From Gemmatimonadota bacterium (GTDB lineage Bacteria; Gemmatimonadota; Gemmatimonadetes; Longimicrobiales; Gaopeijiaceae), in contig JBBEBG010000007.1 of the NCBI GenBank assembly GCA_040882465.1, forward strand, positions 34,210 to 77,346: a stretch of DNA of 43,137 nucleotides. Direction: 5' to 3'. Positions 1 through 43,137 of this stretch are shown here, piece by piece. The position numbers and the translations under genes are program-made. The notes below the pieces were generated by a model. The model was not told the origin of the DNA. It ran no database searches and saw only the letters and a list, made by a program, of their open reading frames with translations. How positions within the stretch are numbered: the first letter of the stretch is position 1; the number at the start of each line of letters is the position of its first letter.

Positions 1-30
1 CGAGGGCCGACCCCGGATGACCTCTCGACC

Positions 31-1080
31 TCAGTCGGCGAGGGCCTCCATCAGGATTTGCCCCGCCTGATCCTCTTCCAGGATGAAGGCGTCGTGTCCG
101 CGATCCGAGAGGATTTCGCGGTATTGGGCGTCCACCGCGTCCGTCCATCGCCGGACATCCTCGGTCGCATAAAGGAGGTCGCCGGGGATGCCGACACCCG
201 TGAGGCGACCCGAGAACCGCGCCAGCGCCGGTGCGACGCCGCCCCGCCCGGCCCCGACGTCGTGCCCGTCCATGGCGTTCGTCAGGATTCGATAACTCTC
301 CGGATCGAAGCGCTCCCCGAGCTTTCTTCCCTGGCGCGCCAGGTACGACTCCATCTGGAAGACCCCGTCTTCGCGTCGCTCCCGGCCGAACCGGCGCTCG
401 AACTCGCTCGCGGTCCGGTAAGTGAGCATGGCGGCCTCGCGGGCGAGCTCGAGCCCCTCCACCGGGGCGCCGAGCCTAAGGAGCGCCTTCTGGATACGCG
501 AAAATCCGATCGCCTGGGCCGTGTGCGCGGCCGGCGCCGCGAAGACCACCGCGGCACGGGCGCGGTCCGGGAAACTCGCGGCCCACTCGAGGGCCGCCAT
601 TCCGCCGAGTGATCCACCCGTCGCGAGGCGGACTCCCGGGAGGTTCAGCCGATCCAGAAGGAGGGCGGTGAGCGCGACCATGTCGCGCACGCTCACTTCC
701 ATTCCCTGAAGGCCGGCAGGCCGGAACACGGGCCCCAGCCCCCCCTTCAGCCCAGCGGGAATGCCCTCTTCGGGAGGCGCCGGCGCCTCTTCGACGCTCC
801 CCGCGCCCTGGGCCCAGGTTCCGTAACAGGAGCCGAGGAGATTCGGGGTCAGGAGGGCCCAGCGGGCGGGATCGAGCACCCCCCCGGGACGAACCAAGTC
901 CGGCCACCAGTCGCGGGGCTCGGGCCCGCCCGTGAGCGAGTGGAAGACGAGGACGACGTTCCCCCCGTCCGGATCCGGGCGCCCGTCGAGGCGATACGCC
1001 TGATCCACCACCTCGAGCTCGAGCCCGGAGGGAAGGGTGAGGTCGTGGAAACGCTCCACGCGGAGCTCGACGTCGCTCAT
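31..1080 (-). CDS. MetX-like homoserine O-acyltransferase family protein (alpha/beta hydrolase fold)
   Basis: The 349-residue product has the layout of MetX-type acyltransferases, which transfer an acyl group from acyl-CoA to homoserine (or serine) in methionine or cysteine synthesis. Seen: an HSLTGG segment near residue 47, NLLGSCYGT at 80-88, the nucleophile elbow GGSLGG with Ser157, a likely acid Asp301 in GDLLY, and GHDAF with His329. These match the Ser-Asp-His triad of the family. Residues 89-127 form a Pro/Gly-rich loop, longer than the usual segment after the GCYG motif. The ATG at 1080 is the natural start; the gene reads away from the metal ATPase at 1312 across a 231-bp divergent gap. 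It is cytoplasmic, with no signal peptide. Substrate (homoserine, serine or another hydroxyl acceptor) cannot be settled from sequence, so no gene symbol is given. Confidence 0.85.
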   Translation of the reverse strand: MSDVELRVERFHDLTLPSGLELEVVDQAYRLDGRPDPDGGNVVLVFHSLTGGPEPRDWWPDLVRPGGVLDPARWALLTPNLLGSCYGTWAQGAGSVEEAPAPPEEGIPAGLKGGLGPVFRPAGLQGMEVSVRDMVALTALLLDRLNLPGVRLATGGSLGGMAALEWAASFPDRARAAVVFAAPAAHTAQAIGFSRIQKALLRLGAPVEGLELAREAAMLTYRTASEFERRFGRERREDGVFQMESYLARQGRKLGERFDPESYRILTNAMDGHDVGAGRGGVAPALARFSGRLTGVGIPGDLLYATEDVRRWTDAVDAQYREILSDRGHDAFILEEDQAGQILMEALAD

Positions 1081-1163
1081 GGACCCCGTGCGGCCAAAGT
1101 AGAAGCGCCCAACCCCTCGGGACGCCGTGATCCGGCCGCGTGGGGAGTCGGGCGGGGAAGGCC

Positions 1164-1264
1164 GGAGGCTACTCGCCTCCCCCCGTGGCTGTCAACCCGC
1201 CACCCCTCCCCCGGGACGGAGCCCCGGAACGCGTTCGGGGTAAGCAGATCGTTCGAGCCGATCT
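1164..1264. promoter_or_regulatory. Divergent intergenic region with three inverted repeats
   Basis: The 1081-1311 gap between the MetX-like gene (left) and the metal ATPase (right) holds three dyads. A hairpin GGAGGC-TACTC-GCCTCC lies at 1164-1180. A near-perfect palindrome with one bulged base lies at 1222-1240 (CCCCG...CGGGG around a central AACGCGTT). AGATCG-N7-CGATCT lies at 1246-1264. The last two lie 48-90 bases upstream of the ATPase start, where a metal-responsive MerR- or ArsR-type regulator could bind. No such regulator gene is in the window, so the role is inference. Confidence 0.3.
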
Positions 1265-1311
1265 ACCCTCAGGCGAGGCCGTTGGAACCCCGGCCCCTCT
1301 TGCCAAGGAAC

Positions 1312-3561
1312 ATGGCCGTTTCCGAGTCCAGGACCGTTCCCGAGCCTCCAGGTGGAGTCGTGGCGACCCCGGCGGGGCACGAGACCTCAGTGGCCGTCGA
1401 AGAGCGGCTTTTCCCCGCGGAGGGGATGGACTGCCCCAGCTGCGCCTCCACGGCCACACGTGTGCTCGGCACCCTCGACGGAGTCGTCGCGGTGGACGCG
1501 GACATCGTGGCCCAGCAGGTGCGGGTCGGGTTCGATCCCCAGCGGGTCACCACGGTCCGGATCCGGAAGGAGCTCGATGGGCTGGGTTACGGCGCTCCCA
1601 CGCGGGCTTCGGCGGTGGGTGAAGGGGAGGCGGTCGAGGCGGCAACCGGGGGCTCCCGCCTTCGCGCCCTCGCGAGCACCGTTCCCGCACACGTCGCGAT
1701 CGGGGGCGCACTCTGGATCCTCACCATTCTCGCGACGCTTCTCGGCGACTCCGAGGCGATGGTCGCGATCCTCGCCGGCGCGACGGTGTGCGCGGCCGGG
1801 TGGAGCATCCTCCCCGGCGCCCTGGCCGCCGCTCGGCGGGGGCTCCTTGACATGCACGTTCTCATGGCGGTCGCGGCGCTGGGCGCCTTGGGGATCGGAG
1901 AATACGTCGAGGCGGGGGCCGTGCTCTTCCTCTTCGCCGTGGCGAGGGAACTAGAACATCGCACGCTCAGCCGGGCCCGCACCGAAGTCCGCTCCCTCAT
2001 GGATCTCGCCCCCGTCGAGGCGACGGTTCTCCGGCACGACCACCAGGTTCGGGTCCCCGTGGAGGCGGTTCGCGTCGGTGAAGTGATCCTCGTCCGCCCC
2101 GGGGAGCGCATCCCGGTGGACGGCACCGTCTTAAGCGGCTCGTCCGAAGTGGATGCCTCGGCGATCACCGGCGAGTCCATCCCCCATTCGAAGTTCCCGG
2201 AGGACCACGTCTTCGGGGGATCCGTGAACGGGAGCGGGGCGCTCGAGATCCGGTGCGACCACCCCGCGGCCGAATCCGCCTTCGGTCGCATTCTGAAGAG
2301 CATCGAAGACGCCCGGTCTCGAAAGAGCGCGGCGGAGGCGTTCGTGGACCGCTTCGCACGCCTCTATACGCCGCTCGTCATGGCCGGAGCGCTCGGTGTC
2401 GCCGTCGTCCCTCCCCTCCTCGGGATGGGTCCCTGGGCGGACTGGGGTTACCGGGCGCTGGTCCTCGTCGTGGTCGCCTGCCCCTGCGCGCTCGTGATCT
2501 CGACCCCAGTCACGGTGGTGAGCGCCCTGACGGGGGCCGCCCGGCGCGGAATCCTCGTGAAGAGCGGGATCCACCTGGAAGTCCTGGGAAGGACGCGAGT
2601 CGTCGCGCTCGACAAGACCGGAACACTGACGGAGGGGAGCCCGCGCGTCTCGCGGGTGCTTGGGTGGGACGGGACGTCGCGGGAGGAGCTCCTCCGGATG
2701 GCGGCCGGAGCGGAGAGCCGGAGTGAGCACCCGATCGCGCGCGCCATCATGGAGGTGGCACGCGAAGCGGAGATTCCGATCCGGGGCGGAGTGGAGATGA
2801 CCGCCCTTCCGGGCCGCGGGGCTCGCGCCAAGGTCGATGGACGACTCGTCCTCCTCGGGAGTCCCCGCCTCTTCCGCGAGGAAGGCGTGATGGACGAAAC
2901 CGCCGAACGACGGGTAGAAGAGATGGAGGAGCAAGGAGAGACGGTGGTGCTCGTCGGGTGGAGCGACGGCGAAGGCGAAGAAGTCCGAGCACGCGGTGCG
3001 CTCGTCCTCCTCGACCATCCCCGGCCGGGTGTGGACGCCCTCCTGGCTTCGCTCCGGAGCGAGGGAGTTCGGCACATCGTTCTCATGAGCGGGGACCGGG
3101 CGCAAGCCGTTGAGGTAGCGGTCCGCGGCGAAAGTCGCGCCGCGCCCGGATTCGACGAGTGGCGCGGGGACCTCCTCCCCGAGGAAAAAGTCGCCTGGAT
3201 CAACGAATTGAGGGCTCGGCATGGAGCCGTCCTCATGGTCGGCGACGGCGTGAACGACGCGCCGGCGCTCGCGGCAGCCGACGTTGGGATGGCGATGGGG
3301 GCCGAGGGGACCGCGGTCGCGCTCGATACGGCCGACGTCGCCCTCATGGAGGACGATCTCGCCCGCATTCCCGAAGCGTTCCGGCTGGGACGCAAAGCCT
3401 CCCGCATCATCCGGGCGAACATCGCCTTCGCCCTGGCCGTAAAGGTCGCCTTCGTCGCGCTCGGAGGACTCGGGCACGCTTCGCTCTGGATGGCGGTGGT
3501 GGCCGACATGGGTTCGAGCCTCGCCGTCATCCTGAATGGAATCCGCACGCTCCGGGCCTGA
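1312..3561 (+). CDS. zntA: Zn2+/Cd2+/Pb2+-exporting P1B-type ATPase
   Basis: A 749-residue heavy-metal efflux pump of the inner membrane. One N-terminal HMA domain carries GMDCPSC (Cys41 and Cys44). Next come the TGES actuator loop at 286-289, the transmembrane CPC motif at 390-392, the phosphorylation site DKTGT with Asp434, the SEHP motif at 471-474 and the GDGVND hinge at 644-649. Lys711 in the penultimate helix and Asp732 in the DMGSS motif are hallmarks of the Zn/Cd/Pb subgroup (P1B-2) rather than Cu pumps. The frame is open upstream to 940, but the HMA domain begins just after the ATG at 1312, which has AAGGA close upstream at 1305-1309 (short spacing); a GTG at 1360 is an alternative. 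The divergent gap upstream contains dyads that could be metal-regulated operators. Confidence 0.93.
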   Translation: MAVSESRTVPEPPGGVVATPAGHETSVAVEERLFPAEGMDCPSCASTATRVLGTLDGVVAVDADIVAQQVRVGFDPQRVTTVRIRKELDGLGYGAPTRASAVGEGEAVEAATGGSRLRALASTVPAHVAIGGALWILTILATLLGDSEAMVAILAGATVCAAGWSILPGALAAARRGLLDMHVLMAVAALGALGIGEYVEAGAVLFLFAVARELEHRTLSRARTEVRSLMDLAPVEATVLRHDHQVRVPVEAVRVGEVILVRPGERIPVDGTVLSGSSEVDASAITGESIPHSKFPEDHVFGGSVNGSGALEIRCDHPAAESAFGRILKSIEDARSRKSAAEAFVDRFARLYTPLVMAGALGVAVVPPLLGMGPWADWGYRALVLVVVACPCALVISTPVTVVSALTGAARRGILVKSGIHLEVLGRTRVVALDKTGTLTEGSPRVSRVLGWDGTSREELLRMAAGAESRSEHPIARAIMEVAREAEIPIRGGVEMTALPGRGARAKVDGRLVLLGSPRLFREEGVMDETAERRVEEMEEQGETVVLVGWSDGEGEEVRARGALVLLDHPRPGVDALLASLRSEGVRHIVLMSGDRAQAVEVAVRGESRAAPGFDEWRGDLLPEEKVAWINELRARHGAVLMVGDGVNDAPALAAADVGMAMGAEGTAVALDTADVALMEDDLARIPEAFRLGRKASRIIRANIAFALAVKVAFVALGGLGHASLWMAVVADMGSSLAVILNGIRTLRA

Positions 3562-3666
3562 CGAGGAGAGTGACGCGCACGGCGCCCGCCCCCATACTTT
3601 GGGAAGGTCTTCCCTAAGGGTGCGTCGAAAGGCCCGGCCTCCCCGCCGGCGAAACCGGGAGAGGAC

Positions 3667-4746
3667 ATGGTTCCGGATGACAACGAAGTCGCAGCCTCCG
3701 GCGGCGAGACGGACCGCCGCCACTTTCTGGGAACCTCACTTGCCCTCCTCGTCGGCTCCGCGGTGAGCCCCGTGGCGGTCGGCGCTCTTTCCACCAGCGC
3801 ATCCTCGGTTTCTTCCGCGAAGCCCGGTCAAATAGCCATCCCGCCCGGCGCGTTCCCGCGGCGGCCGACCCTCGACCTCTTCCCCGGGTTCGAAGAGATC
3901 CGGATCGAGACGAGCGAGGCGACGATCGCCGGAGTGGTCGGTGGAAGTGGGCCCCCGCTCCTCCTCCTCCACGGGTATCCGCAATCGCACCTCGAGTGGC
4001 ACCACATCGCCCCTCGGCTGGCGGAGCGCTTCACCGTGGTCGCGACGGATCTGCGCGGATATGGATCGAGCAGCGTCCCGCCGGACGGCGAGGAGCACCT
4101 CGGCTATTCCAAGCGCGCGATGGCACGCGATCAGGTCGAGGTGATGGAGAAGCTCGGGTTCGACCGTTTCGCCCTCGTCGGTCACGACCGGGGCGGACGG
4201 GTGGCGCACCGCCTCACCCTCGACTATCCGGACCGGGTGGAACGTGTAGCGGTGTTGGACATCGTGCCCACGCTCCACCTCTATCGGAACGTCACGAAGG
4301 AATTCGCGACCTCGTATTACCACTGGTTTTTCCTGATCCAGCGAGCGCCCGTGCCGGAGACCCTCTACGGAAGCAACGCGGACTTCGTCCTCCGGAGCAC
4401 GCTCTTCGGCGGCCTGGTAGGAGGGGCGATTCCGGACGAGGTCTATGCTGGATACCTCCGTGCCTTCAGCGACCCGGCCTCGTTGCACGCGATGTGCGAG
4501 GACTATCGGGCCGGAGCCGGAATCGACCTCGTTCACGACGAAGCCGACCTCGACCGGCGGATCCACTGTCCCCTTTTCGCTCTTTGGGGAGCGAGCGGGG
4601 CGATGGCACGGCTCTACGACGTTCTCGCGATCTGGCGGGAGCGGGGAACGGATGTGCGCGGCGCGGCGATCCCCGGCGGGCACTGGTTCCCCGAGGCGAA
4701 TCCGGAGGAGACCTTTGCCGCGCTTTCGGAATTCCTGTCGAGCTGA
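3667..4746 (+). CDS. Tat-exported fluoroacetate/haloacetate dehalogenase-like alpha/beta hydrolase
   Basis: The 359-residue protein opens with a twin-arginine-like signal (DRRHFLG at 16-22 followed by a hydrophobic stretch to about 40), so export is likely. The mature part carries every active-site position known in fluoroacetate dehalogenase at matching spacing: the HGYPQ oxyanion loop at 102-106, nucleophile Asp174 in GHDRGG, carboxylate-binding Arg175 and Arg178, acid Asp198, halide-site His219, Trp220 and Tyr280, and base His339. The nucleophile is Asp, not Ser, which separates it from esterases. The family hydrolyses the C-X bond of haloacetates. The ATG has GGGAGAGG just upstream. It lies 11 bases before an exported amidohydrolase gene, a probable two-gene operon. 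An epoxide hydrolase is the main alternative, but the His-Trp pair favours dehalogenase. Confidence 0.85.
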   Translation: MVPDDNEVAASGGETDRRHFLGTSLALLVGSAVSPVAVGALSTSASSVSSAKPGQIAIPPGAFPRRPTLDLFPGFEEIRIETSEATIAGVVGGSGPPLLLLHGYPQSHLEWHHIAPRLAERFTVVATDLRGYGSSSVPPDGEEHLGYSKRAMARDQVEVMEKLGFDRFALVGHDRGGRVAHRLTLDYPDRVERVAVLDIVPTLHLYRNVTKEFATSYYHWFFLIQRAPVPETLYGSNADFVLRSTLFGGLVGGAIPDEVYAGYLRAFSDPASLHAMCEDYRAGAGIDLVHDEADLDRRIHCPLFALWGASGAMARLYDVLAIWRERGTDVRGAAIPGGHWFPEANPEETFAALSEFLSS

Positions 4747-4757
4747 GTGAACGACTC

Positions 4758-6071
4758 ATGAAGTCACGCACCCGCCACGTCCTCTTCCTTGCCGTCGCCA
4801 TTGCGTCCGGGGTCGCCGTCGCGGCGGTGGATGGCGCGCCTCGCCTGGCACCGGCGGCCCATCCGAGCGCACTCCCTTCGCCCGCCGACACCGGCGTCCA
4901 GGCCTTCGTGGGCGCCCGGATCTTCGACGGGACGGGCGGTCCGGTGATCGACAACGGGGCGGTCCTGGTGCGGGACGGAGTGATCGCGGCGGTCGGTCCA
5001 CGGGACGACGTGGAGATTCCCGCGGAGGCATGGGTCTTCGATCTCACCGGACTCTGGCTCCTTCCCGGCCTCGTGAACGCGCACGGCCACGTGAGCGGCG
5101 ATCGGGAGGCAATTCTCGAACAGCTCCGCCAGTACGCCTACTTCGGGGTCACCACCGTGGTGAGTCTCGGGGGGAACGAGGCGGCGGGATTTCCGCTCCG
5201 GGAGGAGCAGGCGAGCCCCACTCTGGATCGCGCCCGTGTTTTTCTCGCGGGTCCCGTCCTCTCTCCGGGGTCTCCAGCGGAGGCACGAACCGAGGTGGCG
5301 CGCGTCGCTGAGATGGGTGCGGATTGGGTGAAGATCCGTGTGGACGGGGGGCTCCAGGGGGGAGCGAAGATGTCCCCGGAGGTCTACGGGGCGGTGATCT
5401 CCGAAGCGACGGCTCGGGGCCTTCCGGTGGCGATCCATATCTGGGAGCTGGAAGACGCCAAGGGCGTCGTCCGGGCGGGGGGATCGCTCGTTGCGCACAG
5501 CGTCCGCGACGGCCGTGTGGATGCAGAGCTCATTTCGCTCCTGCGGGAGCGGGACGTCTGCCTCGTCCCGACCTTTACGCGCGAGCTGTCCACCTTCACG
5601 TACGCAGAACGCCCCGCCTTCTTCGCCGATCCCTTCTTTCTCGCGGGCGCGGCGCCCCCCGACCTCGACGCCTTCCTGACACCCACACTGATGCAGCAGC
5701 AGCGCGAGGGGGCCGCGGCGGCCTTCTGGCGGCAGGCGCTCCCAGTCGCGCAGGAGAACATGCGACTTCTCCACGAGGGAGGGGTCGGGATCGCGATGGG
5801 AACCGACAGCGGCGCGCCGACCGGACGCTGGGAGGGATACTTCGAGCACGTCGAGCTCGAAATGATGGTCCAGGGCGGCATCTCGCCCGAAGCCGCTCTC
5901 CTCGCAGCCACGGGCGTCGGCGCGGGGTGCATGGGGCTCGCGGGCGAAGTGGGGACGATCGCGCCCGGTGCCTGGGCGGACTTCCTGGTGCTGGGTGAGG
6001 ACCCGCGGGCCGATATTCTGAACACGCGGCAGATCCACTCCGTCTGGATCTCGGGAAACCGAGTGCGTTAA
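4758..6071 (+). CDS. Exported metal-dependent amidohydrolase
   Basis: A 437-residue amidohydrolase-superfamily protein related to imidazolonepropionase and prolidase-like secreted members. The N-terminus is a signal peptide (hydrophobic stretch about residues 8-24, Ala-rich up to 34). The beta-sandwich segment (GARIFDGTG, 52-60) is followed by the metal-binding HGH (His109 and His111). Lys192 in DWVKIRVDG is a candidate bridging lysine, a His lies in AIHIWE, and the last metal-ligand Asp is in MGTDSGAP near residue 349. All key residues are present, unlike the related gene at 10116. The frame is open far upstream inside the preceding gene, but the signal peptide places the start at the ATG 11 bases after that gene's stop. 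Substrate is unknown; pairing with a dehalogenase-like hydrolase suggests a small-molecule catabolic role. Confidence 0.82.
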   Translation: MKSRTRHVLFLAVAIASGVAVAAVDGAPRLAPAAHPSALPSPADTGVQAFVGARIFDGTGGPVIDNGAVLVRDGVIAAVGPRDDVEIPAEAWVFDLTGLWLLPGLVNAHGHVSGDREAILEQLRQYAYFGVTTVVSLGGNEAAGFPLREEQASPTLDRARVFLAGPVLSPGSPAEARTEVARVAEMGADWVKIRVDGGLQGGAKMSPEVYGAVISEATARGLPVAIHIWELEDAKGVVRAGGSLVAHSVRDGRVDAELISLLRERDVCLVPTFTRELSTFTYAERPAFFADPFFLAGAAPPDLDAFLTPTLMQQQREGAAAAFWRQALPVAQENMRLLHEGGVGIAMGTDSGAPTGRWEGYFEHVELEMMVQGGISPEAALLAATGVGAGCMGLAGEVGTIAPGAWADFLVLGEDPRADILNTRQIHSVWISGNRVR

Positions 6072-6092
6072 GCGGACTCCCGTCGCGCGGCG

Positions 6093-6107
6093 CGGCGAGG
6101 CTCGCCG
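6093..6107. terminator. Palindrome between convergent genes, possible bidirectional terminator
   Basis: CGGCGAG-G-CTCGCCG lies in the 60-base gap between the convergent amidohydrolase and lactate permease genes. It can form a six-pair GC hairpin with a three-base loop on either strand. There is no T tract, so intrinsic termination is uncertain. Confidence 0.25.
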
Positions 6108-6131
6108 GGGCCGCACCGGGACTTCAGCCAA

Positions 6132-7928
6132 TCATCTCGCCGGGCCGGGACGCGCGCCCCCGGACGCGCCCCCGCCTCGAAGCCGCGCGATGGTCCCGAT
6201 TAGGACCGCGCCGAGGAGCCCGAGCACGACCGTCCCCGCGTTCGCCCCCACCCCGTTGTTCCAGATGAAGGAGAGGGCTCCAGTCAGGAGGCAGTAGTAG
6301 ATCATCGGGAAGATCGTCTTCCTCAGAAGGATTCCCTCCTTCCCCATGAGACCTACCGTCGCGGCCGCCGCAACCACGTTGTGGACGGTGATCATGTTTC
6401 CGGCGGCGCCTCCCACCGCCTGCGCGGCGACGACGACTTCGGGAATCGCCCCGATATTCTGCGCCGTCGCGAATTGGAAGAGCGCGAAGGTGAGATTGCT
6501 CACCGTGTTGCTCCCAGCGATGAAGGCCCCGAGCGCGCCGATCCAGGGGCCGAAGAGGGGCCAGGTCGTCCCCGCGATCTCCGCCGCGCCCTGTGCGAGC
6601 GTGATCGGCATGCTCTCGAGCCCCGACGCGTTGAAGCCCGGCCCCGAATTGATGAAGACGCGCACCAGCGGGAGCGCAAAGAGGAGGGCCGCCCCCGCCC
6701 CGAGAATCTGCCCGCCGGCGACCTTCCACGACTCCACGATCTGGGAGAGCGACATCTTGTGGACGGCGTACGTCGAGAGGACGACGAGGAGGAAGATGAA
6801 CCCCGGGAGATAGACCGGTTGGAGGGACCCGGTGATCGTCGTCCCGAAAATGTTCGGCCAGGAAATCGTGATTCCGGAGAGGATCCGCTGGAGGGGAAGC
6901 TGTGGGATCCGGGTAAGGACGAGGATAAACGCCACCAGGAGATAGGGCGTCCACGCACGCCCGATTCCCATGCCCCGTCCGTCGTCCGCGAGTTCTTCCT
7001 CGGGATCCACATTTCCCATCCAATCTTTTTCCCATTCCTCGCGGGGAGCGAAGTCCCAGGTGCGCTCGGGAAGGAGGAACCCTCTCTGCGCCGCCAGGAC
7101 GACGATGCCGAGTCCGATGAGGCCGCCCAGGAGCGAGGGAAATTCAGGCCCTAACGTGAGCGCCACGAGGAGGTAGGGGACGGTCATCGCGAAGGCCGAA
7201 AAAAGCGCAAACTTCCAGACCCCGAGCCCTTCCCCGAAGCTGCGATTTTTCCCGAAGAACCCGGTCAACATACAGACTAGGAACAGTGGGATGAGTGTTC
7301 CCGCGACGGTGTGAAGGGTCGCCACCCGAGCCCCGATGAAGGCGAGGTATTCGGGGAAGGTCAGCCCGAGCTCCGCGATGCGCGCCTCCACCGCGGGGGC
7401 TCCTGTGAGCCCTCCGGAAACGCCCACCAGGATCGGCGTTCCCACGGCACCGAAGCTCACCGGTGTGCTCTGAATCACGAGCCCCACCATGACCGCGGCC
7501 ATCGCGGGAAAGCCGAGGGCGAGCATGAGGGGTGCCGCCACCGCCGCCGGCGTCCCGAAGCCCGACGCACCCTCGATGAAGCTCCCGAAGAGCCACCCCA
7601 CGATGATCGCCTGCACCCGGCGATCCGGACTGATCCGCGTGAAGGCGCGCCGGATCGTCCGGATGGCGCCGCTCGCCGTGAGCGTCGAGAGGAGGAGGAG
7701 GGCGCCGAAGATGATGTAGAGGAGCCCGGTCGCGATCACGAGCCCCTCGACCGACGCCGCGGCGATCCCCACCGGTTCCACCCCCCAGACCAGGAGGGCG
7801 ATCACGACGACGATCGCGTATCCGATCGGCATCGCCCACTTCGCGGGCCACCGGAAGCCGACGAGGAGCACTCCGATCGTGATGAGCGGAGCCAGAGCCA
7901 GGAGGCTCAGGACGATCAGGTTATTCAC
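6132..7928 (-). CDS. lldP: L-lactate permease family transporter (LctP/LldP)
   Basis: A 598-residue, strongly hydrophobic inner-membrane protein of the lactate permease family, which imports L-lactate and glycolate with protons. Seen: multiple membrane segments starting at residue 4, the conserved [19 protein letters not shown] block and a second family block around [13 protein letters not shown]. The length is slightly above the usual 530-560 residues; a hydrophilic insert with an [13 protein letters not shown] segment accounts for part of it. The start is the GTG at 7928, whose last three bases form the stop of the upstream gene (GTGA overlap at 7925-7928). The frame is open further upstream, but that region is the neighbouring gene in another frame. 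Coupling to the CC-motif protein implies co-translation and a shared function. Confidence 0.9.
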
Positions 7929-8332
7929 GCGGAAATAGCCTCTTCCACCGCCTCGAAGACGACTTCCTCCGGGGGCCACTCGTTCCGCGCCACGAGCCGC
8001 CCATTCACGACCACCCCGCGCACCGGGAGCCTGAAGAGCGTGTGGAGGAGCTCGCCGAAGCCGACATCCTGCTGGCGATAGTCCCTCACGAGAAGGGTGA
8101 GCAGGGTCGGCCAGGAGCGCGGGTCCACGACCTGGAGATCGACCGTGTCGCCGAAGCGTTCGCGGACCGCCCGGTAGAGAGAGCCCATGGACTCCATGGC
8201 CTCGCGGCGCTGGGAGAAGACCGGCTCCCCGCCGCGGCTCAGGAAATCCCCCTCGAGACGTCCGCAGCATCCGCTCGACGACATCTGCTGCTCCCACTCG
8301 CGGATCAGAATCACACTCGGCCGGATTCCCAT
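7925..8332 (-). CDS. Small CC-motif, thioredoxin-like protein coupled to lactate permease
   Basis: A 135-residue protein not assigned to a named family. It starts at an ATG with GGGAGG four bases upstream. Seen: a beta-strand-like start (PSVILIRE), vicinal cysteines Cys22-Cys23 in [12 protein letters not shown], an LQVVDPR strand near residue 75, and a C-terminal stretch [22 protein letters not shown] followed by a helix. The cis-Pro-like [10 protein letters not shown] segment and the strand/helix order resemble thioredoxin-fold proteins. Vicinal cysteines would suit redox or metal (Cu, As) binding rather than a classic CxxC. The stop overlaps the permease GTG by four bases, so the two are almost certainly co-translated. 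A redox sensor or accessory of lactate uptake or oxidation is inference. Confidence 0.75.
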
Positions 8333-8462
8333 GGTACCTCCCGCTCACGCCGCAAGGTTGGGGTCGGGACAGGTCTCTCGGGCGGAATCGCCGCTCCAGG
8401 GGCCGGCGGCTTCGGGGCGCGCGTAAACGTCGGCGACGACCGGGCGCGCCACAAGGAGCGGC

Positions 8463-9176
8463 TCACCTCGGAAACCGCTCGCGGAAGACCCAGAGGATGG
8501 CGAGGGGGACAATCGTGGCAACCGTGACCATGGCGACGACCCACACGGTCGAGTCGAGGGCGAGCGCCCCGACGATCGAGTAGAAGACGGTAGCCGGAAA
8601 CGCGCCGGCGGCCATCGCTGCCAGGAAGGGGACCCACCGGATGCCAGTGACCCCGGCCGCGTAGCTCAGGACGTCCGGGTTGATGAAGGGAATCAGCCGC
8701 CCGAGAAAGACCGCCAGGAGCCCTCGCCGCTCCATGAAGGAGTCCATCCGTTCGAGGCTCTCTTTCGAGATGATCCGTATCACACCTGGGCGCCCCAGCG
8801 AACGTGCCAGGGCGAAGCAGACGGCGGCCGCGGTGCTCGCGGAGGCGAAGCTCAGGAGCCCCCCCCAAAGCGCGCCGAAGAGCATGGCGTTGGCGATCGC
8901 GAGGACAAAGCCGGGGAGGACGGGAATCAGCGCGGACAGGATGTAGAGGAGGACCGAAAGGATGGGTGCCCAGGCGCCAAACTCCAACAGCCAGAGCCTC
9001 AGGGGTTCGGGGTCCCCCTGCATCATGAGTCCGGACACCACCCGGAGCTCTCCTCGCACGGTCGTGCTGCGCCAGATCAGGATCGCCGTGGCCCCGAGGA
9101 TGGCCAGGACGACGAGCCCCGCGACCCAGGCGTGTGTCCTCGCCACCTTCACGGCGGACGGCTCCGGCATCGTCAT
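8463..9176 (-). CDS. TVP38/TMEM64 (DedA-like, VTT domain) membrane protein
   Basis: A 237-residue inner-membrane protein with the VTT/SNARE-associated fold. Seen: an N-terminal membrane helix about 15-34, a hydrophobic block with the family's glycine-rich ILSALIPVLPGFVLAIANAMLFG stretch at about 80-105, the amphipathic GRPGVIRIISKES region, the conserved GRLIPFINPDVLSYAAGVTG motif at about 160-180 (family pattern R-hydrophobic-P-x-x-x-x-x-x-x-Y-x-x-G), and two C-terminal helices. The family is linked to lipid scrambling and envelope integrity. MTM at the start gives two near-equal ATGs. It is transcribed leftward but separated from the CC-motif gene by 130 bases and from the K+ channel by 31 bases. 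Confidence 0.85.
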   Translation of the reverse strand: MTMPEPSAVKVARTHAWVAGLVVLAILGATAILIWRSTTVRGELRVVSGLMMQGDPEPLRLWLLEFGAWAPILSVLLYILSALIPVLPGFVLAIANAMLFGALWGGLLSFASASTAAAVCFALARSLGRPGVIRIISKESLERMDSFMERRGLLAVFLGRLIPFINPDVLSYAAGVTGIRWVPFLAAMAAGAFPATVFYSIVGALALDSTVWVVAMVTVATIVPLAILWVFRERFPR

Positions 9177-9207
9177 CCCCGCTTACGCGCCGTCGCGCCC
9201 CTTCCCG

Positions 9208-10119
9208 TCACGCGCCCTCGCGTTCCGCCGGCGGACTCATCGCCGTCGCACCGGCAGGCCCCGCCGACGGATTGGACCGGCCACAGGTCGGACAGACACC
9301 GCTTTCTCCAGGGTGGCGAAGCTCCTCCACGAAGCCGGCTCCGATGATCCCCGTGGGAATTGCGATCACGCAGACGCCCACGAGAGCGACGATCGCCCCG
9401 AGGAGGCGGCCGAGCCCGGTCACCGGATAGACGTCCCCATACCCGACCGTGGTCAGCGTGACCATCGCCCACCACATCGCCTCGGGGATGCTCTCGAAGG
9501 AACCCGGCTGGGCTTGGCGCTCGACGAAGTAGAGGGCGCTCGAGGCGATGATGAGGACGATTCCGATCGCCACGCCAGTGAGCGTCAGATCGGCCCGGCG
9601 ATTCATGAAAACTCGGCCGAGGAGCTGAAGGGCGTTCGAATACCGAGCGACTTTCAGGATGCGGAAAACACGCATGAGCCGGAGCGCCCGGACGAACCGG
9701 AAGTCCAGCCCCAGAAAGGGCAAATACGCCGGGAGGACGGCGAGGAGGTCCACGACCATCATCGCGCGGGAGGCGTAGCGGAGCCTGCCCCCGACCGGCG
9801 CCCCGTACCCCGGCGCCTCGACCGAGGACCAGAGCCGGAGGAGGTACTCGATCGTGAACACACCCACGGAAATGATCTCGAACCAGCGGAAGGCGGAGCC
9901 TCCTGCCGCCGCGACGGAGGGGACCGTCTCGAGGATCAGGGCGAGTATGTTCAGCCCGATCAGGGAGAGGATGAAGATGTCCACCGCCCGGCTCGCGCGG
10001 TCGGACGGATCGGGGACGTCGAGGAGCTCGAAGGCCCGGCGCCGAAGAGTGGGCCCCGCGGCACTTCCCCGGTTCGCGGGACGCTCGGAGCGGGTCGCGT
10101 GACCGGGGCTCGGCGTCAC
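9208..10119 (-). CDS. Voltage-gated K+ channel (six-TM, KvAP-like)
   Basis: A 303-residue channel subunit, expected to form a tetramer. Seen: S1 at about 46-65, S2/S3 region 78-96 and 119-136, an S4 voltage sensor with basic residues every third position (Arg141, 144, 147, 150, 153, Lys156, Arg159), S5 at about 180-198, the pore helix and the selectivity filter TTVGYGD at 223-229, and S6 to about 265. After S6 there is a short tail with CPTCG (Cys276, Cys279), half a zinc ribbon, then a Pro/Ala-rich end. The GTG start at 10119 overlaps the stop of the upstream lipoprotein gene (GTGA at 10116-10119), so the two are coupled. Voltage gating is inferred from the intact S4. Confidence 0.92.
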   Translation of the reverse strand: MTPSPGHATRSERPANRGSAAGPTLRRRAFELLDVPDPSDRASRAVDIFILSLIGLNILALILETVPSVAAAGGSAFRWFEIISVGVFTIEYLLRLWSSVEAPGYGAPVGGRLRYASRAMMVVDLLAVLPAYLPFLGLDFRFVRALRLMRVFRILKVARYSNALQLLGRVFMNRRADLTLTGVAIGIVLIIASSALYFVERQAQPGSFESIPEAMWWAMVTLTTVGYGDVYPVTGLGRLLGAIVALVGVCVIAIPTGIIGAGFVEELRHPGESGVCPTCGRSNPSAGPAGATAMSPPAEREGA

Positions 10120-11096
10120 CGGACGAAGAGGGGCCGGCCTTCCCTGAGAACCACTCGAACCTGCGTGAAGGCCGTGGCGTCCAATTCCGGGTCTCCTTCG
10201 AGAAGGACGAGGTCGGCAACCATCCCTGGCTCGATCGCTCCGAGGTAAAGGTATCCGAAGCGGCCCGCCGCCTCGGTCGTCAGCGCCGCGAGCCGGAACG
10301 GAAACGGAATCCCCGCCTCTTCGAGGAGAAGGTGATCGGTCAGGGGGTCATATTGTCCGGCGAAGCCCGCCCCGGTTCCGAACACGATACGCCCCCCCGC
10401 ATCCAGGAAGCCGCGGAGGCGGGTGAGCGCCAATCCGAGGGGATCTTCTTCCGCGACCGGGCCGCCGGAGGCACGGGCGGTCGCTTCCCGCTGGGTGGCC
10501 GCCAGGGAGAAGATGACCGCGATGCCACTCTGCGCGAAAGTGGCGAGCCCCGGCTCCGGGTCGAGCAGCTCCGCGGGGGTAGCCCAGTGCACGCCTTCGA
10601 TCGTCGTCCCTCCGATCGCCAGGATCCGGGGACCTGCGACGGCGCCGGATTCGATTCGCTCGATGAGGAGGGCGAGAGAGTCGCGCGGCGTCACCGCATC
10701 CACGACGGACGAAAAGCCGAAGCGAGTGAAACGATCCTGGAGGAGGAGCTGGAGCTCCTCGTCCGATCCGCTCGCCGCCGCCGAGAGGAGCTCCTGGTCG
10801 GCCTGAACACGCGCGTTCCAGAATCCCGGAAGGACGGACAGTCCCACCGCGTCGAGGCGCACGGCAGCGGACGGGATCGAGACGGTCCCCCGCGGTCCGA
10901 CGGCCTCGATGACCCCGTTGATCACGAGGACCACGCCATCCTCGACGGGGACCACACCGGGCGAGGTGAAGACGGTCCCGCCCTCGATGGCGATGATCCC
11001 GAGCTCCTCGCTTTGCTCCGCGGTGGAGCATCCGCCGAAAGCCGCGAGCGCGAGGAGGGAGGCGCACCCGGTCCATCGGCGCGTGAGCGGTGTCAT
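10116..11096 (-). CDS. Amidohydrolase-like lipoprotein lacking metal ligands (likely pseudoenzyme)
   Basis: A 326-residue secreted lipoprotein: N-terminal RR, hydrophobic core and lipobox FGGC with Cys23. The rest follows the amidohydrolase pattern (EGGTVFTSPG, DGVVLVINGVIEAVGP, then LPGFWNARVQ, and a C-terminal GAIEPGMVADLVLLEGDPE). Where active relatives have PGLIDxHxH, this has Arg96 and Gln98; where they have GTDAG near the end it reads GTGAG. The binuclear metal centre therefore cannot form as usual. Length is shorter than the 437-residue active relative at 4758. The ATG at 11096 sits right before the signal peptide; the frame is open upstream but that part is noise. The stop overlaps the K+ channel start. 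A binding or structural role is inference. Confidence 0.8.
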   Translation of the reverse strand: MTPLTRRWTGCASLLALAAFGGCSTAEQSEELGIIAIEGGTVFTSPGVVPVEDGVVLVINGVIEAVGPRGTVSIPSAAVRLDAVGLSVLPGFWNARVQADQELLSAAASGSDEELQLLLQDRFTRFGFSSVVDAVTPRDSLALLIERIESGAVAGPRILAIGGTTIEGVHWATPAELLDPEPGLATFAQSGIAVIFSLAATQREATARASGGPVAEEDPLGLALTRLRGFLDAGGRIVFGTGAGFAGQYDPLTDHLLLEEAGIPFPFRLAALTTEAAGRFGYLYLGAIEPGMVADLVLLEGDPELDATAFTQVRVVLREGRPLFVR

Positions 11097-11169
11097 GGGG
11101 GCCTCGAGTCGTGTAGTCCTAGGAATCCGGCCAGAGTCGGGCGGCCCATTCCGCAATTTCCCTGACCCG

Positions 11170-12102
11170 CTAGAGATCCACGAAGACGATCCGGTTCTCG
11201 TTCGTGAGTGGAACGAGGAGGCGATTCCGCATCGCGTCGTAGCCGAGGTCCCCCGGGGAAGACACCCCGGTGAGCACGGGGTGAACCGCACCCTGGCCAT
11301 CCACATGGTACACGGTGGAATCGCTCGACGAAGAATAAGCGAATCCCCCATCACCCACGAAAACGACCCCCTCGAAATCCGAATTGGGAGCCGAGAGGAC
11401 CGTGGTGCGCTGGCCGTCGGCGGTGAGACGCAGGACCTGGCCCGGATCCGAGGTCACGACGAAAATTCCGCGCGAGCCGACGGCGAGCCCCATCGGATGC
11501 CCGAGGTCCGAGCCCTGTGCAAGTGTCGAGCCGCGGCGATCGTCCCCGATGACGAGGCGGTACACGGCCGCAGTACCGGAGGACACCATCCCGCCGGTGC
11601 CGGTTTCGAAGCCGCTATCGGTCAGGAAAAGGGAACCCTCGGGACCCACGTCGAGCCCGCTGATGGAAGAGACTCCGTCCATGCAGGTCCGTTCGACCGC
11701 CTCCCCGCTCTCCCGATTGAAGACCCCGATGCACCCGAGATCCGCGACGTACAGTGAGTCGCCGCGAATCGCGATGCCAGTGGGCGAGTGGAGAGCGCTT
11801 GCGGCCCCGAACGGGGCAATCCAGGTGAGGTTCTGCACCGTCCCGTCCGGTGCGATCCGGGAGACGAAGCCATTCTGGTCTTCGGCCATGATCGGGCCGT
11901 TCACGTTGGTGACGAGGTAAACGTCCGCGACCGGATCGTGGATGACCGCCCGGGGGGAGAGGAGTCCCACGTCCGCCACGGCGATCATCCCGTCGGCGAG
12001 CGTCGCATCTCCTCCATTCCCTCCACACCCGGCGGCGAAGAGGCCGATGGCCATGACCGGAAAAAAGCGGATACCCGGGGACACGCGGCGCGACCGCACC
12101 AT
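11170..12102 (-). CDS. Beta-propeller lipoprotein (SMP-30/NHL-like)
   Basis: A 310-residue lipoprotein: basic N-terminus, hydrophobic stretch and lipobox FAAGC with Cys26, then Gly-rich linker. The mature part is built from repeated blades such as LSPRAVIHDPVADVYLVTN, SPTGIAIRGDSLYVAD, ISGLDVGPEGSLFLTD, HPMGLAVGSRGIFVVT and SPGDLGYDAMRNRLLVPL, typical of SMP-30/NHL six-bladed propellers. Such domains act as lactonases or ligand-binding platforms; no clear lactonase metal set could be assigned by eye. The start is the ATG at 12102, preceded by GGAGG at good spacing; a TTG at 12114 is the only upstream option and overlaps that ribosome site. It is followed 73 bases later, same strand, by the amidohydrolase-like lipoprotein, so the three leftward genes 12102-9208 may be one unit. 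Confidence 0.78.
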   Translation of the reverse strand: MVRSRRVSPGIRFFPVMAIGLFAAGCGGNGGDATLADGMIAVADVGLLSPRAVIHDPVADVYLVTNVNGPIMAEDQNGFVSRIAPDGTVQNLTWIAPFGAASALHSPTGIAIRGDSLYVADLGCIGVFNRESGEAVERTCMDGVSSISGLDVGPEGSLFLTDSGFETGTGGMVSSGTAAVYRLVIGDDRRGSTLAQGSDLGHPMGLAVGSRGIFVVTSDPGQVLRLTADGQRTTVLSAPNSDFEGVVFVGDGGFAYSSSSDSTVYHVDGQGAVHPVLTGVSSPGDLGYDAMRNRLLVPLTNENRIVFVDL

Positions 12103-12255
12103 CGAAACCTCCAAATTGGGGAATTCCCGCGCCTGCGGGCATGGGAGATCGAGGGCCCGGGCGCACCCTCAATCTTCAGCACGCGGCCTGCCCTCGCAAC
12201 GGGACCCTCGCAAGACCCTTTCCGGAAGGGGCGCGCGAAGATACCGTGCGGATTG

Positions 12256-12273
12256 CGGATTCGTGAGAATCCG
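12256..12273. promoter_or_regulatory. Perfect inverted repeat in divergent promoter region
   Basis: CGGATTC-GTGA-GAATCCG lies in the 253-base gap between the propeller lipoprotein (left) and the metalloprotease (right), 83 bases before the metalloprotease GTG. It could be an operator for either gene or a 5' UTR hairpin. Nothing else coding is seen in 12103-12355. Confidence 0.3.
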
Positions 12274-12355
12274 AGACTTGCACGAATTCACAGATGGCGG
12301 TTTGGACCGTCTCCGGACGCTCTCGCCTCGTTCTTTCCGCAAAGGAGATCGCCGC

Positions 12356-14839
12356 GTGCGCACCCTCGTCTCCCTCGCCTTTTTCATTCTGTTCTTTCCG
12401 GCCCTCGCGGCGGGAAGGAGCCCGGCGATCCCCCAGCAGCCGCCGGACGCACCCCCGACCGACACAGTCCCCGATGCGCCGGACGCGGATGACGACGAAG
12501 AAACTCCGGCGACGCCGCGCCCCCGCACCGGGATTCGCCCATACGCGGAGGTCGTTCCGGACAGCGCGGTGACGGACGAGGGATTGTTCTCCATCCACCG
12601 GGTGGGCCAAAACTACCTCTTCGAAGTTCCCATGAACCTCCTCGGTCGCGAGTTCCTCCTCCAGACGCGGATCACGCGGACACCGACGGGGGCCGGTTTC
12701 GGCGGACAACAGGAGTCGTCGGCCGTGGTTCGCTTCGAACGCCGTGAAGACCAGATCCTCCTGCGGCTGGTCGGGCACGACAACATGGCCCCCGATTCGC
12801 TCCCGATTTACGAAGCGGTCCGCAACTCGAACTTCGAACCGATTCTCCAGGCCTTTCCGATCCGCGCCTTCCCGGAGGATTCTTCTGCGGTCGTCGTGGA
12901 CGTCTCGGCCTTTTTCCGGTCTGATGCCCAGGTCATCGGAATCCAACAGACCCGGCGCGATCAGTACCAAGTTCGAAACCTCAACGCCGACCGCACCTTC
13001 ATCGAGTCCATGCGGAGTTTCCCGGAGAACGTGGAGGTCCGGCGAACCGTGACCTACACGGCGGGGCGCCCCCCTTCAAACGCGGTCGGCGGGGTGCTCT
13101 CGATGGAGCTGGGACACGCCTTCGTCCTCCTCCCCGTCGTCCCGATGACCCCCCGCCCCTGGGACGAACGGGTGGGATTCTTCTCGGTCGCCCAGAACGA
13201 CTTCGGCGCCGAGGCCCAGAGGCTCCTCGAGCGGCGCTTCATCCGCCGTTGGCGCCTGGAGCCCTCGGACCCGGCGGCCTACGCGCGCGGCCAGCTCGTG
13301 GAGCCGGTCCAACCCATCGTCATCTACATCGATCCGGCGACTCCGGAGAAGTGGCGACCCTACCTGAAGCAGGGGATCGAGGACTGGCAGGAGGCCTTCG
13401 AGGCCGCGGGATTCCGCAACGCCATCCTCGCGGCTGACCCCCCCTCTCCCCAAGAGGACCCGGAGTTCGATCCCGCGGACGCGCGCGTCTCCATGATTCG
13501 GTATCTCGCCTCCGCGGTGCAGAACGCCAGCGGGCCGAGCTACTATGATCCACGTAGTGGTGAGATCATCGGCACGCACATCCAGTGGCACCACAACGTG
13601 ATGAACCTCGTCCGCAACTGGTACTTCGTGCAGACGGCGGCCGCGAATCCAGAGGCCCGTGCGCTCGAGTTCGACGACGAGGTGATGGGTCGGCTCATCC
13701 GCTACGTGGCCGCGCACGAGGTCGGGCATACACTCGGGCTTCCCCACAACATGAAGGGGCACTCCGCGATCCCCGTGGAATCGCTCCGCACGAAGTCGGT
13801 GTGCGAGAACGGGACTTCGACCTCGATCATGGATTACGCTCGCTTCAACTATGTGGCACAACCCGGGGACGACACTTGCTTCATCCCTGTGATCGGACCC
13901 TACGACCGGTGGGCGATCGAGTGGGGATACCGCGTCGTTCCGAATGCCGCCGATCTCGAAGCGCAGCAGGCCACCCTGAACGACTGGATCGTCGAGAAGG
14001 GGGACGACCCGGTCTACCGCTTCGGTGACCCGAGCCAGATGGATCCCGGCTCCACCCAGGAAGCGCTCGGAGACGACCCGGTCCGCGCTTCCGACTACGG
14101 GGTCGCGAATCTGATGCGAATCACCGCAAACCTTCGCGAGTGGACCTTCGAGGACGGGCAGAGCTACGCCCAGCTGGACGAGCTGTACGGGCAGGTGCTG
14201 GGCCAGTGGAACCGCTTCACAGGGCACGTAATTCTCTCGCTCGGGGGCGTGGACTGGACCCGCCGCGCGCAGGGGCAGGACGGGACGCCCTACAATCGCG
14301 TCCCCGCGGAACGCCAGCGCGCCGCCATCGATTACCTCGACCGCCAGGTATTCCAGACGCCGACCTGGATGATCGATCCGGACATCCTCTACCGAATCGA
14401 GGCGACCGGGATCCAGGACAGAATCCGCGGCTTCCAGGTTTCCGCGTTGAATGGGGTCCTGAACGTCCCGCGAGTGAAGAGGATGATCGAGCAGGAGGCG
14501 CTGCACGGGGCCGAGGCGTATGCGCCGCTCGAGATGATGACGACGCTTCGGGAAGTGATCTGGCGCGAGCTCGGAACCGGTGGGTCGATCGACTCCTTCC
14601 GGCGGAACCTCCAGCGCGCCTATCTCGACCGCCTGGAGGCCCTTTTGGAGAACGAGGAGGCGCTCACGACGGACATCGCTCCGCTCGTGCGCGGCCAGCT
14701 GGTCCGCCTCCTCGATGCGGTCGCGGCGGCCCGGATGGAGGCGCGGGATGAGGTGACGCGCCTCCACCTGGAGGACGTGTCCGAGCGGATCGTGCGGATC
14801 ATGGAGGAGGCCGAGCCCCAGCCCGCCGCGGCGGCGTAG
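12356..14839 (+). CDS. Secreted zinc-dependent metalloprotease (DUF5118/DUF5117/DUF4953 type)
   Basis: An 827-residue exported protease. A signal peptide (TLVSLAFFILFFPALAAG) is followed by a Pro/Asp-rich low-complexity linker to about residue 60. Next comes the DUF5118/5117-like region (SIHRVGQNYLFEVP, FGGQQESSAVVRFERR, PENVEVRRTVTY). The catalytic region has a metzincin zinc site HEVGHTLGLPH at 454-464 and a Met-turn SIMDYARFNY with Met492. The C-terminal half continues through a YDRWAIEWGY block to a helical end. The GTG at 12356 is chosen because AGGAG lies eight bases upstream and the signal peptide begins at once; the frame is open further upstream in a non-coding stretch. The family is common in Gemmatimonadota and Bacteroidota and is thought to act in the periplasm or outside. 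Substrate is unknown. Confidence 0.9.
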   Translation: MRTLVSLAFFILFFPALAAGRSPAIPQQPPDAPPTDTVPDAPDADDDEETPATPRPRTGIRPYAEVVPDSAVTDEGLFSIHRVGQNYLFEVPMNLLGREFLLQTRITRTPTGAGFGGQQESSAVVRFERREDQILLRLVGHDNMAPDSLPIYEAVRNSNFEPILQAFPIRAFPEDSSAVVVDVSAFFRSDAQVIGIQQTRRDQYQVRNLNADRTFIESMRSFPENVEVRRTVTYTAGRPPSNAVGGVLSMELGHAFVLLPVVPMTPRPWDERVGFFSVAQNDFGAEAQRLLERRFIRRWRLEPSDPAAYARGQLVEPVQPIVIYIDPATPEKWRPYLKQGIEDWQEAFEAAGFRNAILAADPPSPQEDPEFDPADARVSMIRYLASAVQNASGPSYYDPRSGEIIGTHIQWHHNVMNLVRNWYFVQTAAANPEARALEFDDEVMGRLIRYVAAHEVGHTLGLPHNMKGHSAIPVESLRTKSVCENGTSTSIMDYARFNYVAQPGDDTCFIPVIGPYDRWAIEWGYRVVPNAADLEAQQATLNDWIVEKGDDPVYRFGDPSQMDPGSTQEALGDDPVRASDYGVANLMRITANLREWTFEDGQSYAQLDELYGQVLGQWNRFTGHVILSLGGVDWTRRAQGQDGTPYNRVPAERQRAAIDYLDRQVFQTPTWMIDPDILYRIEATGIQDRIRGFQVSALNGVLNVPRVKRMIEQEALHGAEAYAPLEMMTTLREVIWRELGTGGSIDSFRRNLQRAYLDRLEALLENEEALTTDIAPLVRGQLVRLLDAVAAARMEARDEVTRLHLEDVSERIVRIMEEAEPQPAAAA

Positions 14840-14889
14840 GGTCGAAGGCCGCGTTCTGCCCCGGTTCGTCCGAACGAGGGGAGGCGTGG

Positions 14890-16722
14890 GTGCTCATGGC
14901 CTCCGAGCCAGTGGCCGCGCTCGGGGTCGCTGAAGTCGACCTCGTCATCCTGAACGACCTAACGGCGGGATTCGGCCGGATCGCTGCAGAGCCACGCCCA
15001 CGCGGCTATTCTACCCAAATGCCCGGCTCCCCCTCGCTGATAACCCTGATCCGCTCGTCAATCATCGGCGAAGGCGAGGCGGTGGCCGGTCCGTTCGGAC
15101 CGAGGCGCGTCACTTACGCCGACTACACCGCGTCCGGCCAGTCTCTCTCTTTCATCGAGGACTACATCCGCGATGCGGTGCTGCCGCTGTATGCGAATAC
15201 GCACACGGAGAGTTCGGGGACCGGGCTTCAGACCACGCGGTTCAGGGAGGAATCCAGGCAGCTTATCCGTGAATCGGCCGGCGGCACGAGGGACCTGCAC
15301 GCGGTGATCTTTTGCGGTTCCGGTTCGACCGGCGCAATCGACCGCTTGATCGGGATCCTGAACCTTCGCATCCCGCACGACCTCGACGTGAAGTACGGGC
15401 TGAGCGATCGGATCCCGCGCGAGGAACGGCCGGTCATTTTTATCGGGCCGTACGAGCACCATTCGAACGAGCTGCCGTGGCGCGAGTCCATCGCGGAGGT
15501 CGTGACCATCCATGAAGACCTGAGCGGCGGCATCGACCTCGGCCATCTCGAGGAAGAGCTGAAGCGGTACTCGGACCGGCCCCTGCGCATCGGAAGCTTC
15601 TCCGCCGCCTCGAACGTGACCGGCATCGTGTCGGACACCCGCGCGATCTCGATCCTACTGCACCGGTACGGCGCACTTTCGTTCTGGGACTTCGCGGCGG
15701 CCGCGCCCTACGTGCGCATCGAGATGGGGCCCGGTGGAGTGGACGGCGATGACCCGCTCGATTACAAGGATGCCGTGTTCATCTCGCCCCACAAGCTGAT
15801 CGGCGGGCCGGGCACGCCCGGCCTGCTCATTGCCCGGCGTGAGCTGTTCCGCAACACGGTGCCGTGCGTACCTGGCGGCGGCACGGTCTCCTATGTCAAT
15901 CCGGAAGGGCACCGCTACCTGACGGATCCGGAGCACCGCGAGGAGGGCGGCACGCCGGCGATCGTCGAATCCATCCGGGCCGGTCTCGTCTTTCGGGTGA
16001 AGGCCGCGGTAGGCGAGGACACGATCCGCGAGCACGAAGAGTCGTTCATCCGCAGTGCGATGGCGTCATGGAAGCAGAACCCGAACATCGAGATTCTCGG
16101 CAACTGCGAAGCTGAACGGCTTTCGATCGTGTCATTCGTCGTGCGCTACGGGGACCGGTACCTGCACCACAATTACGTGGTCGCGCTGCTGAACGATCTA
16201 TTCGGCATTCAGTCGCGCGGCGGTTGCTCGTGCGCAGGCCCTTACGGCCACCGGCTGCTCGGCGTCGATCTGGATCGGTCGCACGAATTCGAGCGCGAGA
16301 TCGCCCGTGGCTGTGAGGGCATCAAGCCGGGCTGGATCCGCGTCAACTTCAACTACTTCATCTCGGCGCCGGTCTTCGATTACATCCTAGAAGCCGTGCA
16401 CATCGTTGCGAAGGATGGCTGGCGCCTGCTCGATCAGTACGGCTTCGATCCGTACACGGGTCTCTGGAAACACCGTGGCGGAACGGCCGAGCCGCCGATG
16501 AGCCTGCGCGACATCCGCTTCGAGCCCGGCGGCATGATGTACGAGCGCAAGCGACGTCACCTCCCCGAGTCCGCGCTGGCCGAACACCTCGCCGATGCGC
16601 GCCGTATCCTTGCCGATGCGCGGCCGGATCCGGCCGGCCCTTCAGGCACCGGGCTGACGGCCGACTTCGAACACCTGCGCTGGTTCCCACTGCCGGGCGA
16701 AACCGGCGACAGCGGAAACTGA
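14890..16722 (+). CDS. Class V aminotransferase-fold PLP enzyme (cysteine-desulfurase-like)
   Basis: A PLP enzyme of fold type I, class V. Seen, numbered from the internal ATG at 15019: DYTASGQSL near the start, NTHTE, an SGSTGAIDRLIG cofactor-phosphate loop, the DFAAAAPY Asp that contacts the PLP ring nitrogen, the Schiff-base Lys259 in SPHKLIGG, and GGCSCAGPYGH with Cys403/Cys405, the position of the sulfur-carrying Cys in SufS-like enzymes. At over 560 residues it is longer than SufS (about 400), with a C-terminal extension. AGGGGAGG lies five bases before GTG 14890, so that start is given; family similarity only begins at the ATG at 15019. Leu codons favour CTG and Gly favours GGC, unlike the flanking genes. 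Desulfurase, epimerase or lyase activity cannot be told apart. Confidence 0.82.
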   Translation: MLMASEPVAALGVAEVDLVILNDLTAGFGRIAAEPRPRGYSTQMPGSPSLITLIRSSIIGEGEAVAGPFGPRRVTYADYTASGQSLSFIEDYIRDAVLPLYANTHTESSGTGLQTTRFREESRQLIRESAGGTRDLHAVIFCGSGSTGAIDRLIGILNLRIPHDLDVKYGLSDRIPREERPVIFIGPYEHHSNELPWRESIAEVVTIHEDLSGGIDLGHLEEELKRYSDRPLRIGSFSAASNVTGIVSDTRAISILLHRYGALSFWDFAAAAPYVRIEMGPGGVDGDDPLDYKDAVFISPHKLIGGPGTPGLLIARRELFRNTVPCVPGGGTVSYVNPEGHRYLTDPEHREEGGTPAIVESIRAGLVFRVKAAVGEDTIREHEESFIRSAMASWKQNPNIEILGNCEAERLSIVSFVVRYGDRYLHHNYVVALLNDLFGIQSRGGCSCAGPYGHRLLGVDLDRSHEFEREIARGCEGIKPGWIRVNFNYFISAPVFDYILEAVHIVAKDGWRLLDQYGFDPYTGLWKHRGGTAEPPMSLRDIRFEPGGMMYERKRRHLPESALAEHLADARRILADARPDPAGPSGTGLTADFEHLRWFPLPGETGDSGN

Positions 16723-16752
16723 CGCTCGGACCGGCACGGCGCGCATGCTGAC

Positions 16753-16765
16753 GGGGCCAGGCCCC
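16753..16765. terminator. GGGGCC/GGCCCC dyad between convergent genes
   Basis: The 80-base gap between the convergent aminotransferase and SLC13 genes contains GGGG-CCAGG-CCCC. The stem is short and no T tract follows, so it is only a possible terminator. Confidence 0.2.
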
Positions 16766-16802
16766 TCGTGTGATGGCTCACCTTGTTCGCACGCGCCCTG
16801 CC

Positions 16803-18569
16803 TCAGAAGCTCCAGAAGCGCGGGATGAAGATGACGGAAAGGATCCAGAAGATGATGTTCAGCGGCACGCCGGTGCGCAGAAAGTCGGTGTAGCGGTAGC
16901 CGCCGGGATTAAAGATCATCGTGTTGGTCTGGTAGCCGACGGGCGTCGAGAACCCCGTGGACGCGGCGAAGGTGATGGCCATCAGCAGCGGCCGCGGATC
17001 CACGCCGGTCTGCTGCGCAGTCGAGATCGCGATCGGCGCCAGCAGGACGGCCGCCGCGTTGTTGCTCATCGTCTCGGTGAGGATCGCCGTCAACAGGTAG
17101 AGGACCGCCAAAACGGCGATCGGTCCAAGGGGGCCGACGAAACCCACGGCACTTTCGGCGATCAACGCCGCGGCACCGCTTTTTTGCATCGCGATGCCGA
17201 GCGGCAGGATGCCCGCGAGCAAGAAGATCACCTTCCAGTCGATGGCCTCGTAGGCCTCTTCCAGGTCGATGCAGCGGGTGAGCACGAGTGCCAGACAGCC
17301 GAGAATGGCCGTGACCAGGATGGGCATGAGGTCGAGCGCTGCCATGCCGACGACGATGAAGATGATGGCCAGCACGTGGGGAACTTTCTTCCGTCGCATG
17401 CCCGGGTCTTCCACCTCATCGAGAACGATGAAGTTCTTATCGCTCCGGAGGCGCTCGACCTGCGCATCCAGCGCCTGGATCAGAAGGGCATCGCCCAGTC
17501 CCAGCGAGACCGAGTTGAGCTTGTCGCGAACCGACTCCCCCCGGCGCTGGATCGCCAGCACCAGGGCCTTGTAACGGCTGCGGAAGTCGAGATCCTTGAG
17601 CGTGCGGCCCACCAGCTTCGACCCCGGCGCGATGAGCGCCTGCACGAGCCGCAGATCCCCGGCCTGAAGCGTATCGTCGTGGAGCTTGAACGCCACGTTC
17701 AGCTCCAGGTTGGAGGAGCGCAGCCCCATCAGCTCTTTGATGCTGCCGCGAACCAGCAGCACGTCACCCTCCGACAGCGGCTGCCGCAAGGGCGCCCAGG
17801 TCTTTTCCTCGCCGTGTATCAGCCGCAGCACGGTGACGTCATGGTCCTCGCCGAGGCGGCTCGCCTGCACCGTCTTGCCGACGAGCGGCGACCCCTCGCC
17901 GACACGCAGCTCGGTGATGTACTCGCCGAGCTCGAAGGCTGCGCTGAGCTCCTCCGCCTCGCGCTCGGGAAGCAGCCAGCGACCGAAGATGAGGAAATAG
18001 AAGAAGCCGGCGACGAACAGAATCACACCCAACCGGCTGAACTCGAACATGCTGAACGCGCCGAAGCCGGCCTGGTCGGAGATCGCGCTGACGAGCAGGT
18101 TGGTCGATGTGCCGATCAGGGTACACACGCCGCCGAACTGCGAGGCGTACGAGAGCGGGATCAGTAGCTTGGAAGCGGCGATCTTGCGGCGGTTCGCGAC
18201 GATCATCACCAGAGGAATGAATACGGCCACCGCAGCGGTGTTGTTGATGAAAGCCGACATGACGCCGACGGATCCCATCACCACGACCAGGGCAAGGAAG
18301 TGGTTGCGCCCGTAACGCACCAACACACGCCCGAGAGAGGCGGCCGCCCCGGTCTTCTGCAAGCCGGCGCTGAGCACGAACATCGCCGCTACGGTGACCG
18401 TAGCCGGGTTGCTGAACCCCGAGATCCCCTCCTCGGGAGTGACCAGCCCGAGAGCGAGGAGGGTCCAGAGAACGAGCATCGCCACGAAGTCGATGGCGAG
18501 CTTCTCGGAGATGAACAGGGCGACCGCACCGACGAGAATCGCGAGCACCAGAACGATATCCCAGTTCAT
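16803..18569 (-). CDS. SLC13/DASS-family anion transporter with two TrkA-C (RCK_C) domains
   Basis: A 588-residue inner-membrane carrier. The N-terminal half (about 1-210) and C-terminal half (about 395-588) are hydrophobic repeats, each with the family's Asn-rich turn (SAFINNTAAVAVFIP and TETMSNNAAAVLLAP) and substrate loops (LIGTSTNLLV; TPVGYQTNTMIFNPGGY). Between them are two soluble RCK_C modules (about 215-300 and 305-390), as in SAC1/SLT-type sulfate carriers and related YfbS-like proteins. Dicarboxylate, sulfate or another divalent oxyanion is the likely substrate, with Na+ or H+. The ATG has GAGGAGGG seven bases upstream. It converges with the aminotransferase gene and shares its richer CTG/GGC codon use. 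A pair of GTCATGAC palindromes lies just upstream. Confidence 0.88.
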   Translation of the reverse strand: MNWDIVLVLAILVGAVALFISEKLAIDFVAMLVLWTLLALGLVTPEEGISGFSNPATVTVAAMFVLSAGLQKTGAAASLGRVLVRYGRNHFLALVVVMGSVGVMSAFINNTAAVAVFIPLVMIVANRRKIAASKLLIPLSYASQFGGVCTLIGTSTNLLVSAISDQAGFGAFSMFEFSRLGVILFVAGFFYFLIFGRWLLPEREAEELSAAFELGEYITELRVGEGSPLVGKTVQASRLGEDHDVTVLRLIHGEEKTWAPLRQPLSEGDVLLVRGSIKELMGLRSSNLELNVAFKLHDDTLQAGDLRLVQALIAPGSKLVGRTLKDLDFRSRYKALVLAIQRRGESVRDKLNSVSLGLGDALLIQALDAQVERLRSDKNFIVLDEVEDPGMRRKKVPHVLAIIFIVVGMAALDLMPILVTAILGCLALVLTRCIDLEEAYEAIDWKVIFLLAGILPLGIAMQKSGAAALIAESAVGFVGPLGPIAVLAVLYLLTAILTETMSNNAAAVLLAPIAISTAQQTGVDPRPLLMAITFAASTGFSTPVGYQTNTMIFNPGGYRYTDFLRTGVPLNIIFWILSVIFIPRFWSF

Positions 18570-18601
18570 CCCGAGCCCTCCTCGGGGCGAGCGTTTCGAC
18601 T

Positions 18602-18656
18602 CGTCATGACGACCTCTGGAGAGGTTGTGAACGCGGGTGACGCGGAGGTCATGACG
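18602..18656. promoter_or_regulatory. Paired GTCATGAC palindromes upstream of the SLC13 gene
   Basis: Two copies of the 8-base palindrome GTCATGAC (18603-18610 and 18648-18655) sit 45 bases apart and are themselves flanked symmetrically: CGTCATGACGACCTC reads back as GAGGTCATGACG. An ACCTC-TGGA-GAGGT hairpin (about 18612-18625) lies between them. They lie 33-87 bases upstream of the transporter ATG (leftward). The arrangement fits cooperative binding of a dimeric regulator or looping. The remainder of the divergent gap to 18872 shows no gene. Confidence 0.4.
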
Positions 18657-18872
18657 GAGTGAGCCAAAGGTCAGGACCAGGCCCCATCCTTCGCAGACGA
18701 TAGGGACCCATGCGGGAACCGGACAAGGCCATTGAAGCCCCAGCCGGGGTCCGGCCGCCTATCCGGCGTCCGTCTATCCGGCTCCGTTCATTGACGACTC
18801 TTCCCGCCGCCGCGTACCCTTCCTTGGATCCCGCACTCCTCGATCGCCCACGCCCTCAACCCGAGGCTCCGG

Positions 18873-20888
18873 ATGCGCGCTCCTAACCCCCTTCCCTCCC
18901 TCTTCGGTTTTTTCCTTCTGGGAATCTCCGGCGGTGCCGCTCCCGCCGCGGCGCAGGACGGCACGAATCCACCCGGCGAGTGGCGGTACTGGGGCGGGGA
19001 CGCCGGAAGCACCCGGTATTCTCCACTGGACCAGATCGACTCGGAGAACTTCTCCTCTCTCGAAGTAGCCTGGGTGTGGAGGGGGAACAACTTCGGGCCT
19101 TCGCCCGACTTCGTGATGCGCTCCACCCCGATCTATGTGGACGGGATTCTCTATACGGTCGCCGGGGAGCGCAGGACGGTCGCGGCGATCGACCCAGCGA
19201 CCGGAGAGACTCTCTGGACCTTCCGGGAGCCGAATACGACCCGGTGGGAAGAGTCTCCCCGACAGAACTACGGGCGCGGGGTCGCATACGCGGAGGTGGA
19301 CGGACGCGGGGCCATCTACCTGGTGACCCCCGGCTTTTTCCTCCATGCCCTCGACGCGAAGACGGGATTGCCGCTGGAGGGGTTCGGGGGATCCGTCCCG
19401 ATCGAGGGATTTCCGGAAACCGGAACGGTGGACATGCTCGCCACCCTCGGTCATGACTACGATCCCGAACGGGGGATCGACCCGCGCCTCGGCGCAATCA
19501 CCACTTCCTCCCCGCCGATCGTGGTGAACGGAGTGGTCATCGTCGGGAACTCCGCCCACGCGGGCGGGGGCGGGCAAACCCGGATCGAGAATGTCCCCGG
19601 GGACGTCCAGGCGTTCGACGCACGCACAGGCGCCCACCTCTGGACATTCCACACCATTCCGCGCGCGGGCGAGTTCGGAAACGACACCTGGGAAAACGAC
19701 GCCTGGCGGTGGAGCGGCAACGTGAACGCCTGGGCGCCGCTGTCGGCGGATCCCGAGCTCGGGCTCGTTTACCTCCCCACGGACGCGCCCACGAACGACT
19801 ACTTCGGCGGGTTCCGCCCGGGGAAGAACCTTTTCGGGAGCAGCCTGGTCGCGGTGGACGTCCGCACGGGGGAGCGGCGGTGGCACTTCCAGATGGTCCA
19901 CCATGACATCTGGGACTGGGATCTCCCCGTGGCCCCCATCCTCGTGGACCTCACCGTGGATGGAGTCCGGGTCCCCGCGGTGGTTCAGGCCTCGAAGCAG
20001 GCCTTCGTTTACGCCTTCAACCGAGAGACGGGGGAACCGATCTGGCCGATCGTCGAGCGACCGGTCCCGCAGGGGAATGTCCCGGGAGAGTGGTATTCGC
20101 CGACGCAGCCCTTCCCCACGCGCCCGGCTCCCTACGAGCTCCAGGGCCTCTCGGTGGACGATCTTTTGGACTTCACGCCGGAGCTCCGCGCCCGGGCCGT
20201 GGAGCAGGTGGGCGACATCCTCCTCGGGCCGATCTTCACCCCGCGCGTGCATGAGGGAAACCCCGGGGGATGGCGGGCCACGGCGCAGTGTCCGAGCGCG
20301 ACGGGCGGAACGAACATCCCCGGGGGTCCGGTTCTCGACCCGGAAACGGGAATTCTCTACGTGCAGTCGCGGAAGGCCTGCTCCGGGGGGGGCCTCGCAC
20401 CGGGTTCGAGCCGGGACGACGGCGGACCGGATGGCAGAGGCCTCACCGTGGTGGACTTCGCGGCGGGGACGGGCGGAGGCTTCACGGCGATCGATGGGCT
20501 CCCGATTTTCAAGCCGCCCTACGGCCGGATCACCGCGATCGACATGAACACTGGAGAACACCTCTGGTGGATCCCGAACGGCGACACGCCGGAAGAGATC
20601 GTGAATCACCCCCTCCTCGAGGGAGTCGAGGTCCCGAACACCGGTTTCCAGGGAAACGCCACGGCGCTCGTCACCGGTAGCCTCCTCATGTACGCCGAGG
20701 GGCGGGGGGGACGCCCGGTCTGGTACGCCGTGGACAAGGTTACGGGGGCTCGGGTCGGGGCGGTCGAGATTCCGGCGCCCGTGAGCACCGCACCCATGAC
20801 CTTCCTGCACGACGGGGCGCAGTACATCGTGCTTCCGGTGGCCGGGAACGGGCTCCCCGGGTCGCTCGTGGCGTTGAGGCTGCCCTGA
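18873..20888 (+). CDS. Exported PQQ-dependent quinoprotein dehydrogenase
   Basis: A 671-residue periplasmic dehydrogenase of the eight-bladed quinoprotein family. A signal peptide ends at APAAAQ near residue 28. The mature chain opens with EWRYWGGDAGSTRYSPLDQI, the usual first blade, and repeats tryptophan-docking motifs (AAIDPATGETLWTFRE, QAFDARTGAHLWTFH, VAVDVRTGERRWHFQ, YAFNRETGEPIWPI, TAIDMNTGEHLWWIPNG). FQMVHHDIWDWDLP is the active-site blade. It has no CxxCH, so no fused cytochrome c, and no vicinal Cys pair as in methanol dehydrogenase; this fits glucose/alcohol-dehydrogenase-like members that pass electrons to quinone or a separate cytochrome. The ATG follows a weak GAGG site. The 3' end abuts a truncated leftward gene. 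Substrate is unknown. Confidence 0.9.
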   Translation: MRAPNPLPSLFGFFLLGISGGAAPAAAQDGTNPPGEWRYWGGDAGSTRYSPLDQIDSENFSSLEVAWVWRGNNFGPSPDFVMRSTPIYVDGILYTVAGERRTVAAIDPATGETLWTFREPNTTRWEESPRQNYGRGVAYAEVDGRGAIYLVTPGFFLHALDAKTGLPLEGFGGSVPIEGFPETGTVDMLATLGHDYDPERGIDPRLGAITTSSPPIVVNGVVIVGNSAHAGGGGQTRIENVPGDVQAFDARTGAHLWTFHTIPRAGEFGNDTWENDAWRWSGNVNAWAPLSADPELGLVYLPTDAPTNDYFGGFRPGKNLFGSSLVAVDVRTGERRWHFQMVHHDIWDWDLPVAPILVDLTVDGVRVPAVVQASKQAFVYAFNRETGEPIWPIVERPVPQGNVPGEWYSPTQPFPTRPAPYELQGLSVDDLLDFTPELRARAVEQVGDILLGPIFTPRVHEGNPGGWRATAQCPSATGGTNIPGGPVLDPETGILYVQSRKACSGGGLAPGSSRDDGGPDGRGLTVVDFAAGTGGGFTAIDGLPIFKPPYGRITAIDMNTGEHLWWIPNGDTPEEIVNHPLLEGVEVPNTGFQGNATALVTGSLLMYAEGRGGRPVWYAVDKVTGARVGAVEIPAPVSTAPMTFLHDGAQYIVLPVAGNGLPGSLVALRLP

Positions 20889-21354
20889 GACTCACCAAAT
20901 TCAGGAGATCCTGCGCGTTTCCGTCGACGAAGTCGAGGAGGTCGAGCTGGAGCTCCAGAGGGATCGTCGCGCGCCCCGCGACCGGAATCCGCACAGGTGC
21001 GGGGAGCCCACCGCGAACCGTCTCTCGGTCCTGGACGAAAAAAGTCCAGTCGAGTGCGGCGAGCCGCGCTTCCGGATTCCCCTCGGGATTCATCGCCCCG
21101 ATGTCGAGGCGAAGGGCAAGGGGAAGGGTGCCCTGCGCGACCGCGCCAACAATCCGTGCCAGGTCGAGCGCGCTGACCGCCTCGGGACGGTCGATTCGGT
21201 CCAGAAGGACTCCAGCCAGGCGCACCTCATGCACCCGATCCAGGACGAACTCGACCTCTCGGAGGGCGAGGATCCCCTGGAGGGTCGCGCACCCCGGTAA
21301 AAAAACGAAAAGTGGGGTCGAGCCCGGCAACCGCCGGACGCCACGGCGCTGCAT
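20740..21354 (-). pseudogene. 3'-truncated LEA14-like desiccation-related lipoprotein
   Basis: From the ATG at 21354 the product begins with a short lipoprotein signal (LFVFLPGC, Cys22) and continues LREVEFVLDRVHEVRLAGV, DLARIVGAVAQGTLPLALRLDIGAMNPEG, ALDWTFFVQDRETV and IPLELQLDLLDFV, the order of the WHy/LEA14 (type 2 late-embryogenesis) fold. The recognisable part stops near 20893, at DLLNLVSL, almost at the PQQ gene's stop codon. Beyond it the frame runs antisense through the PQQ gene to 20740 as an Arg/Pro-rich tail. The usual last strands of the fold are absent, so the 3' end appears lost by deletion or rearrangement. An ATG at 21423 is an alternative start. The remaining bases to 21542 show no further gene. 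Confidence 0.55.
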
Positions 21355-21542
21355 GGCCACCGCCAGCCGGCATCGGCGGGGAGCGGCCCCCGTCCGACCT
21401 TCGGCGAGCCTGTGCTCCTCCATCGTCCCAACCCCCGCAGGCGGTGAACCAAGATCCCGGCTTGAATTTACGACGTAAGCCGCGTGCGGCGGAGCGATGG
21501 GAGCTCGTCTCGGCCCGGGGCCGGACTCTCCCTTGAAAATTC

Positions 21543-21571
21543 TTGACGCACCGCCAGACCGTTCTTACGAT
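21543..21571 (+). promoter_or_regulatory. Sigma70-like promoter for the toxin-antitoxin module
   Basis: TTGACG (21543-21548) and TACGAT (21566-21571) are separated by 17 bases, in an unusually AT-rich patch just upstream of the antitoxin. This is the clearest -35/-10 pair in the window. Confidence 0.5.
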
Positions 21572-21589
21572 CCAGTATTCATATTATGC

Positions 21590-21603
21590 ATACGTTTTCG
21601 TAT
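21590..21603. promoter_or_regulatory. ATACG-TTTT-CGTAT inverted repeat, candidate antitoxin operator
   Basis: A perfect 5-base dyad lies about 20 bases downstream of the -10 box and 15 bases before the antitoxin GTG. RHH antitoxins usually bind such short dyads to repress their own operon, so this is a candidate operator. Confidence 0.4.
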
Positions 21604-21618
21604 CTAGAGGAGCCGAGC

Positions 21619-21922
21619 GTGCGAGAAGAACCCTAAGGAAACGGTCAACTTCCGGCTTGGACGCAGCTACAGAGAGGCGCTCGGGGAGTTGGCCCGCCGG
21701 GACCGGAAGTCGGTCGGACAGTTGGTGCGAGAGGCCGTCGAGGGCTACGTCGCCGATCGGAAGCGAGCCGCCTGGGAAGACGAGGCCCGCCGAACCGCCC
21801 TCGAGATACGCAGGGCTTTGGAGCATTCGGGATCCGACGAACGCGAGATGCTCGTCGCGCTCGACGCGGGCCTGGAGGAGTACGCGAAGGAGTGGGCCTG
21901 GGCGGAGAAGGTTCAGGAGTGA
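21619..21922 (+). CDS. Ribbon-helix-helix antitoxin, frameshifted near its start
   Basis: The reading frame from about 21626 to 21922 gives a RHH antitoxin: a beta strand KETVNFRL, then helices SYREALGELARRDRKS and VGQLVREAVEGYVADRK, then an acidic C-terminal tail (YAKEWAWAEKVQE) for toxin binding. The best start is GTG 21619, with AGAGGAG six bases upstream, but that frame stops after five codons at 21634-21636. Removing one base at 21622-21625 joins GTG-CG(A/G) to AAG-AAC-CCT and restores a normal RHH N-terminus. Without that correction the first usable start is TTG 21689, which loses the DNA-binding strand. The stop overlaps the MazF-like toxin GTG. Either a sequencing indel or a real inactivating mutation explains this. 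Confidence 0.65.
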
Positions 21923-22242
21923 AGCGCGGGGACATTGTCACCGTCGTTTTGCCGGGCCGGTACGGGAAACCGAGACCCGGTCTGATCGTTCAGGAAGACG
22001 CCTTCGAGGCTCTCCCCTCCGTCACCTTACTCCCGCTGGCGAGCGACGTCCGAGACCTGCCGCTCCTCCGCGTCCCGATCGCTCCCGGACCCGAGAGCGG
22101 GGTCCGGACTCACTCGCAGGTTCAGATCGACAAGATCATGACCGTGCCACGAACGAAGCTCGGACTTCGAATCGGGTCGCTCGACGACAGCACGATGCGC
22201 CGCGTGAACGAGGCGCTGGGGGGATTTCTCGGGTTGGGTTGA
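21919..22242 (+). CDS. mazF: MazF/PemK-family endoribonuclease toxin
   Basis: A 107-residue toxin. It begins VKRGDIVTVVLPGRYGKPRPGLIVQ, the typical MazF/PemK first strands with the RGD/RGEI-like loop and the conserved KPRPGLIVQ. It continues TLLPLASDVRDLPLLRVPI and TSHSQVQ-like VRTHSQVQIDKIMTVPRTKLG, matching the S/T-x-x-x-x-DKI region of the family. These proteins cleave single-stranded mRNA at short sequences and are held inactive by the partner antitoxin. The GTG start overlaps the antitoxin stop (GTGA at 21919-21922), so translation is coupled. The toxin frame is intact even though the antitoxin frame is broken near its start. It converges with the korB gene, 64 bases away. Confidence 0.88.
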   Translation: MKRGDIVTVVLPGRYGKPRPGLIVQEDAFEALPSVTLLPLASDVRDLPLLRVPIAPGPESGVRTHSQVQIDKIMTVPRTKLGLRIGSLDDSTMRRVNEALGGFLGLG

Positions 22243-22306
22243 GGACGACAGGCTCGTCGCGCCGGCACGCCGGCTTCAGGCGGCGGAGCGGCCCCCGCAC
22301 CGCCGT

Positions 22307-23362
22307 CTACCGGTAGCCCCTCTGGAGCTTCTCGAGCGCCGCGGATCCCGGGCAGAGCCCTTCGAAGGGGAGGTCCACGAGCGGAGTCTCGACCGTCCCC
22401 GACACGCCGTGCATCTCCGGCGCTTCCTCGCGGATGTGCAGGAGTCCCGTGACGATCTCCCCCGCCTCCTGGCGCTCCCGAACGTAAGCGTACGCGCTGT
22501 CCCGATCCGTGGGATCGAACCCTTCCGCCACCTTTCGCAAGAGAACGCGGCTCCCGTCGTGCATCTGCACCTCGGCGGTCGCCCCGGGCTCGTAAGACAA
22601 CGCAATCTCCGGCTGGCGGCCGACGTAATCCGCCTCGGTTACGGGAGCCATGTGCTCCCGCGTGTAGCGGTAGCTCTTCGTGGACCCCTCGTGGTCGTTG
22701 AAGGTCACGCACGGAGAAATCACGTCTATGAGCCCGAATCCCCTGTGCTGGACACCGGCCTTGAGGAGGGGGATGAGCTGCTCCTTGTCGCCCGAAAAGC
22801 TTCGCGCGACGAAGGTGGCGCCGAGAGAGAGCCCTAGGAGAACCGGGTCGATGGGCGGCTGGAAGTTTGCCGCGCCCCGTTTCGCCTTGGATCCGATGTC
22901 GGCGGAGGCCGAAAACTGCCCCTTCGTGAGTCCGTACACGCCGTTGTTCTCGATTACGTAGAGCATGTCCACGTTCCGCCGGATCGCGTGGCAGAGCTGG
23001 CCGAGCCCGATCGAGAGCGAGTCGCCGTCCCCCGAGATTCCGACGCAGACGAGGTCGCGGTTCGCCCCGGCGGTGCCGGTGGCGATCGCGGGCATCCGGC
23101 CGTGCACCCCGTTGAAGCCGTGCGCCTGGCTGAGGAAGTAGGTCGGGGTCTTCCCCGAGCACCCGATCCCGCTCACCTTCGCGACCCGGTGCGGCGGAAT
23201 CTCCAGCTCGAAAAAGGCCTCGATGACCGCGGCGGTGACGGAATCGTGCCCGCACCCGGCGCAGAGGGTGGACATCGTCCCTTCGTAGTCGCGCCGCGTG
23301 AGCCCCAGCGCGTTTATTGGAAGGCTCGGGTGCGCGACACGGGGCTTGGCGATCCAGGTCAT
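22307..23362 (-). CDS. korB: 2-oxoacid:ferredoxin oxidoreductase beta subunit
   Basis: A 351-residue subunit that binds thiamine diphosphate and a [4Fe-4S] cluster, oxidising 2-oxoglutarate (or a related 2-oxoacid) to an acyl-CoA and CO2 with ferredoxin as acceptor. Seen: cluster cysteines Cys34 and Cys37 in CAGCGHD, Cys68 in GIGCSGK, and a later Cys in SPCVTFND; the TPP motif runs from GDGDSLSIGLG to VIENNGVYGLTKGQ. The ATG at 23362 overlaps the alpha-subunit stop (ATGA at 23359-23362); the frame is open much further upstream inside korA but that is an out-of-frame reading. It is the third gene of a leftward operon. The YGLTKGQ signature favours KorB; a pyruvate-type enzyme cannot be fully excluded. 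Confidence 0.92.
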   Translation of the reverse strand: MTWIAKPRVAHPSLPINALGLTRRDYEGTMSTLCAGCGHDSVTAAVIEAFFELEIPPHRVAKVSGIGCSGKTPTYFLSQAHGFNGVHGRMPAIATGTAGANRDLVCVGISGDGDSLSIGLGQLCHAIRRNVDMLYVIENNGVYGLTKGQFSASADIGSKAKRGAANFQPPIDPVLLGLSLGATFVARSFSGDKEQLIPLLKAGVQHRGFGLIDVISPCVTFNDHEGSTKSYRYTREHMAPVTEADYVGRQPEIALSYEPGATAEVQMHDGSRVLLRKVAEGFDPTDRDSAYAYVRERQEAGEIVTGLLHIREEAPEMHGVSGTVETPLVDLPFEGLCPGSAALEKLQRGYR

Positions 23363-25233
23363 GCGAGGCTCCCGACGAGGGGGGGCTCGGAGGCCGAGGG
23401 GCGGTCGAGGAGGGCGAGCACGTCTTCGACCACGTCGGCGGCACTGAGGGGCATCCCACCCCAGTGGCGCACCGACTCGAGCCGCTCGAGCGGGACAGCG
23501 GTCTCCAGCGCCAGCAAGGAGCGGAGCTGGGCATCGCGGTTTTGCTCGACGATGACGATCCGCTGGTGCCCCTCGAGGAACTCCTTCACCGACGGATGGA
23601 AGGGAAAGGCACGGACCCTCAGGTAGTCGGCCTGGATGCCGGCATCCGCAAGGAGGTCCTGCGATTCCTTGAGGGCCCGGTCCCCCCCGCCGATCCCCAC
23701 GATCCCGAGAGGGGCCGGTTTCCCGGAGGAAGCCGGGTGAAGGACGGGAGCGGGGAGAGCCAGGGCCGCGCCGTCGATCTTCCGCGCGATTCGCATCATC
23801 ACATCCGTATAGCCCTCTTCGTCCTCCGTGTACCGCGCGTGTTTGTCGTGCCCGGAGCCGCGCGTGAAGTACGCGCCCTTCGAATGGACTCCGGGAAGCG
23901 TTCGGTAAGGGATTCCATCTCCGTCCACGTCCATGTATCGGGAGAACTTCTCCATTTTCTGGAGATCCTCCGCCCCGAGGACCTTCCCCCGATCCGGGCG
24001 AAACGCGTCGTCCCAGGTCAGCCGCGGCACGACCCAGTCGTTCATCCCGATGTCCAGGTCGGAGAGGACGAGGATCGGCGTCTGAAAGCGCTCGGCGAGG
24101 TCGAAGGCCTGCACCGCGAAGTGGAAACATTCCCCAGGATCCGAGGGGAAGAGGAGGAGATGTTTCGTATCGCCGTGCGAGGCGTACGCGGCGCTGATCA
24201 GGTCGCCCTGCTGGGTGCGGGTGGGCATCCCCGTCGAGGGACCCGTCCTCTGCACATCGAAGAAGACGGAGGGGATCTCCGCGTAGTAGCCGAGTCCGAG
24301 GAATTCCCCCATGAGAGAGATCCCCGGGCCGCTCGTCGCGGTGAAGGAGCGCGCGCCCGTCCAGCCGGCACCGAGCACCACTCCCGCAGCCGCGAGCTCG
24401 TCTTCCGCCTGGACCACGAGGAAGCGATTTTTCCCCGTCTCCGGGTCTTTCCGGTACCGCTCGCAGAAGCCGGAAAAGGCATCCACGAGCGAAGTGGAGG
24501 GGGTGATCGGATACCAAGCGGCCACGGTGGCTCCGGCGTACACGCACCCGAGCGCGGCTGCCGTGTTTCCATCAATGAGGATCGAGTCCCCGTTTTCGTC
24601 CATCCGCTCGAGGTGGAGCGGGAGCGGACAATAGAAGTGCTCCTTGGCGAAGTCGTAGCCGAGCTGCACCGCCAGGTAGTTCGATTCGAGGAGTGATTTC
24701 TTCCTCGAAAAGGTCTCTTCGAGGAGGCCGCGGACGATTTCCATCTCGAGGTCCAGGAGCGCGGTGATGACGCCGGCATAAGCGATGTTCTTCATGAGGA
24801 TCCGCTCCCGGTCGCCCTGGAAGTGATCCACGCACATCTTCGCCATCGGCGCCCCGAGGAAGGTGACGTCGGGGCGGAGGAGCTGTTGGCGGAGCGGCCA
24901 GGAGGAGTCGTGCAGGACCCACCCCCCGGGTCGCACTTCCTTGATGTCGCGTTCGTACGTCGCCGGGTTCATGGCGACGGTCAGGTCGAAACTCCGGCAC
25001 CGGGCCGTGTGCCCCCGATGGTTCACCCGGATCTCGTACCAGGTGGGAAGTCCCTGGATGTTCGAGGGGAAAAGGTTCTTCCCGCTCACGGGGATCCCCA
25101 TCCGGAAGATCGCCTGGCGGAGGAGGGAGTTCGCACTGGCTGAACCCGTTCCGTTCACCGTCCCGATCTTGATGGCGAAATCGTTCACGCGAGAACGATC
25201 CGCCCCGGACCCGTTTTTCTGGGGAACCGTCAT
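23359..25233 (-). CDS. korA: 2-oxoacid:ferredoxin oxidoreductase gamma-alpha fused subunit
   Basis: A 624-residue protein with the gamma domain fused in front of the alpha domain, as usual in KorA. The gamma part (about 15-200) has GTVNGTGSASANSLLRQAIFRMG and FPSNIQGLPTWYEIRV. The alpha part has the YPITPSTSLVDAF motif, AEDELAAAGVVLGAGWTGARS, TSGPGISLMGEFLGLGYYAEIP and VFFDVQRTGPSTGMPTRTQQGDL, all typical. A C-terminal domain (about 510-610) resembles the transketolase-C-like domain that ends in EQNRDAQL. Start ATG 25233 overlaps the upstream gene stop by four bases (25230-25233), and its own stop overlaps korB, so all three are co-translated. With KorB it replaces or complements 2-oxoglutarate dehydrogenase in the TCA cycle. 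Confidence 0.92.
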   Translation of the reverse strand: MTVPQKNGSGADRSRVNDFAIKIGTVNGTGSASANSLLRQAIFRMGIPVSGKNLFPSNIQGLPTWYEIRVNHRGHTARCRSFDLTVAMNPATYERDIKEVRPGGWVLHDSSWPLRQQLLRPDVTFLGAPMAKMCVDHFQGDRERILMKNIAYAGVITALLDLEMEIVRGLLEETFSRKKSLLESNYLAVQLGYDFAKEHFYCPLPLHLERMDENGDSILIDGNTAAALGCVYAGATVAAWYPITPSTSLVDAFSGFCERYRKDPETGKNRFLVVQAEDELAAAGVVLGAGWTGARSFTATSGPGISLMGEFLGLGYYAEIPSVFFDVQRTGPSTGMPTRTQQGDLISAAYASHGDTKHLLLFPSDPGECFHFAVQAFDLAERFQTPILVLSDLDIGMNDWVVPRLTWDDAFRPDRGKVLGAEDLQKMEKFSRYMDVDGDGIPYRTLPGVHSKGAYFTRGSGHDKHARYTEDEEGYTDVMMRIARKIDGAALALPAPVLHPASSGKPAPLGIVGIGGGDRALKESQDLLADAGIQADYLRVRAFPFHPSVKEFLEGHQRIVIVEQNRDAQLRSLLALETAVPLERLESVRHWGGMPLSAADVVEDVLALLDRPSASEPPLVGSLA

Positions 25234-27062
25234 GCGCCCGCCCCGGCGGGGACCGGGTTCCGGTCGGGATGGCGGCCGCCGGCTTCGAGGCCGGCGTATG
25301 GAATCTGGAGGTCGAAGGCGCGCATGTCCCAGGCGGCGGTCGGGCACCGCTCGGCGCAGAGTCCGCAGTGGATACACAGGTCCTCGTCCTTCACCATGAC
25401 GCGTCCGGTCTGCGGAAGGCCCTCCGAGACGAAAATGCTCTGCTTCAAGTTGAGCGCGGGAGCCGTGAGCCGGCCGCGAAGCTCCTCTTCATCACCGTTC
25501 GGCGCGATGGTCAGGCAGGAAAGCGGGCAAATATCAATGCAGGCGTCGCATTCGATGCAGAGCGGCCCCGTGAAGTGCGTCTGGACGTCGCAGTTCAGGC
25601 AACGCTCCACTTCTTTGAGCGTCTGCATGATGTCGAAGCCTTCTTCGACCTCCACGGAGAGTGCCTGAAGGCGCGCCTCCAGCTTCACGTGCCGCATCTT
25701 CTGGCGCCCCGCGGCATCGTAGTCGTTCGAGTAGCTCCACTCGTGTAGGCCCATCTTCTGGCTGACGAGATTCATTCCGTAGGGCGGACGCTCGGCCAGG
25801 GATTTCTCCTGGCAAGCCTGATGGATGGAGATCGCCGCTTGATGGCCGTGCTCCACCGCCCAGATGATGTTCTCGGGACCCCAGGCCGCATCACCGCCGA
25901 AAAAGACGCCTTCGCGGGAGGACTGGAAGGTCTTCCGGTCTACCTCCGGCATCTCCCACTCGCTGAACGCGATTCCGATGTCGCGCTCGATCCAGGGGAA
26001 AGCGGCGTCTTGGCCGATCGCGAGGATGACCGTGTCACAGGGGATCGTCTTCGTCCCGGTCGTCACCGACCTGGTGCGGCCATCCGCTCCTTCCACCCAA
26101 TCCACCAGGTCGAACTCCATCCCTACGAGCTCGCCGCCTTCGAGGAGGAACCGCGAGGGGGAATGGTTTTCGAGGATCTCGACCCCCTCTTCCTGGGCGT
26201 CCTCGAGCTCCCAGGTAGAGGCCTTGAAGTAAGGGCGCGTGCGGCGGGCCATCACCTTCACATCCGTCCCTCCGAGGCGGAGGGACGTGCGGCAGCAGTC
26301 CATCGCCGTATTCCCGACCCCGATGACGAGGACGCGCGGCTCGATCTTTTCGATGTGCCCGAAGGCCACCGACTCGAGCCAATCGATCCCGATATGGATG
26401 CGGTCGGAGTCGTAGCGTCCCGGGATATCCAGGTTTTTCCCCCGCGGTGCCCCGGAGCCCACGAAGACCGCGTCCCACTTCCCGCCCATTTCCCCGTCGA
26501 GGAGCGCACGCATGCTCTCGACCGGGGTGTTGAGCCGGAGGTCCACCCCCATGTCGAGGATGGTGCCAATCTCCTCGCGAAGCACCTCGGGGGGGAGGCG
26601 GAACTGGGGGATGTTCGACCACATGAGCCCCCCGGCCCGGTCCTGCTTCTCGAAGATGGTGACCTGGTAGCCGAGGGGGAGGAGGTCGTTGGCCACCGTG
26701 AGGGATGCCGGGCCCGCCCCGACGCAGGCGACGCGCTTCCCGTTTTTTTCCTCCGGGATCCGAGGAAGGAGGTCGGTGATGTCTTCACGGAGGTCGGCGG
26801 CGACTCGCTTGAGGCGGCAGATCGCGACCGGTTCCCCGTCCAGTCGGGTCCGCCGGCACGCCGGTTCGCAGGGGCGGTCGCAGGTCCGCCCGAGGATCGC
26901 CGGAAAGACGTTGGAGTGCCGGTTCAGCATGTAGGCGTCCGTAAACCGTCCCTGCGCGATCATCCGGATGTACTCCGGCACGTTCGTGTGCGCGGGACAC
27001 CCCCATTGGCAGTCCACGACTTTGTGGTAGTACTGCGGATCCGAGACGTCCGTAGGCTTCAT
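25230..27062 (-). CDS. GltD-like FAD/NAD(P) oxidoreductase with C-terminal 2[4Fe-4S] ferredoxin domain
   Basis: A 610-residue first gene of the kor operon. The N-terminal Fer4_20 domain has four-cysteine patterns CQWGC (18, 22) and CDRPCEPAC (61, 65, 69). An FAD-binding Rossmann motif GAGPAS lies near 114 and an NAD(P)-binding motif VLVIGVGNTAMD near 245, as in glutamate synthase small subunits and NfnB-type enzymes; FFGGDAAWGPENIIWAVEHGHQAA closes the FAD site. The C-terminal 110 residues form a ferredoxin: CLNC, CIECDACIDICPLSC and CIHCGLCAERCP. Because it is co-translated with KorAB it most likely takes electrons from the reduced ferredoxin-type cluster and passes them to NAD(P)+. Which nucleotide is used is not clear. 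The ATG lacks an obvious ribosome site. Confidence 0.88.
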   Translation of the reverse strand: MKPTDVSDPQYYHKVVDCQWGCPAHTNVPEYIRMIAQGRFTDAYMLNRHSNVFPAILGRTCDRPCEPACRRTRLDGEPVAICRLKRVAADLREDITDLLPRIPEEKNGKRVACVGAGPASLTVANDLLPLGYQVTIFEKQDRAGGLMWSNIPQFRLPPEVLREEIGTILDMGVDLRLNTPVESMRALLDGEMGGKWDAVFVGSGAPRGKNLDIPGRYDSDRIHIGIDWLESVAFGHIEKIEPRVLVIGVGNTAMDCCRTSLRLGGTDVKVMARRTRPYFKASTWELEDAQEEGVEILENHSPSRFLLEGGELVGMEFDLVDWVEGADGRTRSVTTGTKTIPCDTVILAIGQDAAFPWIERDIGIAFSEWEMPEVDRKTFQSSREGVFFGGDAAWGPENIIWAVEHGHQAAISIHQACQEKSLAERPPYGMNLVSQKMGLHEWSYSNDYDAAGRQKMRHVKLEARLQALSVEVEEGFDIMQTLKEVERCLNCDVQTHFTGPLCIECDACIDICPLSCLTIAPNGDEEELRGRLTAPALNLKQSIFVSEGLPQTGRVMVKDEDLCIHCGLCAERCPTAAWDMRAFDLQIPYAGLEAGGRHPDRNPVPAGAGA

Positions 27063-27233
27063 AAGGGCCGTTGGCTTCGACGGTTACAGGCCACGAGGGC
27101 GTACGCGCGGGGGAGGAGCAGAAGGAGGGGTCCGGGAGTCGGATCGCGGAAGCGAGGACTTTACCGCATCTCGGAGGGGGAGTTTAACGTCGGGGAGGCC
27201 GGGCTCGCAATGACAGCCGGGGGGCCGGATCCC

Positions 27234-27464
27234 TCATCCGATGCGGGTCGCGCGCGGGTCCACTTCCCACTCCCCGCTCCGGGCCACGAAAAGGGGGGTG
27301 AAAAGAGGACACATCGCACCGGTGCAGCGGACGCCGTAGTCGAGACAGATGAGGATTTCGGCGTCCTGAACCGAAGGCGTCCTCCCCAGCCGCGCGCCGG
27401 CCTTGGGAACAACCGGAACGTTGCGGTCGGTCGCCGAGCAGTAGGCTTTGCGCGCCTTGATCAT
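27234..27464 (-). CDS. Small cysteine-containing protein of unknown function
   Basis: A 76-residue reading frame in the gap between the kor operon and the MoxR-type operon. Four cysteines (9, 40, 47, 52) in YCSATDRNV, LICLDYGVRC and TGAMCP could bind zinc or a cluster. The charged, mixed composition without the Arg/Pro bias of antisense frames suggests it is real. It lacks a strong ribosome site and has no recognised family. It is leftward, upstream of the korC-like gene by 171 bases, so it may be a leader gene of that operon or stand alone. Confidence 0.5.
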   Translation of the reverse strand: MIKARKAYCSATDRNVPVVPKAGARLGRTPSVQDAEILICLDYGVRCTGAMCPLFTPLFVARSGEWEVDPRATRIG

Positions 27465-27712
27465 GAACGCCGCCGCGGTGTAATAGGAACGGGACTCGAA
27501 CCGTTTCGCATGCAGTGTAACCGGCGCTCGGGCGGCACGCCATCAAGTTCACAAGGCGCTCACACTTTCGCGGCCGGGTCGCCTTGCCGCGCCGGATCGC
27601 GGAGCCTTACGTTCGAGTGAGCGCCAGTTGCGTGGTCCTCGCGGCTCCCCCGCCTGCCGGCCGGATCCGAAAAGCGGTTGGTCTCGCACCCCGACTCCGA
27701 AGCGGCCTGTCC
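27465..27712. other. Gap upstream of the MoxR-type operon, no gene seen
   Basis: This 248-base stretch separates the leftward small Cys-rich protein from the rightward DUF4159 gene and must hold the operon promoter if transcription starts here. A GGGACTCGAACC string at about 27490 looks like a tRNA T-arm on the other strand, but no cloverleaf can be built. No clear -35/-10 pair stands out. Confidence 0.3.
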
Positions 27713-28615
27713 ATGTCCCGATCGGCGACGACGACCCCCCTTCCGGCACGCTCCGGACTCGCCGGCGGAGTGTGTGCCGAGGGGAGGGCGGGCCGGTGGC
27801 CGTGGGTCGCGCTTTTTTTGGCCGCCGCCGTTTCCCTTCCCGCGGAGCGGGGGGAGGCCCAGCGGCTCCGGGGATTCGGCGAGGCGCCGATCTCGCAGCC
27901 CTTGCGGCGAGGGCTTCCCGAACGTCCGGGCGGCTTTACTTTTTGCCGCCTCTGGTTCGACTCGGTACGGTACGAAAGCGACGGGTACGGGTGGAGCACG
28001 GATTATCCGCGGGGCGACTTGAATTTGACGCTCCGCCTCTCCGAGCTGACGACCGCCTCGATCAGCGGATGGCTCGACGGGGACCAGGGGACGGCCGCTC
28101 TGCGGGCGACCGACCCGAACCTCTTCCAGTGCCCCTTCCTTTTCGGGTCGGACGTGGGGACGGCAGGGTTCTCGAACGCGGAAGTCACGGCGCTGAGGGA
28201 ATACTTCCTCAAAGGCGGCTTTCTCTGGGTGGACGACTTCTGGGGGACGCCGGCGTGGCGACAATGGTCTGCGGAGATGGCGCGCGTCCTCCCCGAATAC
28301 CCGATCGTGGACCTCCCCCTCGATCATCCGCTCTTCGGAATCGTCTATACGGTAGAGAAGATCCCCCAGATCTCGCACATGCAGTACTGGAGAAACTCGG
28401 GAGGACAAACCTCGGAACGGGGATGGGACAGCGCCGAGCCGCACCTCCGCGCGATCCTGGACGAACACGAAAGGATCCTCGTTCTCATGAGCCATAACAC
28501 CGACATCGCGGACGGATGGGAACGGGAGGCCGACGACGCCGCATTTTTCGCCCTCTTTTCGCCGCAGGCTTATGCGATCGGAATCAACGTCCTGGTCTGG
28601 ATTATGACGCACTGA
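27713..28615 (+). CDS. DUF4159 exported protein, first gene of MoxR/VWA operon
   Basis: A 300-residue protein with a hydrophobic, probably cleaved N-terminal segment (PWVALFLAAAVSLPAERGEA, about 34-53) and a DUF4159 domain. Seen: FTFCRLWFDSVRYES, WSTDYPRGDLNLTLRLSELT, the NAEVTALREYFLKGGFLWVDDFWG block typical of the family (a GATase-like fold), LPLDHPLFGIVYTVEKIPQISHMQYW and the C-terminal YAIGINVLVWIMTH. DUF4159 proteins regularly travel with MoxR, DUF58 and BatA-like genes, as here. Function is unknown; a ligand-binding or scaffold role at the periplasmic face is inference. The ATG at 27713 precedes the signal but has no good ribosome site; an in-frame GTG near 27770 is another option. Confidence 0.8.
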   Translation: MSRSATTTPLPARSGLAGGVCAEGRAGRWPWVALFLAAAVSLPAERGEAQRLRGFGEAPISQPLRRGLPERPGGFTFCRLWFDSVRYESDGYGWSTDYPRGDLNLTLRLSELTTASISGWLDGDQGTAALRATDPNLFQCPFLFGSDVGTAGFSNAEVTALREYFLKGGFLWVDDFWGTPAWRQWSAEMARVLPEYPIVDLPLDHPLFGIVYTVEKIPQISHMQYWRNSGGQTSERGWDSAEPHLRAILDEHERILVLMSHNTDIADGWEREADDAAFFALFSPQAYAIGINVLVWIMTH

Positions 28616-28752
28616 CGTTCGGCGGAGCGCTCCCCTCAGCGAAACCGCCCCGGCGCGCGTCCTAATGCGGAAGGGAACAAACGAATCGAATTCTAGAGGG
28701 TACGACCCCGAACCAACGACCCTGAAGCGCGCGATAGCCGCGCACCGGCGAG

Positions 28753-31119
28753 ATGCAATCATTCTTCGACGCAGTTTTCGAGTACTTCTTCAAGTATCCT
28801 CGCGTTGCGTACGACCGCGGGGAGATCGTCTGGAGCGGATCGTGGCCTACGATCCTCCTCGCCCTTCTCCTCGCCGTCGGGGTGGCCCTCGTCGTCTGGA
28901 GCTACTTGTCGAGCCGTGCGCGCGCAGCGGGCGCCACGACCTGGATCCTCGTAACGACCCGCGCCATCGGACTCGCGATCCTCACGGTCTGTCTGCTGCG
29001 CCCGACGCTCGTCCTCTCCACGGCCGTTCCTCAGCAGAACGTCGTGGCCGTCCTGGTGGACAACTCCCGGAGCATGGGAATCCAGGACGTGGATGGCCGC
29101 TCACGCGGCGCTGTCGCCCAGGAGCTCTTCGCCGCGCCGGAAAGCGCGCTCCTCGAACAGCTCGAGGAGAACTTCGTGATCCGGCAGTTCCGCTTCGACT
29201 CGAACGCCGCCAGGCTTCGCGATCCCGCAGATCTCGCCTTCGACGGAAACCGGACCCTCCTCGGGCCCTCGCTCGACCTCGTGCGGAGCGAGCTGGCGGG
29301 ACTTCCCCTCGCCGGGTTGGTCCTGGTCACCGACGGGGGCGACCAGAACGCGGCCGCCCTCGAAGACGCTCTCCTCGGGCTCCGTGCCGAGGGAATTCCG
29401 GTGCATGTCGTGGGCGCGGGACGCTCCCGCCTCGATCCGGATGTGGAGATCGAGCGGGTCGAGCTCCCTCGGGCCGTGATGCGCGGCTCGACGGTCATGG
29501 CCAACGTCGTCGTCGCGCACACGGGACTCGGTGGACGCAACGTCGCGGTGAACCTGGAAGAAGACGGTCGGATCCTCGCCTCCGAAAACGTCCAGTTCGA
29601 GGGGTCGGGGGGGAGCACGACCGTCCGGATTCCGGTGACGCTCGAATCTCCGGGGGTGCGCGGGCTCACCGTCCGGGTCGCGGCCCAGCCCAACGAGGTC
29701 GTCGCCGACAACAACCAGATGGATGTGCACATCCGCGTCCGCGACGAGCGGGACAAGATCCTTTATTACGAAGGCCAGCCCCGATTCGAGGTGGGATTCC
29801 TGCGGCAGGCCGTCCGTGACGACCAGAATCTCCAGGTCGTGGTCCTCCAGCGCACGGGCGAAGACCGGTACGTTCGCCTCGACGTGGACAGCGGGGACGA
29901 GCTCGCGGGCGGCTTTCCGAGGACGCGCGAGGAGCTCTTCGAGTACCGCGGGCTCGTCCTGGGGAGCGTGGAGGCGAGCTCGTTCACGCCGGATCAGATC
30001 CGGATGATCGCCGACTTCGTGGATCGCCGGGGGGGAGGGCTGCTCTTCCTCGGAGGCCCGCGCGCCCTCGCCGAAGGGGGGTGGACCCCGACCGCGCTCG
30101 CTCCGGTTTATCCGCTGGAGCTCGAGAATCTTGGACCGGACCGCTCGGGCACGGTGGACTTCTGGGCGACGGTGAAGGTGACTCCGACCCGGAACGGAAT
30201 GACGCATCCGGCCCTGGGGCTCGAAGGCTCTCAGGTGGAGATGGACCCGGGGGGCGCCGCTCCCGCGGCCGTGGTGGCGACCGATTCGGAGGACGCGCGG
30301 ACCGCCCGCTGGGACCGCCTCCCCGAGCTCACCACTGTGAACCGGATGGGAGAGCCGCGCCCGGGGGCGACCGTCCTCCTCACCGGAGTGAGCCCGGACC
30401 TCCCGGGCGGAGAGCAGCCGGTTCTCGCCTTCCAGCGTTACGGCGCGGGGATGGCCGCCGTCCTCGGCGTGCATGACACCTGGCTCTGGCAGATGCACGC
30501 GGACATTTCGCTCGAAGACCAGACTCACGAAGTCTTCTGGCGACAGATCCTCCGCTGGTTGATTCAGGAGGTCCCCGATCCCCTCACCGCGACCGCCGTG
30601 CGGAATCGGGTCGCACCCGGAGAGTCGGTGCAGCTGATCGTGCGGGTGTCGAGCGAGGAATTCCTTCCCGTGAACGACGCGCGGGTCACCGCACGCGTCA
30701 TTGATCCCTTCGGTGCGGAGCAGGAGCTCCCCCTCTACTGGAATCTGGACCGCGACGGGGAGTACCGGGGATCGTTCCTTCCGGCGAGCTCGGGGCCCTA
30801 CGAGGTTCAGGTGGACGCGGTTAGGGGCGAGACCTTTCTGACGGCGCCTCCCCTTCACATCGAAGCGGGCGTGCTCGACGAGGAGCTGCGGAGCGGTGCG
30901 ATGAGGGAAAACCTCCTCCGGCGAATCGCGACCGAGACCAACGGGGCTTTCTACACGCTCGACCAGGTCTCCTCGCTCCCGCAAGCGCTCACGTACACGG
31001 AACGCGGAACCGTCGTCCAGGAGGAACGGGATCTCTGGGATCTTCCCCTCTTCTTCTTTCTCCTCATGGGTCTCCTATTCACCGAGTGGATGGTGCGCCG
31101 GCGGAGGGGGCTCGCGTGA
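28753..31119 (+). CDS. Membrane-anchored VWA / glutamine-amidotransferase-like protein
   Basis: A 788-residue membrane protein. Two N-terminal helices (about 30-50 and 61-82) are followed by a VWA domain with a MIDAS metal site: DNSRSMG at 103-109 and TDGGDQ at 193-198. Ig-like segments follow (RVAAQPNEVVADNNQ). A class I glutamine-amidotransferase-like fold spans about 335-600 (DKILYYEGQPRFEVGFLRQAV, DFVDRRGGGLLFLGGPRALAEGGW), without a catalytic Cys in the elbow. Another beta domain precedes a C-terminal helix (LPLFFFLLMGLLFTEWMVRRRR). This order matches large BatA-like/DUF4159-associated proteins. The MIDAS implies metal-dependent partner binding, probably recruited by the MoxR ATPase encoded downstream. 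The stop overlaps the next gene (GTGA at 31116-31119). Confidence 0.85.
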   Translation: MQSFFDAVFEYFFKYPRVAYDRGEIVWSGSWPTILLALLLAVGVALVVWSYLSSRARAAGATTWILVTTRAIGLAILTVCLLRPTLVLSTAVPQQNVVAVLVDNSRSMGIQDVDGRSRGAVAQELFAAPESALLEQLEENFVIRQFRFDSNAARLRDPADLAFDGNRTLLGPSLDLVRSELAGLPLAGLVLVTDGGDQNAAALEDALLGLRAEGIPVHVVGAGRSRLDPDVEIERVELPRAVMRGSTVMANVVVAHTGLGGRNVAVNLEEDGRILASENVQFEGSGGSTTVRIPVTLESPGVRGLTVRVAAQPNEVVADNNQMDVHIRVRDERDKILYYEGQPRFEVGFLRQAVRDDQNLQVVVLQRTGEDRYVRLDVDSGDELAGGFPRTREELFEYRGLVLGSVEASSFTPDQIRMIADFVDRRGGGLLFLGGPRALAEGGWTPTALAPVYPLELENLGPDRSGTVDFWATVKVTPTRNGMTHPALGLEGSQVEMDPGGAAPAAVVATDSEDARTARWDRLPELTTVNRMGEPRPGATVLLTGVSPDLPGGEQPVLAFQRYGAGMAAVLGVHDTWLWQMHADISLEDQTHEVFWRQILRWLIQEVPDPLTATAVRNRVAPGESVQLIVRVSSEEFLPVNDARVTARVIDPFGAEQELPLYWNLDRDGEYRGSFLPASSGPYEVQVDAVRGETFLTAPPLHIEAGVLDEELRSGAMRENLLRRIATETNGAFYTLDQVSSLPQALTYTERGTVVQEERDLWDLPLFFFLLMGLLFTEWMVRRRRGLA

Positions 31120-32159
31120 GCCGGTACTTTTTCGTCGGCTCTGCGGGAAGCGCGGCGCGCGCCATTTTCGCACCCCTCCTCTTCGCCGTGGTCGCGCTCG
31201 GGGGAATGGCCGTCCCCGGGGCGGCCCAGGAAGCTCACGTCCTGATCGTGGCGGGGCTCGGCGGAGAGCCGCAGTATCGGGAGTCCTTTCTCGAGTGGGG
31301 AACCCAGCTGAGCGATGCAGCCGTGGAAGCGGGGGTGAAGCCGGAGAACCTGATCTTCCTCGCGGAGGATCCCGAGACCGGCCATGGGAAGGTCCGGGCC
31401 CGCTCCACACGCGAAGAGATCGAACGCGCCTTCCGTGAGACCGCGGAACGAGCGGCCCCCCAGGACCGGGTCCTGGTGGTTCTCATCGGGCACGGAACGG
31501 GGTCGGGGGAAGAGTCGAGGGTGAGCATCCCGGGACGAAGTCTGACCCTCGCGGACTACCGCGGATTCCTCGAGCTCCTCGCCCCGCGCATGGTCGCCTT
31601 CGTGAACGTGGCGAGCGCGAGCGGCGATTTCGCTTCGGCGCTCGCGGGCGAGGGCCGCGTCGTCGTGACGGCGACACGAAGCTCCCAGCAGAGGAACGCG
31701 GCGATCTTCGGAGGCCACTTCGTGAAGGCCTTTATAGGAGAAGGCGCCGACCTCGACCGCGACGGTCGCGTCTCGATCCTCGAGGCCTTCGAATTCGGTC
31801 GATTGGAGACGGAGCGCCACTATCGTGACCGCGGGCTGATCTCTCCGGAGCAGGCCCTCCTGGAGGACCGCGCCCAGGGGAGCGGCGTTCCCCTCCCGAT
31901 GGAGGACGAAGCCGTCGGGACCCTCGCCGGGCGCTTTTTCCTGGAGAGCGTGGTCCCCGCCACAGTGGCGGGCGATGCAAGCGCGGAGCGGCTCCGCGAG
32001 CTCTACCTCCGCCAGGAAGCGCTCGAGGTCGAGGTCGCGGCGCTCGGCCAGCGCCGGGGGACGATGGAGCCCGCCGCTTACCAGGCGGCGCTCGAACCCC
32101 TCCTTCTCGAGCTCGCGACAGTCGGACAGGAGATCCGCCGCCTCGAGGAGGGACGATGA
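31116..32159 (+). CDS. Caspase/legumain-fold secreted protein with EF-hand, catalytic Cys apparently absent
   Basis: A 347-residue protein with a signal peptide (hydrophobic about 17-33, cleavage near GAAQ 38). The core resembles C13/C14-clan peptidases: HVLIVAGLGGEP first strand, RVLVVLIGHGTGS with His126 at the catalytic-His position, and VAFVNVASASGDF at 160-172 where active members carry DxCxSG. Here no Cys follows, so peptidase activity is doubtful. Residues 212-223 form a canonical 12-residue EF-hand loop (Asp212, 214, 216, Gly217, Ser220, Glu223), inserted before LEAFEFGR. A C-terminal helical segment (RLRELYLRQEALEVEVAALGQRR) looks coiled-coil. The GTG start overlaps the upstream stop and has GGAGGGGG before it; the end overlaps the next gene (ATGA). 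A calcium-sensing pseudo-peptidase is inference. Confidence 0.75.
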   Translation: MSRYFFVGSAGSAARAIFAPLLFAVVALGGMAVPGAAQEAHVLIVAGLGGEPQYRESFLEWGTQLSDAAVEAGVKPENLIFLAEDPETGHGKVRARSTREEIERAFRETAERAAPQDRVLVVLIGHGTGSGEESRVSIPGRSLTLADYRGFLELLAPRMVAFVNVASASGDFASALAGEGRVVVTATRSSQQRNAAIFGGHFVKAFIGEGADLDRDGRVSILEAFEFGRLETERHYRDRGLISPEQALLEDRAQGSGVPLPMEDEAVGTLAGRFFLESVVPATVAGDASAERLRELYLRQEALEVEVAALGQRRGTMEPAAYQAALEPLLLELATVGQEIRRLEEGR

Positions 32160-34822
32160 CCGGCCGTCCTCGCGCACGTTTTCTCCTCCTCCTCTTCGGA
32201 CTCCTTCTCGGCGGATGCGTCGGGAGCGACCGCGCGACCGCGCAGGGGCCGGAGGGGGCCGCGGCCCTTCTGCAGGAGGGCAACTACGACGAGGCCATCT
32301 CCCTCCTCGAGCGGGAGCGCGCCGCGGCACCCGGCCCCCAGTCCACCCGCGCCCTCGCCTCGGTTTTCCTCGAGGCAGGCCGTTACGACGACGCCGAGGC
32401 GCTGCTGAGGGATGCCTCGGAAGGGACGGACGATGCCGAACTCCAGCTCCTCCTGGGCCGATCGTTGTTGCAGCGCGGCCATCTCGATGAAGCGGATCGG
32501 GTGTTCGCCGCGGCGGCGGCGGGAACGGGGGGGGCAGCGCTCCTAGCCGAGATGCACCGGGGGGAGATCCTCCTTCGCCGGGGAGAGCGGGAGGCGGCGC
32601 TCGCGCTCTTCGATCGATTCATAGACGTCTACAACAACTCGTCCTCTCTCGGGTCGCGCGAGCTCCAGGCGGTGGCGGCCGCGGTGGCTCACCTCGGCAT
32701 CACGAACCCGGCACTCTACCAGGACGCCCTGATGGCCTACGACGAGGCGATCGCGGCGGACCCCGAAAATCTCGAGGCGCATCTCGAGCTCGGCTTCCTC
32801 TTCCTGGAGCGGTACAACATCCCCGACGCGATCGCGTCCTTTCGCGAGGTGCTTCGCCGGCGTTCCCGCCAACCGATGGCGCTCTACGGGCTCGCCGAAG
32901 CGGCATACCTCGAGGGCTCGGAGGAGGGCGCGCCCCTTTTGGACGAAGCCCTGAGCGCGAACCCCAATCTGGTCCCCGCCCTGATTCTCCGCGCCCGGAG
33001 CCAGCTCGGGGCCGAGGAGGTCGAGGCTACCGAGCGCGACCTCGCGTCGGCGCTCGATGTGGACCCGACCGCGACCCAGGCGCTCGCCGTACTTGCGGCG
33101 ACCCGCCTCCTCCAGGGGGAGACCGAGGACTTCGAGTCCATCGTGGACCGCGCGCTCAGGATGAACCCGCGCGACGCGGCTTTTTTCGTCACCGCGGGCG
33201 AGCTCGCCTCGCGGGGAAGGTTCTACGAGGAGGCCGCCGAGCTCGCCGTGAAGGGCATCGGGCTAGACACGCTCGCCTGGGACGCATATGGGACTCTGGG
33301 GATGAACCTGCTTCGCCTCGGAGCGATGGAGGAGGGGCGCGCCAACCTGGAGATTGCCTTCGATGGAGACCCTTACAACGTCTGGTACAAGAACACCCTC
33401 GACCTCCTCGACACGATGGAGGGGTTCGAGTCGTACAGCTCTGACCGGATCCGCGTTTACGTGGACCCTGAAGACGGTGAAGGGCTCGCGCTTTACATGC
33501 TCGACGTCGCGGAACGGGCTTACGCGGAGCTGGCCGAGCGGTACGGGTACGCACCAACGCCACCGATCCGCGTCGAGGCGTTCCGGCGGAGCGGCGACTT
33601 CTCCGTCCGCACCTTCGGGCTCACCGGGATCGGCGCACTCGGTGTGAGCTTCGGAAACGTCCTCGCCATGGATTCGCCGGCGGCGCGAGGGACCGAGGGA
33701 TTCCATTGGGCCTCCACCCTCTGGCACGAGATGGCCCATGCCTTCCACCTGGGGATGACGGATCACCGCGTACCTCGGTGGTTCAGCGAAGGCCTGGCGG
33801 TGCACGAGGAGCGGCGGGCCGGCCCGGGCTGGGGGATGCGTCCTTCCATTCCCTTCTTCGCGGCTTACGAGGAGGGCGAGCTTCGCTCGCCGAGCGAGCT
33901 AAGCCAGAGCTTCGTCCGGCCGCGAAGCCCGGATGAGGTCGGGTTCGCGTACATCATGGGCTCGCTGGTCATGCTCTGGATCGAGGAGGAGTGGGGAGCC
34001 GACGCGATCCTCGGAATGCTGGAGGGATATCGCAACCGGACGAGTCCCGACGAAGTGATCCGGAGTCGGTTGGACCTGAGTCTCGCGGAATTCGACCGCG
34101 GCTTCGACGCCTGGCTTCGCGACCGATACTCCGGGGGGTTCGCCGCGGCGCGCGCGGCACTGGAGCTTCGGGAGACTGGGCCCCAGCAGCGAGGGGATGT
34201 CGACTGGCTCAGGGAGCGGGTGGCGCAAGCCCCGAACGATGTGGAAGCTCGTATCGCGCTCGCGGCGGTCCACTTCGATGAGGAGCGTTACCGGGAGGCG
34301 ATCGCCCCCCTCTTGGAGGCGCGCGACATTTTCCCGGAAAATCCGGATCCCAGGGGACCGAATCGATTCCTCGCGGAGGTCTACCGGGAGCTTGGTGATT
34401 CGGACGCGGCCGTGGAGGCCCTCGTCGAGCACCTCGCCCAGGCGGCCGGCGACTACCGGGCCCAGCTCCTTCTGGCCGATCTCTTCGAGGAACGGAACGA
34501 CTCGGAACGAGCGGTCGGTGCACTCGAAGAGGCGATCAACGTCTATCCATTCGAGATCCCGGTGCACGAGCGGCTCGCGCTCCTTTACCGGGAGATCGGG
34601 AATGCAGGCGGTGAGGTGAGGGAGCGGAAGGCGATTCTCGCGCTGGATCCGGTGGACCGGGCCGGCGCCCTCTATGAGTTGGCGCTGGCGCAGCTCCGCG
34701 ACGGGGATCGAGGTGGGGCGAGGACGAGCGTGATGGGTGCGCTGGAACTCGCCCCCCGCTTCCCCGAGGCTCAGGACCTCCTCCTCGAGATCATGCAGGG
34801 GGGCGCGCCGAACGGCCGGTGA
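32156..34822 (+). CDS. TPR lipoprotein with peptidase-MA-like (gluzincin) domain
   Basis: An 888-residue lipoprotein: LLLLFGLLLGGC with lipobox Cys21. Residues about 35-420 are tetratricopeptide-type helical repeats (NYDEAISLLERE, GRYDDAEALLRDA, GHLDEADRVFAAA, NIPDAIASFREVL). A peptidase-MA-like domain follows: DRIRVYVDPEDGEGLALYMLDVAERAYAELAERYG, then the zinc site HEMAH at 524-528 with a third ligand Glu545 in WFSEGLAVHEE. More TPR-like repeats run to the C-terminus (RYREAIAPLLEARD, DSERAVGALEEAI). The zinc site is intact, so this is the active-looking protease of the operon. It probably sits on the periplasmic face of a membrane by its lipid anchor. It is co-translated with the caspase-like gene. 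Confidence 0.88.
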   Translation: MTGRPRARFLLLLFGLLLGGCVGSDRATAQGPEGAAALLQEGNYDEAISLLERERAAAPGPQSTRALASVFLEAGRYDDAEALLRDASEGTDDAELQLLLGRSLLQRGHLDEADRVFAAAAAGTGGAALLAEMHRGEILLRRGEREAALALFDRFIDVYNNSSSLGSRELQAVAAAVAHLGITNPALYQDALMAYDEAIAADPENLEAHLELGFLFLERYNIPDAIASFREVLRRRSRQPMALYGLAEAAYLEGSEEGAPLLDEALSANPNLVPALILRARSQLGAEEVEATERDLASALDVDPTATQALAVLAATRLLQGETEDFESIVDRALRMNPRDAAFFVTAGELASRGRFYEEAAELAVKGIGLDTLAWDAYGTLGMNLLRLGAMEEGRANLEIAFDGDPYNVWYKNTLDLLDTMEGFESYSSDRIRVYVDPEDGEGLALYMLDVAERAYAELAERYGYAPTPPIRVEAFRRSGDFSVRTFGLTGIGALGVSFGNVLAMDSPAARGTEGFHWASTLWHEMAHAFHLGMTDHRVPRWFSEGLAVHEERRAGPGWGMRPSIPFFAAYEEGELRSPSELSQSFVRPRSPDEVGFAYIMGSLVMLWIEEEWGADAILGMLEGYRNRTSPDEVIRSRLDLSLAEFDRGFDAWLRDRYSGGFAAARAALELRETGPQQRGDVDWLRERVAQAPNDVEARIALAAVHFDEERYREAIAPLLEARDIFPENPDPRGPNRFLAEVYRELGDSDAAVEALVEHLAQAAGDYRAQLLLADLFEERNDSERAVGALEEAINVYPFEIPVHERLALLYREIGNAGGEVRERKAILALDPVDRAGALYELALAQLRDGDRGGARTSVMGALELAPRFPEAQDLLLEIMQGGAPNGR

Positions 34823-34969
34823 GGCCGGCAGTCCAAAGGAGTGTGGGTGGGATGGTGGCCGGGCGACGCTCGTCGGCGATGCCGGAATCCTAGAAGCGGG
34901 AAATAGCGGGGGTCCGGAGTGGCCGGCCCCCCTTCGGACCAACGTGTGGGCGACGCCCCAGGAGGCCTC

Positions 34970-36007
<1,038 letters not shown>

Positions 36008-36026
36008 GGGGAGGAACGGAGAGGAG

Positions 36027-36971
36027 ATGAGCGTCGGACACGGTTGGGGCCGGGGGCAGGTCGGGCCAGGGGCCCGTTTCCTCGACCCCGTCGTCCTCCA
36101 GCGGATCGGAAGCCTCGAGCTCGTGGCACGGAGCGTCGTGGAGGGCTTCATGCAGGGGCTCCACCCCTCCCCCTTTCTCGGGCAGTCCGTGGACTTCGCG
36201 GAACACCGCCCCTACACGGTCGGCGACGATCCACGGCGGGTGGACTGGCGCGTTTATGCGCGCACGGGCCGGTACTACGTAAAGGAGTTCGAGGCCGAGA
36301 CGAACACGAACTTCACCGTCTACATGGATACCTCGCGCTCCATGGCGTTCGGGGAGCCGGTGACGAAGCTCGACTACGGGAAATTCCTCGCGGCCAGCCT
36401 CGCCTTCCTCGCGAGGCGGCAGGGAGACCGGGTCGGGTGCATCACCTTCGACCGGGGAGTGCGCGACGTCGTCCCCTGCTCCGCACGGCATCTGGAGCGA
36501 GTCCTCCTCGCGATCAGCCGCGCGAAGGCGGAGCGCTCCGGCGACCTCGCCCCCGCGCTCCGGGACGCAACGGGTCGGCGAGGCCGGAAGGGGATCATTG
36601 CGATCGTCAGCGATCTCTACGTGGAGCCGGAAGAGCTTCGGCTCCCGATCAGGCGTCTTCGCGAGATGGGGAACGACGTCATGGTCTTCCACATCCTCGA
36701 TCCCGCCGAACGCGAGCTCCCGTACGAAGGTCCCTTCACCCTCGAGGACATGGAGACGGGAGAAGTCCTTCCACTCGTCCCCAAGGAGCTGAAGGAAGAG
36801 TACCGGAATCTCGTGACGGCGCACGTCGCGAAGGTGGCGAAGGTCCTCGCGGGCTCCGGGGCGGACCATATCCTGGCGGATACTTCGCGGCCCCTCGACC
36901 AGGCCCTTTTCCACTACCTACTCGCGCGACAGTATCGTAAGCGCAGCGGACGATGGGCCTCTCCTTCCTGA
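36027..36971 (+). CDS. DUF58 / VWA-like protein
   Basis: A 314-residue soluble protein of the DUF58 family. The signature block FAEHRPYTVGDDPRRVDWRVYARTGRYYVKEFEAE lies at about 58-92. A VWA-like fold follows with MDTSRSM as a MIDAS-type motif near 100 and DFAPAL-type SGDLAPALRDATGRRGRKGIIAIVSDLY. The C-terminal part has the family's ILDPAERELPYEGPFTLEDMETGE. DUF58 proteins accompany MoxR ATPases almost everywhere and likely are their direct partners. It begins 20 bases after moxR and its last 19 bases overlap the next gene, a tight operon. Confidence 0.9.
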   Translation: MSVGHGWGRGQVGPGARFLDPVVLQRIGSLELVARSVVEGFMQGLHPSPFLGQSVDFAEHRPYTVGDDPRRVDWRVYARTGRYYVKEFEAETNTNFTVYMDTSRSMAFGEPVTKLDYGKFLAASLAFLARRQGDRVGCITFDRGVRDVVPCSARHLERVLLAISRAKAERSGDLAPALRDATGRRGRKGIIAIVSDLYVEPEELRLPIRRLREMGNDVMVFHILDPAERELPYEGPFTLEDMETGEVLPLVPKELKEEYRNLVTAHVAKVAKVLAGSGADHILADTSRPLDQALFHYLLARQYRKRSGRWASPS

Positions 36972-39163
36972 CCCCCCTCTTCCTCGCCGGGCTCCTCGCG
37001 ATCTCGGTGCCGATCTTCATCCACCTGATCCGCAGGCATCAGGGGAAGAAACTCGACTTCCCTTCCCTGATGTTCCTGCGCCAGCTCCCGGTGCGGTCGG
37101 TGAAACGGCTCCGGGTCCGCGATTGGCCCCTCCTCCTCCTCCGCGCGGCCGCGCTCGCCCTGATCGTCCTGGCTTTCGCGCGCCCGGTCCTTCAGATCGG
37201 CGCGCAGGAAGAGGGCGTCGGAGGCGACGGGCTCCGAGAAGTCGTCGTGGTCCTCGACCGGTCCTGGAGCATGACGCGCGGCGATCGTTGGGATGACGCA
37301 CTCGGTGAGGCGCGTGACGTCCTGAACGGGTTGGTGGCGCCCGATCGGGTGGCTCTCGTCGTCTTCGACGCGTCGGGGCGGGTGGTCGTCGAACCGACCC
37401 TCGAGCCCGGTCGGGTGGCCGCGGCCCTCGACACGATCCGGGCCGGCTGGGGGGGCACGCAGGTGGGCGCGGGGCTTCAGGCCGCGCGCGGGATTCTCGA
37501 GGCCTCGGAGCGGTCGCGCAGGGAAGTCGTCCTGATCTCCGACTTCCAGCTTCGGGGTTGGGAAGAGGGCGTGCATGAACAACTCCCGGCGGGAACCACT
37601 CTTGTCCCGGTGGATGTCGGGGACGACGGGATCGGCTCGCTCATCGTGTCGGACGTGACCCTGGAGCATTCCTTCTTCGAAGGGCGCCAAAGGGTGCATC
37701 CGCAGGTGCGGATCATCCGGAGCGGCGCGGAGGCGCCCTCCCAGGCCCGGGTCGCTCTGGAAATGGACGGTCGCGAGGTGGAGTCGCGGACGGTCGAGCT
37801 TCCCACGGAAGGCGCGGTCGCCGTGGCCTTCGAGCCGATCACCCTTCCGGATGCCGGAGTCCGTGGCGCGGTGAGGCTGGAGCCGCAGGGAGCGGCGGCC
37901 GAAGAGCCGTTCCGCTTCTTCTTCTCTCCGCAACAGGTACTCTCGATCCTCCTGGTCGAGGGGGCGAACGCGGGCGCGGGGAACAACCCGTACCTACGCA
38001 GCGCCCTTTCGATCGGGGGCGGCCAGGCCGTCCAGGTGCGCACGCGGGCCGGGGGCCAGGTCACCGCCGCCGATCTCCAGGGGACCGACGTCGCCGTTTT
38101 CAGCGATGTCCCGCTCCCCTCAGGGGCCTCGGGATCGCTCCTGCGCGCCTTCATCCGGCAGGGGGGAGGTCTCGTCATCGCGACGGGCGCGGCGAGCACC
38201 CCCGCGACCTGGGAGTCGGACTGGGACGAGTTCCTTCCGGGGGAAGTCGGGATGCCGGTGGACCGGAATCCCCTCCGCGGCGGAACGCTCACGGGTGTGG
38301 ACCGCGACCACCCGATCTTTTCTCCTTTTACGGCGCTCGCGGGGAGCGGCCTCGGAGGCCCGCGATTCTACCGTTATCGGACCCTCGTGCTCCCTCCCGA
38401 GGCGCCGGCCCAGCCGACGCCAGGCGGAGGGGTGGAAGAGGGCGCCCGTCCGGATGTCCCGCTGGTGATCGCGCGCTTCGACGACGGGGCGCCGGCGCTC
38501 GCGGAGCGCACGGTAGGCCTCGGACACGTGCTTCTCTGGACCTCCACGCTCGACAACAGCTGGACCGACTTCCCGATTCACCCGGTCTTTCTTCCGGTGG
38601 TTCAGGAGATGGCCCGGTACGCCGCCTCGGAACGGGAGGCCGAGCCCTACTTCACCGTGGGGCAGCCGCTCGACGCCGAATTTCTCCTCACCGAGGCGGG
38701 AGCCCCCGCGCCGGTCGCGCGGCCGGGCGAGGCCCCAGTTCCCGCACCCCTGGCGATCCTGGTGGGTCCCGACGGCGTCGGAGCCGAGTTGGGCGGCGAG
38801 GCGGGCGATCTCGTCCAGCTCCCCGTGCCCGGGTTCTACGAGGTCCGTCTGGGGGAAGACGGGGCGGACGGAACGCGCACCTTCGCCGCGAATCCGGATG
38901 TCGCGGAAGCCGATCCGACGCGGATCGATCCCCAGGAGTTGATCCTCGCGGTCGCACCGGGGTCGGGGAGCGGGGGCGAAGGAGCGGAGCCGGCCGACGA
39001 CGCGCTGGGCAACGCGGCGGCCGCCGCCACCCTCTTACAGGAAGGAGAGCGCCGCCAGGGCGCGTGGCGGTTTTTCCTCCTCGGGGCGGTCCTCCTTCTC
39101 GTGAGCGAGGCCCTGGTGGCGAGCCGAACCCGACCGCTGAACCGGGCCTTGTTGGAAGAGTAG
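36953..39163 (+). CDS. BatA-like membrane VWA protein
   Basis: A 736-residue membrane protein. Residues 1-80 form the BatA (aerotolerance) N-terminal domain: LTPLFLAGLLAISVPIFIHLIRR, KLDFPSLMFLRQLP, then a second helix LLLLRAAALALIVLAFARPVL. A VWA domain follows with MIDAS DRSWS at 102-106, GGTQVGAGLQAARGILEAS and VVLISDFQLRGW. The middle has Ig-like and GATase-like segments (DVAVFSDVPLPSGASGSLLRAFIRQGGGLVIATG, HPIFSPF). A single helix (WRFFLLGAVLLLVSEALVASR) anchors the C-terminus. The layout mirrors the protein at 28753, which suggests the two are partners or duplicates. It starts inside the end of the DUF58 gene. Confidence 0.9.
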   Translation: MGLSFLTPLFLAGLLAISVPIFIHLIRRHQGKKLDFPSLMFLRQLPVRSVKRLRVRDWPLLLLRAAALALIVLAFARPVLQIGAQEEGVGGDGLREVVVVLDRSWSMTRGDRWDDALGEARDVLNGLVAPDRVALVVFDASGRVVVEPTLEPGRVAAALDTIRAGWGGTQVGAGLQAARGILEASERSRREVVLISDFQLRGWEEGVHEQLPAGTTLVPVDVGDDGIGSLIVSDVTLEHSFFEGRQRVHPQVRIIRSGAEAPSQARVALEMDGREVESRTVELPTEGAVAVAFEPITLPDAGVRGAVRLEPQGAAAEEPFRFFFSPQQVLSILLVEGANAGAGNNPYLRSALSIGGGQAVQVRTRAGGQVTAADLQGTDVAVFSDVPLPSGASGSLLRAFIRQGGGLVIATGAASTPATWESDWDEFLPGEVGMPVDRNPLRGGTLTGVDRDHPIFSPFTALAGSGLGGPRFYRYRTLVLPPEAPAQPTPGGGVEEGARPDVPLVIARFDDGAPALAERTVGLGHVLLWTSTLDNSWTDFPIHPVFLPVVQEMARYAASEREAEPYFTVGQPLDAEFLLTEAGAPAPVARPGEAPVPAPLAILVGPDGVGAELGGEAGDLVQLPVPGFYEVRLGEDGADGTRTFAANPDVAEADPTRIDPQELILAVAPGSGSGGEGAEPADDALGNAAAAATLLQEGERRQGAWRFFLLGAVLLLVSEALVASRTRPLNRALLEE

Positions 39164-39169
39164 AGGTCC

Positions 39170-39332
39170 TAGTGTCCCGTCCCCGGAGTTCGTTGAGCAC
39201 CGAGGGTGCCGATGCGCCGCGCCGGCAAGGCGCGACGACGAGGAGTAGCAGGGCTACTTCGAGGAGGAGCAACGCTACCGGGGCGGATGCAGCGCCGCAC
39301 GAATGCCAACGAACTCCGGGGACGGGACACTA
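39170..39332. repeat. 163-bp element bounded by a perfect 26-bp inverted repeat
   Basis: Left arm 39170-39195 (begins TAGTGTCCCGTCCCCGG) and right arm 39307-39332 are exact reverse complements over 26 bases, enclosing 111 bases. The interior has its own partial symmetry (GATGCGCCGCGCCGGC near the left arm, GCGGATGCAGCGCCGC near the right). It has no credible coding capacity. It lies in the only large gap (280 bases) between the last two genes of the operon. This is the shape of a MITE or REP/REPIN-like non-autonomous element, of the kind mobilised by REP-associated Y1 transposases. It could also fold into a long cruciform that attenuates transcription. No target-site duplication was evident. 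Confidence 0.7.
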
Positions 39333-39442
39333 AGATCCCAACGAGATCCTGACGTCAGGGCGGGAATGCGCGTCTGGCGCGGTTCCTGCTGATTGCACAT
39401 CGTACTGAAGAGCCTCGGACCACTCCTCGACGGAGAAGGGCC

Positions 39443-42400
39443 ATGAACCACCGCGTGGGCGGAAGCGAACGGAGAGAGCTGCGAGACGTCGTCCGGACCG
39501 TGCGGCGCCGGTGGCGAATTCGAAATGCCCTCCGGGGAGGCCTTCTGACCGTCATTTCCGCGGTCGTCGCTCTCCTCGTCGTGAGCTTCGCGATGGACCG
39601 CTGGACCGGAAGCCAGGCCGCGGCGACGGTCTTCGCCCTGGTCCTATACCTCGGTGTCGCCTGGGTTGCCGTCCGCACGCTCTTCCGGCCGATTTTCCGG
39701 AAACTCACCGACCTACAGGTCGCGCATTATCTCGAGGAGAACGAACCCGCTCTCCGTGCCGAAATCCTCACCGCGGTGGGCGCGATGGAGGAGCAGAAGC
39801 TCGAGAGGACGGTTCTCCTCGACGGGCTCATCCGCGCCGCGGTGCTCAGGGCCCGGGAAGTCGAGGGTGGACTCCGCGTGGACCGGGAGCCACTGAAGCG
39901 ACTTTCCTGGGTGAACGCGGGGGTCGCCGCGGTGCTCCTCGCCTTCCTCCTCGTGGATCCGCTCGGGTTCCGGGAGTCCCTCCCGGATCTCGCGCGCCCT
40001 TGGACCGCCGTGGAAGCCGCGAGCCCGCTCGCGATCCAGCTCAACCCGGGCGACACCTCCGTGGCGCGCGGCGCCGAGCTGCGCATCGGCGCCGAGGCCC
40101 AGGGATTCGCGCCGGAACAGGTGGACGTCGTCTACCGGAGCGAGTCCGAGGCGCAGTGGGCGCGGTGGCCGATGCTCGCGTCCGCGGAAGGGACGGCGGC
40201 GTACGAGTTCGTCTTTTTCCGCGTTGACGAGCCGGTCGAATATTACGTCGAATCCGAAGGGATCCGGTCCGGGACGCATACGATCTCCGTGGTGGACCTC
40301 CCCTACGTCTCGCAGCTCGAGATCGAGATCCATCACCCGGCCTATACGGGGCGGGCGCCGGACATCCTCGAGTTCGGGGGGGACATCGTCGTCCTTCGCG
40401 GAACCCGGGTGGTGGTGCGCGCGCACCCGACCATCGCGGTGCCTTCCGGGAAAATCGTCCTCGAGGAGGTGGGAGAGGTAGCGCTCGCCGCCGGGGCCGA
40501 GGGTGTGCTCCAGGGCGAGTTCGTCGTCGAGCGGGCCGGATTCTACCGGATCGAGCTCCAGGACGACGCGGGGCAGATCCATCGAGGGACCCCCGACCAC
40601 CTGATCGATCTCGTCCAGGATCTCCCGCCCCTCGTCTCTTTCGCCCGCCCGGCGAGGGACGTTCGGGTGACTTCGATCGAGGAAGTCTTCGTCCAAGTGG
40701 AGGCGAGCGACGACCACGGGATCGCGATGCTCGAACTCGTCTATTCGGTGAACGCGGGCGAGGAGCAGACGATCGCGCTCCTCAACGACTCGGGAACCCG
40801 CCTCGAAGAAGTCTCCGCGGGGCACACCTTCTTCCTCGAGGAGCTCGAGCTCCAGCCCGGCGACCTCGTCTCCTACTACGCCCGCGCCCTGGACAATGGG
40901 CCCGGCGCGGAGGAGCGCGAAGCCCGCACGGACCTCTTCTTCGTGCAGATCCGGCCCTTCTCCCAGGACTTCCGCCAGGCCGAGCAGGGCCCGGCAGGCG
41001 GCGGGGGGGGCGGTGGAGGCGGCGGCGGTGGCGATCCCCTGGCCGGCCAATTCTCGCAGCGCCAGCGGGACATCGTCACGGCCACCTTCAACGTGGACCG
41101 TGACTGGCGGCGCTCGAATCCAGAACGGCTCGCCGAGGACATCGCCACGATCGCGCAGTCCCAGGCCGCGCTGCAGGGCGAGGTCGAAGCGTTCCTGAAC
41201 GAGCTGCGGCCGCGGCTGGCGCGGATGCCAGTGGAGATGCAGCAGGTCGCCGAGATCCTCCCGGTTGCCACCGAAGCCATGCAGGCCGCCGCACTCGAGC
41301 TCATCGCCCAGCGCCCCCCCGAGGCGTTGCCACCCGAGCAGCGGGCGCTCCAGTTCCTCCTCCGGGCGGAAGCGGTCTTCCGCGAGGTGCAGCTCCAGGA
41401 GCAGCAGGCCCAGCAGGGCGGAGGCGGAGGCCAACAAAACCAGCCGCGCGAAGACCTCGCGGACTTCTTCGACCTCCAGATGGATCGGCTCCGGAACCAG
41501 TACGAGCAACTCCAGCAGGGGGAGCGCCAGCAGCAGAGCCAGCAGATGGACGAGGCGATGCAGCGGCTCCAGGAGCTCGCGCGCCGTCAGCAGCAGGAGG
41601 AGGAGCGCCTCAGGAGGGCCGCGGACCAGCTCCAACAGGGTTCGGCCGCGGGAGGAGAGAGCCAGCGTCGTCTCGCGGAGGAAACGGAAGAGGCCGCCCG
41701 CCAACTCGAACGGCTCGCCCGCGAGCAGGGGTCACAGGAGCTCGCGGAAGCGGCCCGACGGCTTCAGGAAGCCGCCGACGCGATGCGGCAGTCCGCCGCG
41801 GCGCGCGACGCCCGTGGCCTCGGCCAGGCCGCCGCGGCCGCCGACGCGCTCGAAGAGGCCCGTCGCCTCCTCGACCGAAATCAGGAGAACCAGCTCGGAC
41901 AGGCCGTCGAGGACGTGGCGAACCGGGCCCGGCAGGCGCTTCAACGCCAACAGGCGATCGAGGAGGCCGTATCCGAGCTTCCGATGGAGGCGGGTGCGCG
42001 CCAGCAGGCGATCCCCGACATCATCGAGGAGAAAGAGGCGCTCCGGGAGGAGATCCAGCGCCTCGACGAAGACCTTCGCCAGATTTCACGCCAGTCCGCC
42101 GCCGAGGACATGGAGGCGGAGCGCGCTTTCCGCGACGCCGCCGCCGCGATCCGGGACGGGCAGTTGGACGATCGGATCGAATACTCCCAGGACCTCATTC
42201 CCTCGCCCTCGATGGCGGAACGGGCCCAGGAATTCGAGCAGCAGATCTCCGAGCTGGTCGAGGAGATGAACGCACAGGTTCAGCAGGGAGCGCGAGCCCT
42301 GGACGGGCAGGGCCGCGCCGGCGACTCCGAGCTCGCCGACCGGGCCCGCGACCTCATCCGCGGTGCCGAGTCCATGGCCGAACGCACGCGCCAGGCTGCC

Positions 42401-43033
42401 CAGCAGGGGCAGGACGGCCAGCAGCCGGAACAGCGTGGGCTCCAACCCGGCCAGCAGGGGCAACAGCCGGGCCAGGGGCAGCAGGGCGAGCCGCAGCCTG
42501 GACAGGGCCAACAGCCAGGTCAGGGCCAGCAGCCTGGCCAACAGCCGGGCCAGGGGCAGCAGCCCGGTCAAGGTCAGCAGGGTCAGCCCGACGGCCAGCA
42601 GCCCGGCCAGGGCCAACAGGGCGGGCAGCAGAACGCGGGCGGTGGTGGCCCGAACGGCGGTGTGGACGCGGAAACGGTCCGCCAGCTCCAGCGCGAGGCC
42701 GGTGCGCGCCGGGCCGACGCCGAGGCGCTCCGCGACGCGATCCGGGGCCGGACCGACGCCGGAAACTTTGACTGGGTGGACGGGCTCGAGTTCGCCATTG
42801 ACCGTTTCAGCGAGCTCCAAGAGGCCCGCGCCTACGCCGATCCTCGCGACCTGGCCGACCTCCAGCGAGAGCTCGTCGAGGCGCTGAGGGAGCTCGACTT
42901 CGCGCTGCGCCGGGAGTTCGCCACGACCGGAAGGGAAAGCCCGATGGTCGCGGGCTCGGGTGACGTTCCCGAGGAGTATCGCCAGTCGGTGGAGGAGTAT
43001 TACCGCTCACTGGCCGGCGGCTCCCCGCGGTGA
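39443..43033 (+). CDS. DUF4175-like large membrane-anchored coiled-coil protein
   Basis: A 1196-residue protein. Two N-terminal membrane helices (about 32-52 and 57-80) and a third (about 150-166) anchor it. Ig-like beta domains occupy about 190-510, ending SYYARALDNGPGAEEREARTDLFFVQIRPF, the pattern of DUF4175-family proteins. A poly-Gly linker (about 518-532) leads into a very long Gln/Glu/Arg/Ala-rich coiled coil (about 535-985). A Gln/Gly/Pro-rich tract follows (about 986-1064), then a conserved helical C-terminal domain ending EEYYRSLAGGSPR. DUF4175 genes commonly close MoxR/BatA operons. A spacer or scaffold across the periplasm is inference. The ATG at 39443 follows a GGAGAAGG ribosome site. 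It is separated from batA by the inverted-repeat element. Confidence 0.85.
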   Translation: MNHRVGGSERRELRDVVRTVRRRWRIRNALRGGLLTVISAVVALLVVSFAMDRWTGSQAAATVFALVLYLGVAWVAVRTLFRPIFRKLTDLQVAHYLEENEPALRAEILTAVGAMEEQKLERTVLLDGLIRAAVLRAREVEGGLRVDREPLKRLSWVNAGVAAVLLAFLLVDPLGFRESLPDLARPWTAVEAASPLAIQLNPGDTSVARGAELRIGAEAQGFAPEQVDVVYRSESEAQWARWPMLASAEGTAAYEFVFFRVDEPVEYYVESEGIRSGTHTISVVDLPYVSQLEIEIHHPAYTGRAPDILEFGGDIVVLRGTRVVVRAHPTIAVPSGKIVLEEVGEVALAAGAEGVLQGEFVVERAGFYRIELQDDAGQIHRGTPDHLIDLVQDLPPLVSFARPARDVRVTSIEEVFVQVEASDDHGIAMLELVYSVNAGEEQTIALLNDSGTRLEEVSAGHTFFLEELELQPGDLVSYYARALDNGPGAEEREARTDLFFVQIRPFSQDFRQAEQGPAGGGGGGGGGGGGDPLAGQFSQRQRDIVTATFNVDRDWRRSNPERLAEDIATIAQSQAALQGEVEAFLNELRPRLARMPVEMQQVAEILPVATEAMQAAALELIAQRPPEALPPEQRALQFLLRAEAVFREVQLQEQQAQQGGGGGQQNQPREDLADFFDLQMDRLRNQYEQLQQGERQQQSQQMDEAMQRLQELARRQQQEEERLRRAADQLQQGSAAGGESQRRLAEETEEAARQLERLAREQGSQELAEAARRLQEAADAMRQSAAARDARGLGQAAAAADALEEARRLLDRNQENQLGQAVEDVANRARQALQRQQAIEEAVSELPMEAGARQQAIPDIIEEKEALREEIQRLDEDLRQISRQSAAEDMEAERAFRDAAAAIRDGQLDDRIEYSQDLIPSPSMAERAQEFEQQISELVEEMNAQVQQGARALDGQGRAGDSELADRARDLIRGAESMAERTRQAAQQGQDGQQPEQRGLQPGQQGQQPGQGQQGEPQPGQGQQPGQGQQPGQQPGQGQQPGQGQQGQPDGQQPGQGQQGGQQNAGGGGPNGGVDAETVRQLQREAGARRADAEALRDAIRGRTDAGNFDWVDGLEFAIDRFSELQEARAYADPRDLADLQRELVEALRELDFALRREFATTGRESPMVAGSGDVPEEYRQSVEEYYRSLAGGSPR
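42400..42636 (+). repeat. In-frame QPGQGQQ-type tandem tract
   Basis: Within the DUF4175-like gene, degenerate copies of a unit encoding QPGQGQQ or QPGQQ repeat more than ten times. Synonymous codons vary between copies (CAG/CAA, GGC/GGG/GGT), so selection acts on the peptide rather than recent DNA slippage. The result is a flexible, uncharged, probably disordered linker of about 80 residues. Confidence 0.75.
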
Positions 43034-43060
43034 TCGGGAACACGCACACGCGCCAATGAG

Positions 43061-43137
43061 GTGAGCGGGGCGGCCTTACTCCGACGCGGACTCCTGTCCG
43101 CGCTCCTGGCCGGGGGGGGGGGGGGGGGGGGGGGGGG
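43061..43137 (+). CDS. Possible start of a next exported protein, cut by the window end
   Basis: A GTG at 43061 opens a frame reading VSGAALLRRGLLSALLAG before running into the poly-G tail. Arg-Arg followed by a Leu/Ala stretch looks like a signal peptide, in the same direction as the operon and 28 bases after its last stop. Only about 17 residues are reliable, so this is tentative. Confidence 0.3.
   Translation, partial: MSGAALLRRGLLSALLAGGGGGGGG
43112..43137. other. 26-base poly-G run at the contig edge
   Basis: The window ends in 26 consecutive G. Such a run at a contig end is typical of two-colour sequencing dark-cycle calls carried into assembly; it should not be read as biology. Confidence 0.7.

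Follow-up and report, generated by a model that had tools for sequence, protein, structure and literature searches.

The window analysed here is a stretch of 43,137 nucleotides from a Gemmatimonadota bacterium (contig JBBEBG010000007.1), and it carries a Bat/MoxR-VWA gene set in which genes for MoxR, DUF58 and BatA/BatB-like VWA proteins occur together. Among them lies the gene of a legumain-fold protein without the catalytic Cys, called the Cys-less protein below. The features are as follows.

27584..28615, + strand: ORF of a DUF4159 protein (PF13709, E 2.9e-36), with the true start probably inside
28753..31119, + strand: membrane protein with a BatB-like VWA domain, a GATase1-like domain and a C-terminal TM segment in its model; the near-obligate upstream partner
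31116-32159, + strand: gene of the Cys-less legumain-fold protein, 347 aa plus stop, with the frame open throughout
31116..31229, + strand: predicted Sec signal peptide region, residues 1-38, read directly from a hydrophobic run and ..GAAQ/EAH
31488..31496, + strand: GHG, residues 125-127, with the retained catalytic-type His126
31614..31616, + strand: Ser167, at the position of the catalytic Cys in the hmmsearch and hhalign alignments
31620..31625, + strand: Ser169-Gly170 of the former CxSG motif (S in 119/120, G in 105/120)
31749..31784, + strand: EF-hand-like loop DLDRDGRVSILE, residues 212-223 (12 residues, ligands conserved)
31977..32150, + strand: C-terminal helical hairpin, residues 288-345, outside the legumain-matched part of the model
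32156..34822, + strand: TPR protein (TPR families) with an HExxH zinc-peptidase-like motif found by reading
34919..36007, + strand: MoxR AAA+ ATPase (PF07726, E 1.6e-62)
36027..36971, + strand: DUF58 (VWA-like) protein (PF01882, E 8.6e-46)
36953..39163, + strand: BatA-type protein with an N-terminal double TM and a VWA domain (PF07584, E 2.2e-20; PF13519; TIGR02226)
39443..43033, + strand: DUF4175 protein (PF13779, E 1.1e-10)

The GTG start of the Cys-less protein gene shares the letters GTGA with the stop of the upstream gene, and at the other end its TGA stop and the following gene's ATG run together as ATGA; through these overlaps with both neighbours the gene sits in a tight operon. An alternative, longer in-frame start exists at 31086. 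The preliminary description, made from the letters of the window, had the frame, coordinates and residue numbers right (His126 in LIGHGTG, VNVASASGDF at 163-172, the loop at 212-223). A hydrophobic run of at least nine residues occurs within the first 45 residues in 29/30 orthologues, and the protein is probably secreted to the periplasm.

The protein encoded directly upstream was modelled with AlphaFold2 (AF2; pLDDT 88.8). Its VWA domain is closest to Bat structures (4jdu, Z 20.8; 3ibs, Z 20.3), its GATase1-like domain matches 3soz (Z 21.7), and its homologues carry the Pfam families GATase1_like (34/36) and VWA (19/36). The segment joining helices one and two (SSRARAAG) and the C-terminal tail (VRRRRGLA) are both basic, which by the positive-inside rule would place the VWA and GATase domains in the periplasm; together with the Sec-like signal region of the Cys-less protein, this leads us to expect both proteins in that compartment. 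Of the 115 loci where the sequence extends far enough, 113 have the VWA/GATase gene directly upstream on the same strand, in 112 cases no more than 400 bp away and with a median gap of 53 bp (profile coordinates). Of the other two, one is a masked contig and one belongs to a Cys-bearing protein outside the family. When 122 Gemmatimonadota genomes were scanned with the VWA profile, the VWA gene turned up in 64; 61 of these also have the Cys-less gene, and in two of the remaining three the VWA match ends partway along the profile. The link to a VWA/MoxR operon, which had been read from the window, is thus stronger than the single stretch could reveal. An apparent fusion of the two proteins at one locus (L220, G323:C386) was rejected; the join reads out-of-frame and the second part begins with a separate start and signal peptide, which makes a frameshift in the shared open frame more likely.

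Synteny extends beyond the pair, which is flanked by the DUF4159, TPR, MoxR, DUF58, BatA-type and DUF4175 genes in both Gemmatimonadota and Acidobacteriota. These are the phyla that were systematically searched and from which the family is known; three sequences with Gammaproteobacteria titles (L145-L147) were discarded as evidence of a wider spread, as those of L145 and L147 have the scores of Gemmatimonadota genomes, L147 also has the same contig coordinates, and the titles are probably mislabelled. In a second, paralogous pair in Acidobacteriota (L214/L226, L216/L224, L217/L225, L218, L219 and L267), the genes run BatA-DUF4175-VWA-Cys-less protein. The motif of this group is NTT[SAGE]AS[FA]PF, and Gly170 is often lost too. 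The downstream TPR protein reads WHEMAHAFHL...WFSEGLAVHEE between its TPR blocks, and no Pfam peptidase family matched it at threshold.

The preliminary description had proposed a caspase/legumain-like protein, and the predicted structure confirms the caspase-hemoglobinase fold. The AlphaFold2 model, built from 30 aligned sequences with 36-58% identity to the window protein, has a pLDDT of 88.1, and legumains are its top PDB matches in Foldseek. In VIA-align, legumain 4nol superimposes with Z 22.1 and an rmsd of 2.3 Å over 205 residues, followed by metacaspase-4 (Z 20.9); a SAVED-CHAT chain lies below legumain at Z 16.6, a comparison of folds rather than with a CHAT profile. The matched part spans about residues 37-282. 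The C-terminal hairpin beyond it contains Tyr322, the second most conserved column of the family, and is a likely interaction surface.

Taken by itself, the window protein has no match in Pfam, including PF01650, PF00656 and EF-hand, or in PHROGs; searched singly against the PDB and NCBIfam, it gave chance matches to proteasome ATPases only. PF01650 is weakly matched by 17/30 orthologues, and one orthologue (G130) exceeds the cut-off; PF00656, the p20 domain, matches 1/30 (E 2.3e-4). The genome to which the window belongs has no C13 or C14 peptidase, and no PF01650 match, over cut-off.

Two independent profile alignments identify Ser167 as the counterpart of the legumain Cys nucleophile. In an hmmsearch of the family profile against the PDB, legumain IEACESGSM aligns with the family strand NTASASGGF such that Cys falls on Ser167, and an hhalign comparison with three C13-like proteins of Acidobacteriota and Gemmatimonadota that carry the Cys (probability 99.0, E 7.2e-18, 201 columns) likewise places Cys opposite Ser167, two residues before Ser169-Gly170. 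Conservation was assessed on 120 representatives at 75% identity from Gemmatimonadota and Acidobacteriota, including divergent Acidobacteriota members and the paralogous subfamily. His126, already noted as retained, is invariant (120/120) and ranks first among 317 columns. The Cys reported as missing from the strand at 163-172 is indeed absent, and none occurs at the nucleophile position anywhere in the family: position 167 is S in 100 representatives, T in 8, A in 5, P in 3 and G, N, E or D in one each, and among the 122 unique sequences it is S in 97, T in 21, P in 2, D in 1 and A in 1. The family is therefore a clan CD case, extending over two phyla, in which His is kept and Cys is lost. 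Two divergent members (L253 and L277) have a Cys at 168 (TTCSG, TSCSG), one residue past the nucleophile position.

The loop at 212-223 fits D-x-D-x-D-G-x-V-S-x-x-E at each position. D212 and E223 are present in 120/120 non-redundant homologues, position 214 is D or N in 120/120 and position 216 is D, N or S. In the model it lies between helices 197-207 and 221-238 as a single helix-loop-helix; the Pfam EF-hand profile weakly matches 10/30 orthologues. Cys-bearing clan CD relatives from the same phyla have EF-type loops as well: in L181, ADSDGDGQISAIELSQYV follows DACFSG by 55 residues, and GAADASSDGRVTLSEA (L269), NADTSQDCVVSMKEA (L268) and DADTNNDGRISIVEA (L275) lie at the equivalent place. 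Since the loop also follows the Cys in these relatives, it is an inherited and probably structural feature. The EF-hand claim of the preliminary description therefore stands with respect to a real and conserved loop, but its wording 'calcium-responsive' is unsupported, as the loop is shared with Cys-bearing relatives.

The reading that we favour, with a probability of about 0.68, is that of a pseudo-peptidase that does not cut and serves the VWA/GATase protein in the periplasm as a scaffold or as a partner that binds peptides, with a structural Ca2+. At the base of the family, Ser would have taken the place of the nucleophilic Cys in a legumain/C13-type domain that retained His and the surrounding pocket. 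We infer that the protein is exported and lacks activity, and that it serves as a secreted binding module for a peptide or protein. With its C-terminal hairpin and/or the former substrate cleft it would dock onto the membrane protein of the upstream gene, at the VWA/GATase-like portion in the periplasm, and it would belong, as a subunit, to an envelope assembly of the MoxR/Bat type that works as a chaperone or in quality control. The Ca2+ ion most likely sits in the EF-hand-like loop. The conservation of His126 suggests that the pocket has kept a use, which would be binding or, with lower probability, Ser/Thr chemistry.

The residue at 167 bears on the pseudo-peptidase claim in both directions. 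The alignment of orthologues at 165-169 that had been proposed as a check was run and returned no Cys at 167 in 120 representatives, but a hydroxyl residue in 108 (Ser 83%, Thr 7%). Because a purely structural protein could dispense with a top-ranked His126 and with a hydroxyl in 108/120, a Ser- or Thr-based activity has to be considered, namely an active clan CD enzyme, a hydrolase or a transferase, whose nucleophile has been exchanged and in which Ser or Thr 167 would act with His126 as the base. The pocket is otherwise well kept (S169 119/120, T187 119/120, R181 115/120), and in the maximum-likelihood tree Ser predominates at 167 and is apparently the basal state, with the Cys-bearing relatives outside the family; their long branches make the rooting tentative. 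Nevertheless, we consider this enzyme unlikely. Column 167 ranks just 47th in conservation, and Ala, Pro, Gly, Asn, Glu or Asp replaces the hydroxyl residue in 12/120. The tree places these changes in at least about seven lineages; among the members concerned, L016, L021, L023, L236 and L126 have D, P or A and belong to the main cluster. The lineages keep the gene, the cluster and an unchanged His126, which argues against an obligatory Ser nucleophile. Moreover, a known His-Ser homologue, the metacaspase TbMC1 of T. brucei, is classed as inactive (PMC6426788). The claim of a pseudo-peptidase thus holds as regards the absent Cys and the lineages without a hydroxyl, while the Ser/Thr substitution keeps a Ser-based activity under consideration. 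It is improbable that the family as a whole represents a natural Cys-to-Ser/Thr swap within clan CD, working as a periplasmic amidase or transpeptidase with Ca2+ and coupled to the MoxR/Bat VWA machine.

It is very improbable that a working peptidase uses another nucleophile such as Ser169, although this residue is kept in 119/120. Ser169 corresponds to the Ser in the ancestral CxSG motif; relatives that look active have it after their Cys as well (ILDSCASG, LEPCFSG, MEQCYSG), so that its conservation is best seen as inherited and structural. The loop could also make the protein a calcium sensor that switches with Ca2+ and signals to the VWA/MoxR system. Its ligands D212, D214, D216, S220 and E223 are almost invariant in the family, and most orthologues have a second loop of the DDNGDG type (LDDNGDGxGS). 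Such sensing is quite unlikely, since the EF-type loops of the Cys-bearing relatives make the loop no novelty of the family and the window protein has a single one, its second being degraded to LLEDRAQGSG (less so in its nearest relatives).

Comparison with known systems distinguishes the Cys-less protein from each of them. It resembles legumain/C13 (clan CD) in fold (Z 22), in the position of His and in the CxSG-like turn with Ser-Gly kept; it differs in having no Cys and no PF01650 match, in its additional C-terminal hairpin, and in being bacterial, probably exported and encoded in a MoxR/Bat cluster. Cys-bearing bacterial C13/C14-like proteins (L268, L272, L275, L228 and L269-L271 among the examples) share with it HG, the GPNR-type strand, the EF-type loop and the (P)QYEDNGDG-type tail, but they keep Cys, and L275, the sole one in the neighbourhood analysis, has no upstream VWA/GATase gene. 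In the pseudo-orthocaspases (C14B p20) of cyanobacteria and Alphaproteobacteria, Cys became Ser and the proteins are widely conserved without the dyad; they are absent from reaction-centre-II-bearing Gemmatimonadetes (PMC6426788). They usually lose His too (YS, YA, FS), whereas the Cys-less family keeps it, and they were not reported from the cluster described here. Bat (Bacteroides aerotolerance)/MoxR-VWA operons have MoxR, DUF58, BatA-type, BatB-like VWA and TPR genes in common with the window; for the Bat clusters of Leptospira and Bacteroides, the sections consulted of one study describe no caspase-fold subunit (PMC3557215). EACC1-caspase and MoxR-vWA conflict systems combine caspase-like domains with MoxR-vWA (eLife 52696, PMC7159879); the caspase there is a peptidase effector, unlike the Cys-less protein as read here, and NF047832 is weakly matched by just 3/30 members of the Cys-less family. 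Both Cys-less caspase homologues and caspase-like effectors in other MoxR-vWA systems are thus already known. A literature search, with most subscription journals outside its scope, found no paper on the Cys-less family or its cluster, nor one on DUF4159 or on MoxR together with legumain.

MoxR/Bat VWA clusters are widespread. The study of Bat clusters cited above concludes that the function of Bat 'remains elusive' (PMC3557215). The family adds to clan CD a family-wide, cross-phylum example of a protein in which His is kept and Cys is lost. As a near-obligate subunit with a protease fold, the Cys-less protein provides a concrete handle on Bat-type VWA systems, in which it may be the peptide-recognition part, with a pocket that is open to mutation.
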